From the NCBI RefSeq assembly GCF_003858395.1, contig NZ_QWEV01000005.1, positions 2,914,001-2,978,000 on the forward strand: DNA of 64,000 nt. Direction: 5' to 3'. Below, piece by piece: positions 1 to 64,000 of this stretch. The notes under the pieces were generated by a model, which was not told where the DNA came from, did not search any database, and saw only the letters and a list, made by a program, of their open reading frames with translations. This DNA comes from Acidipila sp. EB88 (lineage in GTDB: Bacteria > Acidobacteriota > Terriglobia > Terriglobales > Acidobacteriaceae). How positions within the stretch are numbered: the stretch's first letter is position 1; every line of letters starts with the position of its first letter. Made by a program: the position numbers and the translations under genes.

Positions 1-754
1 CTGCATTGATAGCGGCCTGGATCGCAGCCGTGTCGTCATGCATGACCAGCGCGTTGGTAAACGACGTGGGGAGGGGATCGGCCGTGGTCATCGAGGTGAG
101 CGTCATCCCCGTGATGGTGGTGAAGAAGTCTTCGTTCTTCGCAAGGCTCGGGTTGCTGGCAGGCAGCACGCTGGGCCAGCCGCCCCGCGATCCCGGGCGC
201 TGACCGACATCCATCGAGTCGGCGGAAAAGCCGGCGACCTGGAGCAACTGGAATGGGCCGCCATCTTCGGACACGTACCAGAGAAAGCTTGGAGAGGGGC
301 CGACGTTGGAGTTTGGCGTGCCGAGGGCGTTGAAGACCGTTGTATAGGAGAGGTCGGGCTCATTGGAGACGCAGGTGCGTGGGCTCGGTGCGCTGACGCC
401 CTGGAGCGGGTCTACGGCGCTGACGACGTAGCAGTAGGTGTGCACGCCGGTAGCGCCTGTGCCACCCTTCACGACAATGGGCGGCGTGGTGATGGCCGCG
501 GCCTGGGATGCAGGACCGCCCCCGATCACGATCAGGCCCTGGCCCACGCTGAAGCCGCCCGCGGCGGGCAGAACACAACCATTGAATTGCGTGGTGCCGG
601 CGCTGCCAGAGCAGATCGTGGTGAGCGTAAGCCCCGACGCGCCGTAAGCGGCAACGTTGAAGGTGGCGGCCTGCGCAGGTGGGGAAGCGTCGAAGGCCAG
701 GCTAAGGGTGGCAGCTAGGGAGAGCCCTGCGAACTTGGGAAATGAAACAAACAT
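1..754 (-). CDS. Secreted pectate-lyase-3-like beta-helix protein, N-terminal part (runs off the left edge)
   Basis: The minus strand is open from an ATG at 754 to the window edge, giving 251 codons without a stop. The first ~29 residues are a signal peptide (hydrophobic core followed by PPAQAA). Mature protein starts with FNVAAYGASG and the visible part ends in HDDTAAIQAAINA; together these two motifs are the signature of the N-terminal repeat of the pectate lyase 3 family (PF12708), which folds as a right-handed beta-helix and acts on polysaccharide outside the cytoplasm. The segment between them (about 200 residues, with a fibronectin-like stretch HTYCYVVSAVDP) is a longer insert than usual for the family. 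A weak ribosome site (GCAGG) lies about 8 nt upstream. The catalytic region is beyond the window, so lyase, hydrolase or purely binding function cannot be decided. Confidence 0.75.
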   Translation of the reverse strand, partial: MFVSFPKFAGLSLAATLSLAFDASPPAQAATFNVAAYGASGLTLTTICSGSAGTTQFNGCVLPAAGGFSVGQGLIVIGGGPASQAAAITTPPIVVKGGTGATGVHTYCYVVSAVDPLQGVSAPSPRTCVSNEPDLSYTTVFNALGTPNSNVGPSPSFLWYVSEDGGPFQLLQVAGFSADSMDVGQRPGSRGGWPSVLPASNPSLAKNEDFFTTITGMTLTSMTTADPLPTSFTNALVMHDDTAAIQAAINA

Positions 755-1493
755 ACAAACCTGCTTTCGCGAATGAAGATGAAATGTGGCTCTGCCCGGT
801 GCAGCTTCCCCCGTCCAACAGCGCTTCGCTTCTTTGAGCGGAGCGCTGTCGTGCGCAGGCATTGATTGAAAGATCAGGACTCGCCTGCAGACCCGCGCAC
901 CCTGTGCCGGACTCCTGCGTGCTACTGAAACTTATACGCAGCCGGCTTGTGATTCAGGCTTGGAGATATGTAAGAACGGCTATCTTAAGTAACATTTACA
1001 TAGGTCATGTGTTATGCAGCCTGTTCCATATGCCGCGCCGCGGCAGGGCTCGAAAGCAAGCAGGCCGTCACTTTGCGCACGCAGGGAGGCATTGCGGAGC
1101 TTTGGGTTCCAAAGCTGACGAATGTAAATACAACTTTTGAGTTAGTTAGTAGGCGGGCGATGGGTAAGTGGAACCAACTGCAACGCCTATGGTGCTGCAT
1201 GCCGCAGAGCCTGCAACTTTGGTGGTACGTTTGCGACCTGCGACGAGCAGGTTTGCGAGCGCCAAGAACACGACGAACAGGGGACTGCTGTGTGCGCGCC
1301 GAGTTGTGCCGGGAGGGGAGAACACACTGCTCACATCGACAAACAACAGCAGCGGTGCGCCGGACGTCGCTTGCGGAGCGGACCTTGTCCGGCCGAGTGA
1401 TTGCCGTATCGCGGCTGCCTGCCAGGGAGGCGGCTTTGCGCGCCCACGACGGGAAAAGCGGTGGGCAATTGCTCGAGGCTCTAGAGTGACAGA
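755..1493. other. Intergenic region, no convincing gene
   Basis: About 740 bases between two divergently transcribed genes. Besides the inverted repeat at 818-849 there is an AT-richer patch around 940-1020 that could hold promoters. Open frames exist on both strands but they are rich in Arg, Cys and Ser, have no ribosome sites and match no family I know. One minus-strand frame near 1146-1300 encodes a short hydrophobic stretch followed by basic residues; I do not call it. Confidence 0.5.
818..849. promoter_or_regulatory. Inverted repeat upstream of the pectate-lyase-like gene
   Basis: Two 13-base arms (ACAGCGCTTCGCT and AGCGGAGCGCTGT) separated by TCTTTG can pair with one G-T wobble. It lies 64 bases upstream of the start at 754 on the minus strand. 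There is no T-run on either side, so a terminator is unlikely; an operator or a 5'-leader hairpin is the better guess. Function is inferred only. Confidence 0.4.
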
Positions 1494-2267
1494 ATGGACC
1501 TTGATTTTGAGAGCTCGACGCTGGCGGACTTCTACCTTGCCTATCGCAGCATGTTGCGCGCTGCCGGGGACGCCCCGCTGGGAGGCCGGCTTGTGCTGCT
1601 GTCGCACCCGGGACAGCGAAGGAGTGCCGCGGCCGCTGCGGCCGCTGCCGCGCGCATCGCCGGTGCGGCCTGCCTGCTGCTGATTGCGGATGAGCGGCAG
1701 GCCAAGGAGGTGGTGCGTGCCGGGTACTGTGACTACCTGGTCACCAGCCTGGATGAAGCTGTGCGGATTCTGAAGAATGAAGTACGGCGGCAGGCGGCGA
1801 CCGCGGTGTGTCTGCTGGGTGAGCCGTCGCACTCGCTCGCCCTTTGCGTCGGGCGTGGAATCCAGCCGGATCTCTTGGACCTCGTATCTCTTGCAAGCCA
1901 TGCTGATGGGGCTTGCGGAGAGCTAGTGGCCCGGGGTGCGCGCCCGATTGCCTGGGAGTCGTCCTGGAACGTCGAGGAGCAGGCTGTGGCCTGGAACGTG
2001 CCACACGGGCCGCTCGCGCTGCTGGCACTGGTGGATGCGCTGGCCAGGCGGGCAGTCGAGGAACAGGCGCGAGGGGCAGAGCGGCTGCGCTGGCTCACAC
2101 AGGCTCCGGCAACACTCGGGCGCGGCTGGCAGCGCGAGCGGTTGCTGCCGATGCGGCCGGTGGAAGTGAGCCGTTTTGTAGCGTTGGCGCGGGACCAGGC
2201 ATCCCTGGCCGAAGAGGGTGGACTGCAGGTCCTGGTGGATGGGGTAGAGATCCTGCTGCAGGCATGA
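1494..2267 (+). CDS. Urocanase-core-like protein of unknown function
   Basis: A 257-residue protein starting at the only in-frame ATG (a stop lies 12 bases upstream). Residues ~10-140 follow the order of motifs in the NAD-binding core of urocanate hydratase: GRLVLLSHPGQ (31-41, where urocanases have GRWVLTAGLGG), an Ala-rich helix, GYCDYLVTSLDEAVRIL (78-93), VCLLGEPSHSL (105-115, compare the IALCGNAAEILP region) and RGIQPDLLDLVSLASHADG (121-139, compare [20 protein letters not shown]). The conserved TDQTSAHDP catalytic-region motif is eroded, the glycine-rich loop is altered, and the flanking urocanase parts (about 550 residues in the whole enzyme) are absent. Residues 150-257 are unfamiliar. 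It converges on engB with 45 bases between stops. If the resemblance is real this is a non-catalytic or re-purposed Rossmann-type domain; the comparison is from memory and needs a profile search. Confidence 0.6.
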   Translation: MDLDFESSTLADFYLAYRSMLRAAGDAPLGGRLVLLSHPGQRRSAAAAAAAAARIAGAACLLLIADERQAKEVVRAGYCDYLVTSLDEAVRILKNEVRRQAATAVCLLGEPSHSLALCVGRGIQPDLLDLVSLASHADGACGELVARGARPIAWESSWNVEEQAVAWNVPHGPLALLALVDALARRAVEEQARGAERLRWLTQAPATLGRGWQRERLLPMRPVEVSRFVALARDQASLAEEGGLQVLVDGVEILLQA

Positions 2268-2312
2268 GCAGGGTACTGCATCCCTGCGGGGGGCGCTGCG
2301 AGACGACCGGTG

Positions 2313-2936
2313 TTACGCTTGGCGGTCTCGCCAGCTATCCGCCGCGGCAAAGATCGTGCTCCACAACTCTTTGAGACCAGCGCCGGTCTTGGACGAGCAC
2401 ATGAGCAGTGGCTCCTCTTCGGGCGTGCCGAGCCCCAGGCCTTTTCGCAGGGCCTGCAGCGCCTTGGTCCGGCCATTGCCCGACAACCGATCCGACTTGG
2501 TGCCGATCAGCAGGAAGGGGCGTCCGGCATCCCGCAGGAACTCAAGCAGTACGGCGTCGCTCTCCTGCGCAGGAATGTTGGCGTCGACCAGACACAGACA
2601 CAGGGCGAGCGTGGGGCGCTCGCGCAGGTAGGGGTCGATAAAGCTGGGCCACTCCGCGGAGATGGAGCGGGAGATCTTGGCGTAGCCGTAGCCAGGCAGA
2701 TCGGCGAAGTACACCCGCGGCGCCTGCTCTGCGCGTTCACTGATCGCGAAGAAGTTGATCGAGCGGGTGCGGCCCGGCGTTGAGGAAACGTGCGCCTGCT
2801 TGGAGCCGATCAGCGCGTTCAGGAGGCTGGACTTGCCTACGTTGGAACGTCCGAGAAACGCGATCTCAGGTGGCCCTGCTTTGGGAAAGTGGTCGGGGGA
2901 CATGGCGGAAAGCAGAAAGCGTGGGAAGGCTGGCAT
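2313..2936 (-). CDS. engB: Ribosome-biogenesis GTPase EngB/YsxC (YihA)
   Basis: A 207-residue TrmE-Era-EngA-EngB family GTPase needed for assembly of the large ribosomal subunit. Motifs in order: P-loop GRSNVGKSS (29-37), STPGRTRSINFF (G2 region), DLPGYGYAK (G3) and GTKSDR (G4). Length is typical. Two starts are possible: ATG 2936 or ATG 2903 (MSPDHFPKAG), and neither has a clear ribosome site. A TATACT hexamer sits about nine bases before ATG 2936, so a leaderless transcript from that start is conceivable. It lies downstream of lon on the same strand, a frequent neighbour of lon/clpX genes in bacteria. Confidence 0.93.
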   Translation of the reverse strand: MPAFPRFLLSAMSPDHFPKAGPPEIAFLGRSNVGKSSLLNALIGSKQAHVSSTPGRTRSINFFAISERAEQAPRVYFADLPGYGYAKISRSISAEWPSFIDPYLRERPTLALCLCLVDANIPAQESDAVLLEFLRDAGRPFLLIGTKSDRLSGNGRTKALQALRKGLGLGTPEEEPLLMCSSKTGAGLKELWSTIFAAADSWRDRQA

Positions 2937-3038
2937 CGAGGTTCAAGTATAGCGACTGGTGCATCCAGGGCCGCGCGGCTGCCTGCCTGCGCTCGATGAA
3001 AGTCGGGGTTGGTGCGTAGTTGTGGGCAGCAAACGAAG

Positions 3039-3062
3039 AAGGCAGCCCTCGCGGGCTGCCTT
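3039..3062. terminator. Hairpin downstream of lon
   Basis: AAGGCAGCCC and GGGCTGCCTT pair perfectly around the loop TCGC. It lies 24 bases past the lon stop; on the minus strand it is followed by CTTCGTTTG, a weak U-rich tail. Probable lon terminator, separating lon from engB. Confidence 0.6.
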
Positions 3063-3085
3063 GGTTCGCAGAACGCACCTTGTGA

Positions 3086-5494
<2,409 letters not shown>

Positions 5495-5647
5495 TCTGTC
5501 CTCTTCATGCGTTAGACGTCCATGCGGCGATTCGGATGCGCCATTCCGCTGCGGGCGGCCCCGGCGGTGTTGATTCGATTGTAACGCCGGCCCTGCCGTG
5601 GCCTTGACGTGGCCCCCTGATCGGCGTCACGAGGGTACCGACACAAA

Positions 5648-5669
5648 AGCCCGCGAAGACTCGCGGGCT
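5648..5669 (-). terminator. Rho-independent terminator of clpX
   Basis: AGCCCGCGA and TCGCGGGCT form a perfect 9-base stem around AGAC. Read on the minus strand it is followed by TTTTGTGT, and it begins 23 bases after the clpX stop. Confidence 0.8.
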
Positions 5670-5691
5670 CTGGTGTGACTGTGATACGGGA

Positions 5692-6972
<1,281 letters not shown>

Positions 6973-6993
6973 GTGTTGCTCCTGATGTGCAGC

Positions 6994-7013
6994 AGGGTCC
7001 CTTGCGGGACCCT
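6994..7013. terminator. Hairpin between clpP and clpX
   Basis: AGGGTCCC and GGGACCCT pair perfectly around TTGC, 17 bases past the clpP stop and just upstream of the clpX ribosome site. There is no U-run on the minus strand, so it may attenuate or protect mRNA rather than fully terminate. Confidence 0.5.
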
Positions 7014-7029
7014 CGTTCGTGTAGACCTC

Positions 7030-7620
7030 TTAGGTGCGTGGCCGATCGATGATCTCGTCGATGATGCCGTATTCCTTGGCCTGGGGCGCGTTCATGATGA
7101 AGTCGCGCTCCACATCCCGCTCAATTCTATCGAGGGACTGGCCGGTGTGCTTAGACATCAACCCGTTGGTAATCTCGCGGATACGCAGGATTTCGCGGGC
7201 GTGGATGTCGATATCGGTGGCCTGGCCGCTCAGCCCGCCCATGGACGGCTGGTGGATCAGGATGCGCGAGTTGGGAAGCGCAAAGCGCTTGCCCTTGGTG
7301 CCAGCCTGCAGCAGGAAAGCGCCCATGCTGGCAGCCTGCCCGATGCAGTAGGTCACCACGTCGTTCTTGATGAACTGCATGGTGTCGTAGATAGCGAGAC
7401 CAGCCGTGATGGAGCCGCCCGGCGAGTTGATGTAGAGCTGGATGTCCTTCTCTGGGTCTTCCCCGGAAAGGAAAAGCATCTGCGCGATGATGAGGTTTGC
7501 GATCTGGTCATCGATAGGAGTGCCGAGGAAGATGATGTTGTCGCGAAGCAGACGGGAATAGATGTCGTAGGCGCGTTCGCCCCGGCTCGTCTGCTCAACC
7601 ACCATAGGTACCAGTGCCAT
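7030..7620 (-). CDS. clpP: ATP-dependent Clp protease proteolytic subunit ClpP
   Basis: A 196-residue self-compartmentalising serine peptidase that forms the degradation chamber for ClpX. Catalytic triad visible: Ser98 in GQAASMGAF, His123 in [11 protein letters not shown] and Asp173 in ERDFIM. The oligomerisation/handle region EYGIIDEII closes the protein. The N-terminus is short, without the longer propeptide of E. coli ClpP. AAGGCAGG lies just upstream of ATG 7620. The neighbours are trigger factor upstream and clpX downstream on the same strand, the classical tig-clpP-clpX order. Confidence 0.98.
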
Positions 7621-7662
7621 ATCCTGCCTTATCTTTCCGAGCGTCTTGCGGGTTCTTGTTGA

Positions 7663-7689
7663 AGCGGGGCGGGCTAAGCCCGCCCCGCT
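7663..7689. terminator. Strong GC-rich hairpin between tig and clpP
   Basis: A 12-base perfect stem (AGCGGGGCGGGC with its complement) closes a three-base loop TAA. It sits 42 bases before the clpP start in transcript sense. No U-tract follows, so it may be a pause or processing site within the tig-clpP leader. Confidence 0.5.
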
Positions 7690-7730
7690 ACCTGTCTGCT
7701 GTTACCAGTGTATCGACTTTGGTGCCCTGA

Positions 7731-7746
7731 CCTCCGCGAACGGAGG
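7731..7746. terminator. Small hairpin just after the tig stop
   Basis: CCTCCG and CGGAGG flank CGAA; in the minus-strand transcript the loop is UUCG. It starts 14 bases past the tig stop and is followed 40 bases later by the larger hairpin at 7663-7689. Confidence 0.4.
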
Positions 7747-7759
7747 CCGGGAACCAGGA

Positions 7760-9187
7760 TCAGCCCTGGGCGCCGGCACGCTCGTACAGCAAAGCGCCGG
7801 TCTTTTCGCGCCGGATCTGCTCGCGGATCTTCTGCACCGAGCCGTCCTTGGTGAGGCGGTCGCGGAGGGTTTCGAGAGGCTCCTGCATCTGCACCGACAG
7901 CATCTCGAGTTCGCGGTCCAGCTCAGAATCGCTCACTTCCACGTTCTCAAGCTGGGCAATCTTGTCGAGCAGCAGCGTACCCTGCACTTCGCCGATGGCT
8001 GCGTCGCGCTGTGCGGCGCGCAGGCGGGGGAAGTCGAGGTTGCGCATCTGCTCCTGCGGCATGCCCTGCTGGGCCAAAGCGCGGAGGCCCCGGTCGAGAC
8101 GCGCGTCAATCTGCGCCTGGACGAGGCTTTCCGGGATGGCGAACTGGTACTTCTCAGCCAGCGCTTCCAGCATCTTGTCCTTGGTCGTGGCCTCGGCCTG
8201 GCGCTTCTTGTCGCCCGCAAGGTGCTCGCGCAGCTTGGCGCGGAAATCGTCCATGGTGTCGTACTCGCCGAGGGTTTTGGCGAACTCGTCGTTCATTTCA
8301 GGCGAGTTGCGATGCTTGATGCCCTTGACCGCGACATCGTAGGCGATGGTCTTGTTGGCAAGGCGTGGCTCGCCGAAGTCAGAGGGATAGGTGACTTCGA
8401 ACTTGAGCTCCTGGCCGACCTTGGCGCCGCGAAGCGCGTCATTGAAGGCGGGCAGCGTGTTCTTGCCACCGATCTCCAACTGCACGTCTTCGGCAGCAAT
8501 GGGCTCGTCGATGGCCGGGGCGTTGTCGCCCTCGCCGCCGGTTACCTCACCCTTGAAGGTGATGGAGGCGAAGTCGCCGTCGCGCAGTTCGCGTTCCTCG
8601 GTGACAGGCTCCATGGTGGAGCGGGAGTCGCGGACACGGTCCATCTCGGCGTCAAACTCTTCGTCGGTCAACTCGCCGGCTTCACGCTCTACCTTGATGT
8701 CCTGGTAGCCGCTGAGGTCGATCTCCGGCATGACTTCAAACAGGGCCTTGAAGCGCAAGGGTTGGCCGTCCTCAAGCACCAACTCGGTGACCTGAGGCTG
8801 CGAGATCGGCTGCACGCCCTTGGCCTCGATGGCGGCGCGGAAGTGCTGGGGCAGAAGCTGCTCCACCACATCCTGGCGGATCTGCTCGTCAAAGCGCGAG
8901 CGGATCAGCGAAGGAGGTACCTTGCCGTTGCGGAAACCGGGAATACGCGCCTGGCGCGTGTAGTTCTTGATGATCCGACGGAACGCTGCCGAGACTTCAT
9001 CCGCGGGGATTTCGACCTCAACGTCCCGCGTGACCTCCGGGTTCAGCGCTGGCGCTGCTTCGGCCTGAGCATGGTGGTGCGCGTGGTCATGCTCATGATC
9101 GTGAGCGGCGGCCAGAATGGCAGTCTCCTCCGGGGTATCCAGAGGGGTGCTTGCGGGGGTGCTTGTGAGGGTGTCTGCTGAGCTCAA
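7760..9187 (-). CDS. tig: Trigger factor, ribosome-associated chaperone and prolyl isomerase
   Basis: A 475-residue protein that binds nascent chains at the ribosome exit tunnel. The ribosome-docking signature is GFRNGKVP in the N-terminal domain, followed by the FKBP-type isomerase domain (LRDGDFASITFKGEV... IGGKNTLPAFNDAL... region) and the helical C-terminal domain. Unusual is an N-terminal extension of about 50 residues before the normal start region (NPEVTRDVEVEIPADEV), rich in Thr/Pro and then His (residues 29-39, HDHEHDHAHHH). The extension is in frame and the only strong start is ATG 9187, so I keep it. It heads the tig-clpP-clpX block. The promoter should lie in 9188-9400. Confidence 0.96.
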   Translation of the reverse strand: MSSADTLTSTPASTPLDTPEETAILAAAHDHEHDHAHHHAQAEAAPALNPEVTRDVEVEIPADEVSAAFRRIIKNYTRQARIPGFRNGKVPPSLIRSRFDEQIRQDVVEQLLPQHFRAAIEAKGVQPISQPQVTELVLEDGQPLRFKALFEVMPEIDLSGYQDIKVEREAGELTDEEFDAEMDRVRDSRSTMEPVTEERELRDGDFASITFKGEVTGGEGDNAPAIDEPIAAEDVQLEIGGKNTLPAFNDALRGAKVGQELKFEVTYPSDFGEPRLANKTIAYDVAVKGIKHRNSPEMNDEFAKTLGEYDTMDDFRAKLREHLAGDKKRQAEATTKDKMLEALAEKYQFAIPESLVQAQIDARLDRGLRALAQQGMPQEQMRNLDFPRLRAAQRDAAIGEVQGTLLLDKIAQLENVEVSDSELDRELEMLSVQMQEPLETLRDRLTKDGSVQKIREQIRREKTGALLYERAGAQG

Positions 9188-9400
9188 CGTGTGCCTTCCG
9201 ATGTGCTCGTCCCGCGGGGACTGCTGAATCGCTTCGCGCGTGGCGCGGAAGCAGTCGCGTATCAGGGACGGCTTGTAGTGTCTATGCTACGGAGCTTTCG
9301 AGGGTGGGTCAAACCGCCGTAACAGACGGGGTGAGGGTTCACTGCTGATACCCCGGGGAGGGTCCCAGAAGTCGTCGAAACGGTGGTTTGGAGCAGTGCA

Positions 9401-9431
9401 TGCCGGGCTCGCGTATCGCGATGACCCGGCA
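9401..9431. terminator. Hairpin between the epimerase-like gene and tig
   Basis: TGCCGGG and CCCGGCA enclose a second stem CGCG-tat-CGCG. It lies 41 bases past the stop of the upstream minus-strand gene. No U-tract; terminator role is inferred from position. Confidence 0.4.
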
Positions 9432-9471
9432 CGCAGGTGAGCTTCCAGGAGCGGGGCAGGGGAGGTCGCGT

Positions 9472-10788
9472 TTACTGGGCGCGGGCAGGACCGTCCGGGG
9501 CGGGCGGTGGGACAAACAGCTTGAGGCGCACCTGCCAGGTCACGCTCTGCCCCGGCTGCAGTGTCACCATGCCCGTGTCGGCGCCGTGCCACTCGGCGCC
9601 GAAGGGATCGCCGAAGTTGAACTGTTCTTCCACCGCGACGAAGTTTTTAGCAGGCGGCGCATACACCTGGACAGTCTTGATCTCGGGCGACAGGCCCTGG
9701 ATCGAAAGGCCGTACCCGGCCGCGGGATCAATCAGTTGCACCTCGACCGCGCCGTTAGTACGGGTCAGGGTAGAGAAGTTGTCGTCCAGGAACTGCTGAC
9801 CCAGCGGCTTGCCACCCGGCGCGTTGAAGTCGTACGGGGTGCCGGCAACCGGCTTCAACTCCCCGGTGGGGAACACATCGTCATAGTTATTGACGGCGGC
9901 GAGCTTGGCCCCCGGAACGTGCAGCCGGGCCTGCGCCCGGTTGCCGCTGGGAATGGCGAAGTATGGGTGCCAGCCGATGGCCATGGGTTCGGCCACACTG
10001 CCGACGTTCTTGGCCGTGATCGTTGCCGTCACTGCATCCGCGGCAAGGTCAATAGCGAACTTCAGATCTGTCTGCGAGACCCAGCGGCCACCGAAATCGC
10101 CGGCATGGAGGAAGCCTGTCACCCTTTGGCCGTCGGCGGTGGTGGTCTTCTGGATATCGCCTATTTTGCTCGCGAGGATCAGGCCATGGATCGAATGCTT
10201 CTGTGCGCCCGGCTTCTTGCCCGCGAAGTCTGCCGGGAGCGTGAGGGTGTGCCCCTGCCAGCTGGTGGTGATGTTGTTTCCGTCGGCCGACAGCTTGCCG
10301 AGGATGCGGTTGGGGTAGGGAACCAGGAACCCGCCGCCAAAGGAGGTGCTGGCTGTGCCACCCGGGTCGCCCGGGCCTCCATTGAGCTTGCCTGCCGCCT
10401 CCTGCACGCTGGGTGAGGCCATCAACGGAACCTCGCCCCTGCCGGGCAGGTTGGCGGTGATCTGGAAAGTATTGAAGCCGCGGCCGGGAAAGATGGTCAC
10501 CGAGGTGAACTGCGGCGTGGAGGTGTCGGCGGTGCCGGGGGTATCGCGGTGCAGCATAACCACGTCTTCTCCACCGACCTGCAGGGACGAGTCTGTCAGC
10601 AGGGGCTTGTCACTGCTGGGCGCAGCAGCGGGCGCATGGCTGCGGCACCCGGCGATTGGCAGCAGCATGGTGGCGAGCAGGGCCAGGGCGACCTTGTGGG
10701 CAGAGCTGTGGTCTCGTGTGGGCAAAGAGGTGGTCCTTCGCGGAGCAGAATGGGAGCGCAGACCGCTTGCTGGTACTGCATGCTTCAC
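9472..10788 (-). CDS. Aldose 1-epimerase (GalM-like) lipoprotein
   Basis: A 438-residue protein whose C-terminal ~340 residues fit the galactose mutarotase-like fold: FGGGFLVPYPNRI (substrate-site Asn-Arg pair), the GWHPYFAIP catalytic-His motif, and the QVYAPPAKNFVAVEEQFNFGDPF block with the catalytic Glu. It would interconvert alpha and beta sugar anomers. The N-terminus has a hydrophobic stretch ending in a lipobox LLPIAGC (Cys48), so it is likely a lipoprotein facing the periplasm or outside. The n-region is long if ATG 10788 is used; a TTG in the SLPTRD segment would give a more normal signal peptide. Mutarotases are usually cytoplasmic and soluble, so the lipoprotein form suggests processing of sugars released outside the cell. 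Confidence 0.85.
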   Translation of the reverse strand: MKHAVPASGLRSHSAPRRTTSLPTRDHSSAHKVALALLATMLLPIAGCRSHAPAAAPSSDKPLLTDSSLQVGGEDVVMLHRDTPGTADTSTPQFTSVTIFPGRGFNTFQITANLPGRGEVPLMASPSVQEAAGKLNGGPGDPGGTASTSFGGGFLVPYPNRILGKLSADGNNITTSWQGHTLTLPADFAGKKPGAQKHSIHGLILASKIGDIQKTTTADGQRVTGFLHAGDFGGRWVSQTDLKFAIDLAADAVTATITAKNVGSVAEPMAIGWHPYFAIPSGNRAQARLHVPGAKLAAVNNYDDVFPTGELKPVAGTPYDFNAPGGKPLGQQFLDDNFSTLTRTNGAVEVQLIDPAAGYGLSIQGLSPEIKTVQVYAPPAKNFVAVEEQFNFGDPFGAEWHGADTGMVTLQPGQSVTWQVRLKLFVPPPAPDGPARAQ

Positions 10789-11145
10789 AGCAGGCGATCG
10801 GGCAGCGTGCCAATTCTACGACGAACCGGGTGCAGCCTGGCAAACCGCCGCGCTGCTTTCGCGGGCAGCCCGAGGGAAGCGTCGCGGGCTTGCCTGGGGC
10901 CAAGCGGATGGCGGGCTTGCGCGCGGGATTAAGGAAGGCATACGCCCGGGCTTTGTGGCTTCGGCCGGAACACATTGCGGTCCGCTGCGCAGGGCAAGGT
11001 GTTCCGGCTTGCGGCTATGGCCCGGGCGAATCGCTGCCCTGGGGGAGGACACCTGAAAGACGCAGCAATACGGCGAGAGGACGCAGTGCCTGTATTTTTT
11101 TCTACTTTCTTTCAGTCCGCTCGCAGTGCCCGGACAGTGAGCGTT
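10789..11145. other. Intergenic region, nothing recognised
   Basis: About 357 bases between the start of the epimerase-like gene and the end of the DUF3309 gene. A run of seven T residues occurs at about 11094 on the plus strand without a convincing stem. Frames on both strands are arginine-rich and unrecognisable. Confidence 0.5.
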
Positions 11146-11301
11146 CTAGAAAACGTTCAGCAACAGGAGAAGAACGACCAGAAGGAGCAGGGTTCCAATG
11201 CCCCCGGCCCCGTAGTAGCCCCAGTTGCGGCTGTAAGGCCACGCCGGCAGAGCCCCGACGAGCATGAGCAGCAAGACGACGATCAGAACATCCACGAGCA
11301 T
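11146..11301 (-). CDS. DUF3309 family small membrane protein
   Basis: A 51-residue protein beginning MLVDVLIVVLLL, with a first hydrophobic helix, the motif LVGALPAWPYSRNWGYYGAGGIG and a second helix LLLLVVLLLLLNVF. The G-A-L-P-x-W-P-Y-S-x-x-W-G-Y-Y core is the hallmark of DUF3309 (PF11752), tiny two-helix inner-membrane proteins found in many Proteobacteria and Acidobacteriota; function unknown. Two ATGs are in frame: 11307 and 11301. The ribosome site AGGAG touches the first but is 6 bases from the second, so 11301 is chosen. Confidence 0.85.
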   Translation of the reverse strand: MLVDVLIVVLLLMLVGALPAWPYSRNWGYYGAGGIGTLLLLVVLLLLLNVF

Positions 11302-11561
11302 AGGCATCTCCTAGGAAAGATGGGAAGCGACGGTAATCATCGTCCTGCCTGACCACAGTCAGGATCTCCTCCACGGATGCGGAGCGGGCGAAGACGGCTG
11401 CTCGGGCGCAGGCACAACGTGCGCGCAGTTGCCTGGCCCGGGCGGTGCCATGATGCTCGGAACGCATCGGGCGAGTGGGTTTGATTTGCGGTTCCGGTTA
11501 TCTTGCGCCCGTTCGATCGGTGTTCGCACGTGGCAAGTCAGCCCGCGCGACAGGAGATCAC

Positions 11562-12347
11562 TCAGGCATCCTCACCAAGCCCTGCCAGCGTGCGGGCGCG
11601 GGTCAGGACCTTGAGCAGCATCGGTGCGGTGAGCCTGCCTGTGTTGGTGTTTTGCAGCGAGGGGTGGTACGTCGCGAGGAGCCAGCCTCCATCCGCAGGA
11701 AGCCGGTACTCGACTCCGTGCGAGAAGGTGTAGGCGCTTCTTTTTGCGATGCGTCCGGTGCGCTGCAGGTATTCCGTAAAGCCATCGAACGCGATTTTGC
11801 CGAGCGCCACCACGACTCTCAGCTCGCGCAACAGGGCGAGCTCTTCATCCAGGTAGGGCCTGCAGTTTCGCAGCTCCTCCGTTGTGGGCTTGTTGTCCGG
11901 CGGGGCGCAGCGCACGACCGAAGTGATGACCGTGTTGAACAATTGCATGCCGTCCGAACGGGAGCTTGCCTGTGACTGGGAAGCAAAGCCGGCCTCCCAC
12001 AACAACGGGTAAAGAAAGGCTCCCGAGCCGTCGCCGGTGAATGGACGGCCGGTGCGATTGGAGCCATGCGCGCCGGGCGCAAGCCCGAGCAGCAGCACGC
12101 GTGCATCGGGATCACCAAAGCTCGGAACAGGTTTGCCCCAGTACTCCTCGTGTCGATAGGCGCGTCGCTTTTCCCGTGCGATGGTTTCGCAGTACACGCG
12201 AAGGCGGGTGCAGCGTTCGCAGGCTACGACCCTGGCGTTGAGGGAAGCGAGCGTCGGCGGCAGCGCCCCCAGGTCTCCGGCGGCGACGTGGCTGCTGACG
12301 GGCCCTGGGTTTCGTTCAGCGCGGATGGGCGGGCTGGTTTTCCGCAT
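11562..12347 (-). CDS. Family 5 uracil-DNA glycosylase (UdgB)
   Basis: A 261-residue base-excision repair enzyme that removes uracil and other deaminated bases from DNA. Motif A is GLAPGAHGSNRTGRPFTGD, motif B HPSLQNTNTGRLT; the N-R-T-G-R-P/M-F-T-G-D form and the A/G in place of a catalytic Asp identify family 5 rather than 4. Four Cys in CERCT, VRCAPPDNKP and RNC match the 4Fe-4S cluster ligands of families 4 and 5. The frame is open upstream to 12668, but that stretch is Cys/Ser/Pro-rich and unlike the family; ATG 12347 (MRKTSPPIR) has GCAGG upstream, and ATG 12368 with GGAG is an alternative. Usual family length is 220-260 residues. Confidence 0.9.
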   Translation of the reverse strand: MRKTSPPIRAERNPGPVSSHVAAGDLGALPPTLASLNARVVACERCTRLRVYCETIAREKRRAYRHEEYWGKPVPSFGDPDARVLLLGLAPGAHGSNRTGRPFTGDGSGAFLYPLLWEAGFASQSQASSRSDGMQLFNTVITSVVRCAPPDNKPTTEELRNCRPYLDEELALLRELRVVVALGKIAFDGFTEYLQRTGRIAKRSAYTFSHGVEYRLPADGGWLLATYHPSLQNTNTGRLTAPMLLKVLTRARTLAGLGEDA

Positions 12348-12936
12348 TGTTCTGCCTGCTGGTGCCATTCTCCGGATCATAACGCGCTGTGCATCGCGGA
12401 AGAGCGCAGGGCAGATCAGAGCGGGCGGAAGCGAAATGGTTGCACTGCATGCTCCGCAACAAGAGTTTGAAAAAGGTTTGCTTGTCTCATGCAAGGGAAG
12501 GGTCGACTCACGAGCGGGAAGTACGGAGTTCATACGGATGAGGCTGCTGCCTTTAATCAGCGGCCCGCTCAGAGCGAGGTTGTTTTCTCTGCACGCGAGG
12601 GCGTACGGGCCCTGTTGCATCGAGGGTCCATAGCGCGCATGCGCTTGCATATAAAAAACTCTTTGCAAAATGCGGCACCGCGATTAACTTCTTTACAACC
12701 CGCTGCCGAACTCTGCTGAACGTACTGCTTTTCTCTCCGCTGTGAGCGGAGTGGGGAGAGCTGTTTCCTGATCCTTTCTCTTGATACGGGCTGTATTTAC
12801 CGCGCTTCTGCCAGCAGCAAACATGCCGCACGCTTCGAGCGCAGGCGCTTCGCTACGGCAGCGATTGTGAAGCGCGGCACGGCGTGGTGGCGCCCACTAC
12901 CCGGAAGGTTCCTGACTCAACTGTGAGGTGTCGTCC
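12348..12936. other. Divergent intergenic region upstream of the first Oar-like receptor
   Basis: About 590 bases between the glycosylase gene and the receptor gene; it should hold both promoters. It has AT-rich patches around 12650-12700. A perfect 7-base dyad CTCCGCT-gtg-AGCGGAG lies at 12735-12751. No gene recognised. Confidence 0.5.
12735..12751. promoter_or_regulatory. Perfect dyad upstream of the receptor gene, candidate operator
   Basis: CTCCGCT and AGCGGAG flank GTG, 186 bases before the receptor start. It could be a protein binding site or an RNA hairpin; nothing decides between them. Confidence 0.3.
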
Positions 12937-15936
12937 ATGCGCATGCTAGCTACCAGAGAATTGTTGATTCCAGCCGCTCTAGGCGCTGCTCTTGCCTGTT
13001 CCAGTGCACACGCCCAGACGTACGGCGGGGTTTCGGGCACGGTGCGCGATGCGAGCCACGCAGTGGTAGAGGGAGCCAAGGTCGCCGCGACCAACCTCAG
13101 CACCAACGCAGTGGTCACGGCGGTGTCGAGCCGCGAGGGCTTCTACACCTTTCCCAACCTTTCCGTCGGCACTTACAGCATCGCTGCTTCCAACACTGGC
13201 TTCTCGACCCAGGTGCAGCAGGGCGTGCACATCAACGTCGCTTCGGCTGTCACGCTCGACTTCACGCTCGCGCCGGGCGAGGTGGCGCAGAGCGTCCAGG
13301 TAAGTTCGCAGGCGCTGGCGATCGACACCACCTCCGCAGCGCTGGGCCACACCATGGACACGAGGCAAATCGACGAGCTACCGATGAACGGCCGCGATTA
13401 TGCCCGTCTCTCGCTGCTGACGCCGGGCGCCGTGGCACGCTCCAGCTACATTGCCGACCTGAGCTTCGACGGACTGCACACCGTACACAACCAATTCTCG
13501 ATTGACGGTATAGACGCTTCGCGCGTTGACCAGCCGTACATGGCGAATGGTTACGAACGCGGGGCGCGTCTGCTGACCGGCAGCCTCGAGACTGTCGCAG
13601 AGTTCAAGGTGCAGACCAGCGGCTACCAGGCGCAGTATGGCCGCGCCGCCGGCTCGGAAGTAAACATCGTGACGAAGTCCGGGGGCAACCACGTTCACGG
13701 AGAGCTCTACGACTACTTTCGCAACGATGCGCTGGACGCATCGAACTTCTTCGCATTGACCAAACCCGAGTTTCGCTTCAACGATTTCGGCGCAAACATC
13801 TCCGGACCGATCCGGCATGATAAGACTTTCTACTTTGTGAACTATGAGGGCTCGCGCCAGCTTGTCGGCATCACGGCGAATGGCACGGTTCCCAGTGCGA
13901 AGTTGATCAGCGAGGTGCAGGCAACGTCTCCGCAACTGGCGCCTATCCTCGCGCAGATGCCTGCGGGAACGGCTCCGACCGCAAACGACCTGGTGGATAA
14001 CTACACTACCAATGCCGTGTCCAATGTGCGTGAAGACACCGGCAGCGTCCGCGTGGACCAGATCTTCTCGGAGAAGGACGCTGCCTTTGGTCGATTGAAC
14101 ATCAACGACACGAACACGTTTGGTCCCTTGTTCGGCGTGACCTCGTCGGCGTTCGGCGTGAACGATCACCAGATCGTTCCCATTCGCACCACGAACTTCG
14201 CGTTACACGAAAGCCATGTCTTCAACCCGCACATGGTCAACGACACGCTGGTGGGCATGCAGCGCTGGGTAAGTACCATCAACTCCTACGAAGACGTGCC
14301 CAATACCACGATCACCGGGCTCACGATCAGTCCTGGCAACCAGGGACTGTACTTTCAAGCCGGCACCAGCTTCCAGTATGGAGACACCCTCACGTATGTG
14401 CACGGGCAGCACACGATCAAGACGGGCGGTTCTGTCTACCGCATCCAGGTGAACCGCAGCAGCTCTGACTATGATTCGATCCTGTTTGCATCGATCGATG
14501 ACTTCATCCATGACAGGCTCGCGACAGCCAGTATTACGGTCGGCGACCCGGGGCATGGCACGCGTGCCACGCAGCTCGGCTTCTTCGGCCAGGATACCTG
14601 GCAGCTTCGCAGCAACCTGACCATGGATTACGGGCTGCGGTACGACATCGAAACAGTCCCTCACGATTCGCACTATGCGACGCAAACGTATGATCCATCC
14701 ACCGGAATGCTGGACCATCCCGGAGGGTCGTACTTCCACATCAACAACAAGAACTTTCAGCCCAGGCTCGGTTTTGCCTGGCAGCCCACGCCAAAGACGG
14801 TGGTGCGTACGGCAGTCGGTCTCTTCTTCCAGGCGTACCCCGTCGGCTTCGGCAGCTACAACGTGCCCCTCAATAACATTGCCGGCAACGTTTCGCTGAA
14901 CTCCGCCACAGTACCGACGCTGGGCTACCCGTACACGCCTTACCTGAGCGACAACACGGCCGCTGCGCCCACTGTGTATGGGTTTCCTACGCACAAGCCG
15001 GACATCTACTCCGAGCAATGGAACTTCAGCGTCGCTTACCAACTGGCCGCGAATACCGGCGTCGAGGTCGCGTATGTGGGCAACCACGGCGTTAACCTCT
15101 GGCGCGAAGAAGACGTTAACTACGCCAGCAACGTGACCGGTGTTCGACCCAATGCTGCGTTCAGCGATATTTATTTGGAGACTAACAGCGGGTTCAGTAG
15201 TTACAGCGGTCTGCAGCTCTCGATCATTCGGCGGGTTACGCAGGGTCTGCACGTCGAAGGCGCTTATACGTATGGCCACGTGATCGACAACGTGCAGGAC
15301 CAGGGGCTGTTTGCCAGCGAGCCGCAGAACAACAACGACATTGCCGCGGAGCGCGGCAACGGCTCAGGAGACATTCGCCACAACTTTTCTTTCAACCTGT
15401 TGTATGACCTTCCGATGGGCTCGGGCCACAGGTTCCTTAGCACGCCTTTGGGAGTGGCATCGACGCTGGTCAGTGGATGGCAGGTCAACGCACTTGGCCT
15501 GATCCACAGCGGCATTGCCGACAACGTGGCGTATGGCGGAAACAGCTATGGCAATGGCGACTTTACCAATCAGCGGCCGGACCAGGTCTTTGGACAGCCG
15601 GAGTACGCCCCGAACAGGAGCTACCGGCAGTTCTTCAACCCTGCAGCCTGGACTGCGCCGGCAACCGGCACCTTCGGGAACTCGCCACGCAACAGTGTGT
15701 ACGGTCCTGGCCTGGCGCAGATCGATTCCGCGCTGGTAAAGGAAACGCCACTTGGCGAAGGTCGCAGCGTGGAGTTCCGATCGGAGTTCTTCAACATGTT
15801 CAACCATCCGAACTTCGGCCAGCCCGACAGCACGTACGGCGATGCAACGTTCGGCCAGATCTTCAGCACGTTTGGCAGGACGATTGGCTTCGGAACCTCA
15901 CGGCAGATCGAGTTCGCGTTGAAGCTGCGCTATTGA
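12937..15936 (+). CDS. TonB-dependent receptor-like outer-membrane protein (Oar-like)
   Basis: A 999-residue outer-membrane beta-barrel. Residues 1-27 are a signal peptide ending AHA-QTYGG. Next comes a carboxypeptidase-regulatory-like domain (GGVSGTVRDASHAVVEGAKV to about residue 110), then a plug-like region (TRQIDELPMNGRDYARLSLLTPG; FSIDGIDAS; EVNIVTKSGGN) and a large barrel ending LKLRY with a terminal aromatic residue. This architecture is that of the Oar-like proteins very abundant in Acidobacteriota, thought to take up oligosaccharides or adhere. GTGAGGTG lies 6 bases before ATG 12937; a GTG at 12928 is in frame but poorly placed. No glycan enzyme is immediately next to it, so the substrate is unknown. 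Confidence 0.92.
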   Translation: MRMLATRELLIPAALGAALACSSAHAQTYGGVSGTVRDASHAVVEGAKVAATNLSTNAVVTAVSSREGFYTFPNLSVGTYSIAASNTGFSTQVQQGVHINVASAVTLDFTLAPGEVAQSVQVSSQALAIDTTSAALGHTMDTRQIDELPMNGRDYARLSLLTPGAVARSSYIADLSFDGLHTVHNQFSIDGIDASRVDQPYMANGYERGARLLTGSLETVAEFKVQTSGYQAQYGRAAGSEVNIVTKSGGNHVHGELYDYFRNDALDASNFFALTKPEFRFNDFGANISGPIRHDKTFYFVNYEGSRQLVGITANGTVPSAKLISEVQATSPQLAPILAQMPAGTAPTANDLVDNYTTNAVSNVREDTGSVRVDQIFSEKDAAFGRLNINDTNTFGPLFGVTSSAFGVNDHQIVPIRTTNFALHESHVFNPHMVNDTLVGMQRWVSTINSYEDVPNTTITGLTISPGNQGLYFQAGTSFQYGDTLTYVHGQHTIKTGGSVYRIQVNRSSSDYDSILFASIDDFIHDRLATASITVGDPGHGTRATQLGFFGQDTWQLRSNLTMDYGLRYDIETVPHDSHYATQTYDPSTGMLDHPGGSYFHINNKNFQPRLGFAWQPTPKTVVRTAVGLFFQAYPVGFGSYNVPLNNIAGNVSLNSATVPTLGYPYTPYLSDNTAAAPTVYGFPTHKPDIYSEQWNFSVAYQLAANTGVEVAYVGNHGVNLWREEDVNYASNVTGVRPNAAFSDIYLETNSGFSSYSGLQLSIIRRVTQGLHVEGAYTYGHVIDNVQDQGLFASEPQNNNDIAAERGNGSGDIRHNFSFNLLYDLPMGSGHRFLSTPLGVASTLVSGWQVNALGLIHSGIADNVAYGGNSYGNGDFTNQRPDQVFGQPEYAPNRSYRQFFNPAAWTAPATGTFGNSPRNSVYGPGLAQIDSALVKETPLGEGRSVEFRSEFFNMFNHPNFGQPDSTYGDATFGQIFSTFGRTIGFGTSRQIEFALKLRY

Positions 15937-16012
15937 CCCGGCCACTCCTGCGCATGGCGGGACGCGCATCGGAGTGGGCGGTGCGCGCCTGAGGATCGTG
16001 ACAGCCGCGCCA

Positions 16013-17236
16013 TCAGCGAGGGCGCATTTTGAAGTGGCGGCACAGGTGGCGCGCCGTGAACCGAGCCCCTACGGCGAAACGACTGGCGGGACCGAAGCTG
16101 TTTGCCGAGGCAAGCCCAATCATGTGGAGGCCTGGCACGGAGGTCTCGAAGTGGCGGTTCAGCACGGGGGTGTCCTCGGCCGTTGCGATCGCGTCGCGCA
16201 GCGGCGCGGCGACAAAGCGCAGCGAACTTACAGACGGGCGATAACCGGTTGCAGCAATGACGTGATCGGCAACAAGCTCCCGAGCCTCGCCATCTTTCTG
16301 CTTATAGGCGATATGCACCTTGTTGTCGGTGATCTGTACATCCGTCATGTGCGCCGACAGATGAAGCGGGATACGGTTCTCGATCTTGTCACGCATAAAC
16401 CAGGCTGGGACAGGACCTAGATGGCGACGCACGACGCGGTGCCGGAACTTACGAGGCATGGCGTGGAAGAGTACAGGCGCCTCCATGCAGAGCACGTATT
16501 TCCAACCAAGGCCAAGGCCGGTGCGCGGTCGCAGCACGCGCTGCTTGAGCGGGCGTGGCTCGAGGTCCGGAGTGTAGAAGGCAAGCTTCTCGCGGCGGCC
16601 AATCAACTGCACGTGCGCTCCTTCATCGGCGAGCGCAGAAGCAAGATCAATTGCGGATGCGCCGGCTCCAACGACCACCACGGTGCGGTCCCTGAAACAG
16701 CTCACATCGCCATACTGCGAGCTGTGCGTTACAGATGTCTGCGGCAGACCCTGGAGCAATGGCGGCGTGTAGCTGAAGTGGGCGATGCCTACTGCAAGCA
16801 CTACGCGATTGGCATAGATGGTTTCGCCGTCAGCGGAGCACAGCACAAATCCATCGCGGGTTTGTTCCAGTGTCGCGATATCGGTCATCTCAAGCTGTGG
16901 AACCATTCGCTTCTGGAACTCAAGGCCGTAGTTGACAAAGGTCTCGAGCGGAACCGGCAGGCCAGAGTGCTGGTAAGGCAGGTTTTCCTCGCGGCAATAG
17001 TGTTCAAGCGTGAAGGAGTCTTCCGGGTCGAAAAGGCTGGATGCGAAGCCATCCGACTTGAGGCACATGCCCTTGGGCATTTGCTCTTGCCAGACCTGCA
17101 TAGGACGACCAAAGATGCGGTGACGCACACCGGCCTTGCGCAGGTGTGCAGCGAGAGACAAGCCGTATGGACCGGCTCCAATGATGGCAACATCCGTCGT
17201 ATGTGCCCGATGTATTTGTGTCGTTGGCGCTTTCAT
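16013..17236 (-). CDS. FAD/NAD(P)-binding monooxygenase-like flavoprotein
   Basis: A 407-residue two-dinucleotide-domain flavoprotein. The FAD motif is AIIGAGPYGLSLAAHLR (about 17-33); the second nucleotide site is VVVGAGASAIDLAS (about 187-200); a third conserved region AATGYRPSVSSLRF (about 329-342) is the ATG motif seen in SidA/IucD/PvdA-type N-hydroxylating and related class B monooxygenases. PEDSFTLEHYCREENLPY also fits this group. It would hydroxylate or oxidise a small molecule using NADPH and oxygen. GAGG lies 7 bases before ATG 17236. It is divergent from an ATP-grasp gene with 149 bases between starts, suggesting a shared pathway. Substrate unknown. Confidence 0.85.
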   Translation of the reverse strand: MKAPTTQIHRAHTTDVAIIGAGPYGLSLAAHLRKAGVRHRIFGRPMQVWQEQMPKGMCLKSDGFASSLFDPEDSFTLEHYCREENLPYQHSGLPVPLETFVNYGLEFQKRMVPQLEMTDIATLEQTRDGFVLCSADGETIYANRVVLAVGIAHFSYTPPLLQGLPQTSVTHSSQYGDVSCFRDRTVVVVGAGASAIDLASALADEGAHVQLIGRREKLAFYTPDLEPRPLKQRVLRPRTGLGLGWKYVLCMEAPVLFHAMPRKFRHRVVRRHLGPVPAWFMRDKIENRIPLHLSAHMTDVQITDNKVHIAYKQKDGEARELVADHVIAATGYRPSVSSLRFVAAPLRDAIATAEDTPVLNRHFETSVPGLHMIGLASANSFGPASRFAVGARFTARHLCRHFKMRPR

Positions 17237-17385
17237 ATCAACCTCGCCTTGGAAGAGGGCTGCACTTATTACGTGCCTTTTCTATATGGCCCGATCGTAA
17301 TAGTTACTAAAAACTCCGGGAGTGTGAAGCTTGCTTGCTCTAGGATTGTTGTAACGCGGGAGGGACGCCGCGAACGACAACTACT
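17237..17385. promoter_or_regulatory. Divergent promoter region of the flavoprotein and ATP-grasp genes
   Basis: 149 bases, AT-richer in the middle (about 17270-17320). TATAGA read on the minus strand at about 17282-17287 is a candidate -10 box for the flavoprotein gene. The palindrome TAGTTACTA is nearby at about 17300. Exact promoters are inferred. Confidence 0.4.
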
Positions 17386-18780
17386 ATGAAGATTCCCGCT
17401 GTTCTCATTGTAACGACTCAGACGTGGTTGCAGGTTGGTCGGCTCGCCCTGAGATTCGCGACATACGGTGCGCAGGTGTATGCAGTCTGTCCGGCGGGCA
17501 GCCAGATGGCTTACTCGCAGGCTTTGCGCGCGACCTATCGCTTCCGTACTTTGAACCCGCTGGCATCCCTGCGCGCGGCGATTCTGCGCTGCAAGCCTGA
17601 CTACATCATGCCGGCTGACGATCGCGCCGTGTGGTTTTTACACGAACTTTCCACAAGTCATCCCGAGTTTGCTCCGCTTATCGAGCGTTCCCTGGGCCCT
17701 GCGAGTTCCTATGCCGTAGTGCGTAGTCGGACACTTGCGCTTGCGCTGGCGGCGAAGCTTGGCGTAGCTGTGCCTGGCACTCTGCGCATTCGCACTGCTG
17801 AAGACCTTGAATCCTGCGCCGACTCGATGCCGCATCCTTTCTTTATCAAGAAGGACGGCACATGGGGCGGCGGGGGCGTGCACGTTGCGAACGACAGAGA
17901 GTCAGCGCGAGAGGGCTATACCAAACTACTGGCGGAGCAGTCGCTCGGCGACAAACTGCGGCAACTCCTGAAACAGCGCGATCATACTGCGTTCGCCCGG
18001 CTGCGGTGTGTTGGACCCGCAGAGATCAGCGCGCAGGCACACATTGAAGGCGTTGCCGCCAACGCGATGTTTGCATGCCATGAAGGTAAGCTGCTTGGCT
18101 CTGTACAGGCAAAGGTGATCGCGGCCAAGGGTAAGACGGGAGCTGCGCTCATGATCGAGTTAATCGAAGACGAGCGGATGCACCAGGCAGGTGTCCTGCT
18201 AGCCGGCGCGCTGAAGCTGTCGGGCTTTTTCGGACTGGACTTCATTATCGAAGAGGGCACCGGTGTGCCCTATCTCATCGAGGTCAATCCGCGCTGCACA
18301 CAGCTCGGCCATGTCGCGATGGCCAGCAAGCTCGACCTCGCGGGCATGCTTTGGAAGCAGTGGACGGGGCTGGACAATGCTGTTCCTGGCGGCCGTGAAC
18401 TGGGTACGGCCGTAGCTTTCTACCCGCAGGCTGTGGAGTGGGATGCGGAGAGTGCCTTCCTGCGTCATTCGCGTTTCGATGTGTGCAGCAACGACTTGGC
18501 CACTGTGACCGAGTTATCGACGGGCGATCCCTCGCTGCGTGCATTGCTGCGTCGACGTGCCCTGCAGCTTTTTCGTTATCTACGTCCACGTGACACCCAG
18601 GCGCCCAGCGCCAAGATCTTTTATTTTGCGCAGGACGCGGCTCTTGGTCCCCGGGCTTTGCGGGTGGATGCGCTTGCGATCGAGGTTGTAAACCTGCGGC
18701 AGATGGATGAGCAGGAGGCTGCAGGCAGAAACTATCATGGTCCTGCCGGCGGCCAGCGCGGTGTGGTCTCGCATGCCTGA
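17386..18780 (+). CDS. ATP-grasp ligase-like protein
   Basis: A 464-residue protein with the ATP-grasp order of elements: an N-terminal pre-ATP-grasp domain (VLIVTTQTWLQVGRLALRF; PDYIMPADDRAVWFL), the ATP-binding lysine segment HPFFIKKDGTWGGGGVHVA, and the metal-binding segment GLDFIIEEG...YLIEVNPRCTQLGH, where Glu and Asn coordinate magnesium. Such enzymes activate a carboxylate as acyl-phosphate and join it to an amine or thiol. The C-terminal ~120 residues are not recognised. It is not one of the biotin carboxylase, D-Ala-D-Ala ligase or purine synthesis enzymes by length or context. Its partner across the divergent region is the flavoprotein, which suggests a small-molecule or peptide-modifying pathway; that is inference. 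Confidence 0.85.
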   Translation: MKIPAVLIVTTQTWLQVGRLALRFATYGAQVYAVCPAGSQMAYSQALRATYRFRTLNPLASLRAAILRCKPDYIMPADDRAVWFLHELSTSHPEFAPLIERSLGPASSYAVVRSRTLALALAAKLGVAVPGTLRIRTAEDLESCADSMPHPFFIKKDGTWGGGGVHVANDRESAREGYTKLLAEQSLGDKLRQLLKQRDHTAFARLRCVGPAEISAQAHIEGVAANAMFACHEGKLLGSVQAKVIAAKGKTGAALMIELIEDERMHQAGVLLAGALKLSGFFGLDFIIEEGTGVPYLIEVNPRCTQLGHVAMASKLDLAGMLWKQWTGLDNAVPGGRELGTAVAFYPQAVEWDAESAFLRHSRFDVCSNDLATVTELSTGDPSLRALLRRRALQLFRYLRPRDTQAPSAKIFYFAQDAALGPRALRVDALAIEVVNLRQMDEQEAAGRNYHGPAGGQRGVVSHA

Positions 18781-18830
18781 TGCGCGCTCACGGTCAGCGC
18801 AGCGGATGCGTTGGAGGAGTTGTTCCCGGG

Positions 18831-20330
18831 TTAGTTGCGGGCGACTGCTTTCTCTGACGGGAGCTGCGAGCTATCCCACCCTCCGCCAAGAGCCTCAATC
18901 AACTGCACACTGCTGGTGAGCTGCTGCACGTACAGCGTGATGGCGTTTTGCTGATTGCTGAGCAGGCTGGCCTCCGCAGTGAACACGTTGAGATAAGTAT
19001 CAACGCCGGTCTTGTAGCGGACCGCAGACAGGTCGTAGTAGCGCCTGGCGGCGAGCACCGCGTCCTGCTGCTCGCGTCTTTGCTGGCCTAGGATGTGTTC
19101 CGACGCGAGATAGTCTTCGGTCTGCTGAAAAGCTGTCAACACTGTCTGTCGATAAGCCGCTGCGTCTGCCTCGTACTGCGCTTTGTACTGGTTGAGAAGA
19201 CCCCGTCGCAGGCCGCCGTCGTACAGGGTGTCTGAAGCCGTGGGGCCCACAGAAAAGAAGCGGCTGGGCCAGGTAAACAAATCATTGATCCGGAGGCTTT
19301 GCAGCCCCACCTCACCGCCCAGGTTGAAGGTCGGGTAGTAGGCAGCTGTCTCAACGCCGATCAGCGCATTGGCCTCAGACATTGTGCGCTCGGCGGCGGC
19401 AATATCGGGCCGGCGCTGCAGAAGCTGGGAAGGCACACCGATGGGGACCGCTGGAACCGACGTGGCGAGATTGCGGACCGGCAAAGCGAAGGACGAGGCT
19501 GCCTGGCCCGTAAGCAGTGCAATCGCGTGCTCGTACTGTGCTCGTGCGATGCGAAGGTTGGTGGCGGCGGCGATGGCGGTCTTGAGGCTCAGGTCTGCCT
19601 CGGCCACTGCCTGCTCGGTGTCGACGCCTGTGCGGCTGCGCACCTGGGTGAGCCTCAGGTTTTCCTCGTACGCGTGCACGGTTTGCCGGTACAGCTCGAT
19701 GAGGGCGTCCTGCCCGCGCAGTTCGAAGTAGAACTCGGCAAGGCTAGCCTGCTCACTGAGCCGTTCATTCGCCAGATCGGCAGCGCTTACCTGCGCGGCG
19801 TTGGCAGACTCCCGCACGCTGTTGCGAATGCGCCCCCAGACGTCGGGTTCCCACGAGACGTCGAACGGCAGGGAAAACTCATTGCTGTTGAGATTGGTAG
19901 CTCCGGCAAGCACCTGGTTAGTCTCGTTGCCGGAAGTGCGTGCGCGCGTATATGCAGGGCCGGCCGTCACGCTTGGAAAGTACGCGGCACGCGCCTGCTT
20001 GACCTGCGCGCGCGCAGCCATGAAGTTCTGGAATGCCTGCGCGATGTTCTGATTCGCAGAGTTGAGTCTTTCTTCGAGATCGTTCAGTTCCGGCTCGTGA
20101 TATAGCTCCCACCACTTGCCGCGCAGCGTTGCATCCTGCGGCGTGGCCGGCACCCAGGTAGTTCCGTCCGAGGATTGCTGCGGAGCCGTCTCTTTGAAAG
20201 CAGGAGGTGCCTGCGTGGTGGGGGCAACGTAGCGGGGACCGACCGTACAGGCCTGCAGTGAAAGCAGGAGCGCTGTGATCGCGAGGGTGCGGATCGATGT
20301 TGACCGCGAGAAAGTATGAATACCTTGCAT
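18831..20330 (-). CDS. RND efflux outer-membrane lipoprotein (OprM/NodT family)
   Basis: A 499-residue TolC-like channel protein. The signal peptide ends in the lipobox LSLQAC (Cys28), followed by the classic TVGPRYVAP start of the mature family. Two repeats of long helical hairpins with strand pairs follow (for example QNIAQAFQNFMAARAQVKQARAAYFPSV and LLQRRPDIAAAERTMSEANALIGVETAAYYPTF), as in OprM/CusC/NodT. It would form the outer-membrane exit duct for the pumps encoded directly upstream; the gap to the preceding gene is 9 bases. Last gene of the operon; it converges on the ATP-grasp gene. Confidence 0.95.
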   Translation of the reverse strand: MQGIHTFSRSTSIRTLAITALLLSLQACTVGPRYVAPTTQAPPAFKETAPQQSSDGTTWVPATPQDATLRGKWWELYHEPELNDLEERLNSANQNIAQAFQNFMAARAQVKQARAAYFPSVTAGPAYTRARTSGNETNQVLAGATNLNSNEFSLPFDVSWEPDVWGRIRNSVRESANAAQVSAADLANERLSEQASLAEFYFELRGQDALIELYRQTVHAYEENLRLTQVRSRTGVDTEQAVAEADLSLKTAIAAATNLRIARAQYEHAIALLTGQAASSFALPVRNLATSVPAVPIGVPSQLLQRRPDIAAAERTMSEANALIGVETAAYYPTFNLGGEVGLQSLRINDLFTWPSRFFSVGPTASDTLYDGGLRRGLLNQYKAQYEADAAAYRQTVLTAFQQTEDYLASEHILGQQRREQQDAVLAARRYYDLSAVRYKTGVDTYLNVFTAEASLLSNQQNAITLYVQQLTSSVQLIEALGGGWDSSQLPSEKAVARN

Positions 20331-20339
20331 ACGTTGTTC

Positions 20340-23300
20340 CTAAAGCGCGGTGTTGCCGGCCACCAGTGGATCGGGCGTACCGGGATGTTTGAAACCCATG
20401 CGGCGTTGGAACCACTGGCTGAAGTGATCGAAGTAGAGATAGATCACAGGCGTGGTGTAGAGCGTCAGGATCTGGCTGAACACAAGACCGCCGCAGATCG
20501 CAATCCCGAGTGGTCGCCGCAGCTCCGAACCGGTGCCCGTGCCGATGGCAAGTGGCAGTGCGCCGAAGAATGCGGCAAGGGTCGTCATAAGGATCGGGCG
20601 GAAACGCAGCATGGCCGCCGCAAAGATAGAGTCCTCGGTGCTCATGCCGCGGTCACGCTCAGCAAGCAGCGCAAAGTCGATCATCAGGATGGCGTTCTTC
20701 TTCACGATGCCAATGAGCAGGAACACGCCGATCACCGAGATAACGTCGAACTCGCTATGAAACACAAGCAACGAGAGAATGGCGCCCACACCAGCCGAGG
20801 GGAGCGTGGTAAGAATCGTGATGGGGTGCACAAAGCTTTCGTAGAGCACGCCGAGCACGATGTAAATAGAAAGCAGTGCTGCCGCGACCAGTAGCGGCTC
20901 CGTTGAGAGCGAAGCCAGGAAGGCTTCCGCAGTTCCGGCAAACTGGCCCCGCACCGACTCAGGTGTCTGTATACGCTGCTGCATCTGGTTGATGGCAATG
21001 GTCGCCTGCCCCAGCGAGACACCGGGCGCGAGATTGAAGGAGATGGTCACAGAAGGGAAGAAGGAGGAATGATTCACCGCCAGCGGAGAGGTTGCGGGGT
21101 GCCCCTGCGCAACTGCCTGCAGGGGAACAGAGTGTGCGCCGGACACGTGTACATAGGTTGAGGCAAGCGTGCCCGGGTCGCGGTAAAACTGCGGCGCCGC
21201 TTCCATCACAACGTAGTACTGGTTGAGCGCGGTGTAAATGGTAGAGACCTGCGCTTCGCCAAACTCGTAGTAGAGCGACTGGTCAATGAGCTGCGGTGTA
21301 ACGCCGAAGCGGGCAGCCGAAGGACGATCGTAGCTCAGCAGCATCTGCAAACCGCTGTTCTGCTGGTCCGTCGTGACGTCCTTGAGCTGCGGCATCTTCA
21401 GCATTTCCTTGTAAAGTTTTGGCCCCCACAGGCCAAGATCTTCCACGGTATCGGCAGAGAGCTGGTACTGGTACTGGGCGTTGCTTTGGCGGCCGCCCAC
21501 ACCCAGGTCCTGCGCTGCCTGCAGGAAGGTCGAAGCGCCGGTGAGCGAGCCGAGCTTTGGCCGCAGGCGATCGACGACCTGCGAGGCCGTGGCGTCCCGC
21601 TGATTGCGCGGCTTCAACGAGAGGAAGACGAATCCGCTGTTGCTGGCACCGCCACCGCCACCAGTAAAGCCAGCCACCGTTTGCACCGCTGGATCAGCGG
21701 CAATCACTCGTTGCGTCTCGAGAAGAGAGTCGCGCATGGAGGAGAATGAAGCATCCTGAGAGCCCTGCAAGCCACCGAAGACGAGGCCGGTGTCCTGCGT
21801 GGGGAAGAGGCCTTTCGGTACGAAAACCAGCAGCACGACGTTGAGCGCGAGCGTGGCAAACAGGCTCAGGATGACGAGCACCGGGTGCTTGAGCGTCCAG
21901 GTCAGCGTGTAGCGATAACTGCTGAGAAGGGCATTGAAGGCGCCTTCGCTGAGCCGGTAAAAGCGTCCGTGCTGTTCGCGGCCGGCGGGCTTCAGCAGGT
22001 ACACGCACATCATGGGAGTGACGCTCAGCGAGACGACCATGGAGACGAGGATGGAGATACAGAGCGTCATCGCGAACTCGTGAAAGAGTCGCCCGATGAG
22101 GCCACCCATGAACAGGAGCGGCACGAAAACAGCAACCAGCGACAGGCTCATGGAGAGTACGGTAAAGCTGACCTCCTGCGCGCCCTTGAGCGCAGCCTCC
22201 CACGGCGTAACGCCTTCTTCAATCAGGCGGGTGATGTTTTCCATGACCACAATCGCATCGTCTACTACGAAGCCGGTCGACACGGTGAGCGCCATCAGCG
22301 AAAGGTTGTTGACGCTGTAACCCAGTACATACATGCCCGCGAAGGTACCGACAAGCGAGGCGGTCACAGCTACCCCTGGGATCAGCGTGGCCTGCGGGCT
22401 GCGTAGAAAAACGAACACCACAGCGACAACAAGCAGGATCGAGAGCACCATCGTGTTCTCGACATCTTTCACCGAGGCACGGATGGTCGTAGTGGTGTCG
22501 ATGGCAAGGTCAAGCCGGTCGGCGCTGGGGATCGAGGCACGAACGCCGGGAAGCGCTTCCTTGATCCGGTCCACCACGTTGATGATGTTGGCGTTGGGCA
22601 AGCGGTAGACGAGCAGCACCACGCAGGGCTTTCCGTTTGCGAAGCCCGCGGCACGCGTGGTCTGCACCGAGTCCGTCACGCTGGCGACATCGCTCAGGTG
22701 AATGACCGCGCCGGTGCTCGCGTTGGTGGCGATGACAAGCGGCGCGTAGTCTTTTGCCTTCGAGATCTGATCGTTGGCATTGATATCCGCGGTCTGAAAC
22801 TCGTCGCTGATCTGCCCCTTGGGACGATTGGAATTCTGATGCGAGAGCACGTTCGCAACATCAGTGGTCCCAAGGCCGTAGCTGTTGAGTTGTTGCGGAT
22901 AAAGGTCAACCCGCACGGCTGGCAGGGAACCGCCGACCACCTGCACCTGGCCTACTCCGTGAAGCTGGGATAGTTTCTGCTGCACGATCGACGAGGCCGT
23001 GTCGTACATCTCGCCCTGCGTGTGAATCGACGACGTCATGTACAGCACCATGACCGGAAACACAGACGAGTTCACTTTGCGGTAAGTCGGGTTAGAAGGC
23101 AGGTTCGACGGCAGATAGGTTCGCGCCGCGTTGATGGCGGCCTGCACGTCGCGCGCGGCTCCGTCCACGTCGCGGCTGTAGTCGAACTGCAGCGTGATCG
23201 ATGTGGTGCTGAGCGTGCTGGCAGATGTCATCTGCGTGACGCCCGCGATGTGCCCGAATTGACGCTCGAGCGGAGTGGCCACAGAAGACGCCATGATCTC

Positions 23301-23468
23301 TGGGCTCGCGCCCGGCAGCGTCGCCGCAACGGTGATGGTCGCGAAGTCTACCTGCGGCAGGGACGCGACGGGGAGTGCCTGAAACGCCATGGCGCCGGCG
23401 ATGATGATCGCGAGGACCATCAGAGTCGTGGCGACGGGCCGCCTGATGAAGAAGGCGGAGATGTTCAT
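20340..23468 (-). CDS. RND efflux permease, MdtC-like
   Basis: A 1042-residue inner-membrane proton-driven pump with 12 predicted helices and two large periplasmic loops. It starts [21 protein letters not shown] as in the MdtC/heavy HAE-1 class and contains the [14 protein letters not shown] segment holding the proton-relay Asp pair and the duplicated half ending with [21 protein letters not shown]. The start overlaps the stop of the previous pump gene in ATGA, implying translational coupling. Two different pump genes in tandem suggest an MdtBC-like heteromultimer. Substrates cannot be read from the sequence; MdtABC homologues export bile salts and drugs. Confidence 0.96.
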
Positions 23469-26400
23469 GGCTGCTCCGACGGCCGATACGGCAGGAGCAC
23501 ACCTCGCGGCTGCGGCGCAAAGCGTGCGGCCATGCGGCCAAAGAACACATAGATCACCGGGGTGGTGTACAGGGTCAGAACCTGGCTCACGAGCAGGCCG
23601 CCCACCATTGCGATGCCCAAGGGACGGCGCAGCTCAGAGCCGATGCCGGAGCCGAAGGCAAGCGGCAGCCCTGCAAACAGAGCGCACAGCGTGGTCATGA
23701 GGATGGGTCGAAAGCGAAGCAGCGACGCCTGGTAAATCGCCTCGGACGCAGTCATGCCCTGGTTCCGTTCTGCGTCGAGGGCAAAGTCGACGATCATGAT
23801 GCCGTTCTTCTTGACGATGCCGATCAGCAGGATGATCCCGATGATGGCGATTACATCGAGGTCCTGGTGGAAGAGCTGCAGCGCGAAGAGCGCACCGACG
23901 CCGGCTGAAGGCAGGGTGGACAGGATCGTGACTGGATGGATGAAGCTCTCGTAGAGGATGCCGAGAACGATATACACGGCAAGCAGCGCGGCCAGGATCA
24001 GGAACGCTTCATTGCTGCCGATGGTGTTGTAGGCCGCGGCCGTGCCTTGGAAGCTGCCATCGACACTGGCTGGCATATGCAGCCGGTCCTTTGCGCGCTG
24101 CACGGCTGCTACTGCCTGGCTCAGCGAGCGGCCGGGAGCCACGTTGAATGAAATGGTGACCACAGGGAACTGCCCCTGGTGGTTGATGGTGAGGGGCGAG
24201 GCGATCGTGGTGTAGTGGCTGATCGCAGAAAGCGGAACTGGCGTAGCTTGTGTGGTCGATGTGGTGGTGTTGGACCCTGCGGAAGCACCGGTGGTGGTCA
24301 GCGCGTTCGAAGGGGTCGAGGACGAGAGCGTCGTTGCGCTGGCGGCGGTGATGCTGCTGCTCGTGCCGGCCGCAACCGTGCTGGAGTTGCCGCTGGTGTT
24401 GGTGAGTGTGCTGGTTGGCGATGAGGAGCTGAGGCCCACGCTTGAAGACGGATTGAGCGTGCTGACTGTGCCGCTTGATGCAGAAGAGGTGCGCCCCGAG
24501 GTGCTTTGCGCGGCAGAAGAAGCAGTGGAGCTGTTGGACCCCTGGATGTAAATGTTCTTGAGACTTTGCGGGGTCTGCTGGAAGGAGGGCAAAGCCTCGA
24601 GGATGACGTGGTACTGATTGGACTGGGTGTAGAGGGTGCTGATCTGTCGCTGCCCGTAGGCGTCATAGAGGGTCGAGTCGATCTGATCGGGCGAGATGTT
24701 CAGGCGTGAGGCCGTGGCGCGATCGTAGTTGAGCTGAACACTGACGCCGTTGTTCTGCTGGTCGGTAGCAACATCGGCAATCTCTGGGAGCTTGCGCAGT
24801 TCTGCTACGAGTTGCGCGGTGTAGGTGTTGAGTTCTTCAGCACCCGCATCCTCAAGGGTGTACTGATACTCGGTGCGACTGACGCGGTCATCCACGGTGA
24901 GGTCCTGCACGGGCTGCAGGTAGAGGTGGATGCCGGGGATCTGGTCGGCCTGCGTCTGCAGACGGGCGATCACCGCGGTGGCATCCAGGTGGCGTTCCGC
25001 AATCGGCTTCAGGTTGATCTGGATGCGTCCGCTGTTGAGCGTGCTGTTGGTGCCATCCGCCCCGATGAACGAAGACAGGCTCGCGACCGCGGGGTCTTTC
25101 AGCAACACCCCGGCGAGTTGCTGCTGTTTGTGCGCCATGGATGGGAACGAGATAGCGTCCGGCGCCTGGGTGATGCCCTGCAGCACCCCGGTGTCCTGGG
25201 TGGGAAAGAAGCCCTTCGGAATTTCCACGTACTGGAAGATGGTGAGAACCAGCAACGCCAGTGCGACCAGCAACGTGACTTTTTCAAACTGCAGGACCCA
25301 CTTCAGGGAGCGTCCGTATGCCGCGATGACGCGAGTGAAGAAGCTCTCAGTCCAACGGTAGAAACGATTCTGCTCCGCAGTGGGCGTGTGTCGCAAAAGG
25401 CGCGCGCTCATCATCGGGGTGAGTGTGAGCGAGACCACTGCGGAGATCAGGATGGTGACGCTCAGCGTGACGGCGAACTCGCGGAAGAGGCGTCCAACGA
25501 TCTCGCCCATGAAAAGCAGGGGGATCAGTACCGCGATCAGCGAAACCGTCAGAGAGATGATCGTGAAGCCAATCTGCGCAGCGCCTTTCAGCGCGGCGTC
25601 CACTGGCGATAAACCCTCCTCCAGGTAGCGCGAGATGTTTTCGATCATGACGATTGCATCGTCGACTACGAAGCCCGTGGAGATCGTAAAGGCCATCAGG
25701 GTCAGGTTGTTGAGGCTGTACCCGAGAAGGTGCATCACGGTAAAGCTGCCAATCAACGAGAGCGGCACAGCGACCGCTGGAATAAGGGTCGCGGTGAGGC
25801 TGCGTAGAAAAACAAAGATCACCAGCACCACGAGTGCGATGGTGAGCAGCAGCTCGAATTCGACGTCGGCGATCGACGCTCGAATGGTGTTGCTGCGGTC
25901 GGTGAGGATCTGCAACTGGATCGAAGCAGGCAGACCGGCCCGCAACTTCGGCAGCAGTTTCTGTACCTCCTCCACCACCGCGATGGTGTTGGCGCCGGGT
26001 TGCCGCTGGATGTTGACGATGACTGCGGGTGTCTGGTTCATCCATGCCGCGAGTTTCGTGTTCTCGATCCCGTCGGTGATCCGGGCCACATCGGTGAGCA
26101 TGACGGGGGCGCCGTTCTTGTAGGCCACGACCACGTTCTTGTACCCGTCGCTTGAGAGCAGCTGATCGTTGGCGTTGATCTGGTAGTTCTGCGCGGGGCC
26201 GTCAAAGCTGCCTTTTGCGGTGTTTACCGTGGTGCTGGTCAGCGCGGTTCGCAGGTCTTCCAGGTTGACGCCGTAGGAGGCAAGGGCAACCGGATTAGCC
26301 TGGATGCGTACGGCAGGTTTCTGGCCACCGCTGATGGTGACCAGCCCGACGCCGCTTAGCTGCGAGATTTTGGGCGCCAGCCGCGAGTCCACCAGATCTT

Positions 26401-26863
26401 CCACCCGGGAAAGCGGCATCGTCCTGGAGGTGAGCGCGAGCGTCAGTACCGGGGCATCTGCGGGGTTGGACTTGCTGTACACGGGCGGAACGGGAAGGTC
26501 TGTGGGCAGGTATCCCTGCGCGGCGTTGATGGCTGCCTGCACTTCCTGCTCCGCGACGTCGATGTTGAGGTCAAGCGAGAACTGCAGCACGATGACGGAG
26601 CTTCCATCTGAACTGGTGGAAGTCATCTGCGCGAGCCCGGCGACCTGGCCGAACTGCCGCTCGAGCGGGGCGGTGACGGCAGAGCTCATGACCTGCGGGC
26701 TGGCACCCGGATAGAACGTCAGGACCTGGATCGTAGGATAGTCAGCCTCGGGCAACGCGGAGATCGGCAGCGTTGTGTACGCCACGATGCCCACGAGCAG
26801 GATCGCGACCATCAGCAGGATGGTGGCGATAGGCCTGAGGATAAAGATCCTGGATGGATTCAC
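23465..26863 (-). CDS. RND efflux permease, MdtB-like, with a Ser/Thr-rich insert
   Basis: A 1132-residue pump starting [21 protein letters not shown], with [14 protein letters not shown] in helix 4 and the typical duplicated topology. It is about 90 residues longer than the family norm because of a Ser/Thr/Ala/Gly-rich insert at about residues 772-875, in the second periplasmic (docking/porter) loop, between NIYIQG and [12 protein letters not shown]. Start codon is GTG at 26863, overlapping the TGA of the fusion-protein gene (GTGA). It is followed by the second pump gene with an ATGA overlap. Probably forms a mixed trimer with the 20340-23468 product. Confidence 0.95.
24240..24550. repeat. 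Low-complexity Ser/Thr-coding segment inside the pump gene
   Basis: About 310 bases inside the MdtB-like gene encode roughly 100 residues dominated by Ser, Thr, Ala, Gly and Asn with no large hydrophobic pattern. The reading frame is intact throughout. The abrupt borders with well conserved pump sequence on both sides indicate insertion or expansion of a flexible linker. Confidence 0.75.
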
Positions 26864-28080
26864 AGGCTGCTCTCGGCATGCTGGGCTTCGGGCGTTTGCT
26901 GCTGCTGCCGGATCGTGGCGCCGTCCTGCAACTTGTCAAAGCCCGTGGTCGGGACAACCTCGCCTGGCATGATCCCGGTTACGGCAGCCACCTGGTTTTC
27001 GCTCGTCAACTCGGTGATGTTGCGCAGCTTGACCTTGTTTCCAGTGACCACGTAGACAAATGCCTGCGTGCCATCTCTCTGCACGGCCGCGGTGGGTACA
27101 AGCACGGCGTCCGGAAGCGTCTTGACGAGCAGGCGCGCATTCACAAACTGGTTCGGATAGAGCAGCAGGTCCTTGTTGTCGAACTGGCCGCGAAACCGGA
27201 CTGTGCCGGTGGTGGTGTCAATCTGGTTGTCAAGGGAGAGAAGGCGGCCGGTGGCGAGTTTTGTCTGCAGGGCGCGATCGAACGCGTCGACGGCAAGACT
27301 GCTGCGATGCGTGATTTCGCGGCGTACCTGGCCAAGGTCGTCTTCCGCAACGTTGAAGACGACGGTGATCGGTTGAAGCTGCGTGACCACAACAAGGGGA
27401 TTGGTGCTGCCCGAGAAGATCACGTTGCCGGGGTCGACCAGGCGAAGACCGACCCGGCCCGAAATCGGAGACGTGAGGTGACAGTAACTGAGCTGTACCT
27501 GCGCGTACTCGACCGCGCCGACGTCATTCTGCACCGTGCCGCGGTCCTGCTCCACAATCTGGACCTGGTCTTCGTATGTCTGGCGCGAGATGGCCTGCTG
27601 GTCAGAGGCATCCTTGTAGCGGGCCAGGTCCATCTCGGCCTGGGCCAGAGTGCCGCGGTCGCGCTGCAAAGCGCCCTGTGCCTCCTTGAGCTGCGCCTCG
27701 TACGGGCGGGGATCCACATCGAGAAGCGGGTCGCCGCGGCGCACCATCTGTCCTTCCACATAATGCACCTGCATGACACGGCCAGTGACCTGGCTGTACA
27801 GGTTAACTGTCGCAAGCGGCGTAACCGTGCCGATGGCTTCGACGTAATAGCCGATCGGCCCGGTATGCGCGACCGCGGTGCGCACGGTGGCGACTTCAGG
27901 TGTTGGAATCTGGTTGGCCGAATCGGCCTTGCTCTTGCGAATGCCATTGACCACGGCCGCGACGATGATGACCAGAAGCAACAGCGGCAGAGCCCAGCGA
28001 ACCCATGTGTATTTACGACGTCGAGGGCCTGCACTGCCTACAAGACCTGGTGTTGCTTGCTGCTCATCGCTCTCGCTCAT
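26860..28080 (-). CDS. RND membrane fusion (periplasmic adaptor) protein, MdtA-like
   Basis: A 406-residue HlyD/MdtA family adaptor that links pump and outer-membrane channel. One N-terminal membrane anchor ([19 protein letters not shown], about 26-44), then the lipoyl-type half motif [19 protein letters not shown], a helical hairpin ([17 protein letters not shown] to [14 protein letters not shown]), the second half motif [15 protein letters not shown], and beta-barrel and membrane-proximal domains ([20 protein letters not shown]). First gene of the operon, divergent from a TetR gene; the palindromic operator at 28118-28140 lies 38 bases upstream of its start. Confidence 0.95.
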
Positions 28081-28117
28081 TGCATGCTCTCTTTGGGTCA
28101 GGCTGGCTTATTATGCC

Positions 28118-28140
28118 ACGAACCGAACCGTTCGGTTCGT
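28118..28140. promoter_or_regulatory. TetR-type operator of the efflux operon
   Basis: A perfect inverted repeat with 11-base arms (ACGAACCGAAC and its complement) around one central base. It sits between the divergent start codons of the fusion-protein gene (28080) and the TetR gene (28195), which is where autorepressing TetR regulators of pumps bind. Each arm also repeats GAACC in tandem. Confidence 0.85.
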
Positions 28141-28194
28141 CGAGCTGGTAGACTCAGGATGTTTCTCCAAGTTTCGTGGAATCCATCAACTTCT

Positions 28195-28839
28195 ATGCCC
28201 GATCCGGCGTCTGCCGCTCCCCATGCTGAGCCTGTCCAACCGAGTGCGCGCACCGAAAGGCTGACCAACCGCCTTGTGGACGCGGCTACCCAGCTGTTTA
28301 TGGAGAAGGGTTTCGATGCGACGAGCATGGTCGAGATCGCTCGAGCTGCCCATGCTTCCAAGGAGACGTTCTACCGCTACTTTCCGACCAAAAGCGACCT
28401 GTTCCGGGCCGTGATCCTGCGGCGCGCCCATGAGTTTGCTGTCGAGATGAGCGCGTTGCTGGTGTCGTATGAAGCCCCGGTCGAGGCATTGACGGCCTTT
28501 GGCAAATTCGTGCTGGGACGCATCCTCGCGGCGGAGGCAATGGGCCTGCTGCGCATCCTTGCGATGGAGCGCGAGAGATTTCCCGAACTGCGCGCAATCT
28601 TCCATGATCAGGGGCCGGCACGCGTGCATGGTGCGCTGGCGGCGTACCTCGCGGAGCAGGTGGCCCGGGGCAAGCTGCGCGCCATGAACCCGCAGACAGC
28701 GGCCCGCCAGTTCTTTGACCTGTGCGCCGCTGAAATGATGATGCGCGTCATGCGCATGGGCGAAAAGCCGTCCTCGGACGAGATCGCGCAGCGCGTGCAG
28801 GAAGCCGTGGAATGCTTCCTGCACGGGTACGGTGCCTGA
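28195..28839 (+). CDS. TetR/AcrR family repressor of the efflux operon
   Basis: A 214-residue regulator. The N-terminal HTH is at about residues 24-70 (LVDAATQLFMEKGFDATSMV, EIARAAHASKETFYRYFPTK), followed by an all-helical ligand-binding domain resembling the AcrR-C-terminal type. It most likely represses the divergent RND operon and itself through the operator at 28118-28140, and is released by a toxic ligand; this is inferred from position. ATG 28195 is taken as start; ATG 28159 (MFLQVSWNPS) is in frame and would lengthen it by 12 residues, starting closer to the operator. The Pro/Ala-rich first 20 residues look like an ordinary disordered tail. Confidence 0.92.
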   Translation: MPDPASAAPHAEPVQPSARTERLTNRLVDAATQLFMEKGFDATSMVEIARAAHASKETFYRYFPTKSDLFRAVILRRAHEFAVEMSALLVSYEAPVEALTAFGKFVLGRILAAEAMGLLRILAMERERFPELRAIFHDQGPARVHGALAAYLAEQVARGKLRAMNPQTAARQFFDLCAAEMMMRVMRMGEKPSSDEIAQRVQEAVECFLHGYGA

Positions 28840-28914
28840 GCGTCATGTCGCGCGGGTGCGCGCTTCGTCGCTCGTCTCTCCGGATAGACACACGCGGCTG
28901 ACGGCCTGGCGCGC

Positions 28915-29973
28915 CTACTCTTCGGGACCGCGTGCTGAGTGGCGGCAGCCGCAGGAACTGCGCAACAGGAGGCGGTTCGGCAGCACCAGACGCGTGCGCC
29001 GCAGGCTGGCCGGCGGGGTGGATCCATCGTCGCTGCCCAGTTGCGCAAACAGCAGTTCGGCGGCCCGACGGCCCACGTCTTCAATGGGCTGTTGCACCAC
29101 GGTGAGCGCGGGGCGCAGCATGCCGGCAAGCTCGAAATCATCGAAACCGATCAGGGCAATTTCTCGCGGTATGTTGAGCTTGAGCCGCTGCAGAGCCTGA
29201 TAGGCGGCGGTGGTGGCGCTGTTTTTGAGGGTGAAGATGGCGTCCGGCGGAGTCCTGGACCCGAGGTGGCCCTGGATCAGCGTTTCGGCATTGTGGGCGC
29301 CGATGGCGAGGGACGTGTCAATCAGCGAGGGAAGCCCGGCAGCAAGCATGGCGTCGGAGTAGCCACGGAGGCGTTCGCGAATGGTGTAGAGGCTCGGTTC
29401 GGCGGCCAGGCACAGGATCCGTTTGCGACCGTGCCCGACCAGGTGCAGGGTCGCCTCGCGGGCTGCCTCGAAGCTGTTGGTGAGCACGGCAGCGCAACCC
29501 GGAAACGGTCGGTCGAGGGTGACGATCGGAACCGGGCTCTGCTGCACAAAAAGCCGCAAAGCCCGGTTGCTAGCGCTCGATGGCACCAGCAGCAGGCCAT
29601 CCGGGCGGTGTTGCATCAGCACGGCCAGATTGCTCAGCTCAAGAGCCGGGTCATTGTTGGACTCCGCAAAAAGCAGCAGGGAGTCGTGCGCCTGGGCCAC
29701 CTCGCCGGCCGTGCCGGCACAGCTGGAGAAGAAGGAATCGGCGATGCTGGGGATCAGCAGGCCGATGGTCTTGGTGCGCCCTCCTTTGAGGATGCGCGCC
29801 GCATGGTTGGGGAGGTAGCCGAGCCGCCGTACGGCGCGCTGCACCTTTTTGAGGGTCTCCGGGCTGACGTTGACGCCGCCGTTGACGACCCGCGAAACGG
29901 TGGCGATGCCGACGCCGGATGCCCGGGCAACGTCCGCGAGGGTGGGCACGCCGCCGGATTTTAGACGGGGCAT
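28915..29973 (-). CDS. LacI family transcriptional regulator
   Basis: A 352-residue regulator with the N-terminal HTH and hinge helix VPTLADVARASGVGIATVSRVVNGGVNVSPETLKKVQRAVRRLGYLPN (written here only as landmarks: TLADVARASGVG at 9-20, VSRVVNG at 24-30) and a periplasmic-binding-protein-like sugar domain (GLLIPSIADSFFSS; LIGFDDFELAGML). The frame is open up to 30099, but the extra 42 residues are unlike LacI proteins and ATG 29973 has AGCAGG 7 bases upstream, so the shorter form is chosen. Divergent from the receptor gene at 30181 with the palindrome at 30128-30141 between them: a probable local repressor of the glycan locus. The C-terminus has a Cys pair (SSCGCRH) of unknown meaning. Confidence 0.93.
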   Translation of the reverse strand: MPRLKSGGVPTLADVARASGVGIATVSRVVNGGVNVSPETLKKVQRAVRRLGYLPNHAARILKGGRTKTIGLLIPSIADSFFSSCAGTAGEVAQAHDSLLLFAESNNDPALELSNLAVLMQHRPDGLLLVPSSASNRALRLFVQQSPVPIVTLDRPFPGCAAVLTNSFEAAREATLHLVGHGRKRILCLAAEPSLYTIRERLRGYSDAMLAAGLPSLIDTSLAIGAHNAETLIQGHLGSRTPPDAIFTLKNSATTAAYQALQRLKLNIPREIALIGFDDFELAGMLRPALTVVQQPIEDVGRRAAELLFAQLGSDDGSTPPASLRRTRLVLPNRLLLRSSCGCRHSARGPEE

Positions 29974-30127
29974 GTTTGCCTGCTGCCACGACGCTGAGCC
30001 GGAGCTGTCGGCACACATCCGCTGCACTCGTGTCTGCTTCTCACGGACATCTTGCTTCCTCGCTTTCTTGATAAAAACACATTCTGTCTTGACAGTCATG
30101 GAAAAGTCCTCATACGATGGCCGCCGT

Positions 30128-30141
30128 TGGAAACGTTTCCA
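30128..30141. promoter_or_regulatory. LacI-family (cre-like) operator
   Basis: TGGAAACGTTTCCA is a perfect 14-base palindrome with central CG, fitting the LacI/CcpA consensus. It lies 40 bases before the receptor start and 155 bases before the LacI start. Outer arms GCCGTT and AACGGC flank it slightly asymmetrically. Confidence 0.85.
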
Positions 30142-30180
30142 GCAAACGGCGACGTATGAAGTTTTCTTTTTGGAGGCACG

Positions 30181-33100
30181 ATGGCCACGGCAGCTCGTAA
30201 GGCACAGGCAGGCACTGGGACCAGGGGCGCAAAGACGCTGCCGATCTCCGCTATTTTTCTCTTCAGAATGCGACCGGCAGCCATCGCTCTGCCGCTCCTG
30301 TCCATGTTGCTTGTTTCGACATCAGGGGCTGGTGCGCAATCCAGCTCTTCGTCGCTATCAGGTACGGTCACGGATGCGAGTGGTGCGGTCATCACCAACG
30401 CCAAGGTGACTGTCAAGAATGAAGCGACCAACGAAGAGCACACCATCACCACCAATGGGGCCGGGGCATATACCTTCCCGAACCTGGCGATCGGGCTTTA
30501 CACCGTAACGGTCACGGCGAACGGCTTTGAGTCCACCGTGCAGCAGGGCACGCACCTCGATCCAAACATTGGCTCCCGCTACGACGCTTCGCTCAAGACA
30601 GGCAACGCCAGCACATCGGTGACCGTGCAGGCCAACGCCAACACCCTGCAGACCGAGTCGTCATCGGTCGGGCAGCTGGTCACCTCCGACCAGGTCAAGT
30701 CCATCCAGCTGAACGGCCGCAACCCGATCTACCTCTCGCAGCTGGAACCGGGTGTCGCGCGCAACTCGCCCATGTCGTCGTTCAACTTCGCTCCGGATTT
30801 CAGTGGCCCGGTGATCAACGGCGCCCGCTCCAATGAATCGCTGATCACGCTGGACGGCTCGCCGATGGTGCGTACCCGTGGCAACGGCACTCAGATCGGC
30901 GTCTCGGATGTGGACACCATCTCGCAGGTGCAGATCCTGACCACCAGCTATCCCGCGGAGTTCGGTGAAACCTCCGGCGGCCTGGTGCAACTCGTTCCAA
31001 AGAGCGGAACCAGCACCTACCATGGCTCGGCTTACGATTACCTGCGCAACTCCTTCTTCGACGCCAACACCTGGCTGCGCAACCAGTCGACGGATCCAAC
31101 GATTGCCGATCATCCCGCGCCGTTCCGCTTCAACCAGTTCGGCTGGAACCTGAATGGCCCGGTGTACATCCCGGGGCACTTCAACAAGCTGAAGACCAAG
31201 CTGTTCTTCCTGGCCGGCGAAGAGTTCCTGCGCTACCGGCAAAACGCGACGCAGCAGGGCCGCGTGCCCACCGCGCTGATGCGGACCGGCGATTTCAGCG
31301 AACTGCTTGCGCCGGGCAACATCTTCTACGGCGCGCCTGTGCAGCTGAAGAACCCGGTGACCGGGCAGCCGTACGCGGGCAACGTGATCCCGGCGGCCCA
31401 ACTCAGTCCAAACGGCATCGGACTGCTCAATGCATTCCCGACGCCGACCGGCCTCAGTGGCACCAACAACTGGATCGCGTCCGCACCGTATCCACAGAAC
31501 CAGCGCAAGGACACGCTGGTGATCGACTATGTGCCTGCCGAAGCGCACCACATACGATTCAGTGTTCTGAGCCAGCACTACGACCAGCTGGTTCCATTCG
31601 CGGGTAACTTCAACCGCACGCCGCAGGCTTGGGACTGGCCCAACCAGGTGGGTGTGCTGCACTACACCTGGACGATCAGCCCGTCCATGGTCAACGACGC
31701 GACCTTCTCCGTGTCGGCTGATCACGTCACGATCACGACGGATACTTCCAGTGGCCTCTATAACCGTACCAACTACGGGATCAACTTCCCGTATGTCTTT
31801 CCCGCGGCCGACAAGCTGATCCAGGACAAGATTCCGACGATCAACATCCAGAACTTCACCATTCTTGATGGCGGGCCCTACCCCTCGCACTCGGGCGGCG
31901 TGATCACCAACCTTGCCGACAATCTCACCAAGGTGATTGGCACACACACGCTTACGTTTGGCGGCCTCTGGGAGCGCACCGGTGAGAACAACTTCGACCA
32001 GATCGACGTGAGCAGCACCACGCCAGGAGCCACCAACAACCAGAATGGCCAGTTCGTTTTCACCGATACACGCGCCAACCTGGCTTCTTCAGGAGCAGCG
32101 GTGGGCAACGCGGCACTGGGCCTGTTCGACAGCTACGGTGAGATCGGGCAAAAATCCTACACGCTCTTCCGCAACAACTTCTTCGCCGGCTTTGCCCAGG
32201 ACCAGTGGCGCGCGAACTCCAAGACAGTGATCGAGTACGGCTTACGCTACAGCGTCATGGAGCCGTTCTACGCGCTCTGGCGGAACCAGTCGGTGTTCGA
32301 TCCGACTTTCTACAATCCGTCGAACGCTGTGACCGTGAACCCCACGACCGATACGATCACCGGGGGTGATCCATACAACGGCGTCACGATCCCCGGCAGC
32401 GGCTTCCCGAGCTCGGCGCAGGGGCATGTACCTGCCAATATCTTGAGCACGTACGGCAACCTGTTCCATAACACGCCGCGAGGCTATTCGAACACGATCT
32501 TTACCGACTTCCAGCCGCGTCTTGGCTTCACCTACCAGGTGCAGCCGGGCACGGTGATCCGCGCCGGTGGTGGTCGCTTCGTGCAGCGCATTGGCATCAG
32601 CGATTCGGTGCAGCTTGGCGGCAATGCGCCGTTCCAGCCGACCACCAGCATTACCGGTGGCAGCGTGGATGACCCGGGTGGCACGGCAGCCGGGCAGTAT
32701 CCGCTTGCGTTGTCCTCGCAGGCCAAGAACTTCCCGAACCCGAACGCCTGGAGCTGGAACGTGGCGGTCGAGCAGGAGATCCCGAGCTTCGGAACCTTTA
32801 CCGCTGCGTACGTCGGACGTAAGGGCATCCACCTAACCCAGCTCGATAACGTGAACCAGCTTCAGCCAGGCTCGCTGCAAAGCGGCGCCGCCATTGGACA
32901 GGCAGATGCCCTCCGCCCGTACAAGGGCTTTGCCAGCATTCTGCAGGACACGAATGCGGGCAGCTCCATGTACAACGGCCTGCAGCTGAACCTGCGTCGT
33001 CGTTTGTCCAAGGGCGTGTCGTTTGGCGTGGCCTATACCTTCTCGAAGAGCATGGACTACGGCTCGAACCAGGGCTATGTTCTGCCCAACGTTTACAACG

Positions 33101-33696
33101 AGCGGATCAACTACGGTCCGAGCGACTTTGATATTCGTCACATTCTTGTCGTGAATTACGTGTGGAACATTCCCTACGCGGGGCAGGGTGGCAACCGGCT
33201 CATGAAGGGTGCGCTTGGCAACTGGCAGGTATCCGGAACGACCCAGGCGCAGACCGGCGAACCGTTCAGTGTTGGCACAGGCAATGACTATGCCGGTGTC
33301 GGGCAGGGCTCTGGTACGCAGCTCTGGAACCTCACGCGGCAGCCTGTGCTGAACAAGCAGTTCACCGGCGCGGCAGGTGGTGGCAATTACTTTGACCCAA
33401 GCACCTTTGCCGCACCGGCTCCGGGGACCTTTGCCGGTGCCGAAAGCCGCAACCAGATCTACAACCCGGGCTTCCAAAGCTGGAACATCGCACTGGTCAA
33501 GGCTTTCAGCGTGATTCCAAATCACGAGAACCACCAGGTCACGTTCCGCGCCGAGGCCTTCAACTTCACCAACCACCCTAACTGGGATGGGCCTGACTCC
33601 AACCCGACCGATGGCAACTTCGGCCAGGTGACACAGAAGGGCAACTCCTATGCTTCGGACCGGCAGCTGCAGTTCAGCCTGCGCTACCAGTTCTAA
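30181..33696 (+). CDS. TonB-dependent receptor-like outer-membrane protein (Oar-like)
   Basis: An 1171-residue Oar-like protein. The N-terminus has a longish basic leader before a signal peptide core (AIALPLLSMLLVSTSGAGA-QSSSSS), then a carboxypeptidase-regulatory-like domain (LSGTVTDASGAVITNAKVTV to about residue 135), a plug-like region (SDQVKSIQLNGRNPIYLSQLEPG; LITLDGSPM; LVQLVPKSGTS) and a barrel ending QFSLRYQF with the outer-membrane terminal Phe. GGAGG lies 5 bases before ATG 30181. It follows a LacI operator and precedes an alpha-mannosidase gene, so import or binding of mannose-containing glycans is plausible but unproven. Confidence 0.92.
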   Translation: MATAARKAQAGTGTRGAKTLPISAIFLFRMRPAAIALPLLSMLLVSTSGAGAQSSSSSLSGTVTDASGAVITNAKVTVKNEATNEEHTITTNGAGAYTFPNLAIGLYTVTVTANGFESTVQQGTHLDPNIGSRYDASLKTGNASTSVTVQANANTLQTESSSVGQLVTSDQVKSIQLNGRNPIYLSQLEPGVARNSPMSSFNFAPDFSGPVINGARSNESLITLDGSPMVRTRGNGTQIGVSDVDTISQVQILTTSYPAEFGETSGGLVQLVPKSGTSTYHGSAYDYLRNSFFDANTWLRNQSTDPTIADHPAPFRFNQFGWNLNGPVYIPGHFNKLKTKLFFLAGEEFLRYRQNATQQGRVPTALMRTGDFSELLAPGNIFYGAPVQLKNPVTGQPYAGNVIPAAQLSPNGIGLLNAFPTPTGLSGTNNWIASAPYPQNQRKDTLVIDYVPAEAHHIRFSVLSQHYDQLVPFAGNFNRTPQAWDWPNQVGVLHYTWTISPSMVNDATFSVSADHVTITTDTSSGLYNRTNYGINFPYVFPAADKLIQDKIPTINIQNFTILDGGPYPSHSGGVITNLADNLTKVIGTHTLTFGGLWERTGENNFDQIDVSSTTPGATNNQNGQFVFTDTRANLASSGAAVGNAALGLFDSYGEIGQKSYTLFRNNFFAGFAQDQWRANSKTVIEYGLRYSVMEPFYALWRNQSVFDPTFYNPSNAVTVNPTTDTITGGDPYNGVTIPGSGFPSSAQGHVPANILSTYGNLFHNTPRGYSNTIFTDFQPRLGFTYQVQPGTVIRAGGGRFVQRIGISDSVQLGGNAPFQPTTSITGGSVDDPGGTAAGQYPLALSSQAKNFPNPNAWSWNVAVEQEIPSFGTFTAAYVGRKGIHLTQLDNVNQLQPGSLQSGAAIGQADALRPYKGFASILQDTNAGSSMYNGLQLNLRRRLSKGVSFGVAYTFSKSMDYGSNQGYVLPNVYNERINYGPSDFDIRHILVVNYVWNIPYAGQGGNRLMKGALGNWQVSGTTQAQTGEPFSVGTGNDYAGVGQGSGTQLWNLTRQPVLNKQFTGAAGGGNYFDPSTFAAPAPGTFAGAESRNQIYNPGFQSWNIALVKAFSVIPNHENHQVTFRAEAFNFTNHPNWDGPDSNPTDGNFGQVTQKGNSYASDRQLQFSLRYQF

Positions 33697-33711
33697 ACAC
33701 AGCAAACAACT

Positions 33712-33748
33712 ACAGTGGGAGCAGCGGAGTCTCCGCTGCTCCCACTGT
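33712..33748. terminator. Long inverted repeat after the receptor gene
   Basis: An almost perfect repeat with arms of about 17 bases (starting ACAGTGGGAGCAGCGGA) and a minimal loop, 15 bases after the receptor stop; TGTTTG follows. A partial terminator that lowers expression of the next gene relative to the receptor is likely. Confidence 0.7.
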
Positions 33749-33827
33749 GGTGTTTGCGGGCAGGTTGCCAATCACCCTGTCCTATTCAACGAATGCGCAA
33801 GCGTACCCAGCACGAAAGGAATTCAGC

Positions 33828-36800
33828 ATGAAGCCACACCATCGATTTCGCAGGCAGTACACACACCGCCTGGCCATGGCAGCTCTTTGTATCTCGGGGG
33901 TGGCAGTGCCGTCCCTTACGGCGCATGCCCAGGAGCACCATGAAGCGGAGCAGGCCCTGATCGATGCGCTCCCGCCGGCAGCCCGCACGGTCGTGGACCG
34001 GCTTGACATGCTGGACAAGTTCGAGGCGTCCGACTGGCGCTATCACGTGGGGGACATCCCGCACGGCGAGTCAATCACGTTGGACGACGCAAGCTGGCAG
34101 ACAGTGCAGCCCAAGAGTGAAGCGCCCAAGGAAGCAGTCTGGTACCGGCGCACCATCGAGATTCCAAAAGCATTCCATGGGTACGACGCGACGGGCACAC
34201 GCATCACGTTTCGCTTTCGTGCGTCAGCGCATGGAGACGTTCCGGAGATCGTGTACTTCAATGGACGACGCGTAGCCCTCGGCGCCGACCTGGAACCGAT
34301 TGTGTTGACAGAGAGCGCCAAGCCCGGCGAGCGGATACTTATTGCAGTGAAGCTGCTGCAGACCGCGGGTCCGAAGACTTTCCGCGGCGCGATGCTGCAT
34401 GTGGACTACCCTGCGGACCGGCCCAACCCATCCGAAGTGCGAGCGGAAGCACTCTCCGCCATGGCGCTGATTCCGTCCCTGTCGAAGGATGTGAATGCCG
34501 ATAAAGCAACGGTGGAGAAGGCGTTGGCTGCGATCAACCTCAAGGCCCTGGACATGCCCGGCGCCACTGCCCGGCAACAGTTCGACACCTCGCTTCACGC
34601 CGCACAAACACAGCTTGAAGTACTGCGGCCGATGCTGCAGCAGGTTTCATTTCACGAGACGGGGAACTCGCACATCGACGCAGCGTGGCTGTGGCCTGCG
34701 ACCGAGACCGTGGACGTGGTGCGGCGCACGTTCGGCACCGCGGCCCAGCTGCTCAACGAGTACCCGAAGTACACCTACACGCAGTCTGCGGCGCAGTACA
34801 ACGAGTGGATGGCGAACAAGTATCCCGAGTTGAACGACCAGATCAAGCAGGACATCCAGGCTGGTCGCTGGGAGATCGTCGGCGGGATGTGGGTTGAGCC
34901 GGACCTCAACCTGCCGGATGGAGAGTCGCTGGTGCGTTCGATCCTGATCGGCAAGCGCTTCTATCAGAAAGAGTACGGCGTCGATGTGCACATCGGCTGG
35001 AACCCCGACTCGTTCGGCTATAACTGGCAGCTGCCGCAGATTTACCTGAAGTCGGGTATCGACACATTTGTCACCCAGAAGATGGAGTGGAACGACACCA
35101 ACCAGTTGCCCTTCAAGCTTTTCTGGTGGCAATCACCGGATGGCAGCAAGGTGTTGACGTACTTCCCGCATGGCTATGGCAACCAGTCGATAGAACCGAT
35201 CCGTCTGTCTACTGACCTCGCCACGGCGCGGAAGCAGGCGCCCGGTCTGCCGAGCGTGATGGACCTGTACGGTGTGGGCGACCATGGCGGCGGCCCCACT
35301 CGCGCGATGCTGGACGAGGGAATGGAGTGGGCAAAACCCGGCAAGGTGACACCGAACGTGCAGTTCGGCACTGCCGACTCTTACTTCAAGGAAGTGCGGC
35401 CCAAGATTGCGGATGCCTCCAAGACCTGGAACTACGCCTCCATGGGTGACGGTTACACGTACCCCGCAACGGCGGCAGACCAGGTGAGTATCCCGACCTG
35501 GAACGACGAGTTGTATCTCGAGTACCACCGCGGCGTGTACACCACGCAGGCCAAGCACAAGCTCGGTATGCGGAACAGCGAGATCGAAACGCTGGATGCC
35601 GAGAAGCTTGCCTCGCTCGCGTGGCTGGGCGGCACTCCATACCCGGCGGATACGTTCACTGACGCCTGGAAGAACATCACGTTCAACGACTTCCACGACC
35701 TCGCGGCGGGCTCAGGCATTGCCGTGATCTACCGCGATGCGCAGAAGGAGTTCGACACGGTGCGGCGCGAGACCAGCGAGATCAGCGATGGCTCGCTGAA
35801 GCAGCTTGCTGCCTCGATCAACACGAGCGGCAAGCAGGGTGTGCCGGTGCTTGTGTGGAATCCGCTGGCCTGGGAGCGCTCGGGGCTGGTCACGGTAGAC
35901 GTGCAACTGCCCGAGACAACGAACGATGTGTCGGTGATTGATGCGGAAGGCAAGGTGCTGCCGTCGGAGATCATCTCGAGCAACGCCGGAACGAGCAGCT
36001 TCAAGCTGCTGGTGCGTGCCGAGAAGGTGCCTTCGCTTGGCTATGCCGTGCTGCACGTGGTGCCGGGCAAGAAGAGTTTCACGAGCGACGTGAAGGCGGA
36101 CGGTCTGACGCTTGAGAACGGCATGCTGCGGGTCAAGGTTGATCCAGCTACGGGGTGCATTACCAGCCTGTATGACAAGGGCACCAGCTTTGAAACGCTG
36201 GCAGCAGGCGGCTGTGGGAACGAATTGCAGGCCTTCAAGGACACGCCCAAGGACTATGACGCGTGGAACATCGATCCGGGCACGCTCGACGTGCCGCCGA
36301 CCAAGCTCAATACGGTGGAGTCGGTAAAGCTGGTCGAGAACACCCCGCTGCGTTCGGTCATCCGGATCCAGCGCAAGTGGCAGAGCTCGACATTCACGCA
36401 GGATGTTGCATTGTCTGCGGGTAGCGATCACGTGGTGGTCACGACCGATGTGGACTGGCGTGAGCGCCACATCCTTCTGAAGGCCGCGTTCCCGTTGGCG
36501 GCGACCAGCAAGAATGCCACCTACGAGATTCCTTATGGCTCGATCGAACGCCCCACCACGCGCAACAACAGCTTTGAGAAAGGCAGGTTCGAGGTGCCGG
36601 CACTGCGCTGGGCCGATGAAGGCGACGCGCAACATGGCTTCAGCCTCCTGAACAACTCCAAGTACGGCTATGACGCCGTAGGAAACGTGTTGCGCCTCTC
36701 GCTGTTGCGTTCGCCCACAAGCCCGGACGCGGAAGCCGACCAGGGCGCTCAGCACTTTACCTACGCGCTGTACCCGCACGCCGCGGATTGGAAGAAGGCC

Positions 36801-37163
36801 GGCACAGTCGAGCATGGGTACGAGTTCAACTACCCCATGCAGGCGATGCAGGTGGAGGCCCACGCGGGTGCGCTGCCGGCGATGCATAGCTATGCGGCTG
36901 TTGATTCGGACCACGTCGTGCTGACCGCCATGAAGAAGGCGGAAGATTCTGATGCCCTGGTGCTACGCATGTATGAGTCAGCTGGCAAAGAGGAAGCAGT
37001 CAAGGTCAAGTTGCCGCCTGGCGCATCCAGCGCAACCATCACCAACCTGATGGAGAACAAGGACGGAGCAAGTGTGCCGGTCACGGGCGACGTGGCCACC
37101 GTCTCCATTCACCCGTACGAAATCCTGTCGCTCAAGGTGACGTATACCCACAACGCTCGTTAA
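33828..37163 (+). CDS. GH38 alpha-mannosidase, secreted
   Basis: An 1111-residue glycoside hydrolase family 38 enzyme that releases alpha-mannose from glycans. Signal peptide ends LTAHA-QEHHE. Catalytic landmarks: HIDAAWLWP (His282 and Asp284, zinc ligands) and WNPDSFGYNWQLPQI with the nucleophile Asp394. C-terminal domains (GLTLENGMLRVKVDPATGCITSLYD; the AFPLAATSKNATYEIPYGSIERPT block) match the beta-sandwich regions of the family. AAGGA lies 8 bases before ATG 33828; in-frame codons further upstream fall inside the hairpin at 33712-33748 and are not used. It is likely co-transcribed, at lower level, with the receptor upstream. Confidence 0.95.
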   Translation: MKPHHRFRRQYTHRLAMAALCISGVAVPSLTAHAQEHHEAEQALIDALPPAARTVVDRLDMLDKFEASDWRYHVGDIPHGESITLDDASWQTVQPKSEAPKEAVWYRRTIEIPKAFHGYDATGTRITFRFRASAHGDVPEIVYFNGRRVALGADLEPIVLTESAKPGERILIAVKLLQTAGPKTFRGAMLHVDYPADRPNPSEVRAEALSAMALIPSLSKDVNADKATVEKALAAINLKALDMPGATARQQFDTSLHAAQTQLEVLRPMLQQVSFHETGNSHIDAAWLWPATETVDVVRRTFGTAAQLLNEYPKYTYTQSAAQYNEWMANKYPELNDQIKQDIQAGRWEIVGGMWVEPDLNLPDGESLVRSILIGKRFYQKEYGVDVHIGWNPDSFGYNWQLPQIYLKSGIDTFVTQKMEWNDTNQLPFKLFWWQSPDGSKVLTYFPHGYGNQSIEPIRLSTDLATARKQAPGLPSVMDLYGVGDHGGGPTRAMLDEGMEWAKPGKVTPNVQFGTADSYFKEVRPKIADASKTWNYASMGDGYTYPATAADQVSIPTWNDELYLEYHRGVYTTQAKHKLGMRNSEIETLDAEKLASLAWLGGTPYPADTFTDAWKNITFNDFHDLAAGSGIAVIYRDAQKEFDTVRRETSEISDGSLKQLAASINTSGKQGVPVLVWNPLAWERSGLVTVDVQLPETTNDVSVIDAEGKVLPSEIISSNAGTSSFKLLVRAEKVPSLGYAVLHVVPGKKSFTSDVKADGLTLENGMLRVKVDPATGCITSLYDKGTSFETLAAGGCGNELQAFKDTPKDYDAWNIDPGTLDVPPTKLNTVESVKLVENTPLRSVIRIQRKWQSSTFTQDVALSAGSDHVVVTTDVDWRERHILLKAAFPLAATSKNATYEIPYGSIERPTTRNNSFEKGRFEVPALRWADEGDAQHGFSLLNNSKYGYDAVGNVLRLSLLRSPTSPDAEADQGAQHFTYALYPHAADWKKAGTVEHGYEFNYPMQAMQVEAHAGALPAMHSYAAVDSDHVVLTAMKKAEDSDALVLRMYESAGKEEAVKVKLPPGASSATITNLMENKDGASVPVTGDVATVSIHPYEILSLKVTYTHNAR

Positions 37164-37214
37164 CAGTTCCCGGGATTGCTGTGCGCAGGGTTCGGTATAG
37201 GCCCTGCGGCTGAG

Positions 37215-37245
37215 AGCCCGCCCTGCAGAAGGGCGGGCTTTTCTT
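37215..37245 (+). terminator. Rho-independent terminator of the mannosidase gene
   Basis: AGCCCGCCC and GGGCGGGCT form a 9-base stem around TGCAGAA and are followed by TTTTCTT. It lies 52 bases after the stop. Confidence 0.85.
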
Positions 37246-37325
37246 GGCCCTGCTGACTATGTGTCCCGTCGCGTAGCTGGCTCAGCGTTGATGGGCACAG
37301 CCGCTGCATCGCTGCGCGCATGCTC

Positions 37326-38423
37326 CTAGTGTGGTGAGACGACACTGCCTCGCCACACGTACTCAAGTGCTTCCGGCAGTGTTTGTTGCTTCACGGCGCG
37401 GTCCACATGTGCGGCGTTTTGCGCGAACACAAACTGGTAGTGGTAGTGCTTGCGGGCGAGGGCCGACGCCATCTTCTCGTTCGCCAGTACCCAGTCATGC
37501 ATGCCGTCGCGCATGACATTCGGGTTGAGAAGGTCGCGGTCCCCAACCTCGAGCCACAGGCGCAAGGGCTTGCGGGGGACATCGGCGACGAGGTGCTCGG
37601 GAAACTCCCACGCACCATGCGGAGTCGCGGAGCTTGATGGCCACTGCTGGTTGATCCAGGTGCCGGAGTAAGCAAGCACGCGGTGGTAAAGCTCAGGATG
37701 GTACCAGGCCATGATGAGGGCGGCCGCTCCGCCTGAAGATCCGCCCATGGTAGCGCGAAGATCGGGGTCGCGGGTGAGGCGAACATGGCAGCGGGCCTCC
37801 ACTTCGGGGAGAATCTCATGTTCCACGAACTCGGCGTATCGACCGGACATCGTGTCGTACTCAAGCCCGCGCTCCGAGCCCTGGGCGTCTCCGCCGCCAT
37901 TCGCGATGGAGATCGCGATCATGGACGGAACACGATGCGCCGCGATGAGATTGTCCAGGGTGGCGAATAGCATCGGATCGGGCCCGTCCTCGTCGATGAT
38001 GAATGGCGATGCGGAGCCCGGATCATACCCTGCCGGGACATAGACCGTGATGGTGCGGGCGTAGGGAGCCGGGTGGCTGGTAGTGACAATGAGGCGGGCA
38101 GGATCATGTGGATCGGGAGTGCCGAAGGTACCTGGCGTTCGCGCGATGCCGGGATAGGCATGGCTATCTGCGGAGGAAAGTGTAAACACAATAACCTGGC
38201 CGCGAGGCGTGGCTGCATGCGCCAGCGTGTCAAGCGACGCGGGGTGTGTGGGCCCGAGCAGGAAGTTGCCATCCCTGTCTGGCGGTGGGACGCTGGTGTC
38301 GCCGAGGGTGCTGGTATGCACATAGCCGGGGCTGTGAGCGTCGCGCGTGGGAGGGTCAGGCTGCTGCGCGGAGGCAAGCGTGCACAGCACGAAGAAGGCA
38401 AGAGCGAGGCGAGTGTCAGGCAT
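37326..38423 (-). CDS. Secreted alpha/beta hydrolase, enterochelin esterase (Fes/IroE)-like
   Basis: A 365-residue serine hydrolase of the esterase D/Fes group. Signal peptide MPDTRLALAFFVLCTLASA. The oxyanion/aspartate region is SPFIIDEDGPDP; the nucleophile elbow is TMGGSSGGAAALIM (G-x-S-x-G), the acid region is LWLEVGDRDLLN and the final His is in AQNAAHVDRAV. It would cleave an ester, either on a siderophore or an acyl or feruloyl ester of a plant polysaccharide; the nearby mannosidase and GH43 genes favour the latter. The frame is open to 38600, but the signal peptide fixes the start at ATG 38423. Divergent from the alditol oxidase gene. Confidence 0.88.
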   Translation of the reverse strand: MPDTRLALAFFVLCTLASAQQPDPPTRDAHSPGYVHTSTLGDTSVPPPDRDGNFLLGPTHPASLDTLAHAATPRGQVIVFTLSSADSHAYPGIARTPGTFGTPDPHDPARLIVTTSHPAPYARTITVYVPAGYDPGSASPFIIDEDGPDPMLFATLDNLIAAHRVPSMIAISIANGGGDAQGSERGLEYDTMSGRYAEFVEHEILPEVEARCHVRLTRDPDLRATMGGSSGGAAALIMAWYHPELYHRVLAYSGTWINQQWPSSSATPHGAWEFPEHLVADVPRKPLRLWLEVGDRDLLNPNVMRDGMHDWVLANEKMASALARKHYHYQFVFAQNAAHVDRAVKQQTLPEALEYVWRGSVVSPH

Positions 38424-38621
38424 GATGTCAGGTGTCAGGCGGTCGGTGTGAGCATCGAGTAGCCAAGATACGCCAATTGTCGGCCCAATGGGCGCCCTTG
38501 CAGAGGCACAACACCTGTTCGCCTTTTTGGTCGAGATTTTTGTTCCCTTGTGTAAGCGCCAGCGTGTGAAATGACGGGGAGCATGGCTCTCGCTCCACAA
38601 GCGCAGGAAGGACTGGAATCA

Positions 38622-39965
38622 ATGAACAAGCGACAGTTTTTGAAGGGGAGTCTTGCCTTGTCGGCGGTGGCTGCCTTGCATCGCCAGCGAGCCGGTGCGG
38701 AAGTGACCGTGCCACGCGATAATTGGGCAGGCACGTTTCATTACCATACCGATCGCGTGCTGCAGCCTCGGTCGGTGGATGAGGTGTGCCAGGCTGTGAA
38801 AAGTGTGTCCAGCGTGCGCGCCCTCGGCACCCGGCATAGCTTCAACGGCATCGCCGACTCGACCTCTGCGCAGATCAGTACTCTCGGACTTACAGATTTT
38901 CAGATCGACCCGGTGGCAAAGACGGTTACGGTGGGCAGCGGGATGAAGTATGGCGACCTCGCGAAGGCGTTGGACAAGGCCGGGTTCGCGCTCGCCAACA
39001 TGGCCTCCCTGCCACATATCTCAGTCGGCGGGTCCATCGCAACAGGAACGCACGGTTCCGGGCTGCGCAACGGCAACCTGGCGACCTCGGTACGAGGCCT
39101 TGAGTTCGTCGCGGCAGACGGCAAAGTGCACACCTTGCGCAGCGATCGCGACGGCGATGCGTTCCAGGGTGCGGTGGTCGGGCTTGGATCGTTCGGTATT
39201 GTCACACACGTCACACTTGCTATCGAGCCCACTTACAACATGACACAGATCGTGTACCGGGACCTGGATTTCGCGCAGCTGGAGCACAACTTCGAAGCGA
39301 TCATGAACACGGGCTACAGCACGTCCTTGTTTACGAACTGGCAGCACCACCAGGCCTGGCAGGTCTGGATCAAGCGCCGGGTCGATCAGGATGGCAGTGC
39401 GCCGCCGCCTGCAAACTTCTATGGCGCTACATTGGCAACGCAGAAGCTGCACCCTGTGCTGGGACAGGACCCGGCAAAAACAACAGAGCAGCTGAACATG
39501 GTGGGCAAGTGGTATGAACGGCTGCCGCACTTTAAGATGGAGTTCACCCCCTCCACTGGCCGCGAGATCCAGACTGAATACTTCGTTCCATTTGAATCCG
39601 CTTACCAGGCCGTACTGGCCGTGGAAAGTTTGCGCGACCAGATCACTCCGCACCTTTTTGTCACGGAACTGCGCTCGATTGCTGCAGACGACTTATGGCT
39701 CAGCATGGCATACCAGAGGCGCTCGCTTGCGATCCACTTCACCTGGAAACCAGAGTGGGATGCGGTCACGCTGCTGCTGCCGCAGATTGAAGCAAAGCTG
39801 AAGCCGTTTTCTCCACGCCCGCACTGGGCCAAGGTCAACACGCTCCGTGCCGCGCAGATCGACGGTGTCTACCCGAAGATGAGCGAGTTCAAGCAGATGA
39901 GAAAGCAGTACGATCCACAGGGGAAGTTCGTGAATAGCTACATGCGGGAGGAAGTGCTGGGCTAA
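38622..39965 (+). CDS. FAD-linked alditol/xylitol oxidase-like protein
   Basis: A 447-residue vanillyl-alcohol-oxidase-superfamily flavoprotein of the AldO type. The N-terminus MNKRQFLKGSLALSAVAAL looks like a Tat-type signal with a single Arg (K-R-Q-F-L-K). Landmarks: NWAGTFHYHTDR, RALGTRHSFN with His72 at the position of covalent FAD attachment in AldO, LPHISVGGSIATGTHGSG and the substrate region near the C-terminus (HWAKVNT). It would oxidise a sugar alcohol terminal carbon with oxygen, giving aldose and H2O2. AGGAAGGA lies about 10 bases before ATG 38622. Divergent from the esterase gene; context suggests use of polyols from glycan breakdown. Confidence 0.9.
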   Translation: MNKRQFLKGSLALSAVAALHRQRAGAEVTVPRDNWAGTFHYHTDRVLQPRSVDEVCQAVKSVSSVRALGTRHSFNGIADSTSAQISTLGLTDFQIDPVAKTVTVGSGMKYGDLAKALDKAGFALANMASLPHISVGGSIATGTHGSGLRNGNLATSVRGLEFVAADGKVHTLRSDRDGDAFQGAVVGLGSFGIVTHVTLAIEPTYNMTQIVYRDLDFAQLEHNFEAIMNTGYSTSLFTNWQHHQAWQVWIKRRVDQDGSAPPPANFYGATLATQKLHPVLGQDPAKTTEQLNMVGKWYERLPHFKMEFTPSTGREIQTEYFVPFESAYQAVLAVESLRDQITPHLFVTELRSIAADDLWLSMAYQRRSLAIHFTWKPEWDAVTLLLPQIEAKLKPFSPRPHWAKVNTLRAAQIDGVYPKMSEFKQMRKQYDPQGKFVNSYMREEVLG

Positions 39966-40257
39966 GGCTGAACCCTCGGCGCTCGCCTTGCTCGCCTCAG
40001 GCATAGTTTTCCTACGCTTGAGTTGTAATGCCGCTGTGCATAGCCGCGCAGCAGTTCTGTTCTCCGTACGGTTCGGCGGGATGCATGATCTCCAGGGCTG
40101 CGCAGGCAGCACCTGCAGCCGAGCGAGAGCGCCGAGCGCTTATGGTTTGGCATGAGTTCGGTCGCGGCTGCGAGCTTCGTTGACTGCGATGTTCCGGAAT
40201 GAAGCCGGGGTGATTCCTCGAGAAGGACTCCAAGTGCGTCAGGCAAGGAGGCAAACG

Positions 40258-40617
40258 ATGCGTGTGATGGTGCTGGTGAAAGCGACTGAGGAGAGCGAAC
40301 GCGGAACTCTGCCTTCCGCAGCGCTGCTCGAGGCAATGGGCGCTTACAACGAGGAGCTGCAAGCCGCCGGCATACTGCGCGCAGCTGACGGCCTCAAGCC
40401 GACATCGCAGGGGAAGCGCATCGCCTTCGATGGTGCAGAGCGGGCAGTCATTGATGGGCCTTTCGATGTGACCCGCGAGCTGGTTGCCGGGTACTGGCTT
40501 TGGGAAGTCAGGGACATGGATGAAGCCGTTGCGTGGGTAAAACGTTGTCCGAATCCCATGACCGGGCCGAGCGAGATCGAGATACGGCCCCTGTACGACC
40601 TCGCTGATTTTCTGTAA
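40258..40617 (+). CDS. YCII/DGPF-domain protein
   Basis: A 119-residue protein beginning MRVMVLVKATEESERG and containing YNEELQAAGILRAADGL, VIDGPFDVTRELVAGYWLWEV and AVAWVKRCPNP, the full signature of the YCII-related (PF03795) DGPF subfamily. These small dimeric ferredoxin-like proteins often accompany ECF sigma factors; their function is not established. A perfect AAGGAGG ends 6 bases before ATG 40258, which rules out the longer open frame from 40180. It stands alone between the alditol oxidase and GH43 genes. No sigma factor gene is visible beside it. Confidence 0.93.
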   Translation: MRVMVLVKATEESERGTLPSAALLEAMGAYNEELQAAGILRAADGLKPTSQGKRIAFDGAERAVIDGPFDVTRELVAGYWLWEVRDMDEAVAWVKRCPNPMTGPSEIEIRPLYDLADFL

Positions 40618-40733
40618 TGCGCAGGGGGTTGTAAGTCCTTAGGGAATCGTTCGTTGCTGATGGGCTGGCACTGTTGAGAAAGCCGGCACCGCCGCTAGGC
40701 GCAGGCTGCTTTAACGCGCTACAGTGTTTGCCT

Positions 40734-41771
40734 ATGACCAAATGGTTCCTGTTCGCTGTAATCCTGTTTATGAGCATTGATGCGAAGGCGCAGGAGTATT
40801 CCCTGACGTTTCCCGTGATGCCGCTCCACGACCCGTTCATTCTTGCTGACCAGGCATCGAAAACGTACTTTCTCTACACCTCGAATGTTCCCGCACTTAC
40901 AGGCGAGAAGCGACGCGGCACGATGGCGTACGAAAGCAAAGACCTGCAGCACTGGTCAAAGCCTGTGGTTGTCTTTACACCACCTGATACCTTCTGGGCG
41001 CACGATGGCGCGTGGGCTCCCGAGGTTCATGCGTATCATGGGCGCTGGTATCTCTTCACCACCCTGCACAACGAGGCGAACCCGATCCCGCAGGCGGCGC
41101 CAGTCGGCCATGCGACGTACATGCGCGGCACCATCATCGCGGTGGCACAAAGCCCTGCCGGACCGTTTCTTCCGCTCAAGCAGGACGGACCCGTGCCGCC
41201 GGCCGACTTCATGACGCTGGATGGAACGCTCTACATCGACCATACCCAAAAACCGTGGATGGTGTATGCGCACGAGTGGCTGCAGAAGGGCGATGGAACG
41301 ATGGAGGCAGTTCCCCTTACGCCTGATCTGAGTGGAGCTTCCGGGCCGCCGATCCATCTCTTCAAGGGTTCTGACGCTCCATGGTTGAATGCAGAGATCG
41401 TTCCAAGCGCGCGCAGCTCGGTCTACATCACGGATGGTCCTGAACTCTTCCGAACGAAGGACAACCACCTGCTCATGCTGTGGTCGAGCTACGAACATGC
41501 GCATGACGTGACCGACGCCGGCAGCAGCTATGTAGAAACGGTCGCCCGGTCACGGTCAGGAGAGATCCAGGGACCGTGGGAGCAACTCGAGCCATTGGTC
41601 CGAGGAGACAGCGGCCATGGCATGCTGTTTCATACCTTCGACGGTCGCCTCATGCTGGTGTTGCATCATCCGTTCCGCAACGCGCGTGGAAAGATCTTTG
41701 AAGTCAGCGACAGGGGCGACCACCTCGCGATCGTGCGCGAACGAATCGACCTGGATGGTGGGGCAAAGTAA
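40734..41771 (+). CDS. GH43 family glycoside hydrolase, secreted
   Basis: A 345-residue five-bladed beta-propeller hydrolase. Signal peptide MTKWFLFAVILFMSIDAKAQ. The general base Asp33 is in PLHDPFILAD, the transition-state Asp is in LDGTLYIDHTQKPW and the general acid Glu is in ITDGPELFRTKDNH. GH43 enzymes release arabinose or xylose from arabinan, arabinoxylan or related glycans; the sub-specificity is not readable. ATG 40734 is chosen because it starts the signal peptide; a longer frame from 40674 begins with an unlikely leader. It is the last gene of the carbohydrate locus and is followed by a small hairpin. Confidence 0.92.
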   Translation: MTKWFLFAVILFMSIDAKAQEYSLTFPVMPLHDPFILADQASKTYFLYTSNVPALTGEKRRGTMAYESKDLQHWSKPVVVFTPPDTFWAHDGAWAPEVHAYHGRWYLFTTLHNEANPIPQAAPVGHATYMRGTIIAVAQSPAGPFLPLKQDGPVPPADFMTLDGTLYIDHTQKPWMVYAHEWLQKGDGTMEAVPLTPDLSGASGPPIHLFKGSDAPWLNAEIVPSARSSVYITDGPELFRTKDNHLLMLWSSYEHAHDVTDAGSSYVETVARSRSGEIQGPWEQLEPLVRGDSGHGMLFHTFDGRLMLVLHHPFRNARGKIFEVSDRGDHLAIVRERIDLDGGAK

Positions 41772-41773
41772 GA

Positions 41774-41797
41774 CAGGCGATTTGCGAGAATCGCCTG
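41774..41797 (+). terminator. Hairpin directly after the GH43 gene
   Basis: CAGGCGATT and AATCGCCTG form a perfect 9-base stem around TGCGAG, starting two bases after the stop codon. No U-run follows. Confidence 0.55.
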
Positions 41798-41991
41798 GCA
41801 TGCCACGCGCTTCCCCGTGCTAAGAGCGAGAAGCCACGGGCGCAAGCATTGACAGCAAAGCAAAGTGGGACCTGTGACCGCCGAGCCATACTGCGGGCTA
41901 GCAGACCTGGGTGAGCCTGGTCACTGCAGCACTGGCTCGTGACAAGGCGTACGCGCGCCGCCCCGTGGCGAACTACTTAGGCAAATCGGGC

Positions 41992-44088
41992 CTAAAGCAC
42001 GCCGTGCGCCCCCTGTGTGGGCGACTGTGCGGTATTGGCATAGTTGGGGTTGAACGGTACAGCCTCGATCCAGTTCTTCTTGGTGCCATCAGGCACCAGG
42101 GTGCCGTGGCTTTCTATGTATTGTGTGGCCTGGGACATCGTCATGCAGGTAGCACCGAACGACTGCAGATTTTGAAAGAGTGTTTGCCAGGAGGCGAGGC
42201 TGAACTCATCGACGCCGTGTGAGTAGATCCCCATCACGCCGCCGACCGCGCCCATTCCCTCCACGATCGCGGCCGCCGAGGAGGTTGGCTTGGTGGCGTC
42301 GAAGCCGGACGGAATCCAGATAGAAGCCAGGTCGTAGATGTCCAGGTTGGATAGCAGCCAGCTGCCATTTGGATTTTCGTTCGCATCCAGGATGCTGTTG
42401 CGGTTTGCTGCAAAGCCCGCATCGCGTACGTGGTTTTCCACTGTTTCGCTGGACGAACTGAAGGGTGTCGCGAAGGAAGTCGGGGTGTATCCCGGCATGT
42501 TCGCCTCGATATCGGCAAGCGATCCTTCTACCTCGTAGGTCAGGTAATCGCTGGTTGCTGCCGCAACATATGGCTGCAGAATGTTGACTCCCGTGACAGC
42601 GGCAAGCTCAGCAGGGGTGAAGTAGTTCTGATTCAGCAAGGGAACGCATGAGTAGTGCGTGTTTTGCTGGACCACCGAGCAGACATCGATCATGCCGTTG
42701 TATGTGTTGGATATGTCGACGTCGAGATCAGGCGTGGTCGAACCATTAAGAAATGTCTGGAGGCGTCCCACAGGCTGGTTGACGTTCATGGTTGCCGTGC
42801 TGGCGGTGCCCGTGTACTGGATGGTGACAACCATGGGATTGGCCAGGTCGCCGTGGCTGCGAGTATGCGCAACGATCTCGGTGCCCGCCTTCTGCATGCC
42901 GATGATTGTCTGCCAATCCGTCGGGGTCACCAGCTTCGTGTTGAGAGCATAGCTGAGCTTGCATCCGTACTGCTGGGCAAGGGTCGCGACGGATTGCGCG
43001 ACGCCCAGGTTGATGTAGTCGTCGATGAAGGGAACGATGATGAGGGGAGCTGCTCGCTGCGTGAAGGCAGGGCTGGTGTTCACATTGGTGCCGTCGTCGG
43101 TCACGTCAATGTACGTGCTGACGAGCGAAGCTTCAGGATTGGGCAGGAGGATCGAGTGCGAGACAGTGAGTGGGTACGAGCTGTAGTTGCGAATCACCGC
43201 CTCCTGGGCATTTCCCGTGGAATTCCCGGTGATGGTGGAGCCTGTGATTGTGCTGGCTGCCGTGGTGCCGTATACCTCGAACGCTCCGTCGTAGTTCCCG
43301 CTGAGGATGGAATTGGACACCACCATGCCGCTGCCGCCGCCTATGCCAATGCCGGTTTCGTTGTAAAGACCCTTGCTGCTGCTGACAACCTGGGTCCCAC
43401 CCTCCGCGCGCAGCCCCTCGTACTGCGCGCCCTGGAAGAGCACGTTGGTGATGGTCTGCGTGCCGGAGGCAGAGGACTCGATGTCGATGGCGGTGTAGTT
43501 GGGATTGACGAAGGCCAGCCCGCTCAGCGTGGTGCCGGAGACGCTGGCGATCATGACGGCGGAGTCGCGCTGCGCTGCTTCAATGCCGGGGGCCTTATAT
43601 GCTGTGCCGGGATTGCCGGTGGAATAGACAAAAAGATAGGTGCCATCGAAGTACCACTGCGTAGGTGCGAGTACCGCACTCTGCGTGGCTACCTGCCGTC
43701 CGAGAACGGTGTTGAACCACACCTGCTCCGGAGCATAGCTGCCCACAAGCACCTTCCATACATTGGTACTCCCGCCTGCTGCCCAGCCAGTGGTGTACAC
43801 GTTGGCGCCACTGATGATGGGGCGTGCACCAGAACCATAGCTGGTGAACGTGAGGTTGTTTACTTTGGGCAACAGTTGCTCCCGCCAGGTGCCACCGGCG
43901 AGAAAAGCAATGGTGTCGCCGGACTGGAAGGAGTGCGCATTGACGTGCGCAACGGTCTTCCAGGGAGTGGACTGCGTGGTGCCGGGCGCGCTGTCGTTGC
44001 CGCTCGGGCTGACGTAGTATGTGGTGGCTAGGGCAGGTGTCGCTGCCAGGAGACCAAGAGCTTGGATAAGAGTGAAGGCAGAACGCAT
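41992..44088 (-). CDS. Secreted beta-helix protein fused to a polysaccharide-deacetylase-like domain
   Basis: A 698-residue secreted protein. Signal peptide MRSAFTLIQALGLLAATPALA-TTYYVSPSG. Residues ~25-370 are a parallel beta-helix (TYYVSPSGNDSAPGTTQ as in DUF1565/pectate-lyase-like repeats; many short repeats of the SNSILSGNYDGAFEV kind). Residues ~370-680 resemble a NodB/polysaccharide deacetylase: FIDDYINLG (motif 1 Asp pair), EIVAHTRSHGDLANP (motif 2, metal-binding His pair H-T-R-S-H) and YSHGVDEFSL near the end (final His). Motif 3 (normally R-x-P-Y) reads FATPFS without the Arg. It follows the polysaccharide operon on the same strand with 110 bases between genes, so it probably trims or deacetylates the exported polymer. 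A longer frame from 44154 lacks a signal at its start. Confidence 0.82.
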   Translation of the reverse strand: MRSAFTLIQALGLLAATPALATTYYVSPSGNDSAPGTTQSTPWKTVAHVNAHSFQSGDTIAFLAGGTWREQLLPKVNNLTFTSYGSGARPIISGANVYTTGWAAGGSTNVWKVLVGSYAPEQVWFNTVLGRQVATQSAVLAPTQWYFDGTYLFVYSTGNPGTAYKAPGIEAAQRDSAVMIASVSGTTLSGLAFVNPNYTAIDIESSASGTQTITNVLFQGAQYEGLRAEGGTQVVSSSKGLYNETGIGIGGGSGMVVSNSILSGNYDGAFEVYGTTAASTITGSTITGNSTGNAQEAVIRNYSSYPLTVSHSILLPNPEASLVSTYIDVTDDGTNVNTSPAFTQRAAPLIIVPFIDDYINLGVAQSVATLAQQYGCKLSYALNTKLVTPTDWQTIIGMQKAGTEIVAHTRSHGDLANPMVVTIQYTGTASTATMNVNQPVGRLQTFLNGSTTPDLDVDISNTYNGMIDVCSVVQQNTHYSCVPLLNQNYFTPAELAAVTGVNILQPYVAAATSDYLTYEVEGSLADIEANMPGYTPTSFATPFSSSSETVENHVRDAGFAANRNSILDANENPNGSWLLSNLDIYDLASIWIPSGFDATKPTSSAAAIVEGMGAVGGVMGIYSHGVDEFSLASWQTLFQNLQSFGATCMTMSQATQYIESHGTLVPDGTKKNWIEAVPFNPNYANTAQSPTQGAHGVL

Positions 44089-44198
44089 CGCGAGGACCTC
44101 AGAAAGGATGTGGCTGCGGCAGGGCAGCGCAGCAAGATCGACTTGGCGCAGCAAAATGAATATGTGGAGCGATCACCGGAAAGCTGATCAGGAACGGT

Positions 44199-45821
44199 CT
44201 AGGGCCGTTTCGTTACCGGAGGAACGACATAGAGGATGTTGTTGGCAAGGACCGTGGTGATCTCGTTCTGTATGCCGCTGCCGTTGGCATTTCCGTAGAG
44301 CCCGCCGTAGGGGAGTAATTCACTTTCAGGCGTCGCGGTATAGATATCGAGGTCAGTGCATCCGTAGTCCATGACGTAGTAGCCGTAGGTCTGCATCGCG
44401 GTGAGGATGCGCAGGGCGGGGCGGCTGAGCCCGAGGCTCGATAGATCCAGGGCTGGGTCGAGCTGAATGACGCCGCCGTAAGGAACGAGTCCCGTGTTCA
44501 TGACCCCTGAGCCTGTGCACGGCTTCACGCTGGTGAGGATGCCGTAGTCCCGAGCAGTTGCCGGATAGACGCGTCCCGCCCAGGGTCGGCTGATAGAGCC
44601 GCCGATAGCATGCAGGATGGGGCCGCTATCGGACGTGGATTCGCCAGGCATCGTCAGCAGTGGGAGCTCTGCAACGCGCGCAGCAACGGAGCCTCCGTAG
44701 TCCCCAAGGGAGTCGAGCGAGGCGGGATCGCCGGCGTAGAGGGCGTCTGGAAATTTGGTTGCGGGGTCGACGGTTGTTTTGTAAGCGCTTACAAAGGAGC
44801 GCAGCTGTGGATCGACAAAGACGACGTGTTCATCCCCGGCGGGGAGCGAAGGCAGGTACGATGCCCAGTTCCCGGGAATGCGGAATGGGATGGTTCGGTA
44901 AGTGCCGGGCTGGCCGGGCCAGTCGCTGGTGATCACAGCGGGCAGCGAGTCAGCCTGTGCCGGCGCTATGCCGAAGCCAATGCCATCCCCTCCCTGGTTC
45001 GTGTTGACCTGGATCGACTGGATATAGCCGCGCGGCAACGGCACCCGTGGCCACGCTGCGGGAATCTTATGGTAGTACGGTGCGTCGCCGGAAAACTGCA
45101 TGCTAAAGGGAGCGCCGGCGGATGCTAGGGTGGGCCCCCATTGCCCAGGGATGAGCGAAGGCAGGAGCGTCGAGATATCGTTCAACGGATCAGCGGCGAC
45201 GTCATACCCGAAGTTGAGATACATCGCGGCAACCTGCTGCCGGGTCGCGGACTCAGCCGGCGTCAGCCCATCGCCGGGCGTGGCGGTTTGAGAAAGGATT
45301 GTGGAGAGCTCCTTCGGCTGTGAGCTCGATTGCAAAGGCGCGGTCAGTGCCGCGCTGAAGTCAGCGTCCGCGGTGGGTACGACGATAAGGTCGATCATGC
45401 TGGAACTGGCAGATAGCGAGCCTCCCACGTAAGAGACAGCCTGTAACTGGTGCGCGCCTGGCGCGACGACCCGCGACGACAGGTGCTGCACCTCGCTGCC
45501 TGCCCGCTCGAACGCCGCTCCATCCAAGCACAGGTACGTAGTGGCTCCTGCAGGGGCGCCGGCAATCGAAAGCGTGACCCCGCCAGAGACCGTAGCAGGG
45601 CTGACGAGTCCCAGTATCTGCAGGGACGAGGCGCCGCTCGCACTCGGATGCGCCACAGCGGCTTCTTCGCAGCTTAGCTGGGCAAACACGATGTTGGCTC
45701 GGAACCCAAAGCATGCCGAAAGCAGCAGGGTGCCAACGAGAGCGACACTGAAGGCGCAGCGACGCGCCAGGCGAGGGGGGATCCGCATGAACAAGCGCGG
45801 CAGCGGTGTCTCAAGACGCAT
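44199..45821 (-). CDS. Lipoprotein of unknown function in the polysaccharide operon
   Basis: A 540-residue protein with a signal peptide and lipobox TLLLSAC (Cys37). After an Ig-like region (SPATVSGGVTLSIAGAPAGATTYLCLD) the C-terminal ~350 residues carry blocks such as GFGIAPAQADSLP, IGGSISRPWAGRVYPATARDYG, PYGGVIQLDPALDLSSLGLS and ILTAMQTYGYYVMDYGC. From memory, a similar pattern (a low-complexity polar N-terminus, then an 'I-x-LDPSLDL...ALQ-x-YG-x-YV-x-D' tail) occurs in secreted hypothetical proteins of actinobacteria and acidobacteria; no activity is established. GGAG 7 bases before ATG 45821, and the 11-base overlap with the GT4 gene, fix the start and imply coupled translation. A polysaccharide-binding or lytic role is inference from the operon. 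Confidence 0.8.
   Translation of the reverse strand: MRLETPLPRLFMRIPPRLARRCAFSVALVGTLLLSACFGFRANIVFAQLSCEEAAVAHPSASGASSLQILGLVSPATVSGGVTLSIAGAPAGATTYLCLDGAAFERAGSEVQHLSSRVVAPGAHQLQAVSYVGGSLSASSSMIDLIVVPTADADFSAALTAPLQSSSQPKELSTILSQTATPGDGLTPAESATRQQVAAMYLNFGYDVAADPLNDISTLLPSLIPGQWGPTLASAGAPFSMQFSGDAPYYHKIPAAWPRVPLPRGYIQSIQVNTNQGGDGIGFGIAPAQADSLPAVITSDWPGQPGTYRTIPFRIPGNWASYLPSLPAGDEHVVFVDPQLRSFVSAYKTTVDPATKFPDALYAGDPASLDSLGDYGGSVAARVAELPLLTMPGESTSDSGPILHAIGGSISRPWAGRVYPATARDYGILTSVKPCTGSGVMNTGLVPYGGVIQLDPALDLSSLGLSRPALRILTAMQTYGYYVMDYGCTDLDIYTATPESELLPYGGLYGNANGSGIQNEITTVLANNILYVVPPVTKRP
44778..44795. promoter_or_regulatory. 18-base perfect palindrome with cre-like core, intragenic
   Basis: TTTGTAAGCGCTTACAAA is a perfect palindrome and its core TGTAAGCGCTTACA fits the LacI/CcpA operator pattern. 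It lies inside the lipoprotein gene (coding for FVSAYK), so it may be coincidence or an intragenic roadblock site. Confidence 0.35.
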
Positions 45822-46971
45822 CTTCGATCTCCAGTGAAACGCGCTGGCCGCCGGCGGCGGTCGCGGTCTGACGGCGGACATCCAGTGAGGCGTAAAGGGC
45901 TCCAAGTGCGTGGTCAGTCTCCGCGATGCTGCACTGTGCCTCTACAGTGCGGCGGCCGTTTTCAGCGAGAGAGTACGCGAAAACAGGGCTCCGCAGCAAG
46001 CGAATGAGCGCGGTGGCAAGCGCCTCAGCATCGCCTGGCGGTACTAACAAGCCGTTGTATTCGCTGGTAACTACATCGGGGATGCCGCCAACAGGCGTAG
46101 TGATGACGGGAAGGCTGTGGCTCATGGCCTCGAGCAGCGCCATCGGCACTCCCTCGTTATGGCTGGGGAGGCAAAAGATGCTGGCCTGCGCGTAGAGCTC
46201 TGCAAGGTGAGTATGGTCCACCCATCCAAGCAGATGGACCTGGCTTGCAATGCCGAGCTTCGCAGCATGCGCTCGTGCTTCCGGGAGTGCACCATGGCCA
46301 GCGAACCAGAACTCGACGGATGGATGCTCGGCCAGTACGACGGCCGCTGCGTCGAGCAGGGTCAGAAAGCCTTTGCGGGCCTCGAGTTTGCCGGCAAACA
46401 GTACGCGGCAGTGTTCCGCGCCCTGCGGGGGTGGCTCGGGCGCAATCCGCACCGGGTTGGGAATCACCACGATCTCCGTGCGCGGGAGGTGGCGGCGCAG
46501 AATAGCAGCCCAGGCCGGGGAGAGCGCAATGACGCGATCCGCAGCGTTGAACGCGCACTTCCATGCCCACGCTGGGGTCTTCTGAAAGAGAGATTCCTCG
46601 CTACCCGCGTGTACGTGCAGGATCAGCGGCTTGCGCATGAGCTTCGCCATCAGGATCAAGGGAAGCTTGCGCAGGAGGCTGATCTCGCCGGCGAGATGCA
46701 AGTGCACGAGAGTCGCGCTGCTAAGGGCGCGAGGCGCGCGTAGATAGGCATTGATCGCGGCACGTACCTTGCGGACTGCGTTGCGATCGTCGTAGGTAGG
46801 AAAGAGCCGGCAGCGCATGCGCCGCCACGTCTCGGTAGTCTGGTGCATGCGCACCACCGAGTCGATGCCGCCGCGACCGCCGTGACCTGGAGCGATCACA
46901 AGAACCGTTGGCACATCGCTGCTTGCTCGTCGGCCAAGCAGTGGCTCATCAGGGTGCAGAGTGTTTTGCAT
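45811..46971 (-). CDS. Glycosyltransferase family 4
   Basis: A 386-residue GT-B fold enzyme. The N-terminal acceptor domain starts TVLVIAPGHGGRGGIDSVVRMH (glycine-rich loop) and contains LILHVHAGSEESLF; the donor domain has VLFAGKLEARKGFLTLLDA and the E-x7-E type element SHNEGVPMALLEAMSHSLPVITTPVGGIPDVV. It would transfer a sugar from a nucleotide donor to the growing lipid-linked repeat unit on the cytoplasmic face. It begins one base after the TGA of the preceding gene with GAGG 5 bases upstream, and its end overlaps the lipoprotein gene. Donor and acceptor cannot be deduced. Confidence 0.94.
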   Translation of the reverse strand: MQNTLHPDEPLLGRRASSDVPTVLVIAPGHGGRGGIDSVVRMHQTTETWRRMRCRLFPTYDDRNAVRKVRAAINAYLRAPRALSSATLVHLHLAGEISLLRKLPLILMAKLMRKPLILHVHAGSEESLFQKTPAWAWKCAFNAADRVIALSPAWAAILRRHLPRTEIVVIPNPVRIAPEPPPQGAEHCRVLFAGKLEARKGFLTLLDAAAVVLAEHPSVEFWFAGHGALPEARAHAAKLGIASQVHLLGWVDHTHLAELYAQASIFCLPSHNEGVPMALLEAMSHSLPVITTPVGGIPDVVTSEYNGLLVPPGDAEALATALIRLLRSPVFAYSLAENGRRTVEAQCSIAETDHALGALYASLDVRRQTATAAGGQRVSLEIEDAS

Positions 46972-46972
46972 G

Positions 46973-48880
46973 TCAGCCTCGGGCGCTTGTGGTTTCGAAG
47001 CGAACGGCGCTCGTGTCGATCAGGTCGTCGAAGAAGTTGCCGGGGTACGCGCGCGCAGGGTGCGGAGCGATTGGACGGAAGGACGAGAGCACACTCAACG
47101 GGATGTTTGCGTCGCGGCAGAGCTGCTCAACCATGGGTTGCAAGGTCGCGGAGGCGCTGCCAGCGCGCACAAAGATGTGCTGCACGGAATGCTTCTTGAT
47201 CAGGCGTGCGAGCTCACGGGTGGGTTTCAGGACGCGCAGGCCGCACACCGTGAAGCCTTGGATCTCTGCGCGATCATCAATGAATCCAATGGCGTGGAGG
47301 TTGGGGTAGTTGAGCCGGAGCTCCGAAAGAATGCTGATGCCGGAAGCATCCGCGCTGCCGATCAGTACGTTCTGCCGGGCCGGACCGCGCAGGAATCGCA
47401 GCGCGCGACCGATCAGCTGGTTGGTCAACAGGTGGTAACCACTGAACACGAGCACGGAGAGTACGGCATCGAGAAAGTAAATCGGACGAGCGATCGAGAC
47501 CGCGTCGTGATGCGCAAGCAGCGAGGCGGCAAGAGCACCTGTCAGCGAGGAGACAAAGCCTGCGACGGCAAGCGTGGGCACCTCGTCAATTGAAACAAAC
47601 CGCCAATGCATACGATGGATGCGCATCAGCGCAAGCACGCCGCACTGGACCGCAGCCCACGTCCCAAGTATGGACACCAATGGGAAGTGTGTATTCACAG
47701 GCAGTTGGCCGTCGTAGTGCAGCAGCATGGCCAGCAAGCTGCAACCAAAGGCAAGTACGGCGATCAGCGCGAGTTGCAGGCCGGAGTATACGCGGCGTGA
47801 GCGGATGCCAAAGCCGGAGCGCGCACCTCGCACTGGCAGCGTTGCGCTGGCGCGCAGCAGCACAGGCTCTGTACCGCCGGCACCCAGCAGGTGTGCCACC
47901 GCGAGCAGGGGCAAAAACGCCAGGGCGGCATAGAGCAGCGCGTGCACACTGTCTACCTCGGCCAGCAGTGCGAGTGGCGCAAGCCAGACCAGGTTGACCA
48001 GGCCGATCGATCCTGAAACCCTGCGGTGACCAAAGCGCAGGGCAAGGATCTGAAAGGCGTGAGTGCGATGTGCGAGATACCAGCGCTCGCCGCGCAGCAT
48101 GCGCGTCAGCAGGGTCAGGGTGGCGTCGCTGAGAAACACTCCAAAGAGGATGATGGGCGCAGCCAGCGAGAGCTGTTGATGCCGGGCAGCAATCAGTACG
48201 AGCACCCCCATGGTGAAGCCAAGAAAGCAGCTGCCTGCATCGCCCATGAACAAACGCGCAGGTGACCAGTTAAACAGCAGAAAGGGAGCGACCGCAGCGA
48301 CAAGCATGACGAACAGCAAAGCGCAGGGAGTGAAGCCGTGGCGCAGAACGATGAGTCCAGCGCACAGTGCACCCACGCTCACGATCTGAATGGTGACGAT
48401 GCCGTCGATCCCGTCCATGAAGTTTGTGAGGTTGAGCAGCCAGGTCAATGCCAGCACGGCCAGTCCGAGGAGCAGCATGGAGCCGGCCTCCAGCGCGGGC
48501 GTGTGTGTGCGGGAGCCAAGCGAGAAGACGCACAGCACGGCGGTGGTGACAACCACAAGCTGCATCGCGAGGCGCACACGAATAGGAACGCCGCCAAGAT
48601 CGTCCCAGTAGCCAACCAGTGCAATTGCCAGCCCGGACAATGTTGCAATCGCTTCGAGCGGCGAGAGCACATGCGCAGCGGCCAGCACCACAATGCCGGC
48701 GATGAAGGCAGCGGAGAATGCCACGCCTCCACCGCGAGGCACCGGCAGGGTATGCGACGACCGGTGATTGGGGATGTCGATGATCTGCTTGCGAATGGCA
48801 AAGGACAGGTAATGCTCAATCGCCAGATAGGAGAAGAGCGCGAGGAGGATCAACAAGGCGAGCACGAGAGAAGCATTCAT
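46973..48880 (-). CDS. Fusion: WbpL/WecA-like sugar-phosphate transferase plus FlaA1/CapD-type membrane and CoA-binding-like domain
   Basis: A 635-residue membrane protein of two parts. Residues ~1-330 are a polyprenyl-phosphate HexNAc-1-phosphate transferase (MraY/WecA superfamily, nearest to WbpL): IIDIPNHRSSHTLPVPRGGG, LLNLTNFMDGIDG, RLFMGDAGSCFLG and the cytoplasmic loop with HRTHAFQ. This step starts repeat-unit synthesis on undecaprenyl phosphate. Residues ~350-635 match the N-terminal half of FlaA1/WbpM/CapD proteins: four membrane helices and then a nucleotide-binding-like domain with NVLIGSADASG, HAIGFIDDRAEIQGF and GLRVLKP. The catalytic short-chain dehydratase domain (glycine-rich GGxGSIG and YxxxK) that normally follows is absent. 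Start ATG 48880 has GGAAG 8 bases upstream; a longer frame to 48970 lacks support. Confidence 0.88.
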   Translation of the reverse strand: MNASLVLALLILLALFSYLAIEHYLSFAIRKQIIDIPNHRSSHTLPVPRGGGVAFSAAFIAGIVVLAAAHVLSPLEAIATLSGLAIALVGYWDDLGGVPIRVRLAMQLVVVTTAVLCVFSLGSRTHTPALEAGSMLLLGLAVLALTWLLNLTNFMDGIDGIVTIQIVSVGALCAGLIVLRHGFTPCALLFVMLVAAVAPFLLFNWSPARLFMGDAGSCFLGFTMGVLVLIAARHQQLSLAAPIILFGVFLSDATLTLLTRMLRGERWYLAHRTHAFQILALRFGHRRVSGSIGLVNLVWLAPLALLAEVDSVHALLYAALAFLPLLAVAHLLGAGGTEPVLLRASATLPVRGARSGFGIRSRRVYSGLQLALIAVLAFGCSLLAMLLHYDGQLPVNTHFPLVSILGTWAAVQCGVLALMRIHRMHWRFVSIDEVPTLAVAGFVSSLTGALAASLLAHHDAVSIARPIYFLDAVLSVLVFSGYHLLTNQLIGRALRFLRGPARQNVLIGSADASGISILSELRLNYPNLHAIGFIDDRAEIQGFTVCGLRVLKPTRELARLIKKHSVQHIFVRAGSASATLQPMVEQLCRDANIPLSVLSSFRPIAPHPARAYPGNFFDDLIDTSAVRFETTSARG

Positions 48881-48914
48881 GGCAGGTCTTCCAGATGCTG
48901 TTGAAAACTGCGTG

Positions 48915-49733
48915 TCATTTTGCGTCTCTACCCACGTCCAAAGAGCCGCGGCTGAACAGGGCTGCGCCATGGCGCAGCGCCGACAGTGCTACTTGGGTAA
49001 AGAACATGGCTGCGAATACGGGGGAGTACAAATTTCTACGTGCCAGCCGTCGAGGCTCCTGGCAGAGGCGAGCCAACCAGGCCAGACCGAGCCCTTGCAT
49101 GGTGGCCGACGGCAGCTTCTTTTCTCCCGACAGAAACTCGAAAACAGCACCGACGCCGAGACACACACATCGCAGGTCCGGCGCATTGCGAAGCATCCAA
49201 AGCTCCTGCTTGACGGAGCCCAGCCCGACAAAGAGAAGCTGCACATTGGCGGCATTGATGGACGCGTGAACCGCGGAACGCTCGTCCTCGGTGAGTTCGC
49301 GAAAGGGTGGCGAGTAGAGGTAGGCGATCTCGAGGTCGGGGTACTGCGACGCAAGCGCCGCCTCCAGCTTCTGCAATGTCTGCTGGGTGCCGCCATAGAA
49401 CCCCACCCGCAGGCCCTGCGCCGCGGCGATGCGGAGCAGCACCGGCGTCTGCATGGGGCCGCTGACACACTGTGCTTCATGAAAGCCCAGGACGCGCAGG
49501 CACCAGGCGAGCGGCATGCCGTCCGGGTTAACGAGCGCCGCCGTCTCATAGGCCTTGCGAATATCCTCGCGACGCGTAGCGACGACGAGCTGGTGCGCGG
49601 TGGCAAAGCAGACGAAGGCAGGCTCTTCACGCTGCACGAGCGAAAGGATGTAGCGGCTGGTGGACTCGTGTGAGGTCACGTCGACCGCGGTCGTGAGAAT
49701 GGTGCCGGTGCGACGATCAAGCGAATTGTTCAT
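48915..49733 (-). CDS. WecG/TagA/CpsF family glycosyltransferase (GT26)
   Basis: A 272-residue enzyme with the family signatures ALVNPDGMPLAWCLR (catalytic Asp region), LRVGFYGGTQQTLQKLEA and LFVGLGSVKQELWM. The last normally reads G-x-P-K-Q-E; here Val replaces Pro. GT26 enzymes add a second sugar (ManNAc-type or Glc) to lipid-linked GlcNAc, so it would act right after the fusion enzyme. It overlaps the preceding polymerase gene by 17 bases. C-terminal basic/hydrophobic tail (LYSPVFAAMFFTQVALS) suggests membrane association. Confidence 0.93.
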   Translation of the reverse strand: MNNSLDRRTGTILTTAVDVTSHESTSRYILSLVQREEPAFVCFATAHQLVVATRREDIRKAYETAALVNPDGMPLAWCLRVLGFHEAQCVSGPMQTPVLLRIAAAQGLRVGFYGGTQQTLQKLEAALASQYPDLEIAYLYSPPFRELTEDERSAVHASINAANVQLLFVGLGSVKQELWMLRNAPDLRCVCLGVGAVFEFLSGEKKLPSATMQGLGLAWLARLCQEPRRLARRNLYSPVFAAMFFTQVALSALRHGAALFSRGSLDVGRDAK

Positions 49734-51051
49734 CGGGTTCTCCAGGGTGCGTCTCCATGGCTGGGGTAGCCCTTGCTGTCAGCGCCCCTCCTGCCGCACG
49801 GCGCGCCTGGCGCCGCTCGGCAGGCCGCGTGATGCCAAGCAGCGCAAAGGTGTAGCAGGTCATCGCGTCGGTGCCCCAGATCTGACCCGTAAGCTGCCCG
49901 TGGCAGAGATAGGCGAGCAGGATCGCGATGCTGGCGGCCGCAGTTGCCGTGCGCACAGGGGCAAGCAGGCTCTGTCGCACAAAGCTGCCAACCAGTGTGA
50001 GCAGCCACATTGCCCCGACGAGGCCGCCCACGAGCAGCATGTCGAACAGGTCATTGTGGGTGTGCTTGATGTCGTCGCCATACTCGTGGAACAGCATGGT
50101 GGACATGGCGTGGTAGCCATTGCCGAGTGCCTGCCCCGCCAGGTCGTCGTCTTCGTAAGCATTCACGGCAAGCTTCCAGAAAGTGGCGCGCCCGGAGCCT
50201 GCCTTGTCCGAGTCCCCAAGATCGCTCCAGCGCGCAAGCAGTTGGTGCGTGTCCACAACGGCGGGTACAAGCAGGAGCGCACCGAGCATGAGCGCGAGAA
50301 GGCGCGTGAGCCAGCGACCAGTGCCTGCAGGGGCAAGGAAGAATCGCCAGAAAGTGAGCCACAGCAGCGCGGCACCGAGCGCCGCCATGCCGGCACGCGC
50401 ATAGGTAAGCACACAGGCTGCGAAACAAAGCATGGCCGCAAGCGGATGCAGCCAGCTGCGCCGTGCGCGACCCAGGTAGAGGATCACGATGCCGCTCACG
50501 ACCAGGATGCCGGTGATCATCTTCGCCGTGTCGAACCAGCCGGCCGAAGCATCTACCGCATCGCTCGAGTAATAGTTGCCTGCGCCAGCGACCAGCCCGG
50601 CGAAAACGGACAACGCGGTGAGTACCCCTCCGGCGGCGACCCCCTTCAGCAGGAGCTCGGCCTGGGCGCGGCTGCGGATCAGCAGGGACACCAGTGTCCA
50701 CAGCACGAGCCAGTAGACCAGCTGGCCGTAGGACGCGACGCTTTCCAGTGAGAGCGTGCCGGTCAGCAGTATCTCCTTGCTGGTGGCAATGGCCACCAGT
50801 GCCACAGCACCAAGAGCTGCGAAGGGGACCGCTGTGCGTGTGCCGACCTGACGCTTCAGGTGTCTTGCGATCAGAAAAAGAAACACAAGGAGGAGCGGGC
50901 CGCGCAGCAGCTGCAGGAAACTGACTGGACCGAACCGAAGATCCAGTGCGTTGTTGAGTTGGTTGGTGAAGCAGTCCATCGTGGGGATCATCGAGAGTGC
51001 AATGATCAGCCGGCGATCTGGCATCGTGGCGGTGGGTGCATGCGTGCTCAT
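49717..51051 (-). CDS. O-antigen ligase/polymerase-like membrane protein (WaaL/Wzy type)
   Basis: A 444-residue protein with about ten to twelve hydrophobic helices and a periplasmic loop ending in KHTHNDLFDMLLVGGLVGA, the His-rich Wzy_C motif of O-antigen ligases and polymerases. In a Wzx/Wzy-type operon it is the best candidate to polymerise repeat units at the outer face of the inner membrane. ATG 51051 overlaps the stop of the flippase gene in ATGA, and its 3' end overlaps the GT26 gene. Confidence 0.88.
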   Translation of the reverse strand: MSTHAPTATMPDRRLIIALSMIPTMDCFTNQLNNALDLRFGPVSFLQLLRGPLLLVFLFLIARHLKRQVGTRTAVPFAALGAVALVAIATSKEILLTGTLSLESVASYGQLVYWLVLWTLVSLLIRSRAQAELLLKGVAAGGVLTALSVFAGLVAGAGNYYSSDAVDASAGWFDTAKMITGILVVSGIVILYLGRARRSWLHPLAAMLCFAACVLTYARAGMAALGAALLWLTFWRFFLAPAGTGRWLTRLLALMLGALLLVPAVVDTHQLLARWSDLGDSDKAGSGRATFWKLAVNAYEDDDLAGQALGNGYHAMSTMLFHEYGDDIKHTHNDLFDMLLVGGLVGAMWLLTLVGSFVRQSLLAPVRTATAAASIAILLAYLCHGQLTGQIWGTDAMTCYTFALLGITRPAERRQARRAAGGALTARATPAMETHPGEPDEQFA

Positions 51052-52460
51052 GCATACCTCCCCACAGCCACTGACTGCCTGGGTCGCGCTTCGGTCTCTT
51101 GGATGGTGAGCGAACGCAGCACGAGCAAGGCTGCCGGTGCTGCGTAGAGAATCCCGAAGGTGAGATCAGTCGCCCAGACCACGCCCGCGAGCGACCCATG
51201 GCGCGCTGCAACGATCTTGAACACGAGGCTGAGGATGGCTGCGCTGCCAAAAAGCACAAGGTGGCGTCGCATGGTGCGCGGCTGATTCAGCAGGGCATTC
51301 ATGGCAGCGATGTAGCCGACAAGCACCACCCACACCGCAAAGCCGAGGCGCAGCATGTCGACGCTGCCAAGATCGATGCCAGACCAGTGAAGCATCAAGG
51401 TGCGGCTGATCAGCAGCAGGATACTGCCGCAGGCGAGGCCAAGCCCAAGGCTGAAAAGTATGGCGCGACGCGCAATCTGGCGCGCCCACGCGTAATCATG
51501 TCGCGTGAGTGCCTCGCCGATGGCTGGCCACAGCGGCAGCATGAAGTACTGCGCGACCAGGCCCATCGAGAAGATTCGCTGCAGCACGGCATACTGTGCC
51601 ACCTCGCGAGCGCCCAGTGTGCGTGAGATCACCACATTGTCGCTGACGTAGTAGATAAGACCGAAGCACTGCTGCAGAAAGAACAGGCCCCCGACAGACG
51701 CCAGCCGGAGTGCCGAGTGGAGATCAAACAGTGCCAGTCGCGGGCGCAGCCAGGGCCGCACACGGAAGAACTGCCAGGCGCAGTTGCAGGTTGTGGCCAG
51801 CAACGGTGCGCCTGCGACCGCACACACCAGAGCCGGCAGTCCGCCGCGTAAGTGCGTCGCGAGCAGGATGCCGCCGAGCGCGAGCAGATTGCCTGCGGCA
51901 TTCCAAAGGTCCGCCACAAAGCCCTGCTGATAACCAAGCTGTACGCGCAGCACTGTGCCGACCGGCATGGAAAGCGCGGTGCACACAATCAGGATCGCCG
52001 AGACCGGACCGGCCTCGCTGCATGCCAGCGCGCCGCGCGTGCCGTACAGCGACGCCCACGGGATGAAGTGGTAGGCGCATGCGCCGGCAAGCAGAAGGCA
52101 GCAGCAGACACCGGTGAGCAGCAGGAAGCCGCACGTGACTTGCCGCTGCGCCTCGGCGTGATCATCGCGGCCATCGGCCGCCGAGATGGCCGCGGTCAGG
52201 CCATTGCCGACACCGAAGTCGGCGAAGCCGAGAAACAGGATCAGCGAAGTCACCGTCATCCAGAGCCCGTAACGCTCGGCCCCGAGGTAGTGATAGGTGA
52301 GCGGCACGGAGATGATGGTGGTCGCCAGCACGATCAGCTTGGCGAAGATCGACGTGAAGCCGTTGATGGTGACGCGCCGCACGCGCTGGCGGGCCCGCAA
52401 CCCGACGGGTTGCTCGGCAGCAGGAGGTGCGATGGCGGCGATGCGAACGGGCGTGGCCAT
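51048..52460 (-). CDS. Polysaccharide flippase-like protein (Wzx, MOP superfamily)
   Basis: A 470-residue polytopic membrane protein with about 12-14 helices, beginning VRRVTINGFTSIFAKLIVLATTIISVPLTYHYLGAERYGLWMTVTSLI, a pattern typical of polysaccharide biosynthesis flippases (Polysacc_synt). It would flip the lipid-linked repeat unit to the periplasmic side. A basic 30-residue N-terminal tail precedes the first helix. It begins two bases after the stop of the Wza-like gene. Transport substrate not deducible. Confidence 0.9.
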   Translation of the reverse strand: MATPVRIAAIAPPAAEQPVGLRARQRVRRVTINGFTSIFAKLIVLATTIISVPLTYHYLGAERYGLWMTVTSLILFLGFADFGVGNGLTAAISAADGRDDHAEAQRQVTCGFLLLTGVCCCLLLAGACAYHFIPWASLYGTRGALACSEAGPVSAILIVCTALSMPVGTVLRVQLGYQQGFVADLWNAAGNLLALGGILLATHLRGGLPALVCAVAGAPLLATTCNCAWQFFRVRPWLRPRLALFDLHSALRLASVGGLFFLQQCFGLIYYVSDNVVISRTLGAREVAQYAVLQRIFSMGLVAQYFMLPLWPAIGEALTRHDYAWARQIARRAILFSLGLGLACGSILLLISRTLMLHWSGIDLGSVDMLRLGFAVWVVLVGYIAAMNALLNQPRTMRRHLVLFGSAAILSLVFKIVAARHGSLAGVVWATDLTFGILYAAPAALLVLRSLTIQETEARPRQSVAVGRYA

Positions 52461-52462
52461 GG

Positions 52463-53176
52463 TTAGCGGACCGGCGAGTAGATAGCGCCGAACTGCCCGA
52501 GGTGGGCGAGCCGCTCGACCTTGCTGAGATTGTTTTGCGTCACGTAGATCACGTCGCCCGGACGCACCGGGCCTACCTCCTCAAGCTTCTGCTCCTTGAT
52601 GAGCTTGGCAAGATCGAGCCGCGTGGTCTGGAACTGGTTGCCGTCGCCGGTGCGTCGCAGCAGCAGTACCTGGTTCTTCGCGCCGGAACTCTTGAAGCCG
52701 CCTGCGACCGCGATCGCGTCGAGTACCGAAAGATCGCCCCGCAGATCGACGCGACCCGGCGTCGCCACTTCACCCTCCACAAGCACGTGTGGCTGGTCGA
52801 AGGTCTTGAGCAGGATGGTGACCTCGGGCTTGACCAGGCGCGTGGTTGCGAGATCGACGACCTTCTGCTGGAACTCACTCACCGTGAGGTCGGCCGCGGA
52901 AAGAGTGCCGAGGTTGAGCAGCGTTACGCGCTGATCGGGACGCACCTTGACCAACTGGTCGAACTCGGGGGTGTAGCGGAAGCGAATGTCGAGTTCATCG
53001 CCGCTTTGCAGGATGTACTCGGGATGGCGTTGCGCGATGGCCTGCGCGTGGGCTTGCACGCAGGGCAGATAGCTGCACAAGGCGGTCGCAGAGAGGAAGG
53101 AGACTCGCAGCAGGCGACCTGCGCGATGTGTTCTGGACCGAATCCCCGCAGGGGTGAGCGGCAAGTTAGTAGGCAT
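52463..53176 (-). CDS. Polysaccharide export protein (Wza-like, Poly_export plus SLBB)
   Basis: A 237-residue secreted protein. After a signal peptide (VSFLSATALCSYLPCVQAHA) comes the export domain YILQSGDELDIRFRYTPEFDQLVKVRPDQRVTLLNLG (residues ~55-140) and one SLBB-like beta-grasp (QPHVLVEGEVATPGRVDLRGDLSVLDAIAVAGG). It lacks the C-terminal amphipathic helix of E. coli Wza and is shorter (about 380 there), so how it crosses the outer membrane is unclear. It overlaps the upstream kinase-like gene by 11 bases. ATG 53176 has GGAG 10 bases upstream. Confidence 0.92.
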   Translation of the reverse strand: MPTNLPLTPAGIRSRTHRAGRLLRVSFLSATALCSYLPCVQAHAQAIAQRHPEYILQSGDELDIRFRYTPEFDQLVKVRPDQRVTLLNLGTLSAADLTVSEFQQKVVDLATTRLVKPEVTILLKTFDQPHVLVEGEVATPGRVDLRGDLSVLDAIAVAGGFKSSGAKNQVLLLRRTGDGNQFQTTRLDLAKLIKEQKLEEVGPVRPGDVIYVTQNNLSKVERLAHLGQFGAIYSPVR

Positions 53177-53777
53177 TGAAGATAGCTCCAGACAGGCGTC
53201 CGCCATGCAGTTTCAGCAGCGCCTGGGCGCGCTTCAGATCGGTTTCGCGACTTTGTTGCCGCCTTGCCACCAGCACCGTGCCCGACACAAGCGAGGCAAG
53301 GCGAAGAGCGTCCTGGTGGACGGAGAGTGCCGGCGCATCGATCAGGAGGTGGCCGTACTCGCCTTCAAACGCGCGCAACAATGCCGGGAGACCTGCCGGT
53401 GTTGTTTCGTCATCCCATGCTTTCTCCTGCTCTACCTCCTGCATGCCAAGTGTGACGAGACCCGGCTGCGCCGCGCGGCGGCAAAGGGACAAGGCAGCGC
53501 CAGGCGTGAGGGCTGCAATTGAGAGCAGCGCGCGAGCGTCCACGAGCAGCACGCGGCCACCCTGGTGAGCGACTTCCGCAGCCAGGTGACTGCACAGGAA
53601 CGAGACACCAGCCCCGCGCTCAGCCGCAGTGAGCAGGATGCGCGTGGGAAGCAGCGCATGCGTGCTGAAGAGCTCGCGCACTAACTCGCTGAAGCGGTTG
53701 CGTGCCCGCGGCCTGGCGGATGCCTCGTAGGAGGCGGACTCGGCAAACGCCGGCTCGGGAATGACTTGCACACTCAT
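53166..53777 (-). CDS. Degenerate BY-kinase-like (Wzc/CpsD C-terminal) protein without a Walker A lysine
   Basis: A 203-residue protein aligned with the cytoplasmic P-loop domain of bacterial tyrosine kinases (CpsD/CapB/Wzc). The Walker A site that should read G-x-x-x-G-x-G-K-S/T is replaced by TAAERGAGVSFLCSHLAAE (residues ~50-68): the catalytic Lys is Val. The Walker A' motif VLLVDARALL is recognisable, and the second Asp region is LLIDAPALS. There is no tyrosine-rich C-terminal tail; the protein ends FNAY. Length and gene order (between Wzz- and Wza-like genes) match a split Wzc. It probably cannot hydrolyse ATP and may act as a structural partner. It overlaps the upstream gene in ATGA. 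Confidence 0.82.
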   Translation of the reverse strand: MSVQVIPEPAFAESASYEASARPRARNRFSELVRELFSTHALLPTRILLTAAERGAGVSFLCSHLAAEVAHQGGRVLLVDARALLSIAALTPGAALSLCRRAAQPGLVTLGMQEVEQEKAWDDETTPAGLPALLRAFEGEYGHLLIDAPALSVHQDALRLASLVSGTVLVARRQQSRETDLKRAQALLKLHGGRLSGAIFNAY

Positions 53778-55309
53778 AGAAGCTCCAGGTCGGCAAGGGG
53801 TGCGTTGCGTTGCATGGCAAGGTAAAGTCCGCGCGACTCGTCGTTCATCGCGGAGGCCTGGAGCGTGCGCGGCAGCGCCAGCAGAATGGGTATGCCGAGT
53901 GCCAGTTCCAGATCAAGCTGTGTCAGGATGCGTGGTTCCGAGTGCTCCAGCATGGCGACTATGCTCAGGGAGAGCGCAAGCGACCACACAAGTCCCAGCA
54001 GCAGGATGAGACCCCGCTTTGGAAAGGTCGCCAGATGCTCAACGACCGGGGCTTCCACCACTGCAATGTCAGAGAAGTGGCCCTGATCCAGCATCTGTCC
54101 GACATAGGCTTCATCTGTCTTGTGCTGGTAGAGCACAAGCAGGGAAGAGAGCGATTCCACACGGCGATTGAGCTCGTCATAGCCGCTGGACGAAGCATCC
54201 AGAGCGGTGAGCGCCTGCTGGCTGCCTTTCAGTTCAGCCGTAAGCCTCGCAGTCTGCGCCGTCACGCCCGCGAAACCTGCGCGCGAACGCACCAGTTCGG
54301 TCTGCGAAGCTATCAACGCCGGGTTCTGCCCGTTTGAGACTTCGAGCGCGGGGGTGCTTTCCGCCTTCGCAATCGCTGCCTGCGTCACACGGATCTGCGC
54401 ATCCAGGTCGGTAAGGATGCGGTCCCCCGGCTGGTAGCGTGTAGCGGCTTCTTCGCGACGGTTCTGCAGCCCCACCAGGGTCGAGGCAAGCGCCTGTGTG
54501 GAGGACTGGTTGGGGATGGAGCGGCGGGCAGTCTCCACTGTCGGCGGCAGCGAGCTTGCGTCCTGCGAGTAGCTCTGTGTCTCGTGGTTCTCCTTGTCCG
54601 CTTCGGCCTGGCTGATCGCCACGCTCTGTTGCAACAGGGCGATATGTTCCAGCAGGCTCTTCTTCTGCTCCGGCAGGGCCACAAGGTGATGAGTGCTGCG
54701 GAACTCCGCCATCTGGCTCTCGGCAGTATTCAGTGCCGACTCCGTGCTCCGCTGGAGAGCCTTGAAAAAGTCGTACGAACCAGGCGTGCCATGCAGGGTT
54801 TGTTGCGACTGCTGGTAGAGCTGGTTCAGTGTCGAGAGCACCTGCGCAGCGCGGTTCGGGTCAGGCGCCACATACGTCACTTCTATGACATTCGATCGGT
54901 GCGCGGGGGCGACAGTGAGCGCCTTGCGCAGGTCGCGCGTGGCTGCTTCCTGGCGCTCATCGGGCGGGTAGTGGCTGTACTTGCTGAGAGTGTCGAGCCG
55001 CGTCTGCGTCACGACCCTGCGCAGCAACTCGCCGCTTGTGAGCAGCTCCATTTCGGTGCTGATCCGCGCATCACTGACTTCGCTGGACGCCCGCGGAGCC
55101 TGCGTCTGGTCGCCGATGCTCAGCAAAGGACTCTCTCGCTCGTTCTTGACCAGCAGCTTGAGGTGCGAGGTGTACCGGCTGGGGAGTACCAGCGCGGTGA
55201 GCAGGACCACGAGCATGGAACCGCCAAAAAGTGCAGCCGCTAAGGCACGTCTGCGTACTAGAACCTGGAGCCAGGAACTTGCGAAACCAGCGCGAGCAAA
55301 AGTGCGCAT
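53774..55309 (-). CDS. Chain-length determinant/polysaccharide co-polymerase (Wzz/GumC-like)
   Basis: A 511-residue inner-membrane protein with an N-terminal helix (ALAAALFGGSMLVVLLTALVL), a large periplasmic coiled-coil domain (two repeats of long helices around residues 170-400) and a C-terminal helix (GLILLLGLVWSLALSLSIVAML), which is the PCP/GumC topology. It would set polymer length and bridge polymerase and export. First gene of the operon; promoter expected in 55310-55712. It is followed by the kinase-like gene with an ATGA overlap, as in split PCP-kinase pairs. Confidence 0.92.
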   Translation of the reverse strand: MRTFARAGFASSWLQVLVRRRALAAALFGGSMLVVLLTALVLPSRYTSHLKLLVKNERESPLLSIGDQTQAPRASSEVSDARISTEMELLTSGELLRRVVTQTRLDTLSKYSHYPPDERQEAATRDLRKALTVAPAHRSNVIEVTYVAPDPNRAAQVLSTLNQLYQQSQQTLHGTPGSYDFFKALQRSTESALNTAESQMAEFRSTHHLVALPEQKKSLLEHIALLQQSVAISQAEADKENHETQSYSQDASSLPPTVETARRSIPNQSSTQALASTLVGLQNRREEAATRYQPGDRILTDLDAQIRVTQAAIAKAESTPALEVSNGQNPALIASQTELVRSRAGFAGVTAQTARLTAELKGSQQALTALDASSSGYDELNRRVESLSSLLVLYQHKTDEAYVGQMLDQGHFSDIAVVEAPVVEHLATFPKRGLILLLGLVWSLALSLSIVAMLEHSEPRILTQLDLELALGIPILLALPRTLQASAMNDESRGLYLAMQRNAPLADLELL

Positions 55310-55805
55310 ACCACTGCCTTTCGAAGAAACAAAGTTTTGCAGATATCGCTCATGTTGGTACGGACACCGAAGCGAGGGAAGTTAGCTGCTCTTTGAACTC
55401 ACTGTCAGTATTTACACAATGGCGTAAGAAAGAACGTAGGCTTTCGCCGTCATTCCGGCCCGAGGCGACATACATTTGCTTAAGTCAATCCGGTGGCTGA
55501 AAACCAGACGCGAACGGATCCGAGCGCGATGGAAGGGGTCTCATAGCGGCAGGAATGTCCTCTAGTAACAGCAGCATTGCAGCCCGAAGCCAACAAGGGG
55601 ATAGACAACAGTTACTTGTCTGGAACGCAAGTAAGCTTGGCTTCTGGTTACCAATAAAAAGAACAAAGTTTAGCTACAAATGTCTGTGTCCGATTCGGTA
55701 TAAGCGACAGAAATGTCTCACGTCCGAGACATGGTTGTTGCAGGGGAGCAATGTTGTAAGTGCTTCCGGGAGACCGGCGACCGCAAACATCGCAGGAGGC
55801 AGAGA
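55310..55805. other. Divergent regulatory region of the polysaccharide operon and the XRE gene
   Basis: About 495 bases, AT-richer than the surrounding genes at 55590-55740. A 20-base inverted repeat lies at 55713-55732. The octamer AAATGTCT occurs twice (near 55678 and 55711). Small frames on both strands lack family resemblance. Promoters for both directions should be here. Confidence 0.5.
55713..55732. promoter_or_regulatory. Candidate operator for the XRE regulator
   Basis: ATGTCTC and GAGACAT flank ACGTCC as a perfect 7-base inverted repeat of 20 bases in total, 73 bases before the XRE start at 55806. Confidence 0.5.
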
Positions 55806-56225
55806 ATGGCAACTTCGGATGTAAGTTTTAGACATTCTGGTTTAAGCAGGACCGCGGCGCAGGCTGCGGTAATGTCACTTTCCCGAGAGAGAATGCGAGC
55901 CCAAGAGGCAGAGAGTGCAGGGACATTGAAGAAAGCATCGGCCGCAACTGCTGTACTTGTGAAAGGAAACGATCAGGGCAACGTAACAAGTCAGGGAGCA
56001 AACTCCCGCGCGAACGATGACGTAGGCATGCGGTTCGGCCGGAGGCTGCGGATGCTAAGAAAAGAGAGAAGCCTCACCCAGTCGCAGATGGCGGATGCTT
56101 TCGGCATCGATCGCAGTTACATCAGTGATGTCGAACGAGGAGCCAAGGGCGTGTCACTTGCCACCCTGGAAGTGTTTGCTTTGGGCTTTGCCATGAACCT
56201 GTCGGAGCTTGTCAGCGATCTATAG
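55806..56225 (+). CDS. XRE family DNA-binding regulator
   Basis: A 139-residue protein with a disordered, polar first half and a C-terminal helix-turn-helix of the HTH_3/Cro-C1 type (FGRRLRMLRKERSLTQSQMADAFGIDRSYISDVERGAKGVS; written for orientation, motif at about residues 76-135). AGGAGG lies 6 bases before ATG 55806, so the frame extension to 55713 is not used; that extension would also cover the inverted repeat. It diverges from the polysaccharide operon and is the obvious candidate to control it or itself. No ligand domain is visible. Confidence 0.9.
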   Translation: MATSDVSFRHSGLSRTAAQAAVMSLSRERMRAQEAESAGTLKKASAATAVLVKGNDQGNVTSQGANSRANDDVGMRFGRRLRMLRKERSLTQSQMADAFGIDRSYISDVERGAKGVSLATLEVFALGFAMNLSELVSDL

Positions 56226-56502
56226 CCGCGACCCCGACTGGGTGGCTACCTGCCCAGCATCCCGGCTTCTGTTCGTTTCTGCGTGTCGCCCGCATGCATC
56301 GACTCGAAGGAAAGAAGAACAGGGTGCCATCCCTTCGCGCGTTGACACGATGAAATTGCACATCTGGTCTTCGCAGTACGTAGCCGAGGATCATCAGGTC
56401 TTGTCGCGAGACCTATCCGCTATCCGGCAGGGGTGAGCGGGCGCGCAAGGCCCGGCTCGTCATCGACTCGCTCGTCTGGAAATGGTTGGTCTTGTAAAAA
56501 GC

Positions 56503-56528
56503 AAAAGCCCGGCATAAGCCGGGCTTTT
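56503..56528. terminator. Bidirectional terminator between the XRE gene and the His-rich peptide gene
   Basis: AAAAGCCCGGC and GCCGGGCTTTT form a perfect 11-base stem around ATAA, with A and T runs built into both sides so that it works in either direction. It lies 15 bases past the stop of the minus-strand small gene. Confidence 0.92.
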
Positions 56529-56543
56529 GCCGCTACATCGTTT

Positions 56544-56657
56544 TTAGCGTTTGTGGTGATGGACACGGTGATGATGGACTGCTGCACCGGCAGGCATTGC
56601 AGCGCCTGCCAGAAGAACCACACCCAGAACAACCATTACTGCGGCGCGCAATTTCAT
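56544..56657 (-). CDS. Short secreted His-rich peptide
   Basis: A 37-residue open frame: MKLRAAVMVVLGVVLLAGAA is a signal-peptide-like hydrophobic start with a positive charge, followed by MPAGAAV and the tail HHHRVHHHKR. Support: a good ribosome site (GAGGGAAG, 4-8 bases upstream), a normal signal-peptide pattern and a perfect terminator right after the stop. After cleavage the mature part would be a peptide of about 10-17 residues with six His and four basic residues, suited to binding metal ions or anionic surfaces; that role is inference. It is too short for standard gene callers. Similar tiny secreted peptides with His tails occur in many proteobacterial and acidobacterial genomes without assigned function. 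Confidence 0.72.
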   Translation of the reverse strand: MKLRAAVMVVLGVVLLAGAAMPAGAAVHHHRVHHHKR

Positions 56658-56819
56658 AAACTTCCCTCTGCCATAGACTAGGCCCCTAGGAAGACGCTGA
56701 TCGCGGGCGAAAGGTTTTCTTTCACCCGCATCATCAGCTGGAAGAAGCCAGTCTCCGGGTGCCTGCGTCGCCCGGACGGCACCAGCAGGGCTGCCATCCG
56801 CTGTACTGCGATGCGCTGC

Positions 56820-58541
56820 TTACTTCCTGCGCAGGACGATCAACTCCACGGAAGGGGGCGGCAGCTGTGCCGACACGGTCGCCGAGCCACCCTTGCCTGC
56901 CACGGTATCAATCAAGGACAGGCTGTGGCTGGCATCGATCCGATAGCGGCTGACGGTGTAGGCACCATTACCCCAGGGCAGGTTCTTGATGGTCAGGTTG
57001 TAGCCCTGGTTGTCCATGTAGTCGAAGGTCTGCGGTGTCAGTCCATCCGGAATGACGGTGCCGGAGCTATCTTCAGGCTGGTTGGTGTTGGTCACCGTGT
57101 CCGGAGACTTGCCCCCGAAGAAGGTACGCGCCGCGTCCGAATCCGCAGGTACCGTAAGCGAGAGACCGTCCTCAACCGGGGTTGGATGCGTCTCGGTCTG
57201 GTAGTTGCCATCGTACTGGTAGTTGCTGATCAGCACCTGCACTTCCCTGGCATCGGCGGAACGTCCGGCAAGAACCGTGTAGCCCAGCGTGTCGCCACCT
57301 GTAGCTTCCAGGCGTATCGGCGTTAGGTTCAACTGTCCTAGCGCCTGGAATGCACGTGCCGTGGGCGTGTAGGCGCCTCCGCCTGAGAACATGCCGAGGT
57401 AAAGTGAGTCGCCACGGTAGTAGAACGCGCGGTCGATCGACGCATCCTGCATGTAGGCCATGGAGCTTGCCACAAAGGCTGCCTGGAAGGTCGTCTGCGT
57501 CAGGGCTGTGTCCGTCGAGGAGGACGGATCATTGTTCCATTCGGTCACAAACTGCTGCGTGCTTTTCAGGCCGTTCTGGTCGAGCAGCGAACGGATCGAG
57601 GTGCCGATGCGGTAGTAGTCATACGGATCGTAGGACTCGGCATAGTAGTGCCAGGCAAAGAAGTCGAGCGGCACGCGATTGGCAGCGATGTACTTGATAA
57701 ACCCGGTGACAAAGTCGCCGGCCGGAGCATCAGGAAAGTCGGCAACGGGGCCACCGATTTCGGCCTGAGGCACGGCGGTCTTCACGGCGCGTGCGATCTG
57801 GGTATAGAAGTTGTAATACTGGGCAGCAGTTCCGGTCCATTGGGTTGCACCAAGATCCGGCTCGTTCCAGACTTCGTAGTAGCCGACGGCGCCGATCATG
57901 CCATTGTCCCAGCCAAGCTCATAATGCATGGCGATGTGCTGTGCAATCGCAGCGTACTTGGCGAAATCGGCCGGGATCAGCCCGCCGACTCCCTGGCTGC
58001 GTCCGAAGCGGAAGAGGATCTTGCGATTTGCGCTGACGATGTCCTTCACATACGCGTCCGTCGCGGCAAAGTTGTACGACGAAGCCTTGTTCGGGTCAGC
58101 ACTGGGGTCGGGGAAGATCACGCGTGCTGCGGCAAAGGCCTGCACAACCACGGCGGCCTGCGCTTCGGTATCGTCGTTGTGCCCAAGGCATTGAGCGTTG
58201 TACAGGTCGCCGCCACCGCTCTCGTAATCCGAGTCGATCTCTCCCACGCCAAAGAAGTCGTGCATGCGCACAAAGTCAACGCCTACTTCATCGAACTGCT
58301 TGTGCAGGTCTGCGTAACCCGGAAAGATGGGCTTGGTCGAACCGTCAAAGCCCTGCAGGGAGCGGAGGGTCCCGATGCGGTTGGAAGCATCGACGGTGAC
58401 ATTGCGCAGGTTGGGCTGGGAAACCACTGTTTGCTCAGGCCGGGAGTGACGCTTGGGCTGGCGGCTAGCGTTTGCAAATCCTGAGCTAAAAACGGTGGTC
58501 GCGCAGAGCGCGAAAAACGCAGATGTACGAAGTGCTTTCAT
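56820..58541 (-). CDS. GH39 family glycoside hydrolase, secreted
   Basis: A 573-residue clan GH-A enzyme with a TIM barrel. Signal peptide MKALRTSAFFALCATTVFSSGFANA. The acid/base Glu227 is in YYEVWNEPDLG and the nucleophile Glu334 in FVTEWNNDPS; FVRMHDFFGVGE in the N-terminal part is also typical. GH39 includes beta-xylosidase, alpha-L-iduronidase and exopolysaccharide glycosidases (PslG); the neighbourhood of a polysaccharide operon makes the PslG-like role possible as well as xylan breakdown. GAGG lies 6 bases before ATG 58541. The last ~130 residues are a beta-sandwich. Confidence 0.92.
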   Translation of the reverse strand: MKALRTSAFFALCATTVFSSGFANASRQPKRHSRPEQTVVSQPNLRNVTVDASNRIGTLRSLQGFDGSTKPIFPGYADLHKQFDEVGVDFVRMHDFFGVGEIDSDYESGGGDLYNAQCLGHNDDTEAQAAVVVQAFAAARVIFPDPSADPNKASSYNFAATDAYVKDIVSANRKILFRFGRSQGVGGLIPADFAKYAAIAQHIAMHYELGWDNGMIGAVGYYEVWNEPDLGATQWTGTAAQYYNFYTQIARAVKTAVPQAEIGGPVADFPDAPAGDFVTGFIKYIAANRVPLDFFAWHYYAESYDPYDYYRIGTSIRSLLDQNGLKSTQQFVTEWNNDPSSSTDTALTQTTFQAAFVASSMAYMQDASIDRAFYYRGDSLYLGMFSGGGAYTPTARAFQALGQLNLTPIRLEATGGDTLGYTVLAGRSADAREVQVLISNYQYDGNYQTETHPTPVEDGLSLTVPADSDAARTFFGGKSPDTVTNTNQPEDSSGTVIPDGLTPQTFDYMDNQGYNLTIKNLPWGNGAYTVSRYRIDASHSLSLIDTVAGKGGSATVSAQLPPPSVELIVLRRK

Positions 58542-58845
58542 TCAGGCCTCAATAACACGTTGGAGTAGGTGCCGCTCGGATATGAAAGTCGAGCGGTCAC
58601 CCGGTGATGATGGAGCGGGAGCGGGGAGCAGATGCCGAGGTAGCGCGTAAGATCGCGGTGGGCAGCTTTTTGCGATGCGCCGTATTCAGATAGTACGGTA
58701 CAGTTCAGTTTAGTAAATGACTATGTAGTAACTGTTACTCGAAATAAGTGGCTACAGCCCAGCAAGCACTAACTCGGCGCTATCCAGCGATGCAGGCAAG
58801 GCAGCAGCCACACCACGGACCTCCAGAAAGCACGCGGGTGAACAA
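58542..58845. promoter_or_regulatory. Divergent promoter region of the GH39 and TetR genes
   Basis: 304 bases, AT-rich at 58680-58745. It contains the dyad AGTAAC-T-GTTACT at 58727-58739 and the palindrome TTTAGTAAA at 58709-58717, candidate sites for the TetR product encoded just downstream. No small gene recognised. Confidence 0.5.
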
Positions 58846-59454
58846 ATGATGGACAGGGGTACCCGAAAGACAGAACAGATCGTCGCAGCTGCGCGAGAGC
58901 TTTTTCTCAAAGATGGCTACGCAAACGTCAGCACCGACGCCGTCGCCCGCCAGGCGGGGGTGTCGAAAGCCACGATGTATGTGCGCTATGCCTCCAAGGA
59001 ACAGCTGTTTGAGGCTGTGCTTGCTGAAGAGATGACGAGGATCTTTCTTACAACAGACCTGCTTTTGAAAGAAGACCTGCCCCTCGAGGAAGCGCTGTTC
59101 CGCTATGGCTCCGGGCTCTACGAGCTTGTCAGTTCCAAAGATCACCTGCTTCTGTACCGAATGGTGTGCGAGGAATCGCGCAGGTTTCCACACGTGGGTG
59201 CGGCTTACTATGCGCGGGGCCCCAAGCGGGGCATCCGGCACCTCGCGGCCTACCTTGCGGCGCATCTCCAGAGCGAGCACAGGGATCCCCAAGTGGCCGA
59301 GGCCATGGCGGAGGACTTTTTTAGCCTGGTCACGGGCAAGTTGCTCAGGCAGGAAGCCGCCGGGGTGCGTTCGCGCAGGAAATCAACAGAACAGGCAGCC
59401 GTGAAGCGATCGATCGAGTTGTTCATGAAGGGGTATAAGGATGTGTTGGCTTAG
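58846..59454 (+). CDS. TetR/AcrR family transcriptional regulator
   Basis: A 202-residue regulator with HTH QIVAAARELFLKDGYANVSTDAVARQAGVSKATMYVRYASKEQLF at about residues 10-55 and a helical ligand domain of the AefR type (the ESRRFPHVGAAYYARGPKRGI region). Start ATG 58846 or 58849; no strong ribosome site. It diverges from the GH39 gene, so it may regulate itself and that gene. Ligand unknown. Confidence 0.9.
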   Translation: MMDRGTRKTEQIVAAARELFLKDGYANVSTDAVARQAGVSKATMYVRYASKEQLFEAVLAEEMTRIFLTTDLLLKEDLPLEEALFRYGSGLYELVSSKDHLLLYRMVCEESRRFPHVGAAYYARGPKRGIRHLAAYLAAHLQSEHRDPQVAEAMAEDFFSLVTGKLLRQEAAGVRSRRKSTEQAAVKRSIELFMKGYKDVLA

Positions 59455-59801
59455 CCTTGGGATCAGGCTGCAAACAGGCGCAGGCTGCTTCGCCGGGCAG
59501 GAACCTTCCCAGCTTCCAACAGCATGCGCGTCGTTGCTGCGCTCGACTTATCCGTCTTCGGAAATTACGGTGGCAAGGCTGTTGGATTCCCGAAGCGCCA
59601 AACTCCTAAATCAATGTTTTCTCCGGACGCTTCTAACGACTGACCAACCCACTTATAACTCGCCGACCCAGATCGCCGGCGCGCTGGTATGATCGCCGGA
59701 CTGGAAGATCGCGAGGACCCTCGGGGGCGAGCTCTCCGGGCTTGCGCAGGCATGCGCGCTGTTGTCTGCGAGGTGTTGAGTTTCCGAGGCAATGCGTCTT
59801 G
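59455..59801. other. Intergenic region, nothing recognised
   Basis: About 347 bases between the ends of a plus-strand and a minus-strand gene (convergent). Short frames on both strands look random. GATCGCCGG recurs at 59672 and 59690, but no clear terminator stem is seen. Confidence 0.5.
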
Positions 59802-62687
59802 CTACTTGCGGTAGATCCACCACTGAACGGGTCCCGTAAGTCCCGAGGGAAGCAGTGTGAGGTCAGCCGGTTTCAGGACGATGTTGGTCTGGGTAGTGCG
59901 CTTGGCGGGCTGCAGCGTGTCGCCAACCAGGCGATTGTGCCAGAGGTTTGTGACCTGGAGCGTGGCGTGAAGAGTGCCGCCTGGCTGAGGGCCAAGGCAG
60001 AACTGGTAAGGATAAGCCCAGACGGCAGGAGATCCCTGTGCAGGATCATGACCGTTAGCCGTGTCGGCCGAGCGGCTTGCGAGGGTGAGGGTTGCGATCA
60101 CGTCGACCCGCGTGAAGTGCAGGCAGGCAGTCTCATCCGCGGCGAGGCGAGGCATGCGCAGGGTCGTTGAGTAGGCAGCAGTGCCCGAGAAGTAGCGGGA
60201 TCCGCTGAGTTCGTTCCAAGGCTGCAGGGTTGGGAGCGGCACTGCCGCGCTGCCGGGCACCTGCAGCTGCCATGTGCCTTGCGCCGGCTCTTCCCGGACT
60301 TTCGCAGGCGCGGACGGTGCCGTGCTTTTGCCGGGGAAGACGACGAACACCGAGCCGAAGGGCGGCAGCACGAGGTCGACCCGGGTGCGGTCGGCTGCGG
60401 GAGAAGCCTCGCCTCGGTAGATGCTGCCGGTGACTGGGTCCCACAGCTCCGCCGGGCCCTTCGCACGAAGCGAGAGGGAAAACCGGCGTTCCGTTGCGTA
60501 GGCGCTGCGCACATAGTAGAAGTTTCTACCGCCGACCTCGCGATGCACCCAGTCGATCGCGTCACTGCTTGCCGGGGCCAGGCGCACATTGCCCGAGGCA
60601 AGCTCCACGTCGGGTGCGATGTTGCTTTGCTGCAGCGCGGCCCGTGGATTCGCGTAGAGCGTTTTGCCGGCGGGTAGAACCACCCCGGTTGCGACGCCTG
60701 GCGACAGCGCAACCACGGCGCCTCCTGCTTTGAGATAGCGAGCAACCAGGGCAAGCACGGGTGCGGAGAGCTGGCCCGCGCCGGGCAGGACCAGCATTTT
60801 CCAGTGCACGCCGCTTGGTCCTACGAGATCGGAGCCTTCCATGTGGATGGAATGAAGCAAAGCGTCTTCGTTGGTGACGTCGTAGTCATAGGTAGGCAGC
60901 ACGTGGGCCGGGTCGTCAGCTTTAAGCCGGACGAAGTTGGGCGCCTGCCCGCCATAGAAGTACAGGATGTCGCGTACGGCGTGGCCCTGCTGCATGACGT
61001 ACTGGACGCGGTTAAGGTACTGGAAGAACGGCACGCCGGCGTTCCACCAGGTGCTGTTGGGATTGAGGTGCGTGCCTGCGAAGTACTCCTGCCCGGGGAT
61101 GCCGGCAGAGGCGGGGCTGGAGGTGAACTCGTGCCAGACGAGGCGGTTCATGCCTTCGGTGATCGCCATGTCGAAAGCGGGTTTCAGGTCGGAGGCAAGC
61201 GACTCGGACCATTGCGGCCCGATGGACGTTTCGCCTTCGGCAGCAGCGTAGGGCTGGCCGTAGATGTCGGCTGCGCTCGCAGCTTCTTTCACGAAAAATC
61301 GCTCGCTGTCGGCGGGGCGGTGATCGTTCTGAGACCAGAACTCGGTTTGCGGAACGGCGGAGCGGCGGAAGGTCTCCAGGGCATCGAGGGGGGCCACGTG
61401 TGGCCCACCACTCTCGGACTGTACGCCCAGGCCGTACGCAGCGGCGCGTGCGGCGAACAGGTCATAGTGGTTCTGCACCACCAGGTCGGCTACGGTGCGG
61501 CGCAGGTCCGCGAGAAACTTCGACGAGTCCGCAGGGCTGCCCAGGATACGTCCGGCGATGACGGGAAGGTACGGCACGGGGTCGTAGCCGCGGCGCCGGC
61601 GAAACTCCTCGCGGAAGTTGTCGGTCCAGTTGGTGCCGCCGAGTTCCCAGCTATCCGTCGCGAGGTACTTGAGACTGCGATGAAGTTTAGCCGCGACCAG
61701 GAGTGGCTGCACATGGCGGTCCCAGTAATTGTTGAAGGCCTGGGAGCTCATGTAGTCAATGGCGAGTCCCTTCCAGGTGTCGCTGGAGGTAGAAACCATG
61801 GCGCCCGAGTCGGTGTAGCCGACGCGCAGGAGCTCCCATGTGCCCGGAGGGAGCGCCACGTGTACCGAGCCGTCGGGCTGCATGGGCAGGATGCGCACTT
61901 CATTGGGCAGGGCATCGGCATAGGCGGGGTCGGTCTTGAAGACGGTGCCATCGCCACTGTCGAGCAGGGCGTCGGCATTCTCCATGCTCATGCCGTCCTC
62001 GACCGCTGCGGCGCGCGCACGCGTGCCCGGCGGGTAGGCAGCCTGGGGCGTTGCCAAGGATGTCTGCCCTGCCGCGTGTGCCCGCGAGGGTCCGGAGGGC
62101 CATGCCAGGGCCGTGCCATGGTGTAGCGGGTAGGCCAGCACCGCGACATCGCGGTAGAAGGCGTTGACGGTTGGCGGCTGGGGCAGCCGCAGATCCTGTG
62201 CGTGGCCATCTTCGACGTTGAGATCCAGGTGGTTGAAGGTGAGCAGTTTCGAGGCATCCTGCGGGGTCACGTCGGGGCCGCCCAGGTTCCAGCCGCTTTG
62301 AATGTTCAGGGTGATTTCCAGCCCGAGGCGGTCGGCTTCTTTAAGAGCGTGCAGGTAAAGAGCGGTCCACGCGGGCGAGCCGAACTGCGGGCCGGCCGGC
62401 ACGGGATGGTTGCCGCCCTGCGTCGCTCCGCCTGCGTCGACCAGCAGCGCCCCGCCGAAACCCTTGGCTTTCATTTCCTCGAGATCGTGCGTGATGGTGG
62501 GCTTGTCGGTATGGCCATTCAGCCACCACCAGTAGCACCGAAGCCGGGCCTCCGGGGGCGGGTTCCGCCAGCCTTGCCGGAGCTGTTCCACCGAGGCATG
62601 CCGTGGACCCACTGCGCCGGTTTGTGCGTAGCTGGGCAGTGATGAGCCGAGCAGCACAATCGCACTCACCGCCAGACGAAGCTGCAT
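59802..62687 (-). CDS. GH106-like alpha-L-rhamnosidase, secreted
   Basis: A 961-residue protein. Signal peptide MQLRLAVSAIVLLGSSLPSYA. The start of the mature part, RCYWWWLNGHTDKPTITHDLEEMKAKGFGGALLVD, is characteristic of GH106 alpha-L-rhamnosidases (W-W-x-N-G with the dle-mk-x-G-x-G-G block). Further landmarks are EITLNIQSGWNLGGPDV, LATDSWELGGTNWTDNFREEFRRRRGYDPVPYLP and HEFTSS; a beta-sandwich follows at the C-terminus. It would release rhamnose from pectin side chains or bacterial glycans. It precedes no other enzyme on its strand; the upstream gene is an Oar-like receptor in the same orientation, 46 bases away, so the two are probably co-transcribed. AAAGG lies 8 bases before ATG 62687. 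Confidence 0.9.
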   Translation of the reverse strand: MQLRLAVSAIVLLGSSLPSYAQTGAVGPRHASVEQLRQGWRNPPPEARLRCYWWWLNGHTDKPTITHDLEEMKAKGFGGALLVDAGGATQGGNHPVPAGPQFGSPAWTALYLHALKEADRLGLEITLNIQSGWNLGGPDVTPQDASKLLTFNHLDLNVEDGHAQDLRLPQPPTVNAFYRDVAVLAYPLHHGTALAWPSGPSRAHAAGQTSLATPQAAYPPGTRARAAAVEDGMSMENADALLDSGDGTVFKTDPAYADALPNEVRILPMQPDGSVHVALPPGTWELLRVGYTDSGAMVSTSSDTWKGLAIDYMSSQAFNNYWDRHVQPLLVAAKLHRSLKYLATDSWELGGTNWTDNFREEFRRRRGYDPVPYLPVIAGRILGSPADSSKFLADLRRTVADLVVQNHYDLFAARAAAYGLGVQSESGGPHVAPLDALETFRRSAVPQTEFWSQNDHRPADSERFFVKEAASAADIYGQPYAAAEGETSIGPQWSESLASDLKPAFDMAITEGMNRLVWHEFTSSPASAGIPGQEYFAGTHLNPNSTWWNAGVPFFQYLNRVQYVMQQGHAVRDILYFYGGQAPNFVRLKADDPAHVLPTYDYDVTNEDALLHSIHMEGSDLVGPSGVHWKMLVLPGAGQLSAPVLALVARYLKAGGAVVALSPGVATGVVLPAGKTLYANPRAALQQSNIAPDVELASGNVRLAPASSDAIDWVHREVGGRNFYYVRSAYATERRFSLSLRAKGPAELWDPVTGSIYRGEASPAADRTRVDLVLPPFGSVFVVFPGKSTAPSAPAKVREEPAQGTWQLQVPGSAAVPLPTLQPWNELSGSRYFSGTAAYSTTLRMPRLAADETACLHFTRVDVIATLTLASRSADTANGHDPAQGSPAVWAYPYQFCLGPQPGGTLHATLQVTNLWHNRLVGDTLQPAKRTTQTNIVLKPADLTLLPSGLTGPVQWWIYRK

Positions 62688-62733
62688 GCCGAGCCTTTCA
62701 TGGAGCTAACGATACAGCGCGCTACGCCAGGGG

Positions 62734-64000
62734 TTAAAAGTTGACGCGCGCGGTGAGTTGACCGATGCGCGGATCGTTGGCCTGCGTCTTGGTCACAACG
62801 CCCCACGTGGAGCTGCCAAGGGTGGTGCCGGGTCCGCCGAAGTCGGGGGTGTTGAGGGCGTTGAAGAACTCACCACGAAGCTCGAAGGTGGCGCCCTCTT
62901 TGATCTGGAACTGTTTAAAGAGCGAGGCGTCGACTACGGGAAACACGCGGATCCTGGCGGCGAGTTCAAGGCTGTTGTACTGGGTGGTGTAGGCGAGGCG
63001 CTCGCGATAGGCAGGCACTGGCGAGAGGCTGTCACAGGCAGGTGCGCTTGCGGTCGATGCGACCATCTCCCCTGCGGTGTTTTCGTAGCAGGTGTTGAGG
63101 TACCGCCCATACGTGGGATTTGCCTGCTGGGGGTTGCCGATGATGGCAACGTTGGCTGGCGCGGCGATGAGCGGGCCATTCTCAAAGCGTGCCACGGTGT
63201 TGAAGTCCCAGCCGCCGAGCACCATGCGCTCGAGCAGGTTGCTGCTGCTGAACCGCGGCAGCTCAAGAGTGGCGAAGATGTTGCCGACGAGCGAGGGGCT
63301 GCTGTCTTCGACCGAAGCAAGCCTGGTGTCGAACGGATTCAGGTACTGCAGGTGATCCATTGCCTTGGACCAGGTGAAGTTGCCCTGCAGTGTGAAGTGG
63401 TTCTTCATGGAGCGCTGTACCTGGATCTGCAGCGCGTTGTAGGGTGCGCTGCCGATCGAGGAGTAATCCTCAGTGACGGTACCGAACTCGGGGTAGGGCA
63501 GCAGCAACAGGTTGCGTTGGATCTGGGCGTTGTTGAGGTTGGTGGTGCCGGTGAAGACCCCGGCGAGCGGGTTGGCGACCTGGGCATTGAGATAGGTGAC
63601 CTCAGACGCGCCGAGGTCGTAGTACTGCTGCGGCAGGACGTTGATGTTGTGGTTGACCTCGATCCGTGTTGCGCGGGTACCAACGTAGGCGACCTGCAGG
63701 ACGAAGTCGCCAGGTAGCCGTTGCTGGACGCTGGCGGACCACTGGGCGCTCTTAGGCTGAACATGATGCTGGTCCACAAAGCTGATGTTCTGGCCAAGCG
63801 CGGTAGCGAGACCAAGTGAGCTGCCGGTGGGTAGTTGAACGCCCGACGGGAAGGGATTGCTGACGGTATTGATCGGCGCACTGGTCACGTAGTTGTTGTA
63901 GCCGGTGGTCTGGCTGAAGCCGGTGCCGATCGGGGACTCAAGCGTATTGAGATAGATGGTGCCAAAGCCGGCGCGCACCACCGTGCGGGGCGACACCGCG
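62734..64000 (-). CDS. TonB-dependent receptor-like (Oar-like) protein, C-terminal part (runs off the right edge)
   Basis: About 422 codons of the C-terminal barrel are visible; the start lies beyond 64000. Barrel strands such as RTVVRAGFGTIYLNT, PKSAQWSASVQQRLPGDFVLQVAYVGTRATR and FELRGEFFNALNTPDFGGPGTTLGSSTWG are shared with the other two Oar-like proteins in the window, and the chain ends TARVNF with a terminal Phe, as in outer-membrane barrels. Upstream and on the same strand as the GH106 gene, suggesting a receptor-enzyme pair for a rhamnose-containing glycan. The N-terminal regulatory-like and plug domains are not visible here. Confidence 0.9.
   Translation of the reverse strand, partial: AVSPRTVVRAGFGTIYLNTLESPIGTGFSQTTGYNNYVTSAPINTVSNPFPSGVQLPTGSSLGLATALGQNISFVDQHHVQPKSAQWSASVQQRLPGDFVLQVAYVGTRATRIEVNHNINVLPQQYYDLGASEVTYLNAQVANPLAGVFTGTTNLNNAQIQRNLLLLPYPEFGTVTEDYSSIGSAPYNALQIQVQRSMKNHFTLQGNFTWSKAMDHLQYLNPFDTRLASVEDSSPSLVGNIFATLELPRFSSSNLLERMVLGGWDFNTVARFENGPLIAAPANVAIIGNPQQANPTYGRYLNTCYENTAGEMVASTASAPACDSLSPVPAYRERLAYTTQYNSLELAARIRVFPVVDASLFKQFQIKEGATFELRGEFFNALNTPDFGGPGTTLGSSTWGVVTKTQANDPRIGQLTARVNF

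Follow-up and report, generated by a model that had tools for sequence, protein, structure and literature searches.

The window analysed here, a stretch of 64,000 nucleotides from Acidipila sp. EB88, contains a polysaccharide cluster in which a polytopic PGT is joined to a FlaA1-type accessory module. The gene for this fusion is a single uninterrupted open reading frame on the minus strand, running from an ATG at 48880 to a stop codon ending at 46973 (635 codons). Among 398 surveyed genomes of the family, three others (G371, G368 and G327) were found to carry one-frame fusions of the same clade, which we refer to as clade I. The cluster in clade I has the order Wzz, CpsD-like protein, Wza, Wzx, Wzy, WecG, fusion, GT4 and an unknown protein that is conserved. 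The ten window genes compared all occur in order in G371, and synteny is near-complete in G368 and G327.

Features of the fusion gene and its cluster (positions in the window)
Feature	Position	Strand	Evidence and remarks
GT4-family glycosyltransferase	45811..46971	-	PF13692, 6.1e-39; conserved neighbour, starts directly after the stop codon of the fusion
Fusion gene: polytopic PGT + FlaA1-type four-helix bundle + Rossmann-like domain, 635 aa	46973..48880	-	One open frame; same fusion in G371, G368, G327
C-terminal tail, residues 600-635, predicted disordered	46976..47083	-	pLDDT <50; stops at the point where the SDR domain would begin in FlaA1 proteins
Rossmann-like cytosolic domain (PF13727-like), residues 503-598	47087..47374	-	3nkl match; strands and helices in models
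Degenerate glycine-rich loop VLIGSADASG, residues 505-514 (FlaA1: IYGAGDAG)	47339..47368	-	Alignment of 104 C halves
Four-helix membrane bundle, FlaA1/WbaP type, residues 359-498	47387..47806	-	Predicted helices; match of C-half model to WbaP 8t53
Linker, residues 339-358, predicted disordered	47807..47866	-	pLDDT <50 at 340-358
Polytopic PGT domain (WecA/WbpL/MraY), residues 1-338	47867..48880	-	PF00953, motif positions, model
WecG/TagA/CpsF glycosyltransferase	48915..49733	-	PF03808, 8.7e-46; neighbour kept in G371, G368, G327
Wzy/O-antigen ligase-type polymerase	49717..51051	-	PF04932, 6.9e-14; kept in three other clusters
Wzx-type flippase	51048..52460	-	PF01943, 5.7e-12; conserved
Wza-type polysaccharide export protein	52463..53206	-	PF02563, 6.5e-12; conserved
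Wzz-type chain-length protein	53774..55309	-	TIGR03007, 6.5e-26, below the equivalog cut-off; conserved

Three further minus-strand genes lie in or near the cluster. The protein encoded at 44199-45905 (568 aa) has no Pfam or NCBIfam match, is 46-48% identical in the three other clade I clusters and adjoins the GT4 gene in every clade I cluster; it is a conserved part of the clade I polysaccharide system. At 41992-44154, a 720-aa protein combines a right-handed beta-helix with a polysaccharide-deacetylase-like domain, and it is kept near the cluster in the other clade I genomes. The 203-aa CpsD-like protein at 53166-53777 shows weak matches to polysaccharide tyrosine autokinases and is possibly a degenerate kinase.

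The first half of the fusion had been taken, in a sequence-only reading of the window, for a WbpL-like transferase. This was borne out by a domain search, in which PF00953 matched residues 79-230 with an E value of 2e-29 (103 bits against a cut-off of 27). PGT motifs were located at residues 90-94 (GYWDD), 150-160 (NLTNFMDGIDG), 211-217 (FMGDAGS) and 271-276 (HRTHAF); the Asp and His catalytic motifs are intact, and the key columns are conserved in all 46 alignment rows. In a model of the full-length protein, the PGT domain was predicted with pLDDT mostly above 90, and its best matches among solved folds were MraY and DPAGT1. The alignment used for this model included ten rows in which one or two TGA codons lying between neighbouring wbpL and flaA1 genes were read as W, a device to keep the two halves paired that makes no claim about the genes. 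The sole other PF00953 protein of the genome, a 405-aa frame, is probably MraY.

For the second half, a membrane and nucleotide-binding-like part of FlaA1/WbpM type had been proposed, and the similarity to FlaA1 proved real. PF13727 remained below threshold on the C half (14.8-19.2 bits against a cut-off of 25), and TIGR03025 of NCBIfam matched residues 376-603 (9e-12), a segment that corresponds to the N-terminal, non-catalytic portion of the family. The match to 3nkl, a solved N-terminal domain of FlaA1 type, was 5e-6 by sequence and 2e-11 with a profile. A profile of FlaA1 N-terminal domains, built without the nearest relative (from genome G137), scored 119 bits against the C half (E 1.4e-37 in a 12-sequence set). 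Similarity of the C-terminal 36 residues to the FlaA1 interdomain linker is suggestive in a pairwise comparison with G137 FlaA1, and the G137-free profile stops short of the tail. In the full-length model, helices are predicted at residues 359-388, 398-418, 431-456 and 466-498. When modelled alone, the C half was predicted to form four long helices followed by an alternating alpha/beta domain, with a pLDDT of 77. The best solved matches to this C-half model were 3nkl and WbaP (8t53), followed by the NAD(H)-sensing Rex repressors. The match to WbaP covered 267 columns with an E value of 5.9e-5 and an rmsd of 14.9, which is large because the two sub-domains were not superposed together.

The catalytic short-chain dehydrogenase (SDR) domain had been described as missing, and a domain search of the fusion protein indeed found no PF02719. 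Nor did the protein match PF02397, the catalytic domain of monotopic PGTs, and tblastn of the flanks recovered no SDR relic near the gene. Judged by its domain content, the protein is a polytopic PGT carrying a borrowed accessory module and neither a dehydratase, because the defining SDR domain is absent, nor a monotopic PGT.

We then considered whether the gene could be an artefact, namely a frameshift, a mis-assembly or the recent partial duplicate of a full FlaA1 that the sequence-only reading had named as its alternative. A complete flaA1 might have been missed in an assembly that is about 88% complete. However, the rest of the genome yielded no full-length FlaA1, and its absence is likely: the best PF02719 matches there reach at most 41.9 bits, compared with 249 bits for a true FlaA1 fragment of a relative. 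The only two other PF13727 proteins of the genome have monotopic-PGT length, are both confirmed by PF02397 and are located elsewhere. With no SDR relic beside the gene, and with this fusion recurring in the same cluster of three further genomes, we give an artefact next to no credence; a frameshift or assembly fault was rejected on the open frame in four syntenic genomes. Since the architecture also recurs in other genomes, the fusion is not a product of chance or faulty assembly.

This recurrence was followed in genome surveys within the phylum. Clade I is rare, with the window and G327 as its only one-frame fusions in a class survey of 399 genomes. A second group of one-frame fusions, clade II, is represented in the family survey by G135, G329, G369 and G201. 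Of 396 genomes sampled across the phylum, about 65 have a one-frame fusion of clade II or similar type, as counted by hand from search rows spanning both halves; separate profiles of the two halves confirmed 35 of these loci, all of which lack a dehydratase domain. The fusion is therefore not unique to the window, and the combination of polytopic PGT and module is common in the phylum. In clade II (e.g. L192, L177 and L022), PF00953 and PF13727 both score above cut-off in the proteins scanned, and the genes occupy neighbourhoods different from those of clade I. No relatives were found in viral contigs, and on plasmids both of the two best-covered annotated matches are separate neighbouring genes.

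Several related architectures were observed alongside. In G423, a 1046-aa frame (L249:1230-4367) carries a GT4 glycosyltransferase in addition to a polytopic PGT and the four-helix/PF13727 module, and this triple fusion joins the first steps of repeat-unit synthesis. Two fusions (L252:2434-4635 and L253:2525-4759) have a PGT half, with the motif NAFNIVDGLDGL / NAFNLIDGLDGL, that branches outside the clade II PGTs; they may stem from a third fusion or represent an early branch of clade II. The ordinary WecA proteins of the family (L013:1486-3063 and similar loci) are about 500-570 aa long and carry at the C terminus a different extension, about 190 residues long and without NCBIfam match, which is a possible further accessory domain on polytopic PGTs.

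The origin of the clade I fusion was traced with trees of both halves, which were quick maximum-likelihood searches with SH-aLRT support only. In G137, wbpL and a full-length flaA1 are separate genes, adjacent and in frame, 18 bases apart. The clade I N halves and the transferase of this pair form one clade inside the WbpL group, and the clade I C halves form one clade with G137 FlaA1 within the FlaA1 domains, apart from the domains of monotopic PGTs. Grouping of both halves with the split G137 pair received support of 98-100 and was repeated with other rows. A search of named genomes found wbpL directly followed by a gene with a flaA1 N-terminal domain in 60 of the 80 best loci, a fraction that is biased upwards by a search favouring loci where both halves match. 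The suggestion that the two halves had been neighbours, as wbpL and wbpM are, thus finds support in both the trees and the adjacent gene pairs elsewhere. Because the trees of both halves place the fusion beside the split G137 pair, the best history is one in which adjacent wbpL and flaA1 genes were fused and the dehydratase domain was lost, in either order. For clade II, the N half falls in the WecA group and the C half in a group of its own, and since both halves lie elsewhere in the trees, the two fusions are independent.

These trees also bear on a derivation of the C half from a large monotopic PGT of WcaJ/WbaP type instead of FlaA1. Such a source is hinted at by the best NCBIfam names, TIGR03025 and TIGR03023, both of which are PGT families, and by the presence of two such PGTs in the window's genome. 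Yet both C-half trees put the C half inside FlaA1, beside G137 FlaA1, with support of 95-100, and the SDR domain was present in 18 of 18 sampled C-half matches of the family survey. We regard a monotopic-PGT origin as very improbable, and it was rejected on the trees.

Next, we compared the glycine-rich loop of the Rossmann-like domain across 104 aligned C halves. The motif is YGAGDAG or YGAGDGG in FlaA1 proteins and in most clade II fusions, and the loops of clade I read GSADASG in the window, CSADMAG in G371, FGATQAG in G368 and YGADAAG in G327. The full-length FlaA1 of G137 has the same YGADAAG as G327, so the alteration of the clade I pocket is in part present already in this full-length protein. 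With regard to the structural check for a retained nucleotide pocket that had been suggested, a Rossmann-like fold is predicted and its glycine-rich loop is degenerate in clade I. The altered loop does not by itself exclude nucleotide binding, because the modules of the phylum's monotopic PGTs likewise have no canonical loop.

Selection on the C half was assessed with codon-position identities in place of dN/dS because synonymous sites were saturated. Among the four clade I genomes, third positions of the C half are identical at a fraction of 0.27-0.32 (0.26-0.28 expected by chance), first positions at 0.38-0.46 and second positions at 0.53-0.64, and the frame is open over 253-283 codons in all four. 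As second positions are conserved and third positions are at chance, the C half is under purifying selection in the four genomes and is kept for its protein sequence, and it is no relic. Some features could nevertheless be read as those of a functionless, decaying remnant of a fused dehydratase: the dehydratase domain is gone, the Pfam score is below cut-off, the loop is degenerate, and sequence change has been faster in the C half than in the N half (24-34% against 39-54% pairwise protein identity among the four clade I proteins). Decay is countered by the open frames and conserved second positions, by a fold that is predicted intact and by the parallel clade II fusion, which keeps the same module without a dehydratase. 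We consider it quite improbable. Since related genomes keep the fused half under selection, its role is probably to regulate the starter enzyme or to anchor it.

The closest precedent is WbaP, in which the module is reported to supply most dimer contacts and to sense uridine nucleotides (Dodge 2024, PMC10942596). According to that work, the isolated module domain of WbaP is stabilised by UMP, UDP and UTP, and UMP inhibits the full-length enzyme with an IC50 of 4.1 uM; PglF-like dehydratases share this module, a sharing that was called puzzling (PMC10942596). No paper on a polytopic PGT with a four-helix and Rossmann module was found in the open-access literature. The sensor or scaffold role suggested in the sequence-only reading would best fit the C half, with WbaP as its published precedent. 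The earlier proposal of a possible new way to regulate initiation calls for amendment: monotopic PGTs were already known to carry the accessory module, and its fusion to polytopic PGTs is common in the phylum.

We propose that the fusion protein catalyses the initiating step for a Wzx/Wzy-dependent polysaccharide cluster. The N half would move HexNAc-1-phosphate from a UDP-sugar onto undecaprenyl phosphate, and both family membership and the neighbouring WecG point to UDP-HexNAc as the substrate. The C half is the non-catalytic front of a FlaA1/WbpM dehydratase, captured by a wbpL-flaA1 fusion with loss of the dehydratase domain, and it would dimerise the enzyme and tune its activity as reported for the module on monotopic WbaP. 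Such tuning would keep scarce undecaprenyl phosphate from over-commitment, and the module might also report the nucleotide state while holding the initiating enzyme in an assembly. Taken as a whole, an initiating polytopic PGT with a captured FlaA1 front half as its dimerisation and feedback module is the explanation we favour, with moderate confidence. The altered glycine loop and the faster change of the C half weigh against it. Transfer of the WbaP module function to a polytopic PGT is an analogy between enzymes whose catalytic folds are unrelated. Dimerisation alone may not explain the module, because MraY-type PGTs already form dimers with no accessory module present (PMC10942596, Table 1). 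Dimerisation or scaffolding is the safer assignment, because the nucleotide loop is degenerate in clade I. Sensing of uridine nucleotides by the window protein is doubtful; for clade II it is rated higher, because the loop is intact in most members examined.

A C half acting solely as a scaffold, docking the initiating enzyme beside WecG, GT4 or Wzx without sensing a ligand, would suit a small and strictly syntenic cluster and the degenerate glycine loop of the Rossmann-like domain. Clade II, however, mostly keeps its loop intact and lies in other gene neighbourhoods, so that docking fails to account for the general pattern, and we find a scaffold-only role unlikely. Returning to the favoured dimerisation and feedback module, a broader proposal, which we hold tentatively and doubt slightly more than we believe, is that the four-helix and Rossmann module serves as a portable means of controlling the first step of polysaccharide synthesis, the one that commits the carrier. 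On this view, the module is carried both by monotopic PGTs and by the dehydratases supplying PGTs, and polytopic PGTs acquired it in at least two independent events, one of them, seen here, through a neighbouring dehydratase that lost its catalytic domain and kept its regulatory half. Independent fusions of the module to an unrelated catalytic core argue for action on PGT initiation generally and not on one fold. The finding bears on the rationing of undecaprenyl phosphate between glycan pathways that compete for it, and the fusions offer natural constructs with and without the module.

Compared with the polytopic PGTs WbpL and WecA (PF00953), the fusion has the same catalytic half, motifs, predicted MraY-like fold and WecG/Wzx/Wzy context. 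Described members, in contrast, have the PGT domain only (polytopic PGTs are listed as 'PGT only' in Table 1 of PMC10942596), and the fusion adds about 280 FlaA1-type residues. With the dehydratases FlaA1, WbpM, PglF and CapD (PF13727 and PF02719) it shares the bundle and the Rossmann-like domain, and it groups in the tree with a FlaA1 of the same bacterial family. It differs from them in its altered loop, in the position of the module behind a PGT and in having no SDR catalytic domain, so that no dehydratase function is expected. The clade II WecA-type fusions (e.g. L192, L177 and L022) have the same domain order and length, but both of their halves lie elsewhere in the trees, and most of them keep the YGAGDGG loop that is altered in clade I. 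Finally, the large monotopic PGTs WbaP and WcaJ (four transmembrane helices, PF13727 and PF02397) resemble the fusion in being a PGT with the same accessory module. Their catalytic fold is unrelated, their module is N-terminal whereas that of the fusion is C-terminal, and the module domains lie apart in the tree; by analogy, a common regulatory logic is likely.
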